Shown: positions 1 to 54,461 of the stretch, in pieces | Layout: each line of letters opens with the position of its first letter | How positions within the stretch are numbered: the first letter of the stretch is position 1 | Origin: Solirubrobacterales bacterium | Lineage (GTDB): Bacteria > Actinomycetota > Thermoleophilia > Solirubrobacterales > 70-9 | NCBI GenBank assembly: GCA_020438355.1 | Contig: JAGQUT010000012.1 | Span: forward strand, 1-54,461 | DNA length: 54,461 nt | Direction: 5' to 3' | The notes under the pieces: generated by a model | The model's database searches: none | Told to the model about the DNA's origin: nothing | What the model saw: the letters and a program-made list of their open reading frames with translations, nothing else | Position numbers and translations under genes: made by a program

Positions 1-366
1 GTTGTCACCCTTCCAGATAGTCGCTCCGAGGATCATCGAGTAACCGATCAGCCCCCAGATCGACATGTGGATGCCGAGGAAACGCGCGTATTTGCTCTGC
101 TCGACCAGGGCGCAGCCACCACCTCCCCCCGCGCACTGGAAGGGCTCTTCGACGATCAGGGCCTTCCAGGCGATGTAGCCGGCGACCACGAGCCCGATCA
201 GGCAGAGAGTTGCTGCGGTGGTCCGGATGATCCCTTCGCCACGGCTGCCTCCGGTGCGGTATCCCCAGATCGCGAAGCCCAGGGCGACCGCCGCCACCAC
301 GATGAACAGGAGCCCGATCTCGATCGGGATGTCCCGGCTGATGATGTACCTCTGGTCGTCGAGCAT
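1..366 (-). CDS. VKOR-family thiol oxidoreductase, C-terminus beyond left edge (second of a tandem pair)
   Basis: Reading leftwards from an ATG at 366, the frame is open to the window edge (122 codons). It shows one or two N-terminal membrane helices, then a loop with the Cys-Ala-(Gly)5-Cys pair typical of bacterial VKOR, followed by a second helix (MSIWGLIGYSMIL). Known VKOR homologues reoxidise DsbA-like proteins using quinone; the CxxC catalytic pair expected in the last helices lies outside the window. It starts 12 nt after the stop of the neighbouring VKOR (379-972) and is its close paralogue, so the two probably form one transcript with ecm. Function is inferred from family; the truncation is due to the window edge. 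Confidence 0.85.
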   Translation of the reverse strand, partial: MLDDQRYIISRDIPIEIGLLFIVVAAVALGFAIWGYRTGGSRGEGIIRTTAATLCLIGLVVAGYIAWKALIVEEPFQCAGGGGGCALVEQSKYARFLGIHMSIWGLIGYSMILGATIWKGDN

Positions 367-378
367 CGGCCTGCGAGC

Positions 379-972
379 CTACACGGGCCGGGCGTCCGGT
401 TCCTCGCTCGCGGTCGTTCGGTCATCAGGATCGCGCGTGCCGTAGAAGACGATCAAACGGCAGGTATTGACGACGAACAGCATCGTCATTGCGGTGGCTG
501 AGGCGACGCACCACTGGCAGATCGCCAGGATCTCCCAGAGCTCCAGATAAGTCAGGTACAGGCTGAACCCGAAGCCGAAGAGTGAAAGAAAGAACGCCGC
601 CATGCGGGCGTTGTCTCCCCGCCACGCCGTGGCGAAAAGGATCATGGAGTATCCGACTACCCCGAGGACCGACACATGAACGCCCTGGATCCTCGAATAG
701 CTGCTGTGCTCGACGGCGGCGCAGCCACCGCCTCCTCCGACGCACTGCGGAATCTGGTTCAGGACCTCGACCGAAACCACGACGTAAGTGGCGACTCCCA
801 GTCCCGCGAGACCGAGAATCGCTGCGGTCATTCGAAGTATGCGTTCGCCGCCTTCGAGGCCGCGGCGGATGCCCCAGATTGCGCCGATCGTGCCGATCAG
901 CAGCAGTACCAGAAGCACCCCGAAGAGCACCGCCGGTATGCCGTGGGTCAGCAGATGGAGCTGATCACCCAC
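379..972 (-). CDS. VKOR-family thiol-disulfide oxidoreductase, membrane protein
   Basis: 197-aa integral membrane protein with about four or five hydrophobic segments. The two cysteine pairs of bacterial vitamin-K-epoxide-reductase homologues are visible: C77/C84 in a Gly-rich loop and C152-Q-W-C155 in a late helix. The family passes electrons from a periplasmic DsbA-like oxidase to quinone and so drives disulfide formation in secreted proteins. The start is GTG at 972, only 10 nt after the ecm stop, so the gene is probably co-transcribed with ecm. A second, similar VKOR follows 12 nt downstream. The charged C-terminal tail (about 25 residues) is cytoplasmic-looking. No fused thioredoxin domain is present, unlike some actinobacterial VKORs. 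Confidence 0.88.
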   Translation of the reverse strand: MGDQLHLLTHGIPAVLFGVLLVLLLIGTIGAIWGIRRGLEGGERILRMTAAILGLAGLGVATYVVVSVEVLNQIPQCVGGGGGCAAVEHSSYSRIQGVHVSVLGVVGYSMILFATAWRGDNARMAAFFLSLFGFGFSLYLTYLELWEILAICQWCVASATAMTMLFVVNTCRLIVFYGTRDPDDRTTASEEPDARPV

Positions 973-982
973 GGCACCTGGC

Positions 983-2980
983 TCATGCAGCAGCCGGTTC
1001 GGATTCCCTGTGGTTGTCAGCCACCAGGTCCACGAACTCGCCCATGATCTCGTTCATGTCGAAGTCCTTTGGTGTGAAGACCCCGGCAACTCCGGCTTCC
1101 TTCAGCCTCGCTGCGTCCTCCGGCGGAATGATCCCGCCCGCCACGACCGGCACGTCGACGCCTTCCTCCTTGAGCAACCGGACGACTTCCGGGATCAACT
1201 CGAGGTGGGAACCGGACAGGATCGAAAGCCCGATCAGGTCGACGTCCTCCTGGACTGCCGACTCGACGATCTGCTCGGGGGTGAGGCGAATGCCCTGATA
1301 GACAACTTCCATCCCCACGTCACGGGCGCGGAGGGCAATCTGTTCCGAGCCATTCGAGTGTCCGTCGAGACCGGGCTTGCCGACCAGCAGACGGATCCGG
1401 TGGCCGATCTGGTCCGAGACCTCGTCCACCCGGGCCCTCACCCCGGCCAGTGATTCGCGGTCGCCGGCCGGTGCGGCTCCGCCAACACCCGTCGGGCCAC
1501 GGTAGGCGCCAAATACCTCACGAAGAGTGGCAGCCCACTCGCCGGTCGTCGCGCCCGCCTTGGCGGCAGCAATCGTGGCCGGCATGATGTTCTCGTCCGT
1601 CCCGGCGACCCGGGCAACCTCGGCCAGGGCTTCGTCAACGGCAGCCTGGTCACGGCTCGAACGCCACTGGTCGAGGGCATCGACCCGTTCCTTCTCGACC
1701 TGCGGATCCGGCTTCATGATGCCGCCGTCAGCGCTGGCTGTCAGCGGTGAATCCTCGGTCTCGGTGTACCGGTTCAGGCCGACCACCGTCTGTTCGCCGT
1801 TCTCGATGCGGGCGAAACGCTCGCGGTGTGATTCGACAAGGCGGGCCTTCATGTACGGGACGGCTTCGACCGCGCCGCCCTTCTCGGCGACGACTGCCAT
1901 CTCGTCACGGGCGCCGGCCATGAATTCGTCGACCAGCCCTTCCATTACGACCGAGCCTTCGAAGATGTCCGGGTATTCGAGCATGTCGGTCTCGAATGCC
2001 AGTACCTGCTGGATGCGGAGGCTCCACTGCTGGTCCCAGGGGCGGGGGAGACCCATCGCCTCGTTCCAGGCGGGCAGCTGGAGGGCCCGGGCGCGAGCGT
2101 CGCGGGCCAGGGTCACGGCCAGGGCTTCCACCACGATGCGCTGGATGTTGTTTTCCGGCTGGGCTTCGGTCAGGCCGAGCGAGTTGACCTGGACCCCGTA
2201 GCGGAACCGCAGCATCTTCTCGTCTGTGACGCCGTAACGCTCCCTGCCGATTTCGGTCCAGAGGCGACCCATCGCCTTGAGCTTCGCGATCTCCTCGATG
2301 AAACGGACACCGGCGTTGACGAAGTAGGAAATACGGCCGAAGACCTTCGGGAAATCCTCGTCGGAAACCTGGCCACGGGCCTTGACTTCGTCCAGGACAG
2401 CGATCGCTGTGGACATCGCGTAGGCGATCTCCTGAACGGGTGTGGCACCGGCCTCCTGCAGGTGGTAGCTGCAGATGTTGATCGGGTTCCAGCTCGGGAT
2501 CTCGTTGACCGTGAAAGCGACCATGTCCGCGATCAGGCGCATCGAGGGTTCCGGCGGGAAGGCGTAGGTACCGCGGGAGAGGTACTCCTTGATGATGTCG
2601 TTCTGGGTGGTGCCCTTGAGCTGGGCCCGGTCGACGCCGGTGTTTTCCGCCGCGGCGACGTAAAGGCCGAGCATCCAGGCGGCGACGGCGTTGATCGTCA
2701 TCGACGTGTTCATGTTGTCGAGCGGGATCTGGTCGAGCAGTGTCTCCATGTCGCCCAGGTTTGCCACGGAGACGCCAACCTTTCCTACCTCGCCCCGCGA
2801 CAGGGCGTGATCGGGGTCGTATCCGGTCTGGGTCGGAAGGTCGAATGCGATCGAGAGTCCGGTCTGGCCCTTGGCCAGGTTGCTCCGGTAAAGCTCGTTC
2901 GATCGCCGGGCATCGGAGTGGCCCGCGTAGGTGCGCATCACCCAGGGGCGATCGCGGTCGGGCAGGCGGTGGTCGCTCAT
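983..2980 (-). CDS. ecm: Ethylmalonyl-CoA mutase (coenzyme B12-dependent)
   Basis: 665 aa: an N-terminal TIM-barrel substrate domain (about 10-500) and a C-terminal B12-binding domain (about 525-650). Ecm-like features include WVMRTYAGHS near the N-terminus, NMNTSMTINA, GTTQNDIIKEYLSRGTY and PAWNEAMGLPRPWDQQWS. The B12 site reads GKPGLDGHSNGSEQIA; the family motif is DxHxxG, seen here as DGHSNG. These read more like R. sphaeroides Ecm than methylmalonyl-CoA mutase, whose core reads differently. Ecm converts (2R)-ethylmalonyl-CoA to methylsuccinyl-CoA in the ethylmalonyl-CoA pathway. Start ATG at 2980. Ccr, the preceding carboxylating enzyme, lies about 1.3 kb away on the same strand. Assignment to Ecm rather than a related mutase is strong but based on recalled family sequence. 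Confidence 0.92.
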   Translation of the reverse strand: MSDHRLPDRDRPWVMRTYAGHSDARRSNELYRSNLAKGQTGLSIAFDLPTQTGYDPDHALSRGEVGKVGVSVANLGDMETLLDQIPLDNMNTSMTINAVAAWMLGLYVAAAENTGVDRAQLKGTTQNDIIKEYLSRGTYAFPPEPSMRLIADMVAFTVNEIPSWNPINICSYHLQEAGATPVQEIAYAMSTAIAVLDEVKARGQVSDEDFPKVFGRISYFVNAGVRFIEEIAKLKAMGRLWTEIGRERYGVTDEKMLRFRYGVQVNSLGLTEAQPENNIQRIVVEALAVTLARDARARALQLPAWNEAMGLPRPWDQQWSLRIQQVLAFETDMLEYPDIFEGSVVMEGLVDEFMAGARDEMAVVAEKGGAVEAVPYMKARLVESHRERFARIENGEQTVVGLNRYTETEDSPLTASADGGIMKPDPQVEKERVDALDQWRSSRDQAAVDEALAEVARVAGTDENIMPATIAAAKAGATTGEWAATLREVFGAYRGPTGVGGAAPAGDRESLAGVRARVDEVSDQIGHRIRLLVGKPGLDGHSNGSEQIALRARDVGMEVVYQGIRLTPEQIVESAVQEDVDLIGLSILSGSHLELIPEVVRLLKEEGVDVPVVAGGIIPPEDAARLKEAGVAGVFTPKDFDMNEIMGEFVDLVADNHRESEPAAA

Positions 2981-3108
2981 GATGCCGATTCTACCGGCGA
3001 GTCAGCTGATCTGGACCCCGGGAGCAGAGTGTGAATGCGTCACGCAGCATTTGGAACAAGGTCACGGGTCCGCACCCTTCACGCAGTTGGTGTGTTTAGG
3101 CTTTTCAT

Positions 3109-3813
3109 ATGCGTTCCCTCATCAAGAACCCCCTCCTGAAGGCGGCCGTCGCCGTCCTGTCGATTGGCGCCATGGCATTCGCTGCCACTGCCGCTGCCAA
3201 CACGATCACGATCTACCGCAACAATCTCGACACCGTGGACGCCCGGTCCCAGATTCACCAGATGGCGCCCAACGCGAAGTGTGAGCGGGGCGGGTCGCCC
3301 AAGGCCTTCCGGTTCAGGCTCGGTCCGAAGGCCAGGGAGTGCTTCTACCGGGTGCCGATGGTTGGTCAGAACATGCAGGTCACCGGTATCGCCCGTATCT
3401 TCAAGTCGACCCCGCGGAAGGTGCTCAAGCGTGCCTACGCCGGCGTCAGCCTCCGCCAGGCCAGGGATGGCAGCCGCTACCAGCTCGTCGTCTGGCCCCA
3501 CACCCGTCGCTACGGGCTTCGCAAGGTCCAGCCTTCGGGCGCGATCGACAACTTCGGCAGCCGCAAGGCGGGCAACATCGTGCGTGGGCCGGGCCTCGCC
3601 AACCGCATCACCCTGAGGGCCTTCAACGGTCCGAACGGCGGTGCCCAGATCGTCGGCTTCGTCAACGGCAAGAAGGTTGCTGCGGCCCGTGACGACCAGG
3701 GCAACTCGCTGGTCGGCCGAGACACCAGCTTCTCGATCGGCTCGAAGCAGAGCGCTCGCGGCGCGATTGGCTCCTTCGTCGACATCCGCGTAGCAATCCC
3801 GGACCCCTACTAA
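3109..3813 (+). CDS. Secreted protein of unknown function
   Basis: 234 aa with a clear Sec signal peptide (MRSLIKNPLLK, a hydrophobic core, then AATAAA, cleavage near residue 30). The mature part is basic, has two cysteines that could form a disulfide (in the NAKCER and RECFYR regions), and looks beta-rich, perhaps a jelly-roll or lectin-like fold. No catalytic motif is recognised. It is a single gene, with a minus-strand operon on each side. The upstream region 2981-3108 separates it from divergent ecm. The fold suggestion is a guess; secretion is well supported. Confidence 0.75.
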   Translation: MRSLIKNPLLKAAVAVLSIGAMAFAATAAANTITIYRNNLDTVDARSQIHQMAPNAKCERGGSPKAFRFRLGPKARECFYRVPMVGQNMQVTGIARIFKSTPRKVLKRAYAGVSLRQARDGSRYQLVVWPHTRRYGLRKVQPSGAIDNFGSRKAGNIVRGPGLANRITLRAFNGPNGGAQIVGFVNGKKVAAARDDQGNSLVGRDTSFSIGSKQSARGAIGSFVDIRVAIPDPY

Positions 3814-3939
3814 CAGGAGTCGGCACCGGCGCTGCCGGGCCTCCCAGTTCAACCCGCCCGCCCATAGATTGCATTGACGGTTGGGCGGGCTCTGGTCGAG
3901 GTTGAACGAAGCAGGCCAGGGTTGGCGTGCAACGAAAAA

Positions 3940-3959
3940 GGGCCCCTTTGAGGGGGCCC
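3940..3959 (-). terminator. Rho-independent terminator for the 3983-4279 gene (and probably ccr)
   Basis: A 7-bp GC stem (GGGCCCC/GGGGCCC) with a 6-nt loop. On the minus strand it is followed by a run of five T (complement of 3935-3939). It sits 23 nt past the stop of the minus-strand gene ending at 3983, so it should end the ccr-monooxygenase transcript. Confidence 0.85.
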
Positions 3960-3982
3960 CATTTCGGTTAATTCCTTGGTCG

Positions 3983-4279
3983 TTAGCTGGAGGCTATGAC
4001 TTCGGAGCACCAGACGGGAAGGAGCGGCTTGTCGTAGAGATCGATGACCGTCTCCCGGATCTCCGAGACCTGTGGCGAGTGCCACCAGGCTTCGAAGTCG
4101 GACTTCTTTTCCCAGCGGGTGATCTGCCGGAAAAGAAGCGGATCTTCATCCGAGCGGTAGATCTCCCAGCTGGTCGCACCGAACTCGGAAGCCATCGCCG
4201 CAGCGGGCTCCCATCGGTCGATCCAGCGCTGCGACCTGAATGGCGTCACATGCCAGCTGATCTCGGAGATGTAGCTCAT
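3983..4279 (-). CDS. Antibiotic-biosynthesis-monooxygenase (ABM)-like dimeric alpha/beta-barrel protein
   Basis: 98 aa, compact and soluble, with the pattern of a ferredoxin-like dimeric alpha/beta barrel: an N-terminal beta strand, a central helix containing EPAAAMASEFGAT, a strand with LLFRQITRWEKKSDFEAWW, and a conserved-looking final Trp/Cys strand. The 'W.KKSDFEAWWHSP' stretch is the usual signature of small ABM proteins. It lies 29 nt downstream of ccr on the same strand and is followed by a strong terminator. Substrate unknown; a role linked to ccr is only suggested by position. Confidence 0.65.
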   Translation of the reverse strand: MSYISEISWHVTPFRSQRWIDRWEPAAAMASEFGATSWEIYRSDEDPLLFRQITRWEKKSDFEAWWHSPQVSEIRETVIDLYDKPLLPVWCSEVIASS

Positions 4280-4308
4280 CGGTCTTCCTTCTTCCCTTGT
4301 TTTGAGTC

Positions 4309-5568
4309 CTAGGCTCCGACTTCGGCCCGGATTGCGCCCGGACCTTCCTCTTCGCGGCCTTCATCCTCGCTCTCGGCACCGACCAGGATGGCGATCTTGC
4401 CGAGATGGCGATTCTCGTGAAGCATCTGGTGTGCCTCCGGAACGCCGTCGAACTCCATGGTCTTCCACAGCACCGGCTGGACCTTGCCTTCGGCCATCAG
4501 CTGGTTCGCCTTCATGCACTCGTAAGCGTTGGCGAAGTGGGAACCGAGGATTTCCTTCTGGCGCATCCAGAGGTGGCGCACGTCGAAGTCGAGCGTGTAC
4601 CCGGAGGTTGCGCCGCAGATCACGACCTTGCCGAACGGCTTGACGACGAAGACCGAAGCGGGGAAAGTGGCCTGGCCGACGTGTTCGAACACGACGTCGG
4701 GCGAATCACCGAGGATCGACTTGACCTTCTTGGCGAAACCGACAGAGGCCTTGAAACGGGCCTTTTCCTCTTCGGGGGTCTCGTTTCCGGTCCGCATCAT
4801 GTCCTTGAACTCGTTGCGGTTGATGTAGTCGACCGCGCCGAGCTGCTTGACCAGCTCGCCCTTCTCGTCAGACGAAACGATGCCAACGGCGTTGGCTCCG
4901 GCAGCCTTGCAGAGCTGGACGGCGAACACGCCAAGTCCACCCGCTGCGCCCCAGATCAGGACGTTGTGTCCGGCCTGGATCTTCGCCCGGTTCATCAGCA
5001 TCCGGTAGGCGGTGAAGTAGGTGAGACCGTAGGAGCTGGCTTCCGCCCATGAGAGGTTCTTCGGACGCGGCAGCAGCTGCTGGGCCTGGACCTTGGTGAA
5101 CTGGGCGAAAGAGCCCCAGGTGGTCTCGTAACCCCAGATCTTCTGGCTGGGCGCAGCCATCGGGTCGAGGCCGTGGACCTCGACATCCTCGTATGAGGCC
5201 TGGTTGCAGTGGACGACGACTTCGTCGCCGACCTTCCAGCGGGTCACGCCCTCGCCGACCTTCCAGACGATGCCGGATGCGTCGGAGCCACCGATGTGAT
5301 GGCCGTACTCGGGGTGGTCGCCGTAGGGGAAGACCGAAACGGGCTCAGCGAGGCCGGCCCAGACGTTGTTGAAGTTGACGCCAGCAGCCATTACTCGGAC
5401 GATCACCTCGAAAGCTCCGGGCTCCGGAGTCTCGATGTCCTCAAGCTGGAACGCCTTGTTCGGCTCGTTGCCCTCTGTTTCGGGGCGGATGACCCAGGCG
5501 GCCATCTTCTCGGGCAGCTCTCCCGGCTGCACGTCAAGCTTGCTCACTTCAGCGAGGTCAGGGGACAC
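4309..5568 (-). CDS. ccr: Crotonyl-CoA carboxylase/reductase
   Basis: 419 aa from a GTG start at 5568, preceded by GAGAGGAG 4 nt upstream. A longer reading from a TTG at 5652 has no ribosome-binding site. It is a medium-chain dehydrogenase/reductase fold with a Rossmann stretch around IWGAAGGLGVFA. Ccr signatures include VNFNNVWAGL, HHIGGSDASGIVWKVG, IWGYET..GSFAQF, FEHVGQATFPASVFV and GSHFANAYE. The Asn, Glu (GYET) and His (GSHF) that bind CO2 in characterised Ccr enzymes are present. The reaction is crotonyl-CoA + CO2 + NADPH to (2S)-ethylmalonyl-CoA, feeding Ecm after epimerisation. It diverges from the metal transporter operon at 5722. Confidence 0.93.
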   Translation of the reverse strand: MSPDLAEVSKLDVQPGELPEKMAAWVIRPETEGNEPNKAFQLEDIETPEPGAFEVIVRVMAAGVNFNNVWAGLAEPVSVFPYGDHPEYGHHIGGSDASGIVWKVGEGVTRWKVGDEVVVHCNQASYEDVEVHGLDPMAAPSQKIWGYETTWGSFAQFTKVQAQQLLPRPKNLSWAEASSYGLTYFTAYRMLMNRAKIQAGHNVLIWGAAGGLGVFAVQLCKAAGANAVGIVSSDEKGELVKQLGAVDYINRNEFKDMMRTGNETPEEEKARFKASVGFAKKVKSILGDSPDVVFEHVGQATFPASVFVVKPFGKVVICGATSGYTLDFDVRHLWMRQKEILGSHFANAYECMKANQLMAEGKVQPVLWKTMEFDGVPEAHQMLHENRHLGKIAILVGAESEDEGREEEGPGAIRAEVGA

Positions 5569-5653
5569 ATCGCTCCTCTCAGGTTTCGATAGGGGACCGG
5601 GAAGTTCGGGAGCATCGTACAAAGGGCCAGTCCCAGACGGAGGTTTAGGCAAG

Positions 5654-5674
5654 ACTCAAAAATTGTTATCAAGT
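5654..5674. promoter_or_regulatory. AT-rich imperfect palindrome between ccr and the metal importer (possible operator)
   Basis: A 21-bp element with outer arms ACT/AGT and inner matches (12 of 20 arm positions symmetric), strikingly AT-rich in this GC-rich sequence. It lies 47 nt upstream of the substrate-binding-protein start and upstream of ccr. Metal ABC operons are commonly controlled by DtxR/MntR/Zur-type repressors binding such elements, but this sequence does not match a consensus I can name. Low certainty. Confidence 0.3.
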
Positions 5675-5721
5675 TGGTAGGCTGGTTTTGTCGTCCGATG
5701 TGAAACCTCCGAATCCGGAAG

Positions 5722-6675
5722 ATGCTCTCGAGAACCCTTACAGCCACCCTTGTAGCCCTCCTGGCGATGCTCGCCATCGTTGGCTGCGGGGCGGCCGGAG
5801 AGAAGATCGGAACCGACGCCACTAATGACGCCGAAGTTCGCGTCACCACCACCACCAACTTCATTACCGACATCGTCGGCGAGGTCGGAGGAGAGAGGGT
5901 GGCGATCGACGGGCTTCTCGGGCCCGGAGTGGACCCGCACCTGTACAAAGCCAGTGCCGGCGACGTGACCCGGCTGCGGGAAGCCGACATCGTCTTCTAC
6001 AACGGTCTCTACCTGGAAGCCAAGATGCAGGACGTCTTCGAGGAGATCAACGAAGACAAACCGGTCGTGGCGGTCAGTGACGGGATGCCGCGCGAGCAAC
6101 TGCTGTCTCCCCCGGCGGGAGCGGCTCCGGAGGAGGAGTACGACCCCCACGTCTGGTTCAACGTTGACCTCTGGAAGCACGCGGTCGAATCGGTCAGGGA
6201 CGGGCTGATCGAGGTCGATCCGGAAGGTGAGGCCACCTACAGGCGAAACGCGGCCGCTTACCTCAGGAAACTGGACAGGCTGGACCGGGAGACGGAGCGC
6301 AAGATCGCCTCTATCCCCGAGCAGCGCAGGGTCCTGGTCACCTCCCACGATGCTTTTCGCTATCTCGGTGATCGTTACGGCATCGACGTAGCGGCGATCC
6401 AGGGAATCTCCACCGCCGGCGAAGCCACGACAGAAGACATCGAGCGGGTCGCCGCGTTGATCGCGGACCGTGGCGTGAAGGCGGTCTTCATCGAGTCGAG
6501 TGTGCCTCCCCAGACGATCGAGGCCGTTCTGGCCTCTGCCGCCGAGCAGGGCGGGGACGCCGTTGTCGGCGGTGAACTCTTCTCGGACGCGGCCGGGGAG
6601 CAGGGGACCAGAGAGGGCACCTACATCGGAATGGTCGAAAGCAACGTGAACAACCTCGTCGAAGGTCTGAAATGA
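5722..6675 (+). CDS. Metal ABC transporter substrate-binding lipoprotein (Mn/Zn/Fe, TroA/ZnuA family)
   Basis: 317 aa; lipoprotein signal with lipobox LAIVGC (C22). Cluster A-I metal-binding protein with ligands H73 (GVDPHLY), H143 (YDPHVW), H209 (TSHDAF) and D289 (LFSDA). The three-His-one-Asp set matches TroA-type proteins, which bind Zn or Mn; the His at 209 replaces the Glu found in strictly Mn-type PsaA/MntC. It ends with GTYIGMVESNVNNLVEGL, typical of the family. No His-rich loop is present. It is the first gene of a four-gene operon and its stop overlaps the ATPase start. The metal cannot be fixed from sequence alone. Confidence 0.92.
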   Translation: MLSRTLTATLVALLAMLAIVGCGAAGEKIGTDATNDAEVRVTTTTNFITDIVGEVGGERVAIDGLLGPGVDPHLYKASAGDVTRLREADIVFYNGLYLEAKMQDVFEEINEDKPVVAVSDGMPREQLLSPPAGAAPEEEYDPHVWFNVDLWKHAVESVRDGLIEVDPEGEATYRRNAAAYLRKLDRLDRETERKIASIPEQRRVLVTSHDAFRYLGDRYGIDVAAIQGISTAGEATTEDIERVAALIADRGVKAVFIESSVPPQTIEAVLASAAEQGGDAVVGGELFSDAAGEQGTREGTYIGMVESNVNNLVEGLK

Positions 6676-7457
6676 GTACGGAAACCGATCCGGTTGCCTC
6701 GCCCGGCCAGGCGCCCGCCCTGGAAGTGGAGAGACTCACGGTTTCCTACTCTTCGCGCCCGGTTTTGTGGGACGTCGACGCCCGGATCCCGGCGGGCCGG
6801 CTGGCGGCGGTCGTGGGACCAAACGGAGCTGGCAAGTCAACCCTTCTGAAGGCCGTCGTCGGTCTGCAGGGAGTGGACACCGGCCGGATCACGGTGGAGG
6901 GATTCCCGGCGTCATCGGCGCTGGATCGGATCGCTTACGTCCCCCAGAGGGACGAGGTCGACTGGGACTTCCCCATCACCGTCGAGGAGGTCGTCGAGAT
7001 GGGCCGGTACCGGTCAACCGGCTGGATCCGGAGGCTACGGGCCGAGGACCGCGACATCGTTGCCGACTCGATCGACCGGGTCGGCATGACTCCCTTCCGC
7101 AAACGTCAGATCGGTGAACTCTCAGGCGGACAGAGGCAGCGCGTATTCATCGCAAGGGCACTGAGCCAGCAGGCACCGGTGATGCTGCTCGACGAACCCT
7201 TCGCCGGTGTTGACGCCAGAACTGAATCGGCCCTGCTGGACCTGCTGGCTGGTTTCCGGGACGAAGGGCGCACGGTGATCGTCGTCCACCACGACATCGC
7301 CACCGTTCGCGCGAGGTTCGACTGGGCCCTCCTGCTGAACGTCCGGACAGTGGCCTGCGGTCCGGTTGCCGAGTCACTCTCCGACCGGAATCTCCGCCGG
7401 GCCTATGGAGGGGTGAGCGGGGAAGGTGACCCGGAGGGCGCGACGTGGATTGGCTGA
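6672..7457 (+). CDS. Metal ABC transporter ATP-binding protein
   Basis: 261 aa ABC ATPase. Walker A GPNGAGKST (49-57), a Q-loop at PQRDEVDWDFPITVEEVV typical of Mn/Zn importers, signature LSGGQRQR (from 150), Walker B VMLLDEP (170-176) and an H-loop in VVHHD. It starts in a 4-nt overlap with the upstream binding-protein gene and overlaps the following permease by 13 nt. It powers import of the divalent metal delivered by the lipoprotein. Confidence 0.95.
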   Translation: MSTETDPVASPGQAPALEVERLTVSYSSRPVLWDVDARIPAGRLAAVVGPNGAGKSTLLKAVVGLQGVDTGRITVEGFPASSALDRIAYVPQRDEVDWDFPITVEEVVEMGRYRSTGWIRRLRAEDRDIVADSIDRVGMTPFRKRQIGELSGGQRQRVFIARALSQQAPVMLLDEPFAGVDARTESALLDLLAGFRDEGRTVIVVHHDIATVRARFDWALLLNVRTVACGPVAESLSDRNLRRAYGGVSGEGDPEGATWIG

Positions 7458-8695
7458 TCGACCTCCTGCCGCTGAGCTACACCGATTCGGTCGTATTCCT
7501 CGGAGCCGTGATCCTCGGTGTGGCGGCAGGGGTTCTTGGTGCCTTCGCGGTGCTCCGTCAGCGCAGCCTGGTCGGTGACGCCCTCTCTCACGCGACGTTG
7601 CCCGGGGTTTGCGTGGCCTTCATCGCCACCGGCGCCAAGGATGCTTCCACGCTGGCAATAGGTGCGGCCGCTGCGGGGCTGGTCGCCGCGACGATGATCC
7701 TGATCATCGAGAGGACCGACCGGATCAGGCCGGATGCCGCTATCGGTGTGGTGCTCTCGGGCTTCTTTTCGCTCGGAATCGTGTTGCTGACCTACCTCGC
7801 GAACTTCAACAATTCGAATCAGGCGGGGCTGGACACCTACCTTTTCGGCCAGGCCGCCGGACTGCTCGAGCAGGATCTCACGGTGATGGGTCTGCTCTGC
7901 CTGATCTCGCTGGCCGGGGTGGCTTTGGCCTTTCGCCCACTCAAGACCGCACTCTTCGACATGGCATTCGCCGGTTCGGTCGGCTTGCCGACGCGCCTGC
8001 TCGAGCTGGCGATGACCGCGATGCTGGTGATTGCGATCGTGATCGGGGTCCGGACGGTAGGCGCGATCCTGATGGTCGCGATGCTGGTCGTTCCGACCAT
8101 TACCGCGCGACAGTTCACCTCCCGGCTCTCGATCCTTCTCGTCCTTTCCGGCCTATTCGGAGCTGCGGTCGGGTCGATCGGGGCTCTGATCTCCAACTCG
8201 GGTGGTCTGCCGACCGGACCGGTGATCGTCCTCGTCGGATTCGTCTTCGCGATGACGGCGATCCTGCTGGCGCCGGGACGTGGCGTTGCCTGGCGGGCCG
8301 GAAAGATCATGCGTGACCGTCGGCGGGCGGCGACCGAAGGTGTCCTGATCGATCTGGAGACCGCCCTTCACGCCGGAGCGCCGCCGACCCCCGAGGAGCT
8401 GGCCACCGTCAGCGGCCGCCCCCTGAGAACTGTGAAGAGAGCGCTGACCGACCTCGACCGGGCCGGTTCTCTGCGACGTGACGGTGACCGCGTCTACCTC
8501 TCCGAGGCAGGTGCCGCAGCCGTCCACACGCTGCTGGACCGCCGTGATCTCTGGACTCTCTGGCTCGAGTACGGATGGAGGCTCGACATCCCGGATGCCC
8601 GTGAACCGGACCCGCGAAGGCTGCGGGAAACGCTCGGGGACGACCTGACCGATCAGCTGCTGGCGATGGCGTCGGAAGAACAGGCGGGATCGTGA
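7445..8695 (+). CDS. Metal ABC transporter permease fused to a DtxR-like winged-helix domain
   Basis: 416 aa from GTG at 7445. Residues 10-284 form an ABC-3 family permease (about 8 helices; SLVGDALSHATLPG and VGAILMVAMLVVPTITA are family motifs). After a basic linker (residues 288-296), residues 300-365 form a winged helix-turn-helix (TPEELATVSGRPLRTVKRALTDLDRAG..., wing RRDGDRVYLSEAG). The tail, with RRDLWTLWLEYGW, resembles the DtxR/MntR dimerisation helix. His and Glu residues that bind metal in DtxR/MntR appear replaced. This architecture matches chlamydial YtgCR, where the repressor half is released by cleavage. Gene order (binding protein, ATPase, permease, permease) also matches tro/ytg operons. 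Confidence 0.9.
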   Translation: MDWLIDLLPLSYTDSVVFLGAVILGVAAGVLGAFAVLRQRSLVGDALSHATLPGVCVAFIATGAKDASTLAIGAAAAGLVAATMILIIERTDRIRPDAAIGVVLSGFFSLGIVLLTYLANFNNSNQAGLDTYLFGQAAGLLEQDLTVMGLLCLISLAGVALAFRPLKTALFDMAFAGSVGLPTRLLELAMTAMLVIAIVIGVRTVGAILMVAMLVVPTITARQFTSRLSILLVLSGLFGAAVGSIGALISNSGGLPTGPVIVLVGFVFAMTAILLAPGRGVAWRAGKIMRDRRRAATEGVLIDLETALHAGAPPTPEELATVSGRPLRTVKRALTDLDRAGSLRRDGDRVYLSEAGAAAVHTLLDRRDLWTLWLEYGWRLDIPDAREPDPRRLRETLGDDLTDQLLAMASEEQAGS

Positions 8696-9597
8696 GCGAC
8701 GATCTAGCAATCATTCTCACTGCCGGACTGCTGGGCACGGCGGCCGGCCTGCTCGGACCCTTTCTTGTGCTGCGCCGGCAGGTGCTGCTGTCCGATGCGG
8801 TTTCCCACGCAGTCCTGCCCGGGATCGTGATCGTCTTTCTGCTGTTCGGAAGCAGGGCGCCGGTGCCCGTGATCATCGGGGCCGCCGTGTTTGCGGTGAT
8901 CTGCGTCCTCGGAATCGAGGCGATCCGCAACACCGGGCTGGTCCATTCGGATGCCGCGATCGGGCTGGTCTTCCCGACCCTGTTCGCGCTTGGCGTGCTT
9001 GGGGTCACCGAGTTCGCCGAAGGGGTGCACCTTGACCTCGACTCGACGATCTACGGCGAGATCGCCTTCACGCCCTTCCGCACCTGGGAGGTGTTCGGGG
9101 TCGAGGTGGTCCGCTCCCTGCCCCTGCTGGGAGCCGTAACCGCCCTGAATGTGCTCCTTCTGGCGCTCTTCTGGAAGGAGATCAAGGTCACTACCTTCGA
9201 CCCCTCCTTCGCCAGGGTGAACGGGATTTCGCCCGTTGTGATCTCGAGGTGCATCCTTGTTGCCGTCGCGATCACAGCGGTGACAGCATTCGAGTCGGTC
9301 GGGGCGATCCTCGTGGTCACCATGCTGATTGTGCCAGCGGCCACCAGCTACCTTCTCACCGTGAGGCTCCTGCCGATGGTCCTGGTCAGCGTGGGTATCG
9401 GCTGGATCTCGGCCATGGGCGGGTACTCCTTCGCGATTTCCATGGACGCCTCGATCGGCGGATCGATGGGAATGGTCGCCGCAGCCTGCTTCGTTCTGGC
9501 TCTGCTGTTCGCGCCCCGTTACGGGTTCGTGACCCGGGCGCTCGTAAGGGCCCGTCGCCGGTCTGCCGCGAGGAAGCCGGCAGAAGCCGGAACCTGA
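8692..9597 (+). CDS. Metal ABC transporter permease (second subunit)
   Basis: 301 aa, about 8 transmembrane helices, ABC-3 family. It carries the family stretch LRRQVLLSDAVSHAVLPG near the N-terminus and SVGAILVVTMLIVPAATSYL late. The GTG start overlaps the upstream stop by 4 nt. It lacks any regulatory tail, in contrast to its partner; the short basic C-terminus (VRARRRSAARK) is cytoplasmic. Together with the fused permease it would form a heterodimeric channel. Confidence 0.92.
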   Translation: MSDDLAIILTAGLLGTAAGLLGPFLVLRRQVLLSDAVSHAVLPGIVIVFLLFGSRAPVPVIIGAAVFAVICVLGIEAIRNTGLVHSDAAIGLVFPTLFALGVLGVTEFAEGVHLDLDSTIYGEIAFTPFRTWEVFGVEVVRSLPLLGAVTALNVLLLALFWKEIKVTTFDPSFARVNGISPVVISRCILVAVAITAVTAFESVGAILVVTMLIVPAATSYLLTVRLLPMVLVSVGIGWISAMGGYSFAISMDASIGGSMGMVAAACFVLALLFAPRYGFVTRALVRARRRSAARKPAEAGT

Positions 9598-9601
9598 GCA
9601 G

Positions 9602-10078
9602 TCAGGGAAGGAGCAGGTCGCCGCCGGAGGAGACCCGGCTCAGCCCGACGCCTAGCCTCCCGACGCCGGAACTGGCGGGCGAAGTGAAGAAGTAGATCCC
9701 GGTTGGCAGCGCCATGTTGAAGGAGCCCGATCCACCCTTTGTGAGCGGGACGACCTTCTCGACCGGGCCCTGCATCCGGAGCACCGTCGCCCTGCCGGTC
9801 AGGTTGGCAATCGCAAAGTTGACGACGGCAGGGGCCTTCCGGTCAGCCTGGTTCTGAGGGGCTGTCCGGTTCTGGTTCAGATAGGGCTGCCGCGGTCCGA
9901 CCTCCCCGACACCCCTTCCCATGGCGGCTTTCGCCTCGATCGAATCCTCGCTGACGGCAACGCTTACCACCGTCGGGACGGGCGGACGTGGGTCGTTGCC
10001 ATGGGAGGAGTTGCCGCAGCCCGCTATGGCCGCACAGGCAGCCAGCAGAACCGCAGCTGTGACCAAGGTTCCCCTCAC
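9602..10078 (-). CDS. Putative lipoprotein of unknown function
   Basis: 158 aa from GTG at 10078, chosen because the residues from there form a complete lipoprotein signal (MRGTLVTAAVLLAACAAIAGC). It also leaves a 28-nt gap to the upstream gene, whereas the longer ORF from 10150 would overlap that gene and add a non-signal extension. The mature domain is small and beta-rich; its last third resembles a beta-sandwich reading ATVLRMQGPVEKVVPLTKGG, with a Gly/Ser-rich end. No catalytic residues recognised. It sits last in a minus-strand set with an acyltransferase and a YgfZ-like gene. Confidence 0.7.
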   Translation of the reverse strand: MRGTLVTAAVLLAACAAIAGCGNSSHGNDPRPPVPTVVSVAVSEDSIEAKAAMGRGVGEVGPRQPYLNQNRTAPQNQADRKAPAVVNFAIANLTGRATVLRMQGPVEKVVPLTKGGSGSFNMALPTGIYFFTSPASSGVGRLGVGLSRVSSGGDLLLP

Positions 10079-10106
10079 GGCACGAAATCTACCCCACCGT
10101 GTGGCG

Positions 10107-11150
10107 TCAACCGGTCCAGACCGACTCGCGGGCGGCCAGCATGTCATCAAGCTGGCGCTGGATCCGGGCCCTGATCCGCTCGCTGATCACCTGGATCTCG
10201 GCCGGATCATCGATCGTCTCGACCGGGTACTCGGCCATGTCGATCGGCTCCATGAAGCGGATCTTGAACTTCGAAGGCATGTACATGAGGGGCGCGGCAA
10301 GACCGAAATGGGGAAATGACGGGGTGAGTGGAAAGTAGATCAGCCCCGAAAGCTTCTGCAGAAGCTTCAGATGGGCGAAGATCGGCATCGCCTCCTCGGC
10401 CCCTATCAGGGCAACCGGAACGATCGGGACCCTGGCCCGGATAGCGGTCCGGACGAAGCCGCCTCGACCAAAACGACGCAACTTGTACCGCTGCCAGTAG
10501 AGCTTGCGGGTTCCCTTCTGTCCCTCGGGAAACACAACCGCCAGGCGACCTTCGTCGTGAAGAAGGCGCTGGGCGTTCTCCCGGTGAGCCGGCACAAGCC
10601 CCATCTTGTTGACGATCATCGATACGCCCGGGTACCCCTTGAACCAGTGCTCGCCCAGCATGTAAAGCGGACGGGGCGAAGGGTGCTCGTTCCTTATCGC
10701 CTGCATGATCATCGGCGCGTCAGGCGGCAGGGCCCCGGAATGGTTGGACACGATCAAGGCGCCGTTCTCGGATGGAACGTTCTCGATTCCCTCGACCTCG
10801 ACCCGGAACCAGTACCGGTAGTAGAAGTTGAGGATCGGCTCCATCAGAGAGACGACGGTTTCGCTCCGGCCCCAGTCGTCCAGCGCACGGTCCGGTTCCG
10901 CGGCTGGCAGCAGGTCCCGCAGGTCTTCCCGGCTGAGCAGTTCCCGGGCGGCCATCTTTGCTTCCGCCTCCGCAACCTCGCGGGCCTGAGCGAACTCGTC
11001 CGGACGGGGGTCCCAGGCAGTCGGCTCTTCCGGGTCACGAACCGCGGACCCGGTCCTCTTTCCGTTCGCCTGTTCGAGCGGACCACCGAACAAAGGGCTG
11101 TCGGCTCCAAGCCGGCTTCCACCGAGACCCTGTCTCCTCGCCTCGCTCAT
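10107..11150 (-). CDS. 1-acylglycerol-3-phosphate acyltransferase-like (PlsC/LPLAT family)
   Basis: 347 aa. The acyltransferase core begins around residue 115. The catalytic HX4D motif appears as NHSGALPPD, a one-residue-longer variant with H137 and D144 separated by six residues, and the FPEG block is at 207-210 (VVFPEGQKG). The first ~100 residues are charged, low-complexity and probably a lineage-specific extension. Enzymes of this family acylate lysophosphatidate or related lipids at the inner membrane face. The start is the ATG of an ATGA overlap with the upstream YgfZ-like gene. HX6D-type spacing is common in a subset of actinobacterial acyltransferases, so the substrate may not be lysophosphatidate. 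Confidence 0.85.
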   Translation of the reverse strand: MSEARRQGLGGSRLGADSPLFGGPLEQANGKRTGSAVRDPEEPTAWDPRPDEFAQAREVAEAEAKMAARELLSREDLRDLLPAAEPDRALDDWGRSETVVSLMEPILNFYYRYWFRVEVEGIENVPSENGALIVSNHSGALPPDAPMIMQAIRNEHPSPRPLYMLGEHWFKGYPGVSMIVNKMGLVPAHRENAQRLLHDEGRLAVVFPEGQKGTRKLYWQRYKLRRFGRGGFVRTAIRARVPIVPVALIGAEEAMPIFAHLKLLQKLSGLIYFPLTPSFPHFGLAAPLMYMPSKFKIRFMEPIDMAEYPVETIDDPAEIQVISERIRARIQRQLDDMLAARESVWTG

Positions 11151-12115
11151 ATCGAGAACCTCTCGACGAAGGGCAAATCGACAACTGTCGCTTCGACCTC
11201 GCCTTCGGCGGTCTCAACCGTCACGGTCGAGTCCGGCTCGGCCTCCTTGCGGAGAATCGCGAGGGCGATCCGTCCGCTCGCGGGAGAGAGGACGGCGGTG
11301 CCGACAGAACCGAGGTCCCGATCCCCCAGCCGCACTTTGTCCCCGCTCGAAACGGGTCCGGCGGGTTTCAGGCCCCGGAGGTGCCGGTTCGGGCGCCCCT
11401 TGTAGTGGAGGCGGGCGACCGGCTCCTGTCCGATGTAGCAGCCCTTGGTGAAGCTGACCGCCCGTTCGACGATCCCCGCCTCGGCTGGCATGTTCGCTTC
11501 GGTCATCTCGGCACCGAAGCGGGGGCGACCGTTCTCAACCCGGAGAATCTCTGCGGCGGCTTCGGAGACCGGGATCGCATCGTCGGCCAGGAGCTGGCTT
11601 CTCACTGCGTCAGCCGAGGTCGGCTTACAGATCACGTCCAGACCCTCGTCCGTGGCGACCACGAGGCAATCGGCGCCGGCAATGGTCGCCGGTGTGAAGT
11701 CGTTCTCGCCGCCGGGAGCCAGTTCGACAACACCGAAGGTGCCCGGCCCGATCAGCGAGAGAAGTGAGCCGTCCGTTTCGGCCACATCAACCTTGCGGCC
11801 GATCTTGTACATGGTCAGGTGCTTCAGCAGGACCGGGCCGGTTTCGGGCTCCGTGTCGATCAGGAACTCCTCATCCGCAAGCCTCAGGATCCGCATGTCC
11901 GCCTGCATGTGACCCTTGCGGTCAAGCAACGCGGCGTAGGCACCCGAGCCCGGAGCAAGCTGCTCGGTTTCGTTCGTCACCTGACCCTGGAGGAACTCGG
12001 CGGCATCCGGACCGTTGACCTCAATCCAGGCACGCCCGGCACGCTCGACCATTCCGCATTCCTCGCGGATCTGTCGGTACTCGCCGTCCAGGTCCAGTCC
12101 GGTGTCAATTGCCAT
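11147..12115 (-). CDS. ygfZ: YgfZ/GcvT-type folate-binding protein
   Basis: 322 aa from ATG at 12115; the longer frame to 12160 has no support. An aminomethyltransferase-like fold with the defining KGCYIGQE motif at 224-231 (C226), plus an N-terminal FLQGQVTNE block typical of YgfZ. Characterised YgfZ/IBA57 proteins use folate to help assemble or repair Fe-S clusters of certain enzymes. Two radical-SAM centres (FbiC) in this window would be plausible clients in general, but no specific link is visible. It overlaps the acyltransferase by 4 nt, suggesting translational coupling. Confidence 0.9.
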   Translation of the reverse strand: MAIDTGLDLDGEYRQIREECGMVERAGRAWIEVNGPDAAEFLQGQVTNETEQLAPGSGAYAALLDRKGHMQADMRILRLADEEFLIDTEPETGPVLLKHLTMYKIGRKVDVAETDGSLLSLIGPGTFGVVELAPGGENDFTPATIAGADCLVVATDEGLDVICKPTSADAVRSQLLADDAIPVSEAAAEILRVENGRPRFGAEMTEANMPAEAGIVERAVSFTKGCYIGQEPVARLHYKGRPNRHLRGLKPAGPVSSGDKVRLGDRDLGSVGTAVLSPASGRIALAILRKEAEPDSTVTVETAEGEVEATVVDLPFVERFSI

Positions 12116-12181
12116 GCGGCGATTGTACGAGTCCCGGTTCGGCGACCGGTGGCCTGCCACTGACCGGTAGGCTTGCGGGCG

Positions 12182-12544
12182 ATGGCTCTCGCCCAGGATT
12201 TTCAGGATGTACTCGACTCGCTGCCGGCCGACTGGACCGACCTCGAGTTCGATCTACGCATCGATGACGAGGACCGGTACATCGATGCTTCGGTCCATCT
12301 GAGCATGATCAACGCCCAGCCCTACTCGCGTGCCGAGTGGCACTGGCGTGTGCCCGTGGCCCACAGCTTTGGAAAGGCGGCCGCACCGGAGACCGTCAAG
12401 GGATTGCTCCACCGCCTCGACGACGAGGGTTTCACGGGCGAGCTGGTCCTGCGGGAAGTACGTGAGGGTCGTTCGGAAGTGGTCCAGATGTGGGGCCGTC
12501 CCGAAAGCGTGCGCGAAGAGTTCCGGCAGCGCCGCTCGATCTGA
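12182..12544 (+). CDS. Conserved-looking small acidic protein of unknown function
   Basis: 120 aa from ATG at 12182; a TTG at 12173 is an alternative start. Soluble, with alternating strands and helices (LEFDLRIDDEDRYIDASVHLS, then EWHWRVPVAHSFG) and an acidic N-terminal half. No recognised domain or catalytic motif. It is followed after 7 nt by another small ORF (12552-12872), and the two probably form a pair. Confidence 0.6.
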   Translation: MALAQDFQDVLDSLPADWTDLEFDLRIDDEDRYIDASVHLSMINAQPYSRAEWHWRVPVAHSFGKAAAPETVKGLLHRLDDEGFTGELVLREVREGRSEVVQMWGRPESVREEFRQRRSI

Positions 12545-12551
12545 GGCGATC

Positions 12552-12872
12552 TTGGCCCGGGTTCTTGCGGTCGTCCCTGACCTGATGCTCTCCAGCAAGG
12601 TGAGCGCGATGCTCGGTGCGGCCGGCCACGAAGTGACCGTCGTTTCGAAGGCGCCCACGTCCGATTCGTTCGAAGCGGACCTGATCGTCTGTGATCTCGA
12701 GTCCGTGGATGCCGTCGAGATCGCCTCGCTACCGGCGCCTGTGATCGGTTTCTACTCTCACGTGGACATCGAGACGCGGGATGCGGGCCGGGATGCGGGA
12801 CTCGAACTGGTGATTCCCAGATCGAGGATGGCCCGTGAGCTACCCGATCTGGCAGCACGGCTTCTGGCCTGA
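12552..12872 (+). CDS. Small receiver-domain-like protein
   Basis: 106 aa from a TTG at 12552 preceded by GAGG. The fold reads like a shortened response-regulator receiver: RVLAVVPDLMLSSKVSAMLGAAGHEVTVV, then ADLIVCDLESVDAVEIASL, then VIGFYSHVDIETRDAGRDAGLELVIPRSRMARELPDL. The usual phosphoacceptor position carries DLES and the conserved Lys region is replaced by PRS, so it is probably not phosphorylated normally. It follows 12182-12544 by 7 nt. Start and function are uncertain. Confidence 0.55.
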   Translation: MARVLAVVPDLMLSSKVSAMLGAAGHEVTVVSKAPTSDSFEADLIVCDLESVDAVEIASLPAPVIGFYSHVDIETRDAGRDAGLELVIPRSRMARELPDLAARLLA

Positions 12873-13030
12873 GGGCAGGAAAAGGCGCTTTCGCGGCGTA
12901 TATTTCTAGGCCCAGACAAAGCGACCCCTCATTGCGATGCCGCCGGTCGGCACCGGGCTGTGATTAGACTGACCCGGCTCGCCACAATGGCAGGGCGCAA
13001 TCGACACAAGCCACGGGAGGTTTGACTTCA

Positions 13031-13780
13031 ATGCAAGATCGCGGTCTCGCCGCATACATCGCCGAACTGCTCGGAACCTTTTTCCTTGTATTCGGAATCA
13101 CTCTGGTCGGCGTGCTTTTCATTGCCGTGGGCGACAACGCCTCGTTCGGCTCTGACTTCGCGGTTGTCGGTCTGACCTATGCCTTCATCCTGACGGCGTT
13201 GATCTTCGCCTTCGGAGGCGCCAGCGGTGGCCATTTCAACCCCGCAATCACCCTCGGTGCTGCGCTGATGAAGAAGATTGCCCCGGTAGACGCGGTGATC
13301 TACATCCTCGCCCAGCTCTCCGGCGGTGTCCTCGGTGCCCTCCTGACCAAGGGCCTGCTCGAGGACGAAGGCCGCGCCGCCAATTACGGCGCCGTATCGA
13401 TCAGCCCTCTGCTGAGCGGCAACTTCGCCGGTGCCGTGGTCGAGTGCCTCGGCACCTTCCTTCTGGTTCTGGTCGTCCTGGCTATCGCCCTCGGTGTACG
13501 TGCCGCCAAGGACTGGGCGCCTCTCGCGATCGGCTTCGCCCTCGGCGTCGTCGGCCTGATCCTGGTGCCGCTCACCGGTGGTGCCGTGAACCCGGCGCGC
13601 TGGTTCGGTCCGGCACTGGTCTCCGGCGAGTGGGGCGGCGTGTGGCCGTACCTCGGAGGTGAGATCGTAGGCGCCATCCTGGCCTTCGTGGTCTACAAGT
13701 TCCTGATTGCACCAAGCTCAGGGGATTCGGCGAAGGAAGACACGAAGAAGCCTTCGGTCATTCCGTCACCGGAAGCCTGA
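13031..13780 (+). CDS. MIP-family channel (aquaporin-like)
   Basis: 249 aa from ATG at 13031, with GGGAGG 10 nt upstream (a TTG at 13022 is too close to that site). Six transmembrane helices and two half-helices with NPA motifs at 70-72 (GGHFNPA) and 187-189 (GGAVNPAR), Arg190 following as in all MIPs. The His of water-specific aquaporins in helix 5 appears replaced by Val, so the pore is not classical AqpZ. It may pass water, glycerol or other small solutes. The C-terminal tail is charged and Lys/Glu-rich. A strong terminator follows. Confidence 0.93.
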   Translation: MQDRGLAAYIAELLGTFFLVFGITLVGVLFIAVGDNASFGSDFAVVGLTYAFILTALIFAFGGASGGHFNPAITLGAALMKKIAPVDAVIYILAQLSGGVLGALLTKGLLEDEGRAANYGAVSISPLLSGNFAGAVVECLGTFLLVLVVLAIALGVRAAKDWAPLAIGFALGVVGLILVPLTGGAVNPARWFGPALVSGEWGGVWPYLGGEIVGAILAFVVYKFLIAPSSGDSAKEDTKKPSVIPSPEA

Positions 13781-13802
13781 TCTTCAGAGCATCCGAATGT
13801 GG

Positions 13803-13830
13803 AAAGGGCGGCCTCCGGGTCGCCCTTTTT
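13803..13830 (+). terminator. Rho-independent terminator after the MIP channel gene
   Basis: An 11-bp stem (AAAGGGCGGCC pairing with GGTCGCCCTTT, one G-U pair) with a TCCG tetraloop and a run of five T. It starts 22 nt after the channel stop and may also act against transcription from the opposite side. Confidence 0.92.
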
Positions 13831-13856
13831 CGTGCAGCACTTGACCGGACCGGCGG

Positions 13857-14210
13857 CTAGAGCGCCTGACCGAGCCAGACTGCCGCCAGGCCGCCAATCG
13901 AGGACACCACGATGTTGATCCAGGCGAACCTGGCGAGGTCGGCCCTGACCAACAGGTGGCTGTCCAGGATCCAGGTGGAGAAGGTCGTAAACGACCCGAT
14001 CACGCCTCCCGCCACTATCACCAGAGCCTGACCATCGAGAGTGCTGCCGGCGACGAGCCCGATCAGGAATGCACCGGTCAGGTTCACGGCGAGGATGCCG
14101 AACGGGAACCGGTGCTCCCAGCGGTGGGAGATCTCGGCATCCAGCAGGTAGCGGAAGCCTGCCGCGAGACCGCCAAGCAGCCCGACCGCCACCCACCCGA
14201 GGACCGTCAT
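13857..14210 (-). CDS. crcB: CrcB/Fluc fluoride channel subunit
   Basis: 117 aa, four helices. Fluc-type motifs: GGLAAGFRYLLD near the N-terminus, FGILAVNLTGAFLIG and GSFTTFSTW (the Phe/Thr 'F-box' lining the pore). Fluc proteins export fluoride as antiparallel dimers. The ATG lies in a 4-nt overlap with the upstream crcB copy. Two adjacent, dissimilar copies suggest an obligate heterodimer, as in Bacillus-type pairs. Confidence 0.9.
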   Translation of the reverse strand: MTVLGWVAVGLLGGLAAGFRYLLDAEISHRWEHRFPFGILAVNLTGAFLIGLVAGSTLDGQALVIVAGGVIGSFTTFSTWILDSHLLVRADLARFAWINIVVSSIGGLAAVWLGQAL

Positions 14211-14608
14211 GCGCCTGCCCTCTGCCGGGACGTGGCCGACGCGATGCCGGCTCTCAACGCCAGGTAGCCAAAGACGAGGCTCGCGGCGAGATATGAGGCA
14301 GCCAGGCCGGCTTCACCGGCCTCAAGCATGTTGAAGAGCTCGAGCTGGAGCGTCGAAAAGGTAGTAAGGGTTCCGCATATACCGGTCGCCAGGAAGGGGT
14401 GCTGGAGGCGTTCCGGTCCGTGATCCTGGAGCGCAGTGAAGAAGTAGCCGATCAGAAAGGCGCCGACCAGATTGACCGCGAAGGTGGGCCAGGGCCAGGC
14501 GTCCACAGCATGGGGAAAGGCTTCTGCCAGCCCTACCCGGAGCAGCGCCCCGATGACCCCGCCCGCGTAGATCGCGGCGAGCTTTCTGATCGGGTGGCGG
14601 CTGAACAT
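14207..14608 (-). CDS. crcB: CrcB/Fluc fluoride channel subunit (partner copy)
   Basis: 133 aa, four helices with GGVIGALLRVGLAE, FAVNLVGAFLIGYFF and GICGTLTTFSTLQ, matching the Fluc fold and pore Phe/Thr residues. It sits 61 nt downstream of the cupredoxin gene, separated by a terminator, so it probably has its own promoter in that gap. I found no fluoride-riboswitch-like element there. Its C-terminal Arg-rich tail runs into the next crcB gene (ATGA overlap). Confidence 0.9.
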   Translation of the reverse strand: MFSRHPIRKLAAIYAGGVIGALLRVGLAEAFPHAVDAWPWPTFAVNLVGAFLIGYFFTALQDHGPERLQHPFLATGICGTLTTFSTLQLELFNMLEAGEAGLAASYLAASLVFGYLALRAGIASATSRQRAGA

Positions 14609-14615
14609 GGGGGCA

Positions 14616-14646
14616 CAAAATACCCCGGACCCCTGAGGGCCCGGGG
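14616..14646 (-). terminator. Rho-independent terminator after the cupredoxin gene
   Basis: On the minus strand a CCCCGGGCCC..GGGTCCGGGG hairpin (one bulged base) is followed by TATTTTG. It lies 24 nt past the cupredoxin stop and before the crcB pair. Confidence 0.85.
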
Positions 14647-14669
14647 TGGTTGCGCAAAGGAACTCCCCG

Positions 14670-15110
14670 TCAGTTGACGGTCAAAGTTCCCTTCATACCG
14701 GCTGCCTCGTGACCTGGCAACGAGCAGTAGAACGTGTACTTGCCGGGCTTCACGTCGAAATCGATGCTTGTGCTCTGACCCGAGATGATGTCGGTCGCGG
14801 CGACTTCATTTCCGCTCGAATCCTCGATCACGACATCATGTCCGACCGACGACTCGTTGGTGAAGTCGAGCCTCACCTTGCCTGCCTTCGCCGTCAGTTC
14901 GGTCTTGTCATATGCGAGCTGGCCATCCGGATCGGCGGCCAGCGACAGGACCTGGCTCGCGGCGGCTTCGGAGTTGTCGGCGGGCTGGGTCTGGGTAGTC
15001 GTCGTCTCGGTCGAGGTGCTGTCATCCGACGAGTCATCACTGCCGCAACCCGCGAAAACTAGTGCTCCGACAGCCAGCGGGATTGCCATGAATTTCAGGG
15101 TCGGTTTCAT
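14670..15110 (-). CDS. Cupredoxin-domain (plastocyanin-like) lipoprotein
   Basis: 146 aa from ATG at 15110, with an excellent GAAGGAG ribosome-binding site 6 nt upstream; the longer ORF to 15191 lacks one. A lipoprotein signal with C22 is followed by a Ser/Thr/Asp-rich linker (23-45) that would lift the domain off the membrane. The cupredoxin domain (50-146) shows type-1 copper ligands H91, C129, H134 and M139 (CSLPGHEAAGM). It probably acts as an extracytoplasmic electron carrier. The redox partner is not in the window. It has its own terminator and is divergent from fbiC. Confidence 0.9.
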   Translation of the reverse strand: MKPTLKFMAIPLAVGALVFAGCGSDDSSDDSTSTETTTTQTQPADNSEAAASQVLSLAADPDGQLAYDKTELTAKAGKVRLDFTNESSVGHDVVIEDSSGNEVAATDIISGQSTSIDFDVKPGKYTFYCSLPGHEAAGMKGTLTVN

Positions 15111-15211
15111 TGAATCTCCTTCGGGGGTGGGATCGGACGAGGTGTAATCACCATATCCCCGAACTACATCGGCGCAAGCGTGACGGTTCACTGCGGTAGG
15201 TTGAACGGCGG

Positions 15212-17560
15212 ATGCGCAGGGTCACCTTTTCCCGCAATTACACGATTTCGCTTTCGCGTACCTGCCAGTGCTACTGCAAGTACTGCGCCTTCGCGACCCA
15301 TCAGGCTCATGTCCATCCGCCCGAAGAGGTGGAACGCATGCTCGATGAAGCCGTCAGGCGGCGGGCCAAGGAGTTGCTCTTCCTGACCGGCGAGAAGCCG
15401 GAAGTGAACCCGGTCGTGAAGGGACAGCTGCGCTCCTGGGGCCACGAGGACTTCACCTCCTATGTTGTCTGGGCGTGCGAGCGCGCCCTTGAGCGGGGAA
15501 TCCTCCCTCACACCAACATCGGTGCCATCTCCCGGGAAGACATGGCCCGGCTGCGGGAAGTCACTGCGTCCCAGGGTCTGATGCTCGAGTCGGCCTCGGA
15601 GCGACTGATGAAGACGGTCCACGCGGGGTCACCTACCAAGCATCCGGCCCATCGCCTGGAGACCATCGAGGCCGCCGGCCAGCTCAAGGTTCCTTTCACC
15701 ACCGGCATCCTGGTCGGTATTGGCGAAACCCCGGAGGAGCGCATCGAGTCACTCAAGGCGATCGCGGCGCTTCAGCGGAAGTACGGCCACATCCAGGAAG
15801 TGATCATCCAGAACTTCGTGCCGCATCCCCGCTATTACGGCCAGGAGCCGGCAGATATTGCTGCCGCTGCCTCGGATCGCCGCTGGCGTGAGTCGGAGAC
15901 GGTGGTGAGCCTTGATTCCGGGATCGAGCCCGATGCTCCCGGGCAGCAGCTTGACGAGCAGGCAAGGCCCACGATCGCTCTGCCGGACTGGGCCTGCCCG
16001 GTTTCGATCGAAGACCTGAAGCACCTGATTCGGGAGACAGCCAGGCTGATGCCTGACGTCGGCGTCCAGGTGCCGCCCAACCTTTCCGACTGGTGGGCCG
16101 AACTGGTCGAGGCCGGGGCGACTGATCTCGGAGGCCTGTCGGCCAACGGCGATCACATCTCGCCTGAACATCCCTTCCCGAGTCCGAAGCAGGTCAGGGA
16201 GCAGCTGCACCCTCTCGGCTACGCGTTGACCGAGAGGCTCTGCGTCTACCCGCAGTACATGAACGCGGAATGGATGGAGCAGGGCGTTCTCGACGTGATC
16301 AAGCTCAAGTACTGGAGCTTCATTCCGCGCCTCGGTTCCGGCCGGGTGAGCGAAGAGAAGCTGGATCCGGGGCTCGCCATCGAGGCGATCGCCAAGGGTC
16401 GCCAGGGTGAAGAGTTGACCGAGGACGAGCTGACCGCGCTGTTCTCGGAGACCAGGCCCGAGGTGATCGAAGCGATGCGGGTCGCCGCAGACGGACTCCG
16501 CGCCGAGATCGCCGGAGACACGGCCACTTTCGTCGTCAACCGGAACATCAACTTCACCAACATCTGCACCGTCGGCTGCGCTTTCTGTGGGTTCGGTCAG
16601 GGCCGGCGCTCTCCGGACGCCTACGAGTCAACCGAGGAGGAGTTCATCGCCCGGGTCGAGGAAGCGGTCGATTTCGGTGCGACGGAGCTCTGCATGCAGG
16701 GGGGGATACATCCCGACCTTGATCTCGAGGCTTACGGCCGCTGGTTGAAGCTGGCAAAGCAGGTCGCCCCGGATATTCACCTGCATGCGTACTCGCCGAT
16801 GGAGATCAACCACATGTGTGAGGTGGAGGGTCTCGAGCCGGGAGAGGTGTTCGAGTACCTGATCGGCTGCGGACTCGGATCAACCCCCGGTACCGCCGCC
16901 GAGGTCCTTGATGACGGTGTCCGACAGCGGATTTCACCCAACAAGCTGCCCGCCGACCGCTGGGTGGAGATCATCGAGGCATCGCATCGGGCCGGACTGA
17001 AGTCCACTTCGACCGTCATGTTCGGCCACATCGAGGAGCCTCGCGAGCTGGCCCGTCACATGAAGGTGATCCGCGACCTCCAGGGTCGAACTGGAGGGAT
17101 CACCGAGTTCGTGCCCCTCAGCTTCATCCCCTTCAACACCCTTCTCGGCCGTACCCACGGTGTCGAAGAGATCTCTATAGAGGAGAACCTCAAACACACC
17201 GCTGCTTTCCGCCTCGCGCTGGGGAGGTCAGTGACGAACCTTCAGGCCAGCTGGGTGAAGATGGGGCTTCCCGGGGCGACCGAGGCCCTGAACTGGGGCG
17301 TGAACGATCTGGGTGGCACCCTGATGGAGGAGAGCATCTCCCGGATGGCCGGTTCGCAGCACGGAGTTCGGCTCGAAGTCGAGCAGCTCGTCGACGCCGC
17401 TCACAGGGCCGGTCGCCGGGCGGCCCAGCGGAACACCTCGTACGGGATCATCCGTGAGTTCCCCGACCCGGCTTCTTCTCCGCCGCCGGAACTCCTCATA
17501 GACCTTGCTCATCCCGGCGAAGAGCCGGTCGCCGGTCTGGTCGGAAGCGCCGCGGCATAG
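15212..17560 (+). CDS. fbiC: 7,8-didemethyl-8-hydroxy-5-deazariboflavin (FO) synthase, fused CofG-CofH
   Basis: 782 aa with two radical-SAM modules. The N-terminal CofG-like module has CX3CX2C at C18/C22/C25 and the second CofH-like module has it at C452/C456/C459 (CTVGCAFC). The fused arrangement is the bacterial FbiC form. It joins tyrosine and 5-amino-6-ribitylamino-uracil to make FO, the deazaflavin core of coenzyme F420. Other F420 genes lie convergently at 19160-22183. The start ATG at 15212 is close behind divergent cupredoxin. A zinc alcohol dehydrogenase follows after 17 nt on the same strand. Confidence 0.96.
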   Translation: MRRVTFSRNYTISLSRTCQCYCKYCAFATHQAHVHPPEEVERMLDEAVRRRAKELLFLTGEKPEVNPVVKGQLRSWGHEDFTSYVVWACERALERGILPHTNIGAISREDMARLREVTASQGLMLESASERLMKTVHAGSPTKHPAHRLETIEAAGQLKVPFTTGILVGIGETPEERIESLKAIAALQRKYGHIQEVIIQNFVPHPRYYGQEPADIAAAASDRRWRESETVVSLDSGIEPDAPGQQLDEQARPTIALPDWACPVSIEDLKHLIRETARLMPDVGVQVPPNLSDWWAELVEAGATDLGGLSANGDHISPEHPFPSPKQVREQLHPLGYALTERLCVYPQYMNAEWMEQGVLDVIKLKYWSFIPRLGSGRVSEEKLDPGLAIEAIAKGRQGEELTEDELTALFSETRPEVIEAMRVAADGLRAEIAGDTATFVVNRNINFTNICTVGCAFCGFGQGRRSPDAYESTEEEFIARVEEAVDFGATELCMQGGIHPDLDLEAYGRWLKLAKQVAPDIHLHAYSPMEINHMCEVEGLEPGEVFEYLIGCGLGSTPGTAAEVLDDGVRQRISPNKLPADRWVEIIEASHRAGLKSTSTVMFGHIEEPRELARHMKVIRDLQGRTGGITEFVPLSFIPFNTLLGRTHGVEEISIEENLKHTAAFRLALGRSVTNLQASWVKMGLPGATEALNWGVNDLGGTLMEESISRMAGSQHGVRLEVEQLVDAAHRAGRRAAQRNTSYGIIREFPDPASSPPPELLIDLAHPGEEPVAGLVGSAAA

Positions 17561-17577
17561 GAAGCGGGGGCCTGGAG

Positions 17578-18567
17578 TTGCGCGCCATGGTCCTCGAAGA
17601 GCAGCCCGGTCTTCTTTCCGAGGTGGACCTTCCCGTTCCAGATCCGGGTCCGGGCCAGCTGCTGATCCGTGTGCAGACCTGCGGAGTCTGCCGCACCGAT
17701 CTGCACATCGTTGACGGGGACCTGACCAAACCGAAACTGCCGCTGGTTCCCGGTCATCAGATCGTCGGCACCGTCGAAGCCTGCGGGCCAGGCTCCGACC
17801 GGTTCGTGAGCGGGGACCGGGTTGGCGTCCCCTGGCTTGGCTGGACCGACGGGACCTGCAGGTTCTGTCAGGAGGGACGCGAGAACCTCTGCGAAAGCGC
17901 CCGTTTCACCGGCTACGACATCGATGGCGGGTACGCGGAATTCGCCGTGGCCGACCAGCGCTTCTGCTTCCCGCTTCCGCAGACGATCGACGACCAGCAC
18001 GTGGCGCCGCTTCTATGTGCCGGCATGATCGGTTACAGGGCCCTGGAGATCGCCGGTGACGGTCAAAGGCTCGGCCTGTACGGGTTCGGCTCCTCTGCCC
18101 ACATCCTTTGCCAGATTGCCGCGGCGGAGGGTCGCCGGGTCTTCGCCTTCACCCGGCCCGGAGATGAGGCCGGTCAGCAGTTCGCCCTCTCGCTCGGGGC
18201 GGAATGGGCAGGAGGCTCTGACGAAACGCCGCCCGAGCCCCTGGATGCGGCGATCGTCTTTGCGCCGGTCGGGTCTCTGATGATCGACGCGCTGAGGGCC
18301 AGCGAACGTGGGGCCCGGGTCGTGAGCGCTGGGATCCACATGAGTGACATCCCCTCTTTCCCTTATGAGCTCCTCTGGGAGGAGCGGAGCCTTCACTCGG
18401 TAGCGAACCTGACCAGGGCCGACGGCACGGCCCTGCTTGAACTGGCGGCCCGGCACGGGGTGAAGCCGACGGTTGAATCGCTGCCAATTGAAAGCGCCAA
18501 CGAGGCTCTCGAACGGATCAGGTCAGGTGCCTCCGAGGGCTCGATCGTGCTGCGTGTAGACGGCTGA
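17578..18567 (+). CDS. Zinc-dependent alcohol dehydrogenase (MDR family)
   Basis: 329 aa from TTG at 17578; an ATG three codons on is an alternative. N-terminal catalytic domain with C38 (CGVCRTDLH) and H60 (PGHQIVG), a Rossmann domain with LYGFGSSAHI (about 162-172), and LLCAGMIGYRAL contributing the third zinc ligand. The structural-zinc loop reads TDGTCRFCQEGRENLC: Cys94, 97 and 105 are present but Asp91 stands where the first Cys is usual. It belongs to the AdhP/AdhA-like group that oxidises small alcohols. It lies 17 nt after fbiC; a functional tie to F420 is not evident. Confidence 0.88.
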   Translation: MRAMVLEEQPGLLSEVDLPVPDPGPGQLLIRVQTCGVCRTDLHIVDGDLTKPKLPLVPGHQIVGTVEACGPGSDRFVSGDRVGVPWLGWTDGTCRFCQEGRENLCESARFTGYDIDGGYAEFAVADQRFCFPLPQTIDDQHVAPLLCAGMIGYRALEIAGDGQRLGLYGFGSSAHILCQIAAAEGRRVFAFTRPGDEAGQQFALSLGAEWAGGSDETPPEPLDAAIVFAPVGSLMIDALRASERGARVVSAGIHMSDIPSFPYELLWEERSLHSVANLTRADGTALLELAARHGVKPTVESLPIESANEALERIRSGASEGSIVLRVDG

Positions 18568-18572
18568 CCGCG

Positions 18573-19136
18573 CTAGCTCGCGACCGTGTACTCGAGGGCC
18601 AGAGTCCCCTTCGGGAACTGGCGCAGGTCGGTCAGCTCGAGGTCACTGATCCTGGTTCCCGGCGTGAAGAAGGGCTTTCCGCCACCGATCGTCACGGGAG
18701 TGATCCAGGGACGGTAGACATCGATCTCGCCGATCTCGTCGAGCTGGGCCGAAAGCAGACCACCACCCACCTCGATGTCACCCTCGGTCGATCGCTTCAG
18801 CTCAAGGATCGCCTCCACGGCATCGCCTTCGATCAGATGGCAGCTCTCGTGAACTTCGGAAAGTGAACGGGACGCCACATACTTGGGGATGCGGGCCCAG
18901 GCTTCGGCGAACTCCACCTCGATCTCGTTGCCTTCTCCCGACTCGAGCAGGTCATGCCAGTAGGGAACCATCGCCTCATAGAGGCGCCGGCCCATCACGA
19001 TGGCATCGAGATCGCCGACCATCCCGTTCGCGAAGGAATGAAGTTCGGGCTCGGGGACCGACCACTCGATGCTGCCGTCGGCGTCCTCGTAGAAACCGTC
19101 CAGCGAAACCACGCCTGCCCTCACGAGTCTTCCCAT
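18573..19136 (-). CDS. DHFR/RibD_C-family reductase
   Basis: 187 aa. A dihydrofolate-reductase-like fold of the RibD C-terminal superfamily: VVSLDGFYEDADGSIEW near the N-terminus, DLDAIVMGRRLYEAM, and IEVGGGLLSAQL late (the NADPH-binding Gly turn). Members are NAD(P)H-dependent reductases of uncertain substrate. It lies 23 nt downstream of cofE on the same strand, so it is the probable last gene of the npdG-cofD-cofC-cofE operon. The context invites a role in F420 or deazaflavin chemistry, but the family is very broad and this is unproven. Confidence 0.8.
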   Translation of the reverse strand: MGRLVRAGVVSLDGFYEDADGSIEWSVPEPELHSFANGMVGDLDAIVMGRRLYEAMVPYWHDLLESGEGNEIEVEFAEAWARIPKYVASRSLSEVHESCHLIEGDAVEAILELKRSTEGDIEVGGGLLSAQLDEIGEIDVYRPWITPVTIGGGKPFFTPGTRISDLELTDLRQFPKGTLALEYTVAS

Positions 19137-19159
19137 CTCCTACCACCCCTTGGTTCTGA

Positions 19160-19912
19160 TCATCTGAACAGGTCATCGGCCGGGTCTCGCAGCTGGGCTG
19201 CGCAACCTGGGCCGTCATCTTCGGTCACGAAATGCCCGAGCCCCCTCAGGACAACTGCGGGAACTCCGTCGGTCTTGCTTCGAACCAGATCCGATGCCGC
19301 TGCGAGCTGGTCGGCAAGGCTGATCACGGTTGCAGTCAGTTCCCGGCCCCGCTGATCCTTCTCTCCGCGCCAGTCGTCGAGGGGCTGGATGCCGGCGCAG
19401 CCGATCGCGACCTCCACCTGGCCCTGCCGCCAGGCGCGGCCGAAACTGTCGGTGACCAGAACCGCAGTCCTGACCGAGGCCGCTGTTTCGAGCTCCACCC
19501 TGATGCGCCTTGCCGAGCCATCCGGATCGAGCGGCAGCAGGATCGCTTCGTCCTCTGCTCCAGTGTTTGACTGGTCGATGCCTGCGTTGGCGCAGATGAA
19601 GCCGTGACTCGTCTCAGTAATGAGGATGCCTCGTTCCTCGTCCACCCGGATCACGCTCCGGCTCTCGTCGAGAATGTGCTGGACGAGCCTCGGATCCTTG
19701 CCCGCCCGCGCAGCAAGGCTGACCGCTTCGGGACCGGGGTCGGTTTCATCGAGCCTCACCACCCGGCCCTCGGACTTCGAGACGATCTTCTGCGAGACGG
19801 CGATGATGTCCCCGTCTTCAAGCTGAATCTGCCCCGCAATGGCCTTGCCGATGTTGAAGGTCAGGGTGACCTCGGGAAGACCTTCAACCGGCAGTACGGT
19901 TGCCCCGCCCAT
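19160..19912 (-). CDS. cofE: F420-0:gamma-L-glutamyl ligase (CofE), single-domain form
   Basis: 250 aa covering only the CofE domain: ISQKIVSKSEGR, ETSHGFICANAGIDQSN, VLVTDSFGRAWRQGQVEVAIGCAGI and DWRGEKDQRGREL are family motifs. It adds the glutamate tail to F420-0. Mycobacterial FbiB carries an extra C-terminal flavin domain that reduces the dehydro-F420 intermediate; that domain is absent here. Start and the cofC stop overlap (TGATG). The glutamate-chain length made cannot be read from sequence. Confidence 0.94.
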   Translation of the reverse strand: MGGATVLPVEGLPEVTLTFNIGKAIAGQIQLEDGDIIAVSQKIVSKSEGRVVRLDETDPGPEAVSLAARAGKDPRLVQHILDESRSVIRVDEERGILITETSHGFICANAGIDQSNTGAEDEAILLPLDPDGSARRIRVELETAASVRTAVLVTDSFGRAWRQGQVEVAIGCAGIQPLDDWRGEKDQRGRELTATVISLADQLAAASDLVRSKTDGVPAVVLRGLGHFVTEDDGPGCAAQLRDPADDLFR

Positions 19913-20565
19913 CAGATGCCCAGCACTCCGGCGGTCCTGGGGGCCGGGTTGCCTCCCGCCGCACGCGCCATCTCGATTTTCGTGGTCAGGGCCACGATGT
20001 CGGCCGGGGTGTCGAGGTCCAGGGCCAGGCCTTCGACCTCTTCCGTCGCGTGGGGGATTCCCGCCTGCTTCGCGATTTCGAGGTGGCGCTCGCAGCTTCC
20101 TTCGCCGAATGAGGGGTCGATCGTGCCTGGTGGTCTCATCGCCAGAGAGTTTGTACCCGTTCCGTGACGATCGGGAACAACCACGAGGAATGGATCGGGG
20201 AGGCCGGTGACCAGGCTGTCGATTTCACGCGGTTCGAGCAGGGGGCAATCGCCGGGCAGAAGCACCGCGACTTCCGCTTCGACCCCTTTCGCCCGGTCGA
20301 TCCCGAGCAGAGCCGCTCCGTTGTGGCCAGCGTCGTCGGGGTCGTGGATCACTTCAGCCCCGAAACTCTCGGCGATCGAGGCAGCGGCGGGTTCGCCAGT
20401 GATCACCACGGTCAGGTCGACCTGACGGGCAGCGGTCACAGCTTCGAGTACGTCGCCAAGCATCGCCTCGACCAGCGCGAGCCTCCGTTCCTCCGGCACG
20501 GCCCCGGACATTCTCTGTTTCGCGGCTGTGAATCTCTTGGCGGTTACGATCGCGACCGTTTTCAC
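19912..20565 (-). CDS. cofC: Phosphoenolpyruvate/2-phospholactate guanylyltransferase (CofC/FbiD)
   Basis: 217 aa nucleotidyltransferase fold: N-terminal AKRFTAAKQRMSG, VLLPGDCPLLEPREID around 120 (the metal-binding DxP-like turn), and DRHGTGTNSLAMRPPG around 157. It makes the guanylated lactyl or enolpyruvyl donor used by CofD. ATGA overlap with cofD upstream and an overlapping stop-start with cofE downstream show tight coupling. In actinobacteria this enzyme uses PEP; which substrate is used here cannot be told by eye. Confidence 0.93.
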   Translation of the reverse strand: MKTVAIVTAKRFTAAKQRMSGAVPEERRLALVEAMLGDVLEAVTAARQVDLTVVITGEPAAASIAESFGAEVIHDPDDAGHNGAALLGIDRAKGVEAEVAVLLPGDCPLLEPREIDSLVTGLPDPFLVVVPDRHGTGTNSLAMRPPGTIDPSFGEGSCERHLEIAKQAGIPHATEEVEGLALDLDTPADIVALTTKIEMARAAGGNPAPRTAGVLGI

Positions 20566-21488
20566 GAGGCAGCCAGGGTCTCGCCGACCTTGATGACCGC
20601 CCGGGCCACTGTGGCGCGGCTCTCGGAGCTGTGCATGAACGTGGCAGTCGAGAAGGACCTCACCTCCGAGGGCGGCGGATCCGGATCTTCCGAGTCGTTG
20701 ATCATTGCGTCGATCACGCCCTGGTAGAGGGTGGCCACTCCGGCCGCCGTGGTCGGCCGGCCGATCGCCTTCATGAACAGGTCTGTGGGTCCCTTGACGA
20801 CCTTGCCGGCCACATAGGGGCTGACCGCCACCACCGGTGCCGCGGCTTCGATCATCGCCTGGCGTATTCCCGGCACGGCAAGGATCGGCCCGATGCTGAT
20901 CACCGGGTTGGAGGGTCCGATCACGATCAGGTCCGCCGAACTGATCGCCTCGATCAGCTCGGGGGTTGGTTCGGCTTCCTCGATTCCGTCGAGCTGGACG
21001 CCTTCAACCTCGGTCTGGCCGCCCTCGATGATCAGATACTCCTGCAGCCCGCGCCACTCCCCGCTGCTTTTGATCCGCGTGCGGACTGGCTGGTCAGACA
21101 TCGGCAGCACGGTGGCCCTGACTCCGAGCCCCCTCGTGATCTGCGCCTGGGCATCCGTCAGGCGTCCGCCTGAGGCCATGAAGTCCTTGCGGTAGAGGCA
21201 GGCGGCGAGGTCGAGGTTGGAGAGTCCGAACCAGTCGGGGGCTCCGAATCGTGCCATTCGCTGGAAGACGTCGAAACCATCGTCCTTGATGCCCCAGCCC
21301 CGCACTTCGTCCACCTGTCCGGACAGCCAGTAGGTGACCAGGTCCGGGTCGGGTGAGACGTAGACGCCGAGGGTCTCGATGTCGTCGCCGGTGTTGGCGA
21401 TCACGGTCAGCCCGTCGCCGACCACCGCCTGCATCCCGGCAGCAAGCTTGGCCCCGCCAGTGCCCCCGGCCAGCAGGGCGACCTTCAT
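20562..21488 (-). CDS. cofD: 2-phospho-L-lactate transferase (CofD/FbiA)
   Basis: 308 aa. N-terminal VALLAGGTGGAKLAAGM, NTGDDIETLGVYVSPDPD, DWFGLSNLDLAACLYR, and VIGPSNPVISIGPILAVPGIR are diagnostic of CofD. It transfers the phospholactyl or phosphoenolpyruvyl group to FO. The ATG directly abuts the NPDR stop (21488). Central gene of the F420 operon. Confidence 0.95.
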   Translation of the reverse strand: MKVALLAGGTGGAKLAAGMQAVVGDGLTVIANTGDDIETLGVYVSPDPDLVTYWLSGQVDEVRGWGIKDDGFDVFQRMARFGAPDWFGLSNLDLAACLYRKDFMASGGRLTDAQAQITRGLGVRATVLPMSDQPVRTRIKSSGEWRGLQEYLIIEGGQTEVEGVQLDGIEEAEPTPELIEAISSADLIVIGPSNPVISIGPILAVPGIRQAMIEAAAPVVAVSPYVAGKVVKGPTDLFMKAIGRPTTAAGVATLYQGVIDAMINDSEDPDPPPSEVRSFSTATFMHSSESRATVARAVIKVGETLAAS

Positions 21489-22183
21489 CAGAAAGTCTCG
21501 CCCTCGGGGAGGTTCGTGAACTTGAGCCCGGCGTGGGTCTTGTACCTGATGTTGACCGAGATCATCAGGGCGGTGATCTGTTCGACGATCCGCGAGATCT
21601 CGAGGGCGCCGGCATTTACCGGGCGCAGGCCTTCGATCCTCGAAATCAGTTCGGCGACCCTCGCCTTGTCGGCCTTCCTGTCGCCACAGACCGGCACGTC
21701 CTCGTCAAGGTCATGTGACAGGTCGGCGAGTCCGGGGGCGCTGACGGTGTGGAGAGCGGAGACCACAGTCACCCCGTCGGGGACCATCTCCTGCGCCTGT
21801 TCGGCCGCGGAGCCTTGCCAGACGCCGATCGTCCGGGTCGCCTTGCCACTGATCGCTGCGGCAAGAGGTACCGAGCAGTCGACCAGGATCTGACCTTCGG
21901 TCAGCGATCCCTTGAGATTGGTCAGGTACTCGGACTGGTTCCGGAAGGGAATGGTGAGAAAGACGATGTCGGCGGCTTTCGCGGCATCCTCGTTGGACAT
22001 GCCTTCGACCGTTCCACCCGTCTCTTCGGCGATCTTTGCCGCGGCCTCTGCCGCACGGCCGGCGTCACGAGAGCCGATCACGACCCTGGCGCCTCCGGCA
22101 GCCCAGCGTTTGGCGAGGCCGGAGCCGAGCGCTCCCGTTCCGCCGATTACAGGGATGACAGGTGATTCGCTGTTCTCGCTCAC
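21488..22183 (-). CDS. npdG: F420-dependent NADP oxidoreductase
   Basis: 231 aa from GTG at 22183, chosen because the Rossmann motif VIGGTGALGSGLAKRW follows within about 12 residues. The longer frame to 22831 runs antisense through the next gene and is not real. Dinucleotide-binding N-terminus, VVIGSRDAGRAAEAA, and LISRIEGLRPVNAGALEISRIVE at the C-terminus, as in Fno/NpdG. It exchanges hydride between F420H2 and NADP. First gene of the F420 operon; the divergent thioesterase starts 45 nt away. Confidence 0.9.
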   Translation of the reverse strand: MSENSESPVIPVIGGTGALGSGLAKRWAAGGARVVIGSRDAGRAAEAAAKIAEETGGTVEGMSNEDAAKAADIVFLTIPFRNQSEYLTNLKGSLTEGQILVDCSVPLAAAISGKATRTIGVWQGSAAEQAQEMVPDGVTVVSALHTVSAPGLADLSHDLDEDVPVCGDRKADKARVAELISRIEGLRPVNAGALEISRIVEQITALMISVNIRYKTHAGLKFTNLPEGETF

Positions 22184-22228
22184 GGGGTCGCAGTCTAGGT
22201 CAAGCCGCAGCCCAACTATTCTTGGCCC

Positions 22229-22600
22229 ATGTCGATTGCCGAGAAGACCGGGACCGAGCGCGAGGAAAACTTCACTGTCGAAGGGATGCTGATGACCGAC
22301 GTCGGCGGTCTTCTCGAGACCGGAGTCCTCTCGACTCCGGGGATGATCGGAATGATGGAGCGGAACTGTGCCCTTCTGGTCCAGGAGTTCCTGCCCGAAG
22401 GATCGGCCACGGTCGGCTTCGAGGTGAACGTCAAGCACGTCTCCGGTGCGGGTGAAGGGGCCGAGTGCACCGCCTGGGGTCGCCTCGACGAGGTGATCGA
22501 CGAGCGGAAGTTCCGTTTCTCGGTCGAGGTCCGCGAAGGCGACAGGGTCCTCGGAGTCGGAACCCACGAACGTCGCGCAATCACCTTCAACGTCGCGTGA
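22229..22600 (+). CDS. Hotdog-fold acyl-CoA thioesterase, FlK-like
   Basis: 123 aa single hotdog domain. It carries a putative Thr36-Glu44-His70 triad (STPGMIGMMER and VNVKHVSG) with exactly the 8- and 26-residue spacing of the fluoroacetyl-CoA thioesterase FlK, and ends in the family's GTHERRAI. The two Phe of the FlK lid that select fluorinated substrate correspond to Gly and Glu here, so a general short acyl-CoA thioesterase is more likely. It precedes HMG-CoA lyase by 10 nt and is probably co-transcribed. Confidence 0.85.
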   Translation: MSIAEKTGTEREENFTVEGMLMTDVGGLLETGVLSTPGMIGMMERNCALLVQEFLPEGSATVGFEVNVKHVSGAGEGAECTAWGRLDEVIDERKFRFSVEVREGDRVLGVGTHERRAITFNVA

Positions 22601-22610
22601 GCGGGAGGCG

Positions 22611-23573
22611 ATGGCTTTGAGTGAAGAGAACTTTCCTCGGTCGGTCAGAATCCGCGAGGTCGGACCCAGAGACGGCTTCCAGAACGAACCGGAAGTGATC
22701 CCGACCGAAGAGAAGATCCGGTTGATCAACATGCTCGGCCAGACCGGCCTGAGGCGGATCGAGGTCACATCCTTCGTTCGGCCCGACGTGATCCCGCAGC
22801 TCTCGGATGGGGTTGAAGTCCTGAACGGCATCGATCGTCCCGAAGGTGTCTCCTACTCGGTCCTGATCCCGAACCGTCGTGGGCTCGAGAACGCACTCGA
22901 TCTTCGCGGCCGCTTCGACGAGACCAACTTCTTCCTCTCCGCTTCCGAGACACACAACCGCAAGAACGTCAATCGCAGCGTCGAGGAGTCGATGAGCGGT
23001 CTTGAGGAGACAATCCCGGTGGCTGTGGAAGCCGGGCTCCGCTGCGAAGGGGTGATCTCCACTTCCTTCGGCTGTCCCTACGAAGGCGATGTGCCGGTCG
23101 AGAACGTGCTCGCGCTGGCCCTGCGGCTAGCCCGGGCGGGCTGCGTGGAGGTCGGATTCGGTGATACCACAGGCATGGCCAATCCCGTTCAGGTCCGGCG
23201 CTTCTTCTCGACGGTCCGCGAGCGCTTCAAGCAGGAGGGGCTGGGGGACACGGAGCTGACCGCGCACTTCCATGACACCCGCGGCCAGGGTCTCGCCAAT
23301 GTCCTCGCAGCGCTGGAGGAAGGCATCGACTCGTTCGAGTCGAGCTTCGGCGAGCTCGGTGGCTGTCCTGTTCCGCCCGGCGCAACCGGGAACATCGCAT
23401 CGGAAGACCTGATCTCCATGTTGGGCGAGATGGGCATCGAAACCGGGGTGGACCTGCCAAAGCTGATCGAGGTCTCGGCCGAGGTCCAGAAGGTACTCGG
23501 CCGACCTCTCGGTTCCCACGTCCTCAAGGCCGGACCCATTGACTGGAAGGACCTTTCCGAGCGGAATCCTTGA
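22611..23573 (+). CDS. Hydroxymethylglutaryl-CoA lyase
   Basis: 320 aa TIM-barrel of the DRE family. R20-D21 (GPRDGFQNE), VEVGFGDTTGMANP, H219/H221 in HFHDTRGQGLAN, and the GELGGCP..PGATGN block with the catalytic Cys are all present. It cleaves HMG-CoA to acetyl-CoA and acetoacetate in leucine or ketone-body catabolism. The acyl-CoA carboxylase and acetoacetyl-CoA synthetase downstream complete a plausible leucine/acetoacetate route. GGGAGG lies just before the ATG at 22611; an internal TTG at 22617 has better spacing. Confidence 0.93.
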   Translation: MALSEENFPRSVRIREVGPRDGFQNEPEVIPTEEKIRLINMLGQTGLRRIEVTSFVRPDVIPQLSDGVEVLNGIDRPEGVSYSVLIPNRRGLENALDLRGRFDETNFFLSASETHNRKNVNRSVEESMSGLEETIPVAVEAGLRCEGVISTSFGCPYEGDVPVENVLALALRLARAGCVEVGFGDTTGMANPVQVRRFFSTVRERFKQEGLGDTELTAHFHDTRGQGLANVLAALEEGIDSFESSFGELGGCPVPPGATGNIASEDLISMLGEMGIETGVDLPKLIEVSAEVQKVLGRPLGSHVLKAGPIDWKDLSERNP

Positions 23574-23647
23574 CGAGACGGTAGAGCGGCACTTAGAATT
23601 TGCGGATCGTCTATCTGGCCGGGAACAGCCGGCCACCAGGGAGAGTG

Positions 23648-24376
23648 ATGAAGGGTTTCAAGCGCAGTCCCGGGGTATCGATCTTGGCCGCGGTTGTCGT
23701 GTTGGTCCTGCTTGGGGGCGGCGCGGCGACGGCAGCAAAATGGATTGATGGCAAGCGAATCAAGCCTGGCTCGGTCGCAACCAAGCAACTGAAGAACAAA
23801 GCTGTGAACACCGCCAAGCTGAGAAACGCGGCTGTTGGCACACCACAGCTCAAGAACGGTTCGGTGACTGCGGCAAAGCTGGCACCTTCGGCCCTGACGT
23901 CTGGGCCAACCGGCCCGACTGGCATCGCGGGAAGCACTGGTGCCACCGGACCCGCCGGGCCTTCGGAAGTGACCTGGAAGCGGGACACACCCAACTTCCT
24001 GTTCTCGACAGGAGGCTCTCTGATCTTCAGTGAGGGCTATCCACTGGGGCCAGCTGGTTACCTGATTGACGGATACCTGGTGATCGAACGCGACGATGTT
24101 GGAGACGTGAACGCCAGCTGCGAGATTTTCCGGGTCTTCGTGAATTCGTCCGACATCCAGACCGGGACGGCGGAGACGGTGGGGCTGCCCAGAACAACGG
24201 TTGCCGGTAACGGATTCGCAACCCTGCCCATCAGCGGAGTACTTGACCTTTCAAGCCCCCCCGGTGACGCCGACGGTGTCGAAATGAGAGTCGTCTGCGA
24301 GACAAACACAGATAACGCTATTGCGGCAGAGCGCCAAGTGAACGCGGTACCCACCGACCAGCTGATCCCGGGGTAG
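23648..24376 (+). CDS. Surface/secreted protein with QLKN-AKL repeats and a short collagen-like stretch
   Basis: 242 aa from ATG at 23648 after AGGGAG. A basic N-terminus with one hydrophobic helix (signal or anchor) is followed by a repeat region (about 35-85) of the kind SVATKQLKN / AVNTAKLRN / AVGTPQLKN / SVTAAKLAP. Seven G-X-Y triplets follow (GPTGPTGIAGSTGATGPAGPS), then a beta-rich C-terminal domain with two cysteines. The repeat type is common in extracellular proteins of this kind of actinobacterium. Probably a cell-surface protein; ligand unknown. Confidence 0.8.
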   Translation: MKGFKRSPGVSILAAVVVLVLLGGGAATAAKWIDGKRIKPGSVATKQLKNKAVNTAKLRNAAVGTPQLKNGSVTAAKLAPSALTSGPTGPTGIAGSTGATGPAGPSEVTWKRDTPNFLFSTGGSLIFSEGYPLGPAGYLIDGYLVIERDDVGDVNASCEIFRVFVNSSDIQTGTAETVGLPRTTVAGNGFATLPISGVLDLSSPPGDADGVEMRVVCETNTDNAIAAERQVNAVPTDQLIPG

Positions 24377-24416
24377 CTAACGCGGCACAGAAAGCACGCG
24401 TGTTTCAGTCAGCTAT

Positions 24417-24809
24417 ATGTTTCGGCATATGAAGAGCGACGGTTTCAGGGCAGCGGCGGAAGCAAAGGATTTCGAGCAGGGCAGGGATCTGTTCACGGAG
24501 GATGTTGTCTTCCGCAGCCCCTTCGTTCATACCCCGTATGAGGGCATCGACGCGCTCGGTTTCCTGCTTGGCCATGTGGTCCAGGTCTTCGAGGATTTTC
24601 ACTACATCGCCCACGTCGAGACCGACGATGTTGCCGTGCTCCAGTTCGAGGCCCGGGTCGGAGACAAGGAACTTCAGGGCGTCGACATCCTCAAGTTCAA
24701 CGACGAAGGCAAGATCTGCGAAATGACCGTCATGGTCAGGCCTGCTTCCGGTCTCGAGGCCGTCGGCATGGCTATGAAGAGCCGGATCGAAGCGGCGACG
24801 GCCTCGTGA
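24417..24809 (+). CDS. SnoaL/NTF2-like protein
   Basis: 130 aa with the cone-shaped NTF2-like pattern: an N-terminal helix (AAAEAKDFEQGRDLFTEDVVFRSP), TPYEGIDALGFLLG, then four strands ending IRKMTVMVRP-like (here ICEMTVMVRPASG). Such proteins include small enzymes and binding domains, and function is not predictable. Start uncertain: ATG at 24417 or 24429. Its end overlaps the next gene's GTG start by 4 nt. Confidence 0.75.
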   Translation: MFRHMKSDGFRAAAEAKDFEQGRDLFTEDVVFRSPFVHTPYEGIDALGFLLGHVVQVFEDFHYIAHVETDDVAVLQFEARVGDKELQGVDILKFNDEGKICEMTVMVRPASGLEAVGMAMKSRIEAATAS

Positions 24810-25153
24810 ACCGCATCCGGACCTTCCTGATAGCCCTGGTGGCGATCGCCCTGGTCGCCGGTCCGATCGGCCTGCCATCACAGGCTGGTGCTTCACCGGA
24901 CGCCTCAGCTTCGGCTTCGGCCAAGGCGAAGAAGAAGTGCAAGAAGTTCAAGGGCAAGAAGAAGCGACAGTGCCTGAAGAACGCTTCGAAGGGTGGCGGA
25001 AAGCCGGGCAATGGCGGAAAGCCGTGGGCCGGCAGTCCCTACAAGCCCGGAATCACCTGCGCGATGAGTCCCGAGATGCAGAAGAAGTACGCCAGGTACG
25101 GCCTGACCTGTCTCGATCTGGGCCTCGGCGTCACCACCCTGATCGAGCTTTAG
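24806..25153 (+). CDS. Small secreted Lys-rich protein
   Basis: 115 aa from GTG at 24806. Signal peptide (residues 1-27, ending QAGA) followed by an Ala/Ser stretch, a strongly basic segment (KAKKKCKKFKGKKKRQCLK) and Gly-rich spacer, then a C-terminal part with two more Cys (ITCAMS, LTCLDL). Four cysteines could form two disulfides. It overlaps the SnoaL-like gene by 4 nt. No family recognised; the basic segment suggests binding to cell wall polymer or nucleic acid. Confidence 0.65.
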   Translation: MNRIRTFLIALVAIALVAGPIGLPSQAGASPDASASASAKAKKKCKKFKGKKKRQCLKNASKGGGKPGNGGKPWAGSPYKPGITCAMSPEMQKKYARYGLTCLDLGLGVTTLIEL

Positions 25154-25231
25154 ATCGAATAGGCTCCGTGGCCGGTCGCCTCCGCCGTCCCGGGGGCATT
25201 CACGAACTTCGCTACAGGAGGAAGGCTCCAG

Positions 25232-26116
25232 ATGGAGATCAAGAAGGTTGGCGTCGTCGGCTGCGGTCTGATGGGCCACGGCATCACCCAGGTCAGCGCC
25301 CAGGCCGGTTACGACGTGGTCGTCGCTGAAGTTGACCAGGAGACCCTCGACAAGGGCATCGGCAAGATCACCAAGCAGCTAGGCAAGGCGGTCGACAAGG
25401 GCAAGATGGAGCAGGCCGATGCCGATGCCGTCCTCGCCCGCATCCACACCACCACTGACCTGAACGACTTCGCCGACTGCGACCTGGTCATCGAGGCTGT
25501 CACCGAGAACCTCGAGACCAAGCTCGAGATCTGGAAGCAGCTCGACGGAATCGTCAAGGACAAGGCCTACTTCGCGACCAACACCTCGTCGCTGCCGGTC
25601 ATCAACCAGGCTGCTGCCACCACGCGCCCCGGCAACTTCCTCGGGCTGCACTTCTTCAATCCGGTCCAGGTCATGCCTCTGCTCGAGGTCATCCAGTCGG
25701 TTACCACCTCACCTGAAGCGATGGGTGTCGGCCTCGCATACGGCGAGAGGCTGAAGAAGACCACGGTCGAGACCAAGGACAAGGCCGGCTTCATCGTGAA
25801 CCGCCTGCTCGTGCCGTACATGCTCGACGCGATCCGTGGACTGGAAGAGGGCATCGGTTCGATCGACGAGATCGACGCCGCGATGAAGGCTGGTGCCGGT
25901 CACCCGATGGGCCCGCTCACCCTGGCCGACTTCGTCGGACTCGACACTCTCCACTCGATCTCGGACGTCCTGTTCGACGAGTTCCGCGAGCGTCGTTTCG
26001 CAGCGCCTCCGACCCTTAGGAAGATGGTTGCCGCCGGCTTCTACGGAACCAAGTCTGGCCGAGGTTTCTACGACTACTCCGGCGACAAGCCGGTCCCGGT
26101 CAACCCCGGTCTCTGA
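25232..26116 (+). CDS. 3-hydroxybutyryl-CoA dehydrogenase
   Basis: 294 aa. NAD-binding VGVVGCGLMGHGI (from residue 6), ATNTSSLPV, LHFFNPVQVMPLLEVI and KDKAGFIVNRLLVPYM, all standard HAD motifs; the C-terminal helical domain ends in GTKSGRGFYDYSG. It interconverts acetoacetyl-CoA and (S)-3-hydroxybutyryl-CoA. An AGGAGG-type site precedes the ATG. It is followed after 28 nt by the carboxylase subunit. The product could feed crotonyl-CoA for Ccr, though many ethylmalonyl-CoA pathways use the R-isomer. Confidence 0.94.
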   Translation: MEIKKVGVVGCGLMGHGITQVSAQAGYDVVVAEVDQETLDKGIGKITKQLGKAVDKGKMEQADADAVLARIHTTTDLNDFADCDLVIEAVTENLETKLEIWKQLDGIVKDKAYFATNTSSLPVINQAAATTRPGNFLGLHFFNPVQVMPLLEVIQSVTTSPEAMGVGLAYGERLKKTTVETKDKAGFIVNRLLVPYMLDAIRGLEEGIGSIDEIDAAMKAGAGHPMGPLTLADFVGLDTLHSISDVLFDEFRERRFAAPPTLRKMVAAGFYGTKSGRGFYDYSGDKPVPVNPGL

Positions 26117-26144
26117 ACCGGTTTCACCCCCGGGATCTTCCGGA

Positions 26145-27671
26145 ATGACCAAGATCGATCTTGATCCCGCCCTTCGGGCCGCCCTCGGTGGCGGTCCGGA
26201 GCGGCATCACGCCAAGACCGCCGAGCAGGGCAAGCTCCCGGTCCGGGAGAGAGTCGATCTGCTGCTCGACGAGGGCAGCTTCGTCGAGGATGCCCTGCTT
26301 GCCAACTGGGATCAGGAAGGCCTCGGTGCTGACGGCGTCGTGACCGGCACCGGCCTCGTTGGCGGTCGTCCGGTCGCCCTGATGGCCAACGACCCTACGG
26401 TCAAGGCCGGCTCCTGGGGGCCCAAGACAGTCGAGAAGATCCTCCGTATCCAGGAGCGGGCCCTCAAGCTGGAGATCCCGATGGTCTACCTGGTCGACTC
26501 GGCCGGAGCGAGGATCACCGAGCAGGTCCAGATGTTCCCGGGTCGTCGCGGTGCCGGGCGCATCTTCTACAACGAAGTGAAGATGAGCGGGCGGGTTCCG
26601 CAGATCTGCCTGCTCTTCGGACCCAGCGCCGCCGGCGGTGCCTACATTCCCGCCTTCTGCGATGTGGTGATCATGCGTGACGGCAACGCGTCCATGTACC
26701 TCGGCTCGCCGCGCATGGCCGAGATGGTGATCGGCGAAACGGTCAGCCTCGACGAAATGGGCGGGGCCCGCATGCACACCTCGAAGTCGGGCTGCGGCCA
26801 CTTCCTGGTCAAGACCGATGAGGAGGCGATCGAGACGGGCCGCCGCTACCTCGGTTTCATGCCGACCAGCTGGCGGGACCAGGTGCCGGCGGTTGAACCG
26901 AAAGCTCCCTCGTCAGATACGCCGCTTGAGGAGATCATTCCCCTTGACGAGAACCTGCCTTTCGACATCAACCTGCTGCTCGACACCCTGCTTGACGCGG
27001 ACTCCTTCCTCGAGGTTCACAAGCGTTGGGCCAAGGAGCTGATCGTCGGCTATGGCCGCATCGACGGCAAGGTTGTCGGCGTGGTCGCCAATCAGCCCAA
27101 GCAGAAGGGAGGGGTGCTCTTCGTCGACTCCTCCGACAAAGCGGCGCGTTTCATTTCAACCTGCAACGCCTTCAACATCCCGCTCCTTTTCCTGGCCGAC
27201 ATTCCCGGGTTCATGATCGGGACCGCAGTGGAGAAGCAGGGAATCATCAGGCACGGCGCCAAGATGATCTCCGCGATGTCCGAGGCGACCGTGCCCAAGA
27301 TCTCGGTGATCGTCCGCAAGGCATATGGTGCCGGCCTCTACGCGATGGCTGGTCCCGCCTTCGACCCGGACGCCTGCATCGCCCTGCCGAACGCCTCGAT
27401 CGCCGTAATGGGCCCCCAGGCTGCCGTGAACGCCGTCTTCTACAACCAGATCCAGTCGATCGAGGACGAGGAAGAGCGGGAGAAGTTCGTCGCCGGGAAA
27501 CGCGAGGAGTATGCCGAGGGTGTCGATCTACTCCATCTGGCATCGGAGATGGTGATCGATGCGGTGATCCAGCCCGAGGAACTCCGCTCCGAGCTGATCA
27601 AGCGCTTCGAACTCGCCGAGGGCCGTGACCGCTCGTTTACCGAGCGGCGCAACCCGATTACCCCGGCCTGA
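26145..27671 (+). CDS. Acyl-CoA carboxylase, carboxyltransferase (beta) subunit
   Basis: 508 aa from ATG at 26145; the longer frame to 25893 overlaps hbd and is not real. Two crotonase-like halves: LVDSAGARITEQVQMFPG..AGRIFYNEVKMSG, GPSAAGGAYIPAFCDVVIM, and in the second half FLADIPGFMIGTAVEKQGIIRHGAKM and RKAYGAGLYAMAGPAFDPD. It transfers carboxyl from carboxybiotin to an acyl-CoA. Propionyl- or methylcrotonyl-CoA are both possible; HMG-CoA lyase nearby favours the latter weakly. No biotin carboxylase subunit is in the window. Confidence 0.93.
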   Translation: MTKIDLDPALRAALGGGPERHHAKTAEQGKLPVRERVDLLLDEGSFVEDALLANWDQEGLGADGVVTGTGLVGGRPVALMANDPTVKAGSWGPKTVEKILRIQERALKLEIPMVYLVDSAGARITEQVQMFPGRRGAGRIFYNEVKMSGRVPQICLLFGPSAAGGAYIPAFCDVVIMRDGNASMYLGSPRMAEMVIGETVSLDEMGGARMHTSKSGCGHFLVKTDEEAIETGRRYLGFMPTSWRDQVPAVEPKAPSSDTPLEEIIPLDENLPFDINLLLDTLLDADSFLEVHKRWAKELIVGYGRIDGKVVGVVANQPKQKGGVLFVDSSDKAARFISTCNAFNIPLLFLADIPGFMIGTAVEKQGIIRHGAKMISAMSEATVPKISVIVRKAYGAGLYAMAGPAFDPDACIALPNASIAVMGPQAAVNAVFYNQIQSIEDEEEREKFVAGKREEYAEGVDLLHLASEMVIDAVIQPEELRSELIKRFELAEGRDRSFTERRNPITPA

Positions 27672-27703
27672 TCCCGGCCGGGCCCGGTCCGTAGGGTCTG
27701 CGG

Positions 27704-28360
27704 ATGGGAAATTCCGCGCGAACCCGTTCTATCCGGCGACTGCTGCTGGGAGCTTTCGCCTGTGCCAGCGGGACAGCCCTGCTCGCGCTGCTCTTCTACG
27801 GGTCGACCCGTATAGCCAGCTTTGACGCCCGGGTCACTGCGCACTTCCTGGCAACTCCCGATTCCGGTCTTGACAGGCTGGCCGATTTCGCGGCGAAACT
27901 GGCGGAGCCGGCACCTCTCATCCTGATCGCCTTCGGCCTGATTGCCCTGGCCGTTGTCTGGAACCGTCCCTGGCATCTGGTGGCCGCTGGCGGGGTGATA
28001 GTTGCCGCCAACGTCACCACACAGGTGATGAAGGCCCTGATGGCTCATCCGCGGCTCCAGGGCGCGCTCGGGGTCAGCTACCCGATCGAAATTCACTACC
28101 CGAGCGGCCACACCACGGCCGCGCTCGCTTCGGGCTTCGGCCTCTGGCTGATCACCCCGCCTCGCTGGCGCACCTGGGCGGCAGTGATCGGTGGCGCTTA
28201 CGGTCTGGCGGTGGCCGCCGGGGTCGTGATCGCCGGATGGCACTTCATCAGTGACGTGATCGGAGCGGCGATGGTCGTCGGCTTCTGGGCCTGCCTCGCT
28301 CTGGCCGCCCTGATCCAGACCGGCAAGGAACCGGTCAGAGGGTCTTGGCGTACTCGCTGA
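27704..28360 (+). CDS. PAP2-family membrane phosphatase
   Basis: 218 aa with an N-terminal anchor and five or six helices. PAP2 motifs: KALMAHPRL (a KX6RP variant), YPSGHTTAA (SGH) and GWHFISDVIGA (HX3D). Such enzymes remove phosphate from lipid or sugar phosphates at the outer membrane face. Its 3' end overlaps convergent AACS by 26 nt. Substrate cannot be assigned. Confidence 0.88.
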   Translation: MGNSARTRSIRRLLLGAFACASGTALLALLFYGSTRIASFDARVTAHFLATPDSGLDRLADFAAKLAEPAPLILIAFGLIALAVVWNRPWHLVAAGGVIVAANVTTQVMKALMAHPRLQGALGVSYPIEIHYPSGHTTAALASGFGLWLITPPRWRTWAAVIGGAYGLAVAAGVVIAGWHFISDVIGAAMVVGFWACLALAALIQTGKEPVRGSWRTR

Positions 28361-30341
28361 AGAAGTCGAGTGCGGCCGGGTTCTTGAGCGAATCACGACT
28401 CGCCGCCTTCTCTGCCGGGGTCCCGGTGAGAATCCGCTTGACCGGCACCTCCAGAACCTTGCCCGACAGGGTGCGGGGGACCTCTTCGATCTCGATCATC
28501 TCGTTCGGTACGTGCCGGGGCGAGCACCGGCTCCGGATCTCGGCGGCAACCTTCTTCTTCAGATCATCGTTCAGCTCCGCGCCCTCGGCGAGGACCACGA
28601 AGAGCGGCATCCAGCCCTCGGTGCCTTCCTTCGGGATGTCGACCACGAGCGCATCGGCGATGTCGTCATCGGCCAGCACCGCACGGTAGATCTCGCTGGT
28701 ACCCATGCGGATCCCGCCCCGGTTGATGGTCGAATCCGAACGGCCGTAAATGATCGCGGTGCCACGTTCGGTGATCTCGATCCAGTCACCGTGGCGCCAG
28801 ATACCCGGGTAGACGTCGAAGTAGCTGTCGATGTAACGGGAACCGTCCTCGTCACCCCAGAGGAAGAGCGGCATCGAAGGCATCGGTTTGGTGATGACCA
28901 GTTCGCCAACTTCGCCTATGTGAGGTCGGCCGTCCTCGTCCCAGGATTCGACCGCGGCCCCGAGTGCCCGCCCCTGAAGCTCACCCCTGTAGACCGGAAG
29001 GGTGGGGACGCCACCCACGAAGGCGGTGCAGAGGTCCGTTCCACCTGAGGTGGAGAAGAGCCAGGTGTCCTCGCCGACATGTTCGTAAATCCAGTCAAAG
29101 CCTTCAGGGGCCAGCGGGGAACCGGTAGAGCCGACCGAACGGAGTTTCGAAAGGTCACGGCCTTCCGCGCCTGGTTCGACACCGTCCTTCATGCAGGCGG
29201 AAATGTAGGAAGCCGAGGTCCCGAAGCAGGTGACTTCGGCATCTGAGGCGAGCTGCCACAGGGTGGACATGTCCGGGTGGCCGGGGTTGCCGTCGTAGAG
29301 AACGATCGCGGCGTCGGTCAGCAGGCAGGAGACGAGGAAGTTCCACATCATCCAGCCGGTGGTGGTGAACCAGAAGATGCGGTCGCCTTCCCTGGCGTCC
29401 AGATGGAGGTTCATCTTCTTCAGGTGCTCCAGGAGGATTCCGCCCTGGCCCTGGACGATCGGCTTGGGAAGTCCGGTTGTACCCGACGAGTAGAGAATCC
29501 AGAGTGGGGAGTCAAACGGGACGCGCGTGAACTCGAGCTCAGCACCCTCCGGCACAGCGTGTCCGCCCGAGCCCGGATAGAGATCCTTTGCCGTCAGAAA
29601 GCGGTCATCGTCCCACCCGACCCCCTCCGGCAGATCGACCCTCGGGTCGCCGTCGCCCAGGAAGAGCACCTTTTCAACCGAGGGCATCGAGTTGGCGAGC
29701 TCGATCACGGTCGCACGCCGGTCGAAGTTCTTTCCGCCGTAGTCGTAATCGGTGATGCCAATCAGGATCTTCGGTTCGATCTGCGCGAACCGGTCGCGTA
29801 CCGCGCCAGCCCCAAAGTCCGGCGAGCATGATGACCAGACGGCTCCAAGGCTTGCCGTAGCCAGGAAAAGCACGATGGTCTCGTAGATGTTCGGCATGTA
29901 GGCCGCCACCCTGTCGCCGGCAGTCACCCCATGCGATTCCAGGAAGGACCGTGCGTTGATCACCGCCCCGGTGAGCTCACCCCAGGTCATGTCGCGCTCC
30001 CAGGAACCTCCTTCGGTGCGACCGATGATCGCGATCGCGTCGGGGTCCCGGTCCCTGAAGATGTGTTCGGCGTAGTTGAGTCTCGTGCCTTCGAACCATT
30101 TGGCGCCCGGCATCATGTGCCCGGAAAGAACCTGGTCGAACTCGCCGTCGTGCTGTACGTCGAAGTAATCCCAGATCGAACGCCAGAACAGTTCCGGTTC
30201 ATCGGTGGACCATTTCCAGAGGCCGGCGTACCCTTCGCTACCGGGACCGATTCCCTGCTGCTTCAGCCAGCGCGCCCAGCCGGTCAGCTTCGACTGCTCG
30301 ACTGACTCCGGAGTTGGGCGCCAGAGAGGTTCCGTGCTCAA
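28335..30341 (-). CDS. Acetoacetyl-CoA synthetase
   Basis: 668 aa, acyl-CoA synthetase (ANL) superfamily, length and domain order of AACS. The ATP-binding loop is YSSGTTGLPKP (about residue 275), FSTSGGTDLCTAFVGG, YGRSDSTINRGGIRMGTSEIYR, and the C-terminal catalytic Lys is in RTLSGKVLEVPVKRIL. It activates acetoacetate, the product of HMG-CoA lyase. A TTG start at 30341 is preceded by GAGGAA at good spacing and overlaps the upstream stop. Confidence 0.93.
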   Translation of the reverse strand: MSTEPLWRPTPESVEQSKLTGWARWLKQQGIGPGSEGYAGLWKWSTDEPELFWRSIWDYFDVQHDGEFDQVLSGHMMPGAKWFEGTRLNYAEHIFRDRDPDAIAIIGRTEGGSWERDMTWGELTGAVINARSFLESHGVTAGDRVAAYMPNIYETIVLFLATASLGAVWSSCSPDFGAGAVRDRFAQIEPKILIGITDYDYGGKNFDRRATVIELANSMPSVEKVLFLGDGDPRVDLPEGVGWDDDRFLTAKDLYPGSGGHAVPEGAELEFTRVPFDSPLWILYSSGTTGLPKPIVQGQGGILLEHLKKMNLHLDAREGDRIFWFTTTGWMMWNFLVSCLLTDAAIVLYDGNPGHPDMSTLWQLASDAEVTCFGTSASYISACMKDGVEPGAEGRDLSKLRSVGSTGSPLAPEGFDWIYEHVGEDTWLFSTSGGTDLCTAFVGGVPTLPVYRGELQGRALGAAVESWDEDGRPHIGEVGELVITKPMPSMPLFLWGDEDGSRYIDSYFDVYPGIWRHGDWIEITERGTAIIYGRSDSTINRGGIRMGTSEIYRAVLADDDIADALVVDIPKEGTEGWMPLFVVLAEGAELNDDLKKKVAAEIRSRCSPRHVPNEMIEIEEVPRTLSGKVLEVPVKRILTGTPAEKAASRDSLKNPAALDFFSEYAKTL

Positions 30342-31591
30342 GTCTTTTCCTCGCCGTCTGGAAGGGCATCATCGGCGGCATCGAGGACCACGTCGACTCC
30401 GGATTCTCCACGGCCGACCACAGTGGTCGCACGGAGGCCGCTGCGGCGGGCAATCGTCGCCGCAGTCTGCGCTCTCAAGGCGACCATTTTCGGCTTCAGC
30501 GGGCTCTGCTCTGCGAGTTCCGGGCTCATTCTGGTCGGCATCAGGTCACCTTCGCTGCCGGTCACCTCGGGCGCCGTTCCTCTGGCACCACGCACCATGT
30601 TCACCAGGGCGCAGCCGTCCTTCAAGTTGAGCCGGGTGTTCGAGAAAAAGGCGGCCGCGCCACCGGCTGATGAGCTTCCGGCTCCGAAGAGGCACACCGC
30701 GACTCCCGAATCTCCTTCGGATTCGACATCAGCTTCCCGGGCGGCTGCCATTACGTCACGGGCGGAAGCGAGGTCATCCTGGGTGGCGACCGGCGTGCCG
30801 GCCAGGATGCGGTCAACCTGTGCGGCGATCACGAGCAGAGGTATGGCGGTGGTAATCGACTGGAAGATGCTGAGCGCCGTGTCCTCGATCTCGACGGCCC
30901 GCAACATCAGGGCCGCGAACGTGCCGATCATCCCGCCGTAAAACAGGATCCGGTCGGTGGTGAGCCGGCCCGAGAAGCGCCTCGCGAGCCACTCCCCGGT
31001 CGGATAGGAGTCCGGTACGTCGTAGCCCGCAGTGAGGATCACGTCGACTTCTTCCCAGGCAGGTCCGGGAGGAGGGGAGAGGACGTTGTTGGTGCGTCGG
31101 CCGGGGATGAACTTCCCGAGGAGCCGAACTCCCAGCCCCCGCTCTGCGTAGAACGAGAAGGCGGCGACAAGGCAGATCGAAGCCCCGATCGCCGGCCACT
31201 TCAGTCCGGCCAGGCTCCCGGCAACAGTGATCAACGCGTGGAGCGTGATCGTGGCGCTCTCTGGTGCCGGGATCCGGACCTCCTGAATTCGTGCCTCCCG
31301 TCCCCGGCTCTCGAGCTCCTCGACCAGCCTGCTGGCGGCCCGCCGCTCAAGGTCGCTTCCAGCGATTCCGGTCGGACCGCTGGCGAGCGCATCCGGCTCT
31401 TGACGGCGGGACTTCTTCTCTTCGGTCGCCCGGTTCTTGGCTTTCGTCTCGTCCGGTTCATTCGAATCGGGCTTCTTGCCCCGGGGCTGGCGGGCTTTAT
31501 CCGGTCGCGGTGGTGCCTCGTTGCCGGCGTTGATCGGCCGCACCTCTTCCGGGGCTTCGTCTTCCGGGGATTTTTCGTCAGCGGAGGTCAT
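30338..31591 (-). CDS. Membrane protein with degenerate M28 peptidase-like domain
   Basis: 417 aa from ATG at 31591; upstream of this the frame runs through tRNA-Leu and is spurious. A charged low-complexity N-terminus (1-80) is followed by a domain patterned like M28 aminopeptidases interrupted by two pairs of membrane helices (about 115-150 and 216-258). The usual HxD metal site reads AGYDV (His replaced by Gly189) and the catalytic Glu-Glu turn reads GAGSSSAGG (303-311). Both sets of active-site residues are missing, so it is probably non-enzymatic. It lies next to AACS with a 4-nt overlap. The M28 relation is inferred from pattern only. Confidence 0.6.
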   Translation of the reverse strand: MTSADEKSPEDEAPEEVRPINAGNEAPPRPDKARQPRGKKPDSNEPDETKAKNRATEEKKSRRQEPDALASGPTGIAGSDLERRAASRLVEELESRGREARIQEVRIPAPESATITLHALITVAGSLAGLKWPAIGASICLVAAFSFYAERGLGVRLLGKFIPGRRTNNVLSPPPGPAWEEVDVILTAGYDVPDSYPTGEWLARRFSGRLTTDRILFYGGMIGTFAALMLRAVEIEDTALSIFQSITTAIPLLVIAAQVDRILAGTPVATQDDLASARDVMAAAREADVESEGDSGVAVCLFGAGSSSAGGAAAFFSNTRLNLKDGCALVNMVRGARGTAPEVTGSEGDLMPTRMSPELAEQSPLKPKMVALRAQTAATIARRSGLRATTVVGRGESGVDVVLDAADDALPDGEEKT

Positions 31592-31604
31592 TGCCTGCTC
31601 CCAA

Positions 31605-31688
31605 TGCGGCGGGTGGGAATCGAACCCACACGCCCTTGCGGGCAACGGATTTTGAGTCCGTCGCGTATACCAGTTCCGCCACCGCCGC
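31605..31688 (-). tRNA. tRNA-Leu (CAA anticodon)
   Basis: 84-nt cloverleaf on the minus strand. Acceptor 5' GCGGCGG pairs with CCGCCGC, discriminator A. The anticodon loop CTCAAAA gives CAA (Leu, UUG codon). A long variable arm (TGCCCGCAAGGGCGT) identifies class II. T-arm GTTCGAATC is present. No CCA is encoded. It overlaps the false upstream extension of the M28-like ORF. Confidence 0.95.
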
Positions 31689-31716
31689 CGGGACGCCCAA
31701 GTCTATGCCGCTCGGC

Positions 31717-32250
31717 TCAGGAGGCGCCGGCCAGGGAACCGGACTCGACGTCGCCTGACTGGCCGTTCCCGTCACCGGAACCGATCGGCCGTTCCTCTTC
31801 GACGTGCCACTCCTGCTGGAAGCCGATCGCGCAGGCGATCAGGAGAGCGATCTGGACCGGAATGAGAAGTACGACGATCAGTCCGACCAGGTCGGCTGGA
31901 AGGGCGGACTCGGTGAAGCCCGGCTTGTCACGAGCAAACCAGGAGCCGGCTCCAACCGCGAAAAAGATCCCGAAAAGCACCGAGAGGGCCATGGTCAGAG
32001 AGAGGGCGCCGCGGCTCCATCGCCAGGTCATCACGGCCAGAAGGATGTAAAGGGCAACCATGATCAGGCCGATGATTCCGTAGGTGGATCCACCAACCAG
32101 CACGTCCCAGCCGCCAAGCAGGCCGATCAGCATCAGGACCGCTGAAACGACCAGTAGGAGCACGACCAGGAACCGGGTGGTCAGCGATGCCGACTTCTCC
32201 CTGTTCGGGCGCCAAAGCTCGTAGCCGGGCCTTGCCTCTCCAACCGTCAT
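31717..32250 (-). CDS. Membrane protein of unknown function (four or five helices)
   Basis: 177 aa with about five hydrophobic helices (29-50, 54-72, 82-105, 117-142) and an acidic, Gly/Ser-rich cytoplasmic tail (from about 150). The N-terminus reads ELWRPNREKSASLTTR. No recognised family. It is sandwiched between two tRNA-Leu genes on the same strand, with no other neighbours to suggest function. Confidence 0.7.
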   Translation of the reverse strand: MTVGEARPGYELWRPNREKSASLTTRFLVVLLLVVSAVLMLIGLLGGWDVLVGGSTYGIIGLIMVALYILLAVMTWRWSRGALSLTMALSVLFGIFFAVGAGSWFARDKPGFTESALPADLVGLIVVLLIPVQIALLIACAIGFQQEWHVEEERPIGSGDGNGQSGDVESGSLAGAS

Positions 32251-32314
32251 GTGCCGATCATAGATTCAAACCCGGATGCCCGCATGCTGATGACCTCCCT
32301 GGGAGTTCACTCAA

Positions 32315-32398
32315 TGCGGACGAGAGGACTCGAACCTCCACGCCCTCGCGGGCACCAGGACCTAAACCTGACGCGTCTACCAGTTCCGCCACGTCCGC
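32315..32398 (-). tRNA. tRNA-Leu (TAG anticodon)
   Basis: 84-nt class II tRNA. Acceptor GCGGACG pairs with CGTCCGC, discriminator A. Anticodon loop TTTAGGT gives TAG (Leu, CUA codon). A long variable arm (GTGCCCGCGAGGGCGT) and a GGTTCGAGTC T-arm are present. No encoded CCA. It closely resembles the tRNA-Leu(CAA) 0.6 kb away. Confidence 0.95.
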
Positions 32399-32482
32399 AT
32401 TCGGGCGATCGCTGATCGCCTGCCGCGGATCATTTCACCTCGTGAACCGGACCGCTTGCCCCGGGCAGCGGGTCTAAGGCGC

Positions 32483-33166
32483 TCAGGCGCCGACGCCTGA
32501 CCAGGCGAGGTCGAAAGCCTGGTTGGCGACTTCGGCGATGTCTGACCCTGGGCGGGTGCCTTCGGCCACGTCCTGAAGCACTCGCGAGGCCGAGAACATG
32601 ACGCCGGCAAGCAGTACCGCGGCGCAGACCGGGATCGGGGCATCTGCCTTCACCTCGCCGCGCTTCTGTCCTTCTGCGAGGAGCCCGGCCATCAGGACCG
32701 CCAGCGGCAACTCGCCCTCGCCCAGAATCGCGGCAAAACGGGCCGGATGCCCAAGTGTCTCGGCGAGCATCTCGGCGTGGAAACGGGGGCTGATCTCCGG
32801 TTCCATGACCATCAGGATGATCCTGCGGGCACCTTCCTGTATTGGCGTCTGTTCGTCGGCGATTGCTTCGTCCCAGGCGGGTCGGAGACGCTCGCGGAAG
32901 TTACGGGCCGACACGTGGAGAAAGATGTCCTCCTTGCGGGGGAAGTAGCGGAAGAAGGTTCCCCAGCTGGTCCCGGCTTCTGCCACGATGTTCTCGACCC
33001 GGGACTCCTCGATCCCCTTTTCGTCGATCTCCCGGATCGCCGCCTCGTAAAGCCTTTCCCGCACGTCGATCCCGCGCTGCTGCTTCGGAATCGCGCCCAG
33101 ACCGACCCCTCCGACGCTTGAGCTTTCGGTCACGGGCGGGGCGAGATTTGCGGCGGGGTTGCTCAT
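32483..33166 (-). CDS. TetR-family transcriptional regulator
   Basis: 227 aa from ATG at 33166; upstream ATGs lack support. After a disordered ~30-residue lead comes a TetR helix-turn-helix domain: RERLYEAAIREIDEKGIEESRVENIVAEAGTSWGTFFRYFPRKEDIFLHV (about 36-88). The ligand domain is helical and hydrophobic. It is divergent from the sulfotransferase (start 61 nt away), so it may regulate that gene. Self-regulation is common in the family; ligand unknown. Confidence 0.88.
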   Translation of the reverse strand: MSNPAANLAPPVTESSSVGGVGLGAIPKQQRGIDVRERLYEAAIREIDEKGIEESRVENIVAEAGTSWGTFFRYFPRKEDIFLHVSARNFRERLRPAWDEAIADEQTPIQEGARRIILMVMEPEISPRFHAEMLAETLGHPARFAAILGEGELPLAVLMAGLLAEGQKRGEVKADAPIPVCAAVLLAGVMFSASRVLQDVAEGTRPGSDIAEVANQAFDLAWSGVGA

Positions 33167-33227
33167 GGATTGCGAAAGGATCGCCCCGCCATTATTGCCG
33201 GGAGAGTGGATGGGGTACTGACGGACC

Positions 33228-34127
33228 ATGCCAGATCGTTCCTATCTCATCTGCGCGACCCCTCGCAGCGGCAGCACCCTGGTCTGCCAGACCCTGATCA
33301 GGACGGGGGTCGCCGGCCGCCCGGAGGAGTACTTCGAAGCGCTCAGGAGCAGCGGGGTTCCTCGTCGTCCCGAGGAATATTTCCACGGGGTCGGAGACCG
33401 GACGATCTTCGACCACCTCGCCGAACGTTCGCAGGACTTCAATCCGGTGCCCAGGTCGCCACTTTGGAGCAGGACCGCGTACGACCGCTACCTGGATTGG
33501 GTTCTTGAAGCCGGGACTACCGACAACGGCATATTCGGGGCGAAGCTCATGTGGGGCTACATCGAGGACTTCGTTTCGCTGCTCCGGAACATCCCCGAGT
33601 ACCGGGACGTGCCGATGGCGGACATCTTCTCCGAGGTCTTCCCGGACCTGACTTTCGTGCGGGTCGTCAGGGCCAACAAGATCCGCCAGGTGGTTTCCCT
33701 CTGGAAGGCGGTCCAGACTGCCAGCTGGCGGGATGAGGGCTCCCCGAACGGCGATCAGCCGGAGAACATCGACGCGTCCTACAAGGGCTTCGTGAACGAG
33801 CACCGGCCTGCTCTGCGTTTCCACTACGGGGCGATCAGGCATTTGCTCGACCAGCTCCTTCAGCAGGAGGCAGCGTGGGATGCCTTCTTCGAGCATTCCA
33901 GAATCAAGCCGGTCTTCGTTCTGTACGAGAACTTCGCGGCGGACGTCGAGGCGAGCACCCGCAGCCTGCTCTCGAATCTGAAGATCGAAGCTCCTGATGA
34001 CCTTCATCTCGAGACGAAAATGAAGCGCCAGTCTGACGGTCTCAATGATGACTGGGCACGGCGATACAGCGACATCAGGCTGGGCGCCGAGTTCGACCTG
34101 GTCCCAACTGTCTCAGCGCAGGGCTGA
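33228..34127 (+). CDS. Stf0-family sulfotransferase
   Basis: 299 aa. N-terminal PAPS-binding loop ATPRSGSTL (10-18), then GRPEEYF, DNGIFGAKLMWGYI, and LTFVRVVRANKIRQVVSLWKAVQT with the 3'-phosphate-binding Arg/Ser. This matches Stf0-type sulfotransferases, which sulfate trehalose or related glycans in actinobacteria. It is followed after 20 nt by a sulfatase on the same strand, giving a paired make-and-break arrangement. The acceptor substrate is unknown. Confidence 0.9.
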   Translation: MPDRSYLICATPRSGSTLVCQTLIRTGVAGRPEEYFEALRSSGVPRRPEEYFHGVGDRTIFDHLAERSQDFNPVPRSPLWSRTAYDRYLDWVLEAGTTDNGIFGAKLMWGYIEDFVSLLRNIPEYRDVPMADIFSEVFPDLTFVRVVRANKIRQVVSLWKAVQTASWRDEGSPNGDQPENIDASYKGFVNEHRPALRFHYGAIRHLLDQLLQQEAAWDAFFEHSRIKPVFVLYENFAADVEASTRSLLSNLKIEAPDDLHLETKMKRQSDGLNDDWARRYSDIRLGAEFDLVPTVSAQG

Positions 34128-34147
34128 GAGTTCGGCAGGCTTCGAGG

Positions 34148-35452
34148 ATGGCGGATCGCCCGAACATCATCTATGTCCATTCGCACGACACGGGCCGCTA
34201 CGTGCAGCCGTATGGCCATCAGGTCCTGACCCCGAACATTCAACTGCTCGCCGACCAGGGGGTCACTTTCCGTCGGGCTTTCTGTGCCGCCCCGACCTGT
34301 TCTGGCAGTCGCGCCGCCCTGTTGACCGGCCAGCACTGCCATAACAACGGCATGACCGGGCTGGCTCATCGTGGCTGGACGCTGAACGATTACTCGCAGC
34401 ATCTGGTTCACCCTCTGAAAGCGGCGGGTTACAACACGATCCTGGTCGGCGAGCAGCACATTTCCCTGGACCCGAACGTGATCGGCTATGACGAAGTGAT
34501 CCCGCTCAGCGACAACTATGCGAAGCGGGTCGCCCCCAGCGCTCTCGATGCCCTCCGGCGGACCACCGAGCCGTTCTTCATGTCGGTGGGCTTCTTCGAG
34601 ACCCATCGCGACTTCGCGGCACCAACCTCGGTTCGCGATTCGCTCTATTCGCTGCCTCCCGAGAATCTTCCTGACACCCGGGAGACCCGGAGTGACATGG
34701 CGGCCTTCAAGGAAAGCGTCAGGTCCCTCGACCAGGGGATCGGCGCGCTTCTGAACGGCCTTAACGACAGCGGTCTCGCAGAGCGCACTCTTGTCATTTG
34801 TACAACCGACCATGGCCTTGCCTTCCCCAAGGCGAAGGCGACCCTCCTTGACGGTGGCATCGGGGTGATGCTGCTGATGCGGGGTCCGAGGAGTTTCTCG
34901 GGGGGCAGGGTGATCGATTCGATGGTCTCCCACCTCGACCTTTATCCGACCATTTGTGGGCTGGCGGGAATTCCTCCTCCAGATTTCGTTCAGGGACGGT
35001 CACTGATGCCGCTTGTCGGGAGTGCGCTCACGACGCTTCACGAGGAGCTGTTTTCGGAAGTGACCTACCACGCCGCGTATGAGCCCCAGCGAGCAGTACG
35101 AACGAACCGATGGAAGTACATCCGGCGCTTCGACGACCGCAAGCTCCCGGTCCTCGCCAACTGTGATGACAGCGCGACCAAGAATCTGTTGGTCGAGATG
35201 GGGTGGGGGGAGAGCGAGGTTGACCGCGAGCAGCTTTTCGACCTTTATCTCGATCCGCTCGAAGAGAGAAACCTGGCCGGTGACGCAGGCAGTGCCGACG
35301 TCCTGGTCGACATGCGCTTTCGTCTCGACCAGTGGATGGAGGAAACAAACGACCCCGTCCGGCTCGGCCCGATTCCTCCCCCTCCGGGAGCGCGGATCAA
35401 CGATCCGGATCAGGTCTCACCCGACGAGCCTCTGACTCTGATCGCAGACTGA
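34148..35452 (+). CDS. Sulfatase-family hydrolase with atypical CSGSR active site
   Basis: 434 aa alkaline-phosphatase-like fold. An N-terminal metal site reads SHDTGR. The formylglycine motif CxPxR appears as C51-S-G-S-R55 followed by AALLTGQ, so Pro is replaced by Gly. Downstream, TTDHGLAFPKAKATLLDGGIG is the usual second metal-site block (D, H and K). The residues are otherwise intact. Formylglycine-generating enzymes prefer the Pro, so maturation is uncertain. It follows the sulfotransferase by 20 nt and faces the LAGLIDADG gene with an 17-nt gap. Confidence 0.88.
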   Translation: MADRPNIIYVHSHDTGRYVQPYGHQVLTPNIQLLADQGVTFRRAFCAAPTCSGSRAALLTGQHCHNNGMTGLAHRGWTLNDYSQHLVHPLKAAGYNTILVGEQHISLDPNVIGYDEVIPLSDNYAKRVAPSALDALRRTTEPFFMSVGFFETHRDFAAPTSVRDSLYSLPPENLPDTRETRSDMAAFKESVRSLDQGIGALLNGLNDSGLAERTLVICTTDHGLAFPKAKATLLDGGIGVMLLMRGPRSFSGGRVIDSMVSHLDLYPTICGLAGIPPPDFVQGRSLMPLVGSALTTLHEELFSEVTYHAAYEPQRAVRTNRWKYIRRFDDRKLPVLANCDDSATKNLLVEMGWGESEVDREQLFDLYLDPLEERNLAGDAGSADVLVDMRFRLDQWMEETNDPVRLGPIPPPPGARINDPDQVSPDEPLTLIAD

Positions 35453-35469
35453 GCTTGGGGCGGTCGGGC

Positions 35470-36243
35470 TCAATTCTTGGGCCCAACGAATTCGTCGAGC
35501 AGAGCGACGCTCTTTCTGTGGGAGATCGAGATGTTCCGCCAGTTGGATCTGCTCCAGCGGATGCCAAGCTGGTCGCAGCTGCGGCAGAAGATCTCCTGGA
35601 TGTCGGTCGAGTAGTTGGTGAAGAAGTACCGGGGGTAGGAGTACTCCTTCGGTCCGTTTTTCAGATTCATCTTGAAGGTGTTCATGCACCGCGATCCATC
35701 GGAATGGATCAGTCCCCGGATGAAAGCCTTCGGATGCTCATCCACTATTTCCGTCTGCCACTTCACCAGCTCGATCTTCCGGTCGATCTTGCTCCCCGGA
35801 CCATGTTGGGGGAAGAAGAGGGGCCATGCTTTCCAGTAGGAAGTTATTCGCACCCCGTTAGTCCCCTTTGGACGCAATACGGAGGGAGGGCGAGGGGAGA
35901 AGCGGGAAATGGTGGCAACGACCTGTTCGTTTACTTGCCGGTACCGGATGTCGCAGGCGATGACCAACGAGTGAGTTCTCCCGATAGTTCCGACGTACCC
36001 GTCTCCAAGGTAGAGGCCCAGCAGATACGCATAGGCTTCTCGATCTGCCTGATCCCAGGATTCGGGCTTGATCACGATTGGGATCTCGAGCTGATCCGCA
36101 GGGATGCCCCGGAGTCGCCACCGCTGAACGGTTGCCCTCCCAACCCCGGTTCGTCTCGATATCTCGTAATCCGAAAGCCCAGCGTTCAGCAGTTCACTGA
36201 CCGCATCCCGAAGCTCTATCGAATGGACCCGAGGCACGAACAT
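35470..36243 (-). CDS. LAGLIDADG-type protein with N-terminal helix-turn-helix (homing-endonuclease-like)
   Basis: 257 aa. An N-terminal helix-turn-helix (about 20-45: LSDYEISRRTGVGRATVQRW) is followed by a double-motif LAGLIDADG core: LLGLYLGDGYV (74-84) and FIRGLIHSDGSR (174-185). The acidic residue in each motif, D81 and D182, is present, compatible with metal-dependent DNA cleavage. It is a free-standing gene, not inside an intron or intein that I can see. Base composition is less GC-rich than neighbours. It lies 82 nt from the tRNA-Trp gene. Free-standing relatives may act as DNA-binding proteins; activity is unproven. Confidence 0.85.
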   Translation of the reverse strand: MFVPRVHSIELRDAVSELLNAGLSDYEISRRTGVGRATVQRWRLRGIPADQLEIPIVIKPESWDQADREAYAYLLGLYLGDGYVGTIGRTHSLVIACDIRYRQVNEQVVATISRFSPRPPSVLRPKGTNGVRITSYWKAWPLFFPQHGPGSKIDRKIELVKWQTEIVDEHPKAFIRGLIHSDGSRCMNTFKMNLKNGPKEYSYPRYFFTNYSTDIQEIFCRSCDQLGIRWSRSNWRNISISHRKSVALLDEFVGPKN

Positions 36244-36324
36244 ATGTTCGCCCTTGGGTCGGACGTCAAGCCACGCGGGTCTGACAACTGATCGGCAAAC
36301 AACGCAGTAGGATTGTCCGCCCCC

Positions 36325-36398
36325 GGGGTGCTAGCTCAATTTGGCAGAGCAGCGGCCTCCAAAGCCGAAGGTTCCAGGTTCGAGTCCTGGGCGCCCCG
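36325..36398 (+). tRNA. tRNA-Trp (CCA anticodon)
   Basis: 74-nt cloverleaf. Acceptor GGGGTGC/GCGCCCC with discriminator G. D-arm GCTCAATTTGGCAGAGC; anticodon loop CTCCAAA gives CCA (Trp). T-arm GGTTCGAGTCC. First of a three-tRNA cluster. Confidence 0.95.
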
Positions 36399-36444
36399 CT
36401 TCCCGGGTTCCGTTTCGCGGGCAGACTGTCGGGATGCAGGCCCG

Positions 36445-36450
36445 TATAAT
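36445..36450 (+). promoter_or_regulatory. -10 box (TATAAT) upstream of tRNA-Gly
   Basis: A perfect TATAAT 18 nt before tRNA-Gly, in a GC-rich background. The -35 region (about 36422-36427) is a poor match. It fits a strong stable-RNA promoter, and suggests tRNA-Gly is transcribed separately from tRNA-Trp. Confidence 0.6.
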
Positions 36451-36468
36451 TCAGGTCAGTTTCGCTCT

Positions 36469-36539
36469 GCGGGCGAGGTGTATTGGTTGCACAGGAGCCT
36501 TCCAAGCTCCTAGGGCGGGTTCGATTCCCGTCGCCCGCT
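36469..36539 (+). tRNA. tRNA-Gly (TCC anticodon)
   Basis: 71-nt cloverleaf. Acceptor GCGGGCG/CGCCCGC, discriminator T. Anticodon loop CTTCCAA gives TCC (Gly, GGA codon). T-arm GGTTCGATTCC. An AGGA-loop hairpin (36543-36558, ACCGGC/GCCGGT) follows without a T-run. Confidence 0.95.
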
Positions 36540-36610
36540 TCAACCGGCAGGAGCCGGTACTTCCAGGGCGCGCCGTCGGCCCTTCTCCCGGTAGAGTCCC
36601 CGTTCACGCA

Positions 36611-36684
36611 CGGGGCGTGGCGCAGTTTGGTAGCGCATTCGACTGGGGGTCGAAAGGTCGCTGGTTCAAATCCAGTCGCCCCGA
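36611..36684 (+). tRNA. tRNA-Pro (GGG anticodon)
   Basis: 74-nt cloverleaf. Acceptor CGGGGCG/CGCCCCG, discriminator A. Anticodon loop CTGGGGG gives GGG (Pro, CCC codon). T-arm GGTTCAAATCC. A pyrimidine-rich run (TTTTTCTCTTTCT) follows, likely an aid to transcript ending. Confidence 0.95.
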
Positions 36685-36723
36685 TTTTTCTCTTTCTGTC
36701 GGGACCCGCGGGACTCGGGCCGG

Positions 36724-37239
36724 TCAGGTCCAGTCCACCGACCGGGACCCGACAACCATCAAGCGGTCCGAGTCAGCAAGGTTCCCGGGGAAAACGACGA
36801 GCACATCGCCCTGACCTGTTGCTGAGGGGGCGAGGAGGGCTCCGAGGCCTGCTTCCGCCGCCCGGACGCCGCAACTGCGGCAAGCCTGGATCGGCATCTC
36901 GTCCTGGCCCGCCGGTCGGACTCCGAGATCCGCCAGCACCGCGGGGTCAGTCAGGTCGGCGACGAGACCGATCTCGGCTTCAACCGTTACCAGAACCCTC
37001 GGGTGGAGATCGGCGGCAGCCTGTGCCCGTAGGCTCACCAGCCGGTCGAACTCGGCCCGAGCGACATCGGGAGTGGTCGCCAGGTAGAGGGCCGAAGAAC
37101 CGGGTGGGTTCCAGCGGCCGCCATGGAGCTCGGCACCGCGGGTAGAGAGGGGGTCGAATCCGGGGGAGAGGTGACGCCAGGCCTGGCCTTCCCAGCTTAT
37201 GGCGGTCTCCGGATCCAGATGGCTGCTGAAGGCGTCCAA
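36724..37239 (-). CDS. RES-domain toxin (NAD-degrading family)
   Basis: 171 aa RES domain: an N-terminal AWRHLSP, GGRWNPPGSSALYLATTPDVARAEFDRL (residues 41-67, including conserved Arg42 and Glu63), and LGALLAPSATGQGDVLVVFPGNL late. RES toxins such as MbcT break down NAD+ (by phosphorolysis or hydrolysis). It lies 5 nt after the antitoxin gene on the same strand, the standard antitoxin-first order. The fold is intact, so it is probably active. Confidence 0.88.
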   Translation of the reverse strand: MDAFSSHLDPETAISWEGQAWRHLSPGFDPLSTRGAELHGGRWNPPGSSALYLATTPDVARAEFDRLVSLRAQAAADLHPRVLVTVEAEIGLVADLTDPAVLADLGVRPAGQDEMPIQACRSCGVRAAEAGLGALLAPSATGQGDVLVVFPGNLADSDRLMVVGSRSVDWT

Positions 37240-37244
37240 ACGGA

Positions 37245-37607
37245 CTAGACGAAGACCCCTTCGCCCATCGCCTCGATTGCCCCGATGACTTCCAGGTAGC
37301 GCCCCTCCGTCAGGAGGTCGGCAGGCTTGGCGAAGTCGAAAGCGGGATTGGGCGCGAAAAGCCAGATTGCCGCGCCCTCGGGCTTGAATACCCGGGCGAG
37401 CTCCTCCAGGACCACTATCACCTCGAGCGCCCTCTCCCGGTCGCGGGGCCGCGGATTCGTTTCGCCGTCCAGCCAGCGACGCAAGGTCCGTTCGCTGACC
37501 GGAAGGAGCCGTTCGAGATCGACCAGGCCCACGCCGGAGCCCAGCGCCGCGGCAGCAAGCCGGCCCGCAAAAGTGGTCTCACTCTGTCCGACTTCTGTCA
37601 AAGTCAT
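37245..37607 (-). CDS. Xre/MbcA/ParS-type antitoxin (DUF2384)
   Basis: 120 aa from ATG at 37607; the longer frame to 37715 runs through the operator and is unlikely. An N-terminal helix-turn-helix (LVDLERLLPVSERTLRRWLDGETNPRPRD, about 26-55) and the DUF2384 toxin-binding C-terminus (WLFAPNPAFDFAKPADLLTEGRYLEVIGAI) ending GVFV. It neutralises the RES toxin by plugging its NAD site in characterised pairs, and represses its own promoter. An inverted repeat overlaps its start codon. Confidence 0.88.
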   Translation of the reverse strand: MTLTEVGQSETTFAGRLAAAALGSGVGLVDLERLLPVSERTLRRWLDGETNPRPRDRERALEVIVVLEELARVFKPEGAAIWLFAPNPAFDFAKPADLLTEGRYLEVIGAIEAMGEGVFV

Positions 37608-37626
37608 GTCAGAAGTATGACAGAAG
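37592..37626. promoter_or_regulatory. Operator of the RES/Xre toxin-antitoxin operon
   Basis: A perfect 9-bp inverted repeat, CTTCTGTCA at 37592-37600 and TGACAGAAG at 37618-37626, with a third, near-identical half-site TGTCAGAAG at 37607-37615. It spans the antitoxin start codon and would let the antitoxin repress the operon. The secreted-protein gene on the plus strand begins 48 nt beyond. Confidence 0.75.
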
Positions 37627-37673
37627 CCCCGATTGCCGCATCTCACCGGGTCGGCTGGTGTTTCACTGTGCGA

Positions 37674-39500
37674 ATGCCGGGACACCGAAAAGGCGAGCAA
37701 CCGAAACAAGGCCACAGCGGCTTCCGCCTGGTCTGGCCGCTTGCTGCGCTATTGACCGCGCTGGCCCTCGCGACGGCGCCAACGGCCTTTGCCCTGGGTG
37801 TACCCGGGCGGTCTTCTGACCCGGTAGTGCTTGCCGGTAGTCAGGTCACGCCCCTGATCGGCAGCGAACCCGACTCGGTTGTCGCCTTCGCATGGGACGG
37901 AAGTTGGCGCCAGATACCTGTGCAGATAGACGAGCGGAAGATCATTGATTACGGAACCATCCGACAATTCACCGGTACCGGCCGCACCTTCCAGGGGGTC
38001 GGTTACGCGGACCCTTCCACCCTGGCTGGCGCCGATCCCGATCCGACGCTTGACGCGGACGATGAAGTCGCCCTCATGGCCTTCGACGCGGGAAGGTCCG
38101 CCTGGGGCAAGCCAGACCCGGCAGGAACTGTTGCCGGTTCCCGGCTTCCGGTCAGGATCGAGGATCCGCTCGCGCCGACCAACGAAAGGTTCATCTACCT
38201 GTTCCGCAGCAAGGGAGGACTGCAGCCTTCCGCCGGGCAGAACTATGTCGAGTACGAATTCGCCCTCCGCAACGGCCTTTCCTATCCCGCTGATTACAAC
38301 TTCGCTGGTACTGCCGGATCAGCTCCCAGCCCCCGGAACAACCCCGAGGATTCGAGAGTCACCACAGACGCGTACGAACTCGATTTCGAGAGCCGCTGGA
38401 TCACTGATGACATGAGAATCAAATTGGGAGGGGCGAACGCCATCGACATCCTCGACGGCGACAAGACCACGGTCGGTCTCACTTCCTGTGGTCGAAACGA
38501 GGACACCTTCAGGAACGGCGGCGGTGGATTCATCGCCAACATCGACGGGCCGGTGCGCGCGATCCGTTCCTATACCGGCGCCAACAGCGGCAATCACACC
38601 CAGAGGGACCACGTTCTCTACCGCTCCCGACAGGAGATGACTTCTTTCCTGCGGGTTCACCCGGGCATCGACAATTTGCTGACGGCGTTCGACTTTTCCA
38701 GCGCTGCGGTCGGCATGACCTACAGCAATTCGGTCAACTCCGGTTCGTTCACGATCGACGGGGTTCCCGACAGCCCGATACCCGGAGCGCTCGACTGGGA
38801 ACAGGTAACCGGACCGCAGGGTTCGATGGTGAACGTGACCCGGACGACCACGGATATCCCGGGAATCTCCTCGACTTCGTTCTACCTCGACCAGACCAAT
38901 GTGCTTGCGCCTCACTCGATCCTTTGCTCGGGCGACGCTCACGCCTATGGCGCGAGCGGCCCCCTTGCCCAGGGAACCGGTGCCTACAACACTGATCCGA
39001 CCCGCGCAGAGATCGACGGCAGCGTCTACAGGTTCGAGGGAACCCGCACGACGATCTTTGGGCCTCCTCAGGGCGATTCCTCGCCCGGACTCAGAGCCAG
39101 CCAGATCGACAATCCGCTAGTCGCGAGTACAGGCGGCGCCGCCGACAGGCCGAAGGAACCGGTCGGGCGCGCAAGGCTTGGCCTGAGCGTCCGCCCGGGG
39201 GCTGCACGCTTGCGGCCCGGCCGGGCGCTCACGATCAGACTGACGATGAGGAACGTCGGGGGATCCGCCGCAACAAGGACCCGGATCTGCGTGAGCGCCC
39301 CCCGGAGGTTCCTGACCGGGGGCAGGTGCCTGTCAATGGGCCGGGTGGGAGCGGGAGGGGTCAGGTACCGGTCGGTGAAGCTTCGTCTCCGCCGTTCCGG
39401 TTCCTACCCCCGGAAACTTCGTGTGAAGGCAGTGGCCAGCGCGGCAGCAGTCTCACCGGCCAGGCGGACTATCGTCATTCGACCGATGCGATCGCGATAA
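37674..39500 (+). CDS. Large secreted protein of unknown function
   Basis: 608 aa from ATG at 37674; a start at 37617 is also open but lies in the operator. A signal peptide follows a basic lead (FRLVWPLAALLTALALATAPTAFA). The mature protein is beta-rich with repeated acidic loops (DPTLDADDEVALMAFDAG) reminiscent of Ca-binding turns. The last ~110 residues form a separate Arg-rich, Ig/CARDB-like domain (LSVRPGAARLRPGRALTIRLTMRNVG). Two Cys-containing regions lie near 286 and 440. No catalytic motif recognised. Confidence 0.75.
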   Translation: MPGHRKGEQPKQGHSGFRLVWPLAALLTALALATAPTAFALGVPGRSSDPVVLAGSQVTPLIGSEPDSVVAFAWDGSWRQIPVQIDERKIIDYGTIRQFTGTGRTFQGVGYADPSTLAGADPDPTLDADDEVALMAFDAGRSAWGKPDPAGTVAGSRLPVRIEDPLAPTNERFIYLFRSKGGLQPSAGQNYVEYEFALRNGLSYPADYNFAGTAGSAPSPRNNPEDSRVTTDAYELDFESRWITDDMRIKLGGANAIDILDGDKTTVGLTSCGRNEDTFRNGGGGFIANIDGPVRAIRSYTGANSGNHTQRDHVLYRSRQEMTSFLRVHPGIDNLLTAFDFSSAAVGMTYSNSVNSGSFTIDGVPDSPIPGALDWEQVTGPQGSMVNVTRTTTDIPGISSTSFYLDQTNVLAPHSILCSGDAHAYGASGPLAQGTGAYNTDPTRAEIDGSVYRFEGTRTTIFGPPQGDSSPGLRASQIDNPLVASTGGAADRPKEPVGRARLGLSVRPGAARLRPGRALTIRLTMRNVGGSAATRTRICVSAPRRFLTGGRCLSMGRVGAGGVRYRSVKLRLRRSGSYPRKLRVKAVASAAAVSPARRTIVIRPMRSR

Positions 39501-39513
39501 GTCCAGACCCGGG

Positions 39514-40137
39514 TCAGCGCCCGTTGGCGATCCGCATCTCGCGGGCGAGCGCATCCGAGGCGTAGGGTCCGTCTCCTTCGAGCTCTGCGATCACGTCGTC
39601 GATCACCTCGGGCGGGCGGTTCTGGCTCATCTTCTGTTTGGCGACAATGTTTGTGGGCGTCAGGCGAAGGCCGATCGTGCCCTTGCTGTCACGGCGGGCG
39701 TCTTCCGCGACCTCCGGGGAGCTGTCCAGAAAACGCGGATTCTCCACCTGCGCTTCGAAATGTTCGACCAGCCGGGTCAGAACCTCGAAGTTCTCTTCGC
39801 CCTCGATGATCTCCGGCACCCCGGTCAGGTGGGCGGTGATGAAGTTCCAGGTCGGAACCTGAATCAGCTCGCCGTACCAGCTGGAAGAGATGTAGCCATG
39901 CGGTCCCTGGATGATCATCAGCATTTCGTGCTGCCCCAGTTCGTGAACCTTCTCGTCCGGGCGGCCGAGATGGGTGACGATGGAAAGCTCGTCGTGGTCT
40001 TCGTCGATCAGCACCGGATAGTGGGAGGCCACAAGTCCGCCCGTCGCGGGGGAGACAAGGATTGCCCAGGGGTTCTCACGGATCAGTCGCTCGACCGTCT
40101 CGCGGTCATCAAGCTCGTAGTAGGGATTGGTCCTCAT
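39514..40137 (-). CDS. PaiB-like FMN-binding protein
   Basis: 207 aa. Split-barrel flavin-binding fold of the PaiB/'FMN-binding negative transcriptional regulator' family: N-terminal NPYYELDDRETVERLIRENP, HYPVLIDE, GPHGYISSSWYGEL, VPTWNFITAHLTG and a C-terminal GLRLTPTNIVAKQKMSQNRP. The name derives from Bacillus PaiB; many members are simply flavin/heme-binding proteins. It is 4 nt upstream of nothing obvious and follows the SUI1-type gene by 4 nt. Confidence 0.9.
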   Translation of the reverse strand: MRTNPYYELDDRETVERLIRENPWAILVSPATGGLVASHYPVLIDEDHDELSIVTHLGRPDEKVHELGQHEMLMIIQGPHGYISSSWYGELIQVPTWNFITAHLTGVPEIIEGEENFEVLTRLVEHFEAQVENPRFLDSSPEVAEDARRDSKGTIGLRLTPTNIVAKQKMSQNRPPEVIDDVIAELEGDGPYASDALAREMRIANGR

Positions 40138-40141
40138 CGGG

Positions 40142-40507
40142 TCAGCCTCCCGCCTTTACCGCCCGGTGGCCTTCCTTCTCGAGGAAGGCGATCACCTTGT
40201 CCCGGTGGTCTCCCTGGAGTTCGATGCTGGAGCCCCTTGCCGTTCCGCCGACACCGCAGTGCTGCTTCAGCTTCTTGGCAAGCGCCTTCGTTTCAGCTTC
40301 GCCGAGGGGTATCTCCGAGATCGTCGTCGCGGTCTTGCCCTTCCGGCCCGAAGTCTCCCGCTTCACCTTGATCGTCGATCCGGCCGGTGCCGGGCCCGGA
40401 GCGTCAGCCGCCTGTGTGCGTCGCTTGCCCTTTTTCGCGCCCTGCTTCTGCGCCGGCCTGAAGTCACCGCCGTCGCTGGACCAGACGAGTTCCGAATCCG
40501 AGGGCAT
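40142..40507 (-). CDS. yciH: SUI1/eIF1-like translation factor (YciH family)
   Basis: 121 aa. A disordered basic N-terminus (about 1-45) and a SUI1 domain: STIKVKRETSGRKGKTATTISEIPL, LAKKLKQHCGVGGTARGSSIELQGDHRDKVIAFLEKEG. The GVGGT and GDHR turns are standard. YciH resembles eukaryotic eIF1 and affects initiation fidelity in vitro. It is followed 4 nt later by the PaiB-like gene and preceded by the hydratase-like gene. Confidence 0.92.
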   Translation of the reverse strand: MPSDSELVWSSDGGDFRPAQKQGAKKGKRRTQAADAPGPAPAGSTIKVKRETSGRKGKTATTISEIPLGEAETKALAKKLKQHCGVGGTARGSSIELQGDHRDKVIAFLEKEGHRAVKAGG

Positions 40508-40529
40508 CAGGTCAGCGTACCTTCCGGTT

Positions 40530-41267
40530 TCAGTCGTTCGAACCTGTTTTCACCGCGACGGAACTGCCGTTGCCGGTTTCGACCAGATAGCTCTCGCCCG
40601 GGCCCAGGGGCGCAGGCGGCACCGCGGCGCCGGTGATCACGACATCGCCAGCCTTGAACGAATCACCAGCGAGATCGACCTGATCCGCCAGAGAGGCGAC
40701 GACCTGGCCAAGGTCGCCGATCACTTCCCGCGGATCGTTCCAAGGGCCCTCGGAGTCATTTGCGGTGACCCTGACCCGGACCTCGGGAAGGCTGTCGGGC
40801 TCCACTTCAAAGAACTCCCCGATGATCACGTGGCGGTGGAAAATGTTGCCGGCGAGAATGTCCTCGACGCTTTCGATCGAACCGAGATCCACCAGTTCGA
40901 TCGATGCGGCCACCGCCCCGATAGCCCTGGCTCCATCCTCAGCCGAAGCCCCGGGACCCAGATCTGTCACAAGGCGCACGGCCACCTCGGGCTCGATTAG
41001 CGGCATTCCCCAGCTGCCGACATCGACCTCTTCGCCCGAGCCGAGGCAGGTTGCCGTGGTCAGGAAACCGGCCAGCGGCTGGACTATCCCCAGCGCCTCA
41101 CGGGCACCTTCGGTTCCGAACCCCGATTTCCAGCCCAGCCGATCGCCCTGCTGGAGGTGCGATTCCCGAAGCGTCTGCTGCCGGCCCATTCCCTTGATCA
41201 CTCTCTCGTCGTTGCGGTTCACGCCCGCAAGTGAATCAGACGATGACTGCCACAGACCCGGGCTCAA
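40530..41267 (-). CDS. 2-keto-4-pentenoate hydratase/fumarylacetoacetase-fold protein
   Basis: 245 aa. MhpD-like pattern: GDRLGWKSGFGTEGAREALGI, then SWGMPLIEPEVAVRLVTDLGPG (the metal-binding Glu block) and SIELVD, ending with GDVVITGAAVPPAPLGPGESYLVE. Family enzymes hydrate 2-hydroxydienoates in aromatic-compound breakdown, or decarboxylate related acids. Start uncertain (TTG at 41267 or GTG at 41222). No dioxygenase nearby, so the pathway is unclear. It overlaps the flavoprotein gene by 4 nt. Confidence 0.8.
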   Translation of the reverse strand: MSPGLWQSSSDSLAGVNRNDERVIKGMGRQQTLRESHLQQGDRLGWKSGFGTEGAREALGIVQPLAGFLTTATCLGSGEEVDVGSWGMPLIEPEVAVRLVTDLGPGASAEDGARAIGAVAASIELVDLGSIESVEDILAGNIFHRHVIIGEFFEVEPDSLPEVRVRVTANDSEGPWNDPREVIGDLGQVVASLADQVDLAGDSFKAGDVVITGAAVPPAPLGPGESYLVETGNGSSVAVKTGSND

Positions 41268-42241
41268 GCGAGAGATTCGAGCGCGGACCGGCAGGAGAGG
41301 AGTGATGCCTCGGTGCCGTCGGCCTCTCCGGCGAGGAACGCATCACCGCACACTCTGACGTTCACCCCGTCTGCAACGGTTTCAAAGTACGGCTGTGAAA
41401 CGGTCCCGGCGCCGTTCGCATATCGCCACTTCATGAGCTGGACCATCCCGGCGGGTATGAAGCCGGTCAGGGGTTCGATCAGGTCGAGTGCGGTCGCGAC
41501 GATCTCGCCTTCGCTTGCCTCGAAGAGATCCCGGCTCTGTTCGGGAGAGAACCGGAAACTGATTCCCGGTTTGACGTCATCGAACTTCATGTAGTCCCTT
41601 ATGACGGTTCCTCCTCCGGTGGGAGCCGTCTGGACGGCGGGACCTTCCGGCAATCGAGCCGGATCGACCCTGACCATGGCGACGATCGCTTCCCGGTAGG
41701 GAGGCTCTTCGATTTCGGGCCAGTCTGGGGTCAGGGCAGCCAGGAGTTCAAGTGCCTGGGGAATCGGGGCCGTAAGGATCAGGTTCTGAACTACCCGCAG
41801 GCTCGTGGTCATCTCGCCCTGCTCGACGGTCAGGCGAAGACTTCCGCTCTCCGGCTCGATCGAGGTCACCTTCGCCGCGTTTCGAACGTTCAGGTCCATG
41901 GCCAGATGTTTGCCCAGGGCCGAGATCCCTGCCGGCGAGTACCAGGCGTCGTTCTCACCGTCGAATCTCTCCATTTGCCGAAGCATGCCGGCAGCCTCAC
42001 CACGGCTGATCAGTTCGCGGGTCAGCGGCCCTTTGTCCGTCAGGAAGGGCAAGCCGTGGTCGAATCTGGAGTCGGCGAAGCGCCTGGTTGCTGCCCGTCC
42101 CCCCGGAGTCCGGCCCTTGTCCACCACCAGATATTCGGCGCCGGAGGCCTCAAGGCTGGCGGCGATCGAGAGGCCCCCGAAGCCCGAACCAATCACACAG
42201 GTCTCGACTGATTGAGGGGGTGGGAGCGGTTCGGCGGTCAC
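41264..42241 (-). CDS. FAD-dependent amine-oxidase-like (renalase-like) flavoprotein
   Basis: 325 aa from GTG at 42241. N-terminal FAD-binding CVIGSGFGGLSIAASLEASGAEYLVVDKGRTPGGRAATRR (residues 14-53), and a C-terminal VRVCGDAFLAGEADGTEASLLSCRSALE, the second FAD block of the family. Relatives oxidise amines or reduced nicotinamide isomers. It overlaps the hydratase-like gene by 4 nt and follows the HxlR gene by 22 nt. Confidence 0.85.
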   Translation of the reverse strand: MTAEPLPPPQSVETCVIGSGFGGLSIAASLEASGAEYLVVDKGRTPGGRAATRRFADSRFDHGLPFLTDKGPLTRELISRGEAAGMLRQMERFDGENDAWYSPAGISALGKHLAMDLNVRNAAKVTSIEPESGSLRLTVEQGEMTTSLRVVQNLILTAPIPQALELLAALTPDWPEIEEPPYREAIVAMVRVDPARLPEGPAVQTAPTGGGTVIRDYMKFDDVKPGISFRFSPEQSRDLFEASEGEIVATALDLIEPLTGFIPAGMVQLMKWRYANGAGTVSQPYFETVADGVNVRVCGDAFLAGEADGTEASLLSCRSALESLA

Positions 42242-42263
42242 GCCCGGGATTCTCCCGGTTTGC

Positions 42264-42941
42264 TCAGGTGCCAGCCGGCTGGACTGCCTCTACCGGGATG
42301 CGGAAGGTCTCCAGGAGGGTGGCGAGCCTTGGCCTGTCTCCCCCGACTTCATTCGAAACCTCGTCGAGCGTGGTTTCTCCGATCGAGACCATCAGAAAGT
42401 CTTCAAGCTCGATTTCCAGGTGGGCGTCCGGGGTGACCTGCGGCAAGCCGTCCCGGAGTTCCGATCTGCCTTCTTTTACTTCCAGCCAGAAGTCTTCGTC
42501 CCCCACCGAGAACGCGTAGATGCCATCGGGGGCGGGGCGAGGGTCACGGTCCATGGTCGCCAGCATCGTCATTGCTGCCCACGATGCCCGCGTGGTGAGG
42601 TCGGGACGTTCGTTGATCGGCGGCATCAGGCCGAGACCCCAGAGGGCGAGATCTTCGAGGATGGGCTGGAGGCCACGGCCCCGTTCGGTCAGCGAGTAGG
42701 CGGTGGTGGAAGCCGGGGGAGGCAGTTCAACTTTCTGCGCGATGCCCGCCTCCTCCAGGGTCTTGAGCCGGCTGGACAGCAGATTGGTCCCGATGCCGTC
42801 CAGGGCGTCCATCAGGTCCTTGAAGCGCTTCGGCCCCCGGGTCAGCTCGCGAATGACCAGCAGGGTCCAGCGTTCGCCAAGAAGGTCGAGGGAAAGGGCA
42901 AGTCCGCAGCGTTGGCCGTATGTGCGTTGAGGAGTTGTCAT
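42264..42941 (-). CDS. HxlR-family transcriptional regulator with SCP2-like C-terminus
   Basis: 225 aa. Winged helix-turn-helix of the HxlR type: CGLALSLDLLGERWTLLVIRELTRGPKRFKDLMDALDGIGTNLLSSRLKTLEEAGI (about 12-70). The C-terminal ~110 residues include FSVGDEDFWLEVKEGRSELRDGL, like a sterol-carrier (SCP2) domain that may bind a hydrophobic ligand. It overlaps the exporter gene by 4 nt, with the exporter first in the transcript. It probably controls the exporter through the palindromes at 44502-44538. Confidence 0.88.
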   Translation of the reverse strand: MTTPQRTYGQRCGLALSLDLLGERWTLLVIRELTRGPKRFKDLMDALDGIGTNLLSSRLKTLEEAGIAQKVELPPPASTTAYSLTERGRGLQPILEDLALWGLGLMPPINERPDLTTRASWAAMTMLATMDRDPRPAPDGIYAFSVGDEDFWLEVKEGRSELRDGLPQVTPDAHLEIELEDFLMVSIGETTLDEVSNEVGGDRPRLATLLETFRIPVEAVQPAGT

Positions 42942-44506
42942 CTCGTTGCCACCGACACTTCATCAACCGGTGCGGCGGCCTGGCCGGATCCGGGGTCCGT
43001 TTCCTCCTGTGGGTGGGCGGGAAGTACGGCGAAACAGAAGATCGCGCCCAGGGCGCAGACTCCGGCTGCTACCAGGCAACCGGCCTGCATGCCGTCAAAG
43101 AATCCAGTCGAGGCGACACTCTGGAGCGTCGAGCTTGCCTGGGTGGCTCCGGCGGCAGCCAGCCGCTCGGCAGCGATCAGGGCTCCGCCGATCGATTCCT
43201 CGGCCGGCTGGAGGGCGGCGTCCGGGATCTGCCTGACCGCTCCTTCAATGAAGGCCTCTTTGTAGAGGGACGCGAAGACGCTGCCGATCACGGCAACGCC
43301 CAGGGTTGCTCCCAGTTCCCGCGTTGCGTCATTGACCGCCGATCCGATCCCTGCCTTGGCGTTGCTTACGGCGCCCATGATGGATTCGGTTGCGGGCGCG
43401 CTGGTCAGGCCCATGCCGGAGCCGAGCACCACCATCTGTCCTGCAATCTCCAGGTAGCTGGTCTCAACGCTTACGGTCGAGATCCACGCGTAAGCAATCG
43501 TCAGCAGCACGAGCCCGCCGCCGACCACGAACTTGGTCCCGAAGCGAACTGCCAGCTGGGTGCCGATGATCGAGGAGATCGCAACCGAGGTTGCCACCGG
43601 AAGCAGTCTCAATCCGGTTTCAAGGGGCCCGTAGTCGAGCAGGAACTGGAAGTACTGCGTGACAAGGAAGATGAATCCGGCGAGGGCGAAGAAGGAGACG
43701 GTCACCGAGACGGAGGCGGCAGAGAACCTCAGGTTGCGGAAGATGTTCACGTCCAGCATCGGCGAGGACACTCTTCGTTCCCAGAGGACAAAGGCCGCCA
43801 TCGCGATCGCACCTCCAGCGAAAAGCAACAGCGTCTGGGTCGAGAGCCAGCCCGCATCGGGTGCCTCGATCAGCGCGTAGACGATCAGTCCGACCATCGC
43901 GGTTGAAAGGCCGAGCCCGGGAAAATCGAGGCGGGGTGCCTCCGGGTCTCGGGAATCAGGGACGAAGGCGGCGACCAGTGCGATCGCGACGATCGCCACC
44001 GGAACCTTGGCGAGGAATGTTGCCGGCCATGAGAAGGTCTCGAGAAGGGCACCGCCGACGATCGGGCCGAGTGCGATTGCGATGCCGGTGCTGGCACCCC
44101 AGAGCCCGATCGCCCGCGCCCTCTCGCCCCGTTCGGTGAAGACGTTGGTGATTATCGAAAGGGTGGTGGGGAAGATGATCGCGGCGCCCACTCCCATGAT
44201 CGCCCGGGTGGCGATCAGGGCGGAGGTGTCCTGCGCGATGGCGCCTGCAGCGTTTCCGATGCCATACACGCAGAGGCCGACTATCAGGGTTCGACGACGC
44301 CCGAAACGGTCTCCGAGACTTCCGGCGGCAAGCACCAGTGCGGCGAAGGTGAGTGTGTATGCGTCGACGATCCACTGCAGTTCCCTGGTGGTCGCCCCGA
44401 GGTCGACGACCAGGGTCGGGAGCGTGACGTTGACGAGAGTCACGTCGAGGTTGACTGCGAATGCGCAGAGGCAGAGGGTCGCGAGGATTACCGGTCGTCG
44501 ATTCAT
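42938..44506 (-). CDS. DHA2-family (14-TM) MFS drug exporter
   Basis: 522 aa with about 14 helices. DHA2 features: N-terminal LDVTLVNVTLPTL (helix-1 motif D1), LGDRFGRRRTLIVG (motif A), RAIMGVGAAIIFPTTLSII (motif B), and GIAIALGPIVGGALLE (motif C, typical of exporters). Such pumps export drugs, dyes or own metabolites by H+ antiport. First gene of a unit with hxlR; its start codon is inside a palindrome. Confidence 0.92.
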   Translation of the reverse strand: MNRRPVILATLCLCAFAVNLDVTLVNVTLPTLVVDLGATTRELQWIVDAYTLTFAALVLAAGSLGDRFGRRRTLIVGLCVYGIGNAAGAIAQDTSALIATRAIMGVGAAIIFPTTLSIITNVFTERGERARAIGLWGASTGIAIALGPIVGGALLETFSWPATFLAKVPVAIVAIALVAAFVPDSRDPEAPRLDFPGLGLSTAMVGLIVYALIEAPDAGWLSTQTLLLFAGGAIAMAAFVLWERRVSSPMLDVNIFRNLRFSAASVSVTVSFFALAGFIFLVTQYFQFLLDYGPLETGLRLLPVATSVAISSIIGTQLAVRFGTKFVVGGGLVLLTIAYAWISTVSVETSYLEIAGQMVVLGSGMGLTSAPATESIMGAVSNAKAGIGSAVNDATRELGATLGVAVIGSVFASLYKEAFIEGAVRQIPDAALQPAEESIGGALIAAERLAAAGATQASSTLQSVASTGFFDGMQAGCLVAAGVCALGAIFCFAVLPAHPQEETDPGSGQAAAPVDEVSVATR

Positions 44507-44538
44507 ACTTGAAAAACATATAGCACTTCAAATATGAA
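44502..44538. promoter_or_regulatory. Tandem TTCA-N4-TGAA operators between exporter and heliorhodopsin
   Basis: Two identical-format 12-bp palindromes, TTCATACTTGAA at 44502-44513 and TTCAAATATGAA at 44527-44538, centre-to-centre distance 25 bp. The first overlaps the exporter start codon; the second is 34 nt before the heliorhodopsin start. The whole segment is strikingly AT-rich. The obvious candidate binder is the HxlR protein encoded with the exporter, as an inference. Confidence 0.7.
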
Positions 44539-44571
44539 AAGCAAGTTAGCGCCCCGGATAACCTTCCGGCC

Positions 44572-45321
44572 ATGTCAGTTTCCGGCCTCAGAAAGCTGAA
44601 CATCTTCGCGACGGTTTTCTTTGTTGCCCAGGTGGTGGTCCTTCTGATCGTCGCCAAGCCGGCATCGCTGCCGGTCACCGGCCAGTTCCTGGTCGGACCG
44701 CCAGGGGCCGGCGAGTACGGAAGCACCGAGCTGTTCAGCCTCCGGATCGACCTTCTCGTGGCCCTGTTCCTCGCTCTTGCGGCGATAGATCACCTGCTCG
44801 TCGCCACGATTGGTCGCGGCTGGTACGAGCGGAACATCTCCGAGGGGCGCAATCCGGCGCGCTGGTACGAGTACTCGATCAGCGCTTCGGTGATGATCGT
44901 CCTGATCGCCATGCTCTCTGGCGTCAGCGATGCGGTCGCACTCCTCGCGATCTTCGGGGTGAATGCATCGATGATCCTCTTCGGTCTGGCGATGGAAAGG
45001 GCGAACGCCGGGCGAGAAGAGGTGGACTGGGCCCCGTTCGTCTACGGGTGTATCGCCGGGGCCGTGCCGTGGATCGCGATCGTGATTCAGTTCATCCTTT
45101 CCGGCTCCAATGCCGACGGGGTACCCGGCTTCGTCTATGGAATTTTCGTCACCCTCTTTCTGCTCTTCAACTGCTTTGCCCTCAACATGTGGCTCACCTA
45201 CAGGCGGCGAGGCAGATGGCAGGACCCGCTGTTTGCCGAGAAGGTCTATATCTGGCTGAGCGTCACCGCCAAGACGGCGCTGGCCTGGCAGGTCTACGCG
45301 GGAGCCCTGGCCGGTTCCTGA
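44572..45321 (+). CDS. Heliorhodopsin
   Basis: 249 aa with seven helices. It closely follows the 48C12 heliorhodopsin: VTGQFLVGPPG, RWYEYSISASVMIVLIA, VALLAIFGVNASMILFG, GCIAGAVPWIAIVI, VPGFVYGIFVTLFLLFN and SVTAKTALAWQVYAG. The retinal-binding Lys is K234 and the counterion Glu is E100 (WYEYS). H74 matches 48C12 His80, while the residue at His23 appears to be Phe17. Heliorhodopsins bind retinal, face inside-out relative to type-1 rhodopsins and do not pump ions. No retinal or carotenoid gene is in the window. It is divergent from the DHA2 exporter. Confidence 0.95.
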   Translation: MSVSGLRKLNIFATVFFVAQVVVLLIVAKPASLPVTGQFLVGPPGAGEYGSTELFSLRIDLLVALFLALAAIDHLLVATIGRGWYERNISEGRNPARWYEYSISASVMIVLIAMLSGVSDAVALLAIFGVNASMILFGLAMERANAGREEVDWAPFVYGCIAGAVPWIAIVIQFILSGSNADGVPGFVYGIFVTLFLLFNCFALNMWLTYRRRGRWQDPLFAEKVYIWLSVTAKTALAWQVYAGALAGS

Positions 45322-45426
45322 GCCTCGTTTCAGGGTTCAGGTGCGGTCACGTAGATACCCGACATGTAAATCCGGTAATCTGCGTCGTATGAATAGCGCG
45401 AGCAACACGAAGGGCGTGATCGACTG

Positions 45427-46389
45427 ATGGACGTTCCGTTCTGGGCATGGGCGGCTTTCGTCGCCTTCGTCGCGCTCATGATCTTTCTTGACCTGGCCGT
45501 CCTGCACCGGCACGCCAAGGTGATCGAGTTCCGCGAGGCCGCGTGGATGAGCCTCGGCTGGGTTGCGTTGGCGCTGATCTTCGGCGTAATCGTGTGGATG
45601 ACCGGAGGCGCCGAGTCGGGCGGTGAGTACTTCGCCGGCTACCTGATCGAGAAGGCTCTCTCGGTTGACAACATCTTCGTTTTCGCCCTCATCTTCACCT
45701 ACTTCGCGGTGCCCGCCGAGTACCAGCACAGGGTTCTCGTCTGGGGTGTGATCGGCGCGCTGATCATGAGGGGCATCTTCATCTTCCTCGGGGCCGAGCT
45801 GCTCGAGGCCTGGGATCCGATCGTTTACGTGTTCGCCGCCGTGCTGATCATCACCGGTATCCGGATGGCGACTCACGATAACTCGGAGATGGACCCGTCT
45901 AAGAACGTGATCCTGAGGGCTTTCCGCAGGATGGTGCCAGTCACTGAAAAGTTCCACGGCGCGAAGTTCTGGGTTCGCAAGGAAGAGATCGACCAGTCTG
46001 AAGCTGTCACCGATCGCAGACCTCTGTTCGGCGTCTGGATCGCCACGCCACTCCTCGCAACCGTGGTGATGATCGAGTCCGCTGACCTGGTCTTCGCGAT
46101 CGACTCGATCCCGGCGATCTTCGCGATTACCACCGACACCTTCATCGTCTTCACCTCGAACGCATTCGCCCTGCTGGGCCTTCGGGCTCTCTACTTCATG
46201 CTCTCCGGGGCGATGGAGCGTTTCGTCTACCTCCAGGTAGGGCTGTCGGTAGTTCTCGTGTTCGTCGGCCTCAAGTTCATCTGGGGAGACCTGTTCGGCA
46301 AGGTTCCGATCTGGGTTTCGCTGCCCTTCATAGCGATCGTGGTCGGCGCCTCGATAACTGCGTCACTGCTCAAGACCCGCGAGCGGTGA
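45427..46389 (+). CDS. TerC-family integral membrane protein
   Basis: 320 aa with about nine helices. TerC motifs: LIEKALSVDNIFVFALIFTYF (the acidic EKxLSxDN block), VWGVIGALIMRGIFIFLGAEL, and ATPLLATVVMIESADLVFAIDSIPAIFAIT with the second ESADLVFAxDS block. Relatives such as Alx export manganese or insert membrane proteins. No yybP-ykoY riboswitch is visible upstream. The gene ends 27 nt inside a convergent ORF. It is 105 nt downstream of the heliorhodopsin gene on the same strand. Confidence 0.92.
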   Translation: MDVPFWAWAAFVAFVALMIFLDLAVLHRHAKVIEFREAAWMSLGWVALALIFGVIVWMTGGAESGGEYFAGYLIEKALSVDNIFVFALIFTYFAVPAEYQHRVLVWGVIGALIMRGIFIFLGAELLEAWDPIVYVFAAVLIITGIRMATHDNSEMDPSKNVILRAFRRMVPVTEKFHGAKFWVRKEEIDQSEAVTDRRPLFGVWIATPLLATVVMIESADLVFAIDSIPAIFAITTDTFIVFTSNAFALLGLRALYFMLSGAMERFVYLQVGLSVVLVFVGLKFIWGDLFGKVPIWVSLPFIAIVVGASITASLLKTRER

Positions 46390-46776
46390 GTCGAAACTGA
46401 CATCCCGGCTCTCGGGTCTCGCATCGAAGACGAGCATCCGCGACTCACCGTCCTCGCATACGTCAAGGTCGAACTTTTTCAGGGCGCCACGGGCAGCAGG
46501 GAAGACGGAGAGTCCCCTGTGGTGGATCCGCAGAGGCTTGACGAGGCGGCCGTCGGGGGCGAAGCAGTCGAGATCCGAACGAAGCGCCACCAGGCAACAG
46601 CCGGTGGCGCTCGGGAACCTCTGCCGGAGCTGGTCCTGGATCAGGTCCATCTCCGCCTGCGGATTCTCACCTTCGATGATTCTTGCCTCGATTCCGTAGC
46701 TGCGAAGGGTCGAGAAGGCCAGAAGGAGCCGGTCGAAGGCGGCGGGCATCACGCTCTCTTCGGGAGCGGTGTTCAT
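46363..46776 (-). CDS. Protein of unknown function, last gene of the dab operon
   Basis: 137 aa from ATG at 46776 in a 4-nt overlap with fabI; the longer frame to 46941 is antisense noise. It is soluble: an N-terminal helix (FDRLLLAFSTLRSYGIEAR), then QAEMDLIQDQLRQRFP, a Cys pair at 'TGCCLVALRSDLD', and a final acidic strand region. No known family recognised. Its 3' end overlaps terC by 27 nt convergently. The tight overlap argues it functions with FabI or the operon as a whole. Confidence 0.7.
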   Translation of the reverse strand: MNTAPEESVMPAAFDRLLLAFSTLRSYGIEARIIEGENPQAEMDLIQDQLRQRFPSATGCCLVALRSDLDCFAPDGRLVKPLRIHHRGLSVFPAARGALKKFDLDVCEDGESRMLVFDARPESRDVSFDSPLAGLEQ

Positions 46777-47585
46777 GCGGCACCACCGACCAGCTCTTCG
46801 GCGTCGACTTTCCTCAGGTTGCCGGCCATGGCGTGGTATCCACCGTCCACGTGGACGATTTCGCCGCTGATTGCGCGAGCCATGTCCGAGAAGAGGAAGC
46901 AGGCAACTTCCGCGACGGGGTAAGGGTCCTCGGCATCCCACTTCAGGGGCGACCTGGTCTCCCAGTTTTCGAGGAGTGCGTCGAAGTCCGGAATCCCTCC
47001 GGCGGCACGGGTGTGAAGCGGGCCCGCGGCGATCAGGTTCGACCTGATTCCCAGCGGACCGAGATCGCGGGCCAGGTACCGGTTGACCGATTCGAGGCCG
47101 GCTTTGCAGACGCCCATCCAGTTGTAGACGGGCCAGGCTCCGGCAGCGTCGAAGTCGAGGCCGATGAGAGAGCCCCCGCCATCGGGAGCGAGGTCCCGCA
47201 GGAGCCTGCCCAGGCTGGCGTAGGAGAAGGCGCTCGTATGGAAGGCCAGGCTTACGCTCTCCGGGCCGGCCTCGAAGAAGTCGCCCGCGAGGGCCTCGCG
47301 TGGGGCGAAGGCGATCGCGTGCAGGACCCCGTCGAGGTGTCCGAAATCGGCCGCAAGCCGGTGGCCCAGGGCTTCTATGTCTTCTGCCCTCGTCGCATCG
47401 AGTTCAGCCACGCCGACCTCACCAGGGAGGTGCCGGGCGGCTTCCTCGGTCAGATGCCGGTCGCGCGGAAAGGCGGTCAGCATCACCTGCGCACCCGCCT
47501 CGATCGCCCGTTCGGCGGTCGCGAAGGCGATCGAGTCGTTGTTTACGACGCCGGTAATGAGGAGTCGCTTGTCGTTCAGCATCAT
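46773..47585 (-). CDS. fabI: Enoyl-[acyl-carrier-protein] reductase (FabI/InhA type)
   Basis: 270 aa. SDR fold: [15 protein letters not shown] at the NADH site, [16 protein letters not shown], and the catalytic [39 protein letters not shown] block with the FabI Tyr-Lys pair. The InhA-like spelling fits an actinobacterium. It does the last reduction of fatty-acid elongation (type II). ATGA overlaps with purE upstream and the unknown gene downstream put it in the dab-pur operon. Confidence 0.93.
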
Positions 47586-48112
47586 TTCCTTTCGGGTCCA
47601 CCGGTGCCGGGGAACTTCGCCCGGACTCGCTGGTCCTTTTCCTTGGCTGTTTCAGAGAGTGCTTCCTGTTGCTCGATGAGGGTCCCGGTCAGTTCCGGAT
47701 CACCCATCGCAAGCATGCGCACGGCCAGTAGGCCGGCGTTGCGTCCTGCGTCAATCGCCACCGTGGCCACCGGGACTCCGGAAGGCATCTGGACGATCGA
47801 AAGCAGCGAGTCGAGTCCATCGAGGTCCTTGAGTGAGATCGGAACCCCGATTACCGGCAGGGGAGTGGCCGATGCCACCATGCCTGGCAGGTGGGCTGCC
47901 CCTCCGGCTCCGGCGATGATCACCCGGAGTCCCCGCTCGTGGGCCGTCGAGGCGTACTCGAACATCAACTCCGGTGTCCGGTGTGCCGAAGTGACGCGGA
48001 CCTCCCGGGGGATGCCGAACTCGTCGAGGGCCGCAACGGCTTCCTCCATGATTCGCAGGTCGGAGTCGCTACCCATCACGACGCCTACCAGGGGTGTTTG
48101 CTTGTCGCTCAC
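47582..48112 (-). CDS. purE: N5-carboxyaminoimidazole ribonucleotide mutase (class I PurE)
   Basis: 176 aa from GTG at 48112, in a 4-nt overlap with purK; the longer frame is spurious. Class I signature: [47 protein letters not shown] and [16 protein letters not shown]. It moves the carboxylate of N5-CAIR to C4, completing the carboxylation step begun by PurK with bicarbonate. A C-terminal acidic/basic tail (~20 residues) is extra. Confidence 0.95.
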
Positions 48113-49284
48113 GGGCGACCTCCTTCCAGTACCCGTGCCGCCATAAGCGCCGCCTTTCTGGTCGGCTCCTGATCCTGGCCGCAGACCGTTACATGGCCAA
48201 GCTTCCGGCCGGGGCGGGGTTCCTTGTCGTAGAGGTGAATCTGGGCACCGGGGATGCCGAGTGCCATTCCCAGGTTCCGGCGTGGGTCTCCACCGGAATG
48301 GCTTCCGACCACGTTCACCGTCACCACGGACGGTGAGACCAGGGAAGGCAGGCCGAGCGGGAGGCCCAGGACGGCCCGAAGATGCTGCTCGAACTGAGAG
48401 GTGACGCAACCTTCCATCGTGTAGTGGCCGGAGTTGTGCGGTCTCAGCGCGAGTTCGTTGACCAGAAGCCCTTCGCTGGTCACGAAGAACTCGACAGCAA
48501 GGATGCCGGTCGCGCCGATGTCCTCGGCGATGTCCGTCGCCATGCCCTGCGCTCTCGCCGCGACGGAAGATGAGACCTTCGCCGGGGCGAGGATCTCCCG
48601 GCACATGGCGTCGCGCTGGACTGTTTCGACGGCCGGGTAAGTGACCCGTTCGCCGTTGGTCGAGCGCACCACGATCACCGCTATCTCCTGAAGGATGTCG
48701 AGGGTGGGCTCGAGGATCAGGCCGTTATCCGGATTCTCGAAGAGGCTTTCGAGTTCGCCCGGTTCCGAGACCTGCCACACGCCCTTGCCGTCGTAGCCTC
48801 CCCTGGCTGCCTTGACCGTGACTGGCAGGCCGTGGTCTTTGGCGAACCGGAGCGCGGCCCCCGAATCGACGGGAGCCTCGAAGGGGGGTAGCGGGTATCC
48901 GAGTTCGTCGAGGCTGATCCTGGCGTGAAGCTTGTCCTGGGCCATCAGCTTGGCGGCCCGGGAGGGTGCCATCCGGATCCCCTCGTTCTCCAGTTGGCTC
49001 AGTATTTCCGGCGGAACACCTTCGTGGTCGAAAGTGAGGACATCGGCACCCTCGGCGAGCCGACGCAGGTCCTCGATCGATTCCGGGCTGCCGATCATGT
49101 GCTCGGCCCCGGCGAGGACCGCGGGATCCCTGTCGCTGGCCGCGAGGACCCTCAGTCTGATGCCGAGCTTGATTGCCGCCTCATGGGTCATCCGGGCGAG
49201 CTGGCCGGCGCCGACCATGGCCACCAGGCTTTTCCCGGTCGAGGCTTCCGGCTTTGCGGTGCTGGTTTCCAGGGTCAGGCTCAT
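48109..49284 (-). CDS. purK: N5-carboxyaminoimidazole ribonucleotide synthase (PurK)
   Basis: 391 aa ATP-grasp enzyme: [14 protein letters not shown] near the N-terminus, [18 protein letters not shown] (ATP-grasp loop), and [32 protein letters not shown] with the metal-binding NE and HNSGH. It uses ATP and bicarbonate to carboxylate AIR, so it is a direct bicarbonate consumer. ATGA overlap with the PII-like gene upstream and GTGA overlap with purE downstream. Confidence 0.95.
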
Positions 49285-49580
49285 TCGAAGTACTCCGGGC
49301 GGCTGACCCAGGTTTCCGTTACGAACATGACCCCGGAAGAGCTTTCGAGGATCGGGCGCAATCCGGCCATCAGTGACTCGATCCGTTCCTCCGGCACGAC
49401 CGTAATCAGCAGCTCCAGAGTGGCCTGTTCGTTGAAGATCAGCCTGCCCTGGTGGTAGCCGCCGTGGCCAAGTCCGGAGACCCCCGAAAGGCTCGTGAAA
49501 CCGGAGGCCCCGTTGGCCCGGAACACCTCCCTTACCGAGTGAGAGTCGGCTCCCTCGACCACGATCTCAACCTTGGTCAT
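49281..49580 (-). CDS. PII-like regulatory protein of the dab operon
   Basis: 99 aa from ATG at 49580; ATGs at 49604, 49625 and 49634 overlap or adjoin the dabA stop and are alternatives. The fold is PII-like: KVEIVVEGADSHSVREVF (first strand and helix), a loop ASGFTSLSGVSGLGHGGYHQGR in the T-loop position, TLELLITVVPEERIESLMAGLRPI and VMFVTETWVSRPEYF. PII-like proteins occur in bicarbonate-transport operons, and the carboxysome-associated CPII senses bicarbonate and adenine nucleotides. It probably modulates DabAB or the operon, inferred from position. Confidence 0.75.
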   Translation of the reverse strand: MTKVEIVVEGADSHSVREVFRANGASGFTSLSGVSGLGHGGYHQGRLIFNEQATLELLITVVPEERIESLMAGLRPILESSSGVMFVTETWVSRPEYFE

Positions 49581-49609
49581 TCTTGAGAGCCCTGCCGTTT
49601 CCATCGTCT

Positions 49610-52186
49610 CTAGCGTGTTTCCCATGGTGTCCATTCACTGTTCCTTTCGCGCCGCATCCAGCCGGATGTGGCGTCTTCCCGGGCTGCCAGGCTCAGCCAG
49701 CCGTTGTCAAATAGGTCCCTCACGGAGGGGTTTCGTTCGATCACCGTCGTGATCCGGTCAAGCGGCGCCTCGATCACCACCAGCAGGCGCATCGGCTCGT
49801 GGACGAGCCGGTCACCATCAGCCAGTGACTGCCAGGGGAGGCCGAGCTTCAGGTCACCGTCCGGTCCCGAGAGCACTCCCACATTGCCGACCGGGTTGTG
49901 GGTGACCTTGGTTCCGGCCCCGAAGACGACCGGTTCGACGGTCGAGAAGTAGTACTGGCAGTTGATCCACTGCGCGACCACCACCGGGGCCGTGAGGATT
50001 GTCTCCAGCGCCTCGCCCTGTGCATCATCGTTCGGGTCGTATGAGTGGAGGAAAGTTCGCCTTCCGAGGTCGACCCCGGCGGTCATTTCACGTGGCCCGA
50101 TGATGAAGGCGGCGTTGCCGGCCAGTCCCCATTCGGGGTAGACCTCGGCCCAGTCCTGCGAGCGTCTGTACACGCCGGCTTCAGCCCGGGAAACTTTGCC
50201 CTTCGGCTGTTCTCCCGGCAGGTCGCGGCTCCTTTCCAGGCTCAGCTTGCCTGTGGCGGCGTCCAGATCCCGAGAGATCCGGTCGAGGTCACCCTTGATC
50301 GCCTCGGGCACCAGTTCCGGCTCGAGGATCTCGACCCGGTCGATCGTCGTGTCGTGTTCGGCGGCGACGAAGAACGTGTCCCCCGGAATTTCGAGCCCTC
50401 TTTCCACCAGCAGCTCTCTTACGTCCTCGCGGTTCAGGATTGCCGCTGCCGCCCGGGCGTTCGGGGCACCCCGGTGGCCTCCGCAAGCCCCGCAATCAAG
50501 GGCCGAGGCGTAAGGGTTGTTCTCGGTTGTGCTGCCGTGCGCGCAGAGGATCACGACCTTTGCGAAGTTGTCCGTGAGGCCCATGGTCTTTAGCGCCACC
50601 TCCGCGAAGAGGACTCTCTCGTCTAGAGGCATGTCCCGCTCGACGTCGATCACGGTAGGTGCCGCCGGCACGGTTTTTTCCCGGAGCCGGGAGCGGATCG
50701 ATCCGAAGGGTCTCGTCGCCAGGGTCCTTGCCGCGGCGACCGGGCCCTTGATCCACCCTGACATCTCGGCCAGTGCGAAGGGAGCGATCACGTTCGATTC
50801 GGCTTCGTGAACTCCGTCCTTTGCCGAGGTGACCGAGTTCTCGCGGGCCAGCCTGCGTTCGCTCTGCTTCTCGGCTCCCTGGAGTGGCTCCTCGAAGACC
50901 GAGCTCTTCGGTTCGATCAGCACGGGGCAGAGGTCGGATGGGCTGTTGCCGGCGAGGTCCTGATACCTGATCGGTACCCCGAAGAAGCCGGCGAAGCCCA
51001 ATGTCTCGTAGTTGCCGCTTTCCTCGAACTTCCTCCTGAGTCCCTCTGACCGGACGTCGATGCAGCAGACGAGCTGGGCGTCCGGCCTTTCCTCCGTCTC
51101 GTCCCTGGGCCTCTCGAGTTCATGGAGCAGGGAGGACCGGTAGTTCTCCTCGTAGGCTTCCTGCCAGATCTGTGTCCGTTCGCGTGGCGGCAGTTTGGCC
51201 AGCAGTCCGTCGATCGCGGAGAGTTCATCCTGATTTGAGCCAGGGAGCGCACCGAGTGCGGTCAGGACGGCGACCGTGCGACCGCGTTCGGGCGCTGGCT
51301 GCCATCCGTCATGGCTGTCGGGATGGATGTATGGAACCGGGAGGCTGACGCTCTTCGCTTCGAGCAGGGCCGCTTCGATCGCGACCCGCATGGCCAGGTA
51401 AGAGACGAGGTCGATTCCCTCGTCGGTCTCGGAGATCCGGATCACCAGTGAGGTCCAGCCCGGCATCGCACCGACATGGGACCGGAGGTAGTCCTGGTTT
51501 GCGTGCGAAGGCACCCCGATCTTCTCGATCGCATCGAGCAGGGCGTCCTCGGGACGGTCGGGCAGATCGGTCAGTGCCTTCCTCGCCTTCGCCGGAAGCG
51601 TCCGGTCCAGACCGATCAGTTCACGCCAGGCGGAGTAGAAGCCAAGCTCTCGTCCCGGCATGGGCCATCCGGCCGATTCGGCCCCGAGGTAGGCAGCGCA
51701 CCACTTGCTGCTCTCCTCGTTCATCTGGTCGAACACCCCCGGCTCGAAGCGTTCGCTTGCCGTGAGGTAGGTCCGGACAGGCGCAGGAGCCTCTTCGCCC
51801 ACCATCAGGTCTGTCAGGAATATGGCTTCCGGGCTGAACCGCTCCCGGCCGATCGCCAGGGGGGGAGAGTTGAGAACGTCACCCAGCCGTCGCCGGAGAG
51901 CTGACCTCAGGTCTTCCTCACCGATTCGACCAGTCTCGCGCTGCTTGCGGTACCAGCCTTCGCTCATCGTGCCCCTCGCACCGAGCGTCTGACCGGCGAT
52001 CCTCACCGCTTCCTCGAACCTCTCCTGTTCGAGCGAGCGCAGCGGGTTGACGGCGATGAAGGTCTCCAGCGGCCAGGACTTGGCAATTACCGAGCCGGCG
52101 ACCTCGGCATCGGCCCGGACCCGTGAGCGGTCTGCCTCGGTGCGCGAAGGCGCCGTTGAATCGATGGTCTCGACTGCGTTTATCAT
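49610..52186 (-). CDS. dabA: DabA (DUF2309), zinc protein of the DAB inorganic-carbon pump
   Basis: 858 aa from ATG at 52186, with AGGAGG upstream; the longer frame is antisense. It carries the four residues of the zinc/active site: C375-I-D377 (CCIDVRSEG), H550 and C565 (AHGSTTENN...LDCGACGG). His and the last Cys are 15 apart, as in Halothiobacillus DabA (H524/C539). DabA is a beta-carbonic-anhydrase-like subunit that with DabB converts CO2 to bicarbonate in a one-way, energy-driven manner. Middle of a 4-nt-overlap operon. Confidence 0.94.
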   Translation of the reverse strand: MINAVETIDSTAPSRTEADRSRVRADAEVAGSVIAKSWPLETFIAVNPLRSLEQERFEEAVRIAGQTLGARGTMSEGWYRKQRETGRIGEEDLRSALRRRLGDVLNSPPLAIGRERFSPEAIFLTDLMVGEEAPAPVRTYLTASERFEPGVFDQMNEESSKWCAAYLGAESAGWPMPGRELGFYSAWRELIGLDRTLPAKARKALTDLPDRPEDALLDAIEKIGVPSHANQDYLRSHVGAMPGWTSLVIRISETDEGIDLVSYLAMRVAIEAALLEAKSVSLPVPYIHPDSHDGWQPAPERGRTVAVLTALGALPGSNQDELSAIDGLLAKLPPRERTQIWQEAYEENYRSSLLHELERPRDETEERPDAQLVCCIDVRSEGLRRKFEESGNYETLGFAGFFGVPIRYQDLAGNSPSDLCPVLIEPKSSVFEEPLQGAEKQSERRLARENSVTSAKDGVHEAESNVIAPFALAEMSGWIKGPVAAARTLATRPFGSIRSRLREKTVPAAPTVIDVERDMPLDERVLFAEVALKTMGLTDNFAKVVILCAHGSTTENNPYASALDCGACGGHRGAPNARAAAAILNREDVRELLVERGLEIPGDTFFVAAEHDTTIDRVEILEPELVPEAIKGDLDRISRDLDAATGKLSLERSRDLPGEQPKGKVSRAEAGVYRRSQDWAEVYPEWGLAGNAAFIIGPREMTAGVDLGRRTFLHSYDPNDDAQGEALETILTAPVVVAQWINCQYYFSTVEPVVFGAGTKVTHNPVGNVGVLSGPDGDLKLGLPWQSLADGDRLVHEPMRLLVVIEAPLDRITTVIERNPSVRDLFDNGWLSLAAREDATSGWMRRERNSEWTPWETR

Positions 52187-53769
52187 CGTGCCTCCTGAGA
52201 GCGCGGCATAAGAGTGCCGGTGCCCGTGAGTTGTCGTTCGGTGGAGCCGCGGCCCGCCCGCGAGCGGCCGGTCCTGGCGGCGTTGAGTGCCTGTACGTAG
52301 GCTGCTGCGTCGACCTTGCCGGGAAGGCTCATCCGCCCGGACCTGATGATCAGGCCCGCGACCGCGACCGGCACGAAGGCGAGCAGCCAGAGCGGTGAAA
52401 CGACCGAGGCTGTCTCGAGCGGAATCGTGCTCCCGAGGTAGTCGTAGGCCAGCGAGATGAGTCCGACGTACCCGGCGGCAGCCAGGGCGAGGAGTGCGGC
52501 ACCGGAGGCCATGCCCCGAAGCCCGTCGCTTCTCCGGATCCATCCCCAGGCACCCCATGCCAGCGTGGCCCATGCGAAGGCGAGGATCGCGCCATTGGTC
52601 CAGTCAAGGTCGGGGTACCAGGCCAGGGCGAATGCCGAGAGGAGTGCCGCCGGAGCGAGTACGGCGAATCCGACGCTCGCCAGTGAGGCCTTCTTGGCCG
52701 GAGGGTGCGGCTTGGCGATTCGAGACGTCTCCGACGTGACGGCCGACCCTGAACCGAGGAAGAGAGACGCCTTGTAGAGGCTGTGGCCGATCAGGTGGAA
52801 GATCGTTGCCACCCAGGCTCCCAGTCCGCAGGTCATGATCATGAAGCCCATCTGACCGGAGGTGGAATGGGCAAGCGAACCCTTCACATCCGGCCGCGCG
52901 ATCATCGCGGCGGTTGCGTAGATCGCTGTGGCGGCACCGGCCGCGAAGGCAAGGTGCGTCGCCAGCGGGGATCCGGTGAACATGCCGCTCGTTTTCAGCA
53001 GCAGGATGCCTCCCGCGTTCACCACTCCCGCGTGGAGCAGAGCGGAAACCGGTGTGGGGACGGCGATCGTGCCCGGCAGCCAGGAGCGGAATGGCAGCTG
53101 AGCGGAGCGCGATAGCGCCGCGATCACGAGCAGTACGGCGACCAGCGCGGCGATGGTCTCCTGGCCGCCGACCGCTTCGGTGCCGATCCCCAGCAGCGCC
53201 TGATCGCTGACGCCGGCGATGCTCAGGATCACCGCGGCCCAGAGGGCAAGGTCACCTGCTGCGAAGACGAGCAGTGTGGAGCGTCGTCCTTCGTCGGCAC
53301 TGCGAAAGCCGGGGTACATGCCGAGCAGTGCGATCACTGCGAGTCCAGAACCGGTCCACCCGACCGCCAGGGTGGCGGGCGTCTCGGCCGAGACCATCAG
53401 AGCGGTGGATGCGGTGAGCAGACCGGCCCCGAGGAAGAAGCGGCCGAACCTGATGTCGCCGTGGAGGTAGCGTGACGCGAATGCCTGGACTACGCAGCTG
53501 ACCGCGGTGACCAGCACCAGAAGCGGCGCGAGCAGGGGGTCAACGCCGACTCCGAAATCGATGCCGAGCACCGTCATCGTTTGAACCGCGTCCTCGGGGC
53601 CCGCGATCAGGACGCCGAACATGAAGAGTGAGAGGAGGCCGCCGAGCCCGGCGCCTGCGGCCCCGACAAATCCAGCTGCCCGGCTGGTCGGTTGTCGAGA
53701 GGCGATCAGTGCCGCGAGGGCCGGAGCGAGGACGACGAGGACGGTGGAGACACCTAGCATCTGATTCAT
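52183..53769 (-). CDS. dabB: DabB, NuoL-like membrane subunit of the DAB inorganic-carbon pump
   Basis: 528 aa from ATG at 53769, with about 13 helices and the antiporter-like core of NuoL/MrpA: a region PFRSWLPGTIAVPTPVSALLHAGVVNAGGILLLK and AHSTSGQMGFMIMTCGLGAW. In DAB operons a truncated NuoL-type protein pairs with DabA and couples a cation gradient to bicarbonate production. It overlaps dabA by 4 nt. A TATTAT box just upstream puts transcription start near the ATG, suggesting a leaderless message. Confidence 0.92.
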   Translation of the reverse strand: MNQMLGVSTVLVVLAPALAALIASRQPTSRAAGFVGAAGAGLGGLLSLFMFGVLIAGPEDAVQTMTVLGIDFGVGVDPLLAPLLVLVTAVSCVVQAFASRYLHGDIRFGRFFLGAGLLTASTALMVSAETPATLAVGWTGSGLAVIALLGMYPGFRSADEGRRSTLLVFAAGDLALWAAVILSIAGVSDQALLGIGTEAVGGQETIAALVAVLLVIAALSRSAQLPFRSWLPGTIAVPTPVSALLHAGVVNAGGILLLKTSGMFTGSPLATHLAFAAGAATAIYATAAMIARPDVKGSLAHSTSGQMGFMIMTCGLGAWVATIFHLIGHSLYKASLFLGSGSAVTSETSRIAKPHPPAKKASLASVGFAVLAPAALLSAFALAWYPDLDWTNGAILAFAWATLAWGAWGWIRRSDGLRGMASGAALLALAAAGYVGLISLAYDYLGSTIPLETASVVSPLWLLAFVPVAVAGLIIRSGRMSLPGKVDAAAYVQALNAARTGRSRAGRGSTERQLTGTGTLMPRSQEAR

Positions 53770-53776
53770 GCGACGC

Positions 53777-53782
53777 ATAATA
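53777..53782 (-). promoter_or_regulatory. -10 box of dabB promoter (leaderless)
   Basis: On the minus strand TATTAT lies 7 nt before the dabB ATG at 53769, which is the distance of a typical -10 box to a start site at the ATG itself. No ribosome-binding site precedes the ATG. Prediction from spacing only. Confidence 0.5.
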
Positions 53783-53799
53783 CACGAAATAGAAGTCAT

Positions 53800-53837
53800 G
53801 TTTCGGAAACCGTATGTTCCAAATCCTGATTTGGGAA
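53800..53837. promoter_or_regulatory. Two palindromes in the dabB/regulator divergent promoter
   Basis: GTTTCGGAAAC at 53800-53810 is a perfect 11-bp palindrome, in the -35 region of dabB. TTCCAAATC at 53817-53825 pairs with GATTTGGGAA at 53828-53837 (one extra G) as a near-perfect operator immediately upstream of the regulator promoter. They are the obvious sites for the divergently encoded winged-helix protein. Confidence 0.65.
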
Positions 53838-53854
53838 TGCGTTATCGTGTGGGC

Positions 53855-54151
53855 ATGGCGAATTGGACGTTTCTGACGAACCATGCGCATGTGCTGCTCT
53901 GTGTCGCCCGGGACCCCGGGATTCGGCATCGGGACGTGGCCGAGAGAGTGGGAATTACCGAGCGGGCCGCCCAACGGATCATCGGCGACCTGATCGACTC
54001 GGGATACCTGGAGAGGTTCAAAGAGGGCAGGCGGAACCACTACCGGCTCCACACCGACCTGCCCCTCAGGCATCCCCTCGAGCAGGACTCGCAGATCGGT
54101 CAGGTCCTTGGAGTACTTCAGGAGTCCGACAAGGACGAAGGCCGGAAGTAG
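53855..54151 (+). CDS. Small winged-helix transcriptional regulator, divergent from dab operon
   Basis: 98 aa from ATG at 53855. MarR/ArsR-like winged helix: NHAHVLLCVARDPGIRHRDVAERVGITERAAQRIIGDLIDSGYLERFKEGRRNHYRL (about 8-65), followed by a short helical tail. A TATCGT box ends 7 nt before the ATG, again suggesting a leaderless message. Its position makes it the likely regulator of the DAB operon. No ligand-binding domain is present, so the signal is not obvious. Confidence 0.85.
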   Translation: MANWTFLTNHAHVLLCVARDPGIRHRDVAERVGITERAAQRIIGDLIDSGYLERFKEGRRNHYRLHTDLPLRHPLEQDSQIGQVLGVLQESDKDEGRK

Positions 54152-54164
54152 CCAGCCCGGGCGC

Positions 54165-54461
54165 TCAGACTCCGAGGGCGAGGCTCAGCAACACCATCGC
54201 CGGGATCGACACCAACAGGCCAAGTGAGCACTGGCGCCGACCACCCCGCCAGGACTCGGGAAGGATCTCGACAAGCGTCAGGGCGAGCATCGCGCCCGCG
54301 GCAAACCCGAAGGAGACAGGCAGGAGCGCCGAGATTTCCTGAACCAGGAGGTAGGCGATCACCGCCCCGATCGGCTGTGGAATCGAACTGGCCACCGCCA
54401 TCCAGAACTGCCGGCTTCCGGAGGCTCCGGTTGCCGCGAGGGGTATCGCGACGCTGGTGCC
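54165..54461 (-). CDS. ZIP-family metal transporter, N-terminal part beyond right edge
   Basis: 99 codons open from the edge to a stop at 54165. The C-terminal ZIP helices are visible: SVAIPLAATGASGSRQFWMAVASSIPQPIGAVIAYLL and FGFAAGAMLALTLVEILPESW, with the Glu/Gly-rich metal-site pattern of ZupT-like importers (helix 5 region EILPE). Divalent-metal uptake is likely; metal unknown. The start is off the window. Confidence 0.8.
   Translation of the reverse strand, partial: GTSVAIPLAATGASGSRQFWMAVASSIPQPIGAVIAYLLVQEISALLPVSFGFAAGAMLALTLVEILPESWRGGRRQCSLGLLVSIPAMVLLSLALGV

What the first reader, a model, noticed from the sequence alone, without database searches (positions are those of the whole stretch)
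44572..45321. Heliorhodopsin next to a multidrug exporter and HxlR regulator
A full-length heliorhodopsin (K234, E100 present) is encoded divergently from a DHA2 exporter. Heliorhodopsin function is unsettled, and genomic context is a main clue. No retinal-synthesis gene is nearby. The His of 48C12 at position 23 appears to be Phe here while His80 is kept, a difference in the cytoplasmic polar cluster.
Basis: partly seen in the sequence, partly recalled or inferred. Interest (0 to 1): 0.7.

Follow-up and report, generated by a model that had tools for sequence, protein, structure and literature searches.

The report
Heliorhodopsin with species-specific exporter neighbours
A soil-type actinobacterium carries a genuine light-sensing heliorhodopsin, but the drug exporter and regulator beside it sit next to it in no related genome, so that link is probably accidental; the more useful feature is a histidine-to-phenylalanine change shared by the whole clade at a site thought to matter for the light cycle.

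Summary
The heliorhodopsin (HeR) is real: PF18761 at 301.7 bits, about 47% identical to 48C12, fold matching solved HeRs. The residues named are right (K234=K241, E100=E107, H74=H80, F17=H23). DHA2 exporter and HxlR are where stated.

The functional reading is not supported. Neither the HxlR nor an orthologous DHA2 gene accompanies HeR in 9 genus/family loci or about 170 further actinobacterial loci; DHA2 hits near HeR are at the chance rate (6 seen, 5.9 expected). TerC does not recur in the genus either. In four genus relatives HeR is followed at 4-59 bp by a photolyase-related gene (DPRP); this genome lacks it.

Two points survive. The 65-bp divergent promoter holds the window's only two TTCA-N4-TGAA palindromes, 25 bp apart: a plausible HxlR operator that might co-regulate HeR in this species. 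All 10 clade HeRs are F23/A76/H80 (one origin); elsewhere H80 is lost, to Leu, only together with H23, in three origins. No Blh-type retinal-forming gene was found; an unlinked carotenoid dioxygenase exists. Verdict: new member of a known kind.

The parts
44572..45321 (+). heliorhodopsin, 249 aa; codons of F17 (=H23 of 48C12) 44620-44622, H74 (=H80) 44791-44793, E100 (=E107) 44869-44871, K234 (=K241) 45271-45273
   Evidence: PF18761 301.7 bits; 6su3 E 1.7e-63; fold match to HeR structures; residues
44507..44571 (.). 65-bp divergent intergenic region between the DHA2 and HeR start codons; 43% GC against about 64% around it; must hold both promoters if each gene has its own
   Evidence: sequence; composition
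44502..44513 (.). palindrome TTCATACTTGAA (TTCA-N4-TGAA), overlaps the DHA2 start codon; candidate HxlR operator, copy 1
   Evidence: only two such sites in 54 kb, 0.26 expected; null for any repeated palindrome of this kind about 0.003
44527..44538 (.). palindrome TTCAAATATGAA (TTCA-N4-TGAA), 25 bp from the first; candidate HxlR operator, copy 2
42938..44506 (-). DHA2-type MFS exporter (SmvA/LfrA/EmrB-like), divergent from HeR
   Evidence: PF07690 174.7 bits; TIGR00711 233.1 bits over its cut-off 230.2; SmvA and LfrA models match but under their cut-offs
42264..42941 (-). HxlR-family regulator with a Cys at position 12; overlaps the end of DHA2 (same operon)
   Evidence: PF01638 75.7 bits; sub-cut-off likeness to redox regulators RrpB/RrpA
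41264..42241 (-). NAD(P)/FAD-dependent amine-oxidase-like protein, probably the same minus-strand operon
   Evidence: PF13450, PF01593
40530..41267 (-). FAA-hydrolase-fold protein resembling 2-oxopent-4-enoate hydratase; overlaps the previous gene
   Evidence: PF01557; TIGR03220 below its cut-off
45427..46389 (+).
   Evidence: TIGR03718 394.8 bits; no terminator-like or promoter-like site and no Rfam match between the genes; no orthologue in 17 same-genus genomes, closest 45%

Best explanation
This is an ordinary, vertically inherited heliorhodopsin of a Solirubrobacterales clade. Shown: family, predicted fold, the retinal lysine, the counter-ion and its place in the tree. Inferred: it binds retinal, runs a slow non-pumping photocycle and passes the light state to a partner protein by contact, as reported for other HeRs. 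In the clade the most likely original partner is a DPRP photolyase-related protein encoded directly downstream; this species lacks that gene, and HeR now sits between a DHA2-HxlR exporter operon and a TerC gene. The exporter operon is probably a separate cassette that its own HxlR represses through the two palindromes between DHA2 and HeR. Any HeR-exporter link would therefore be shared transcription in this one lineage, not a conserved light-controlled exporter. Because H23 and S76 are replaced by F and A, the proposed H80-H23-Q26-W246 relay cannot run through position 23 here; the expected result is an altered, probably slower photocycle with H80 and E107 still in place.
For: Family and fold. 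Vertical inheritance: the window HeR is sister to that of G006 (84% identity) inside a 10-row clade with 99% support, all from the same genus plus one sister genus. Non-recurrence of DHA2/HxlR/TerC. Background density of DHA2. Neither the window DHA2 (best 36%) nor its TerC (best 45%) has an orthologue in 17 same-genus genomes. DPRP: in 4 of 18 genus genomes, all HeR carriers, each 4-59 bp downstream on the same strand, absent from the own genome. Palindromes. F23/A76 in 10 of 10. Published partner regulation: glutamine synthetase PMC9529153, photolyase PMC9769723, ABC transporter PMC11109279. H23F of 48C12 slows the photocycle but M still forms (PMC9726877).
Against: DPRP adjacency covers only 4 of 9 HeR genomes in the genus and its co-occurrence with HeR is not significant (Fisher p = 0.08), so the original partner is uncertain. 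The closest relative G006 also lacks DPRP, but is only 81% complete. A HeR-controlled multidrug transporter is reported elsewhere (PMC11109279), so an exporter partner is not absurd. The effect of F23/A76 is deduced from 48C12 mutants, not measured here. The HxlR operator is a sequence inference.
Confidence: 0.6

Rival explanations
1. HeR is a light-dependent modulator of the DHA2 exporter, or its gene is a true member of an HxlR regulon: HxlR senses an electrophile or drug and releases both promoters in the 65-bp region, so that exporter and photosensor appear together.
For: Short divergent promoter with two palindromes of one type, the only two in 54 kb; HxlR lies in the exporter operon and has a Cys near its N terminus; precedent of a HeR enhancing a multidrug ABC transporter (PMC11109279).
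Against: The arrangement occurs in no other HeR locus examined; DHA2 density near HeR equals background; one palindrome overlaps the DHA2 start codon, so the site may serve DHA2 alone.
Confidence: 0.15
2. HeR and TerC form a two-gene operon in which the light state modulates a metal transporter of the TerC/Alx family.
For: Same strand, 105-bp gap, no terminator or promoter match between them; TerC is one of ten recurring HeR operon partners listed in PMC11109279; two further class loci have TerC within about 6 kb of HeR (L130, L141).
Against: L141 is convergent and in L130 TerC lies about 4 kb beyond HeR; none of 80 further phylum loci has it; the window TerC has no orthologue in the genus; the gap is wider than typical operon spacing.
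Confidence: 0.15
3. HeR works alone here or with an unlinked partner, and all present and ancestral neighbours are irrelevant.
For: HeR contexts change from genus to genus across the class; no single neighbour family is widespread; the published survey finds HeR in a shared operon in only 38.6% of cases (PMC11109279).
Against: Within genera contexts are conserved (for example 7 loci with the same downstream gene in one genus), which suggests local partners at least sometimes.
Confidence: 0.35

Closest known systems
48C12 heliorhodopsin (6SU3, 6UH3)
   Same: Full-length homology, about 47% identity, same fold, retinal Lys, counter-ion Glu, H80, Q26, W246
   Different: F at H23, A at S76 and S112; different host lineage
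Thermoplasmatales HeR TaHeR (6IS6, 7U55)
   Same: Same fold, 43-44% identity
   Different: The archaeal (and one Chloroflexi) HeRs examined all keep both His of the pair (18 of 18)
HeR-photolyase pairs (Trichococcus TfHeR-TfPHR, PMC9769723)
   Same: Genus relatives of the window have a photolyase-related gene directly downstream of HeR
   Different: The relatives' gene is of the DPRP family (PF04244), not a class II CPD photolyase; the window genome lacks it
Ornithinimicrobium cerasi HeR with multidrug ABC transporter OmrDE (PMC11109279)
   Same: A HeR gene next to a multidrug exporter gene
   Different: There an ABC heterodimer in the HeR operon; here a DHA2 MFS exporter on the opposite strand, with no recurrence
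HxlR/YodB-type redox regulators
   Same: HxlR domain, Cys near the N terminus, encoded with the gene it would control
   Different: Longer C-terminal part; operator untested; only weak likeness to named members

Membership tests
Heliorhodopsin (type-3 rhodopsin, PF18761) | Full-length match to the family model | tested here: met
   301.7 bits against cut-off 26.7, 1-242/242
Heliorhodopsin (type-3 rhodopsin, PF18761) | Seven-helix fold with A-B loop sheet, matching solved HeRs better than type-1 rhodopsins | tested here: met
   Ten best PDB matches are all HeRs, E 1e-18 to 1e-21; best type-1 rhodopsin E 1e-4
Heliorhodopsin (type-3 rhodopsin, PF18761) | Retinal-binding Lys in helix 7 (SxxxK) and Glu counter-ion in helix 3 | tested here: met
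   S230/K234 and E100 align to S237/K241 and E107
Heliorhodopsin (type-3 rhodopsin, PF18761) | His23-His80 polar pair as in 48C12 (common, but not a defining feature: 47 of 196 HeRs have another residue at 23) | tested here: not met
   F17/H74 here; counts
Heliorhodopsin (type-3 rhodopsin, PF18761) | Binds retinal, slow photocycle, inverted membrane topology | not testable with these tools
   Needs expression, spectroscopy and topology mapping
HeR-multidrug transporter functional unit | Exporter gene in the same operon as HeR | tested here: not met
   DHA2 is on the opposite strand
HeR-multidrug transporter functional unit | Adjacency conserved in related genomes | tested here: not met
   No adjacent DHA2 in the 9 genus/family loci; distant homologues (25-28%) adjacent in only 3 of about 170 further loci, at background
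HeR-TerC operon group (PMC11109279) | TerC gene co-directional and adjacent to HeR | tested here: met
   45427-46389 (+), 105 bp downstream
HeR-TerC operon group (PMC11109279) | Adjacency conserved, transcript shared | tested here: inconclusive
   Not conserved in the genus; no terminator seen; transcript not testable
HxlR-autoregulated exporter cassette | HxlR gene coupled to the exporter, plus a repeated palindrome in front of the operon | tested here: met
   Overlap 42938-42941; two TTCA-N4-TGAA sites
HxlR-autoregulated exporter cassette | HxlR binds those sites | not testable with these tools
   Needs footprinting

The most novel reading that the evidence does not exclude
In this clade HeR is a natural H23F/S76A variant that still signals, showing that the His23 arm of the proposed proton relay is dispensable; and in this one species its expression has been captured by an electrophile- or drug-sensing HxlR through a shared divergent operator, tying a photosensor to exporter induction.
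Probability: 0.15. Interest if true: 0.55.

Novelty: new member of a known kind. Interest (0 to 1): 0.33.

Why it matters
HeR function is still open and gene neighbourhoods are a main clue; this case shows how easily a single neighbourhood misleads. The clade also supplies natural single-site variants (F23 or A23 with H80 kept), and other lineages supply independent double variants (L23 with L80), which make the proposed His23/His80 proton acceptor testable on natural proteins.

Tried and rejected
Exporter/HxlR as a conserved partner: rejected on synteny and background density. TerC as a conserved partner in the genus: rejected. A riboswitch before TerC (TerC-family genes often have one, own knowledge): no Rfam match. 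Local or genomic retinal synthesis by a Blh/Brp-type (BCD) enzyme: not found; the family did ring in 11 of 198 phylum genomes as a control. An unlinked RPE65-type dioxygenase as a HeR-coupled retinal source: present in the own genome but not correlated with HeR in the genus (2 of 9 HeR genomes, 5 of 9 without; p = 0.33). Its nearest solved relative is the archaeal CCD 6VCF and its best NCBIfam model, well below cut-off, is an 8'-apo-carotenoid 13,14-cleaving dioxygenase, so retinal as its product is unproven. The same palindrome in front of other DHA2 genes of the genus: in 9 loci only one lone site (L197), so it is not a general DHA2 operator. A wider shared block around HeR: purK/purE lies within about 10 kb of HeR in two relatives but in the opposite orientation relative to HeR, and nothing else is shared.

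Full report
Observation. The ORF at 44572-45321 (+) is a full-length heliorhodopsin: PF18761 at 301.7 bits over all 242 model positions, the only one in the genome, with 48C12 and TaHeR as solved relatives. An AlphaFold2 model built on 24 HeRs has mean pLDDT 92.5, seven helices and the A-B sheet, and its ten best PDB matches are all heliorhodopsins. By alignment K234, E100, H74, Q20 and W239 equal K241, E107, H80, Q26 and W246 of 48C12, and F17 replaces H23.

Surroundings. On the minus strand, diverging from HeR across 65 bp, lie DHA2 (42938-44506), HxlR (42264-42941, overlapping), an amine-oxidase-like flavoprotein and a hydratase-like protein, probably one operon. Beyond it are FabI-like, PurE, PurK, P-II, DabA and DabB-like genes, all on the minus strand.

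Which genome. HeR occurs in 9 of 18 genomes of the window's genus, in 34 of 232 of its order and in 100 of 399 sampled from its class, counting matches over the family cut-off.

Neighbourhood test. I fetched 100 HeR loci from the order and class, the genus included, 80 more from the phylum and 22 from named genomes. No homologue of the window's HxlR is near HeR in the first 122 loci even at E 0.01, nor in the 80 phylum loci at E 1e-6. DHA2 homologues are near HeR in 6 of the 100 loci; the genus density of 5.3 per Mb predicts 5.9 in the 1.1 Mb examined (the two searches used different thresholds, so this is approximate). Two of those six, and one phylum locus, have a distant DHA2 homologue (25-28%) as the next gene after HeR. 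TerC is near in 2 of 100 and 0 of 80. Neither the window's DHA2 nor its TerC has an orthologue in 17 same-genus genomes (best 36% and 45%). The arrangement is thus particular to this species or a very narrow lineage.

What relatives have instead. In four same-genus genomes (G005, G014, G015, G016) the gene after HeR, same strand and 4-59 bp away, is a deoxyribodipyrimidine photolyase-related protein (PF04244, 176.5 bits); in a sister genus it is 2.1 kb away. In the genus this protein occurs only in those four genomes; the link to HeR presence is suggestive, not significant (p = 0.08). A photolyase partner is known for HeR in Trichococcus (PMC9769723). The window genome has no such gene.

The shared promoter. 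The 65-bp region is 43% GC. An open repeat search found two 12-bp palindromes of the form TTCA-N4-TGAA 25 bp apart, the only two in the 54-kb window (0.26 expected). A simulation that asks for any repeated palindrome of this kind in random sequence of the same composition finds one in 0.3% of trials. I read this as a double operator of the adjacent HxlR (inference). It makes co-regulation of HeR and exporter possible in this species, but one site overlaps the DHA2 start codon, so DHA2 is the obvious target.

Position 23. Among 196 aligned HeRs (48C12 included), F23 occurs in all 10 members of the window's clade and nowhere else, A23 in 7 of another genus, L23 in 30. On a tree of 192 rows F23 and A23 each form a clade, and the change H80 to L needs three events. 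Every L23 protein also has L80 and every L80 protein with a readable position 23 has L23 (30 of 30), while F23 and A23 proteins keep H80. Three origins are too few for a significant sign test. In 48C12, H23F slows the photocycle but M still forms, and calculations place S76 and H23 in the proton path (PMC9726877). The window clade lacks both, so it is a natural test of that model. I found no paper in the library that discusses this natural variation, which is a limited search.

Retinal supply. No BCD (Blh/Brp) gene was found in the genome or genus, with a positive control in the phylum. An RPE65-type dioxygenase lies on another contig but does not track HeR. Whether retinal is scavenged or made by that enzyme is undecided.

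Verdict. This is a new member of a known kind with a modestly interesting clade-level substitution.

Noticed in passing
L131, L136, L138, L141, L142, L144 and others of the class; L228, L237, L238, L239, L245, L247, L256, L259, L264: In 30 of 196 HeRs both H23 and H80 are Leu together, in three separate places on the tree; H80 was never seen replaced with H23 kept.
   Followed up: partly
L083 9650-11086; L087, L089, L090: HeR followed at 4-59 bp by a DPRP photolyase-related gene, then (L083, L087, L090) a gene that looks like tryptophan synthase beta chain, in same-genus relatives of the window.
   Followed up: partly
L095, L097, L098, L100, L101, L104 (genus g23): In another genus of the order HeR has A23 and a conserved neighbourhood: an unnamed protein of about 200 aa directly downstream (7 loci) and a pentapeptide-repeat-like protein divergent upstream (6 loci).
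   Followed up: no
L172-L178 (genus g65): Genes that look, by eye, like 2-oxoacid:ferredoxin oxidoreductase subunits follow HeR on the same strand.
   Followed up: no
window 49281-53799: P-II protein, DabA and an NADH-dehydrogenase-5-like (DabB) gene in a row on the minus strand: a DAB-type inorganic carbon uptake system.
   Followed up: no
window 15212-17557: Fused radical-SAM protein with CofH C-terminal region, probably FbiC of coenzyme F420 synthesis.
   Followed up: no
window 45389-45427: A 12-codon ORF (ATG...TGA) ends overlapping the TerC start codon (TGATG); a possible leader peptide.
   Followed up: no
own genome G000 contig C100 87762-89141: RPE65-family carotenoid cleavage dioxygenase, closest solved relative 6VCF; possible apocarotenoid or retinal source.
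   Followed up: partly
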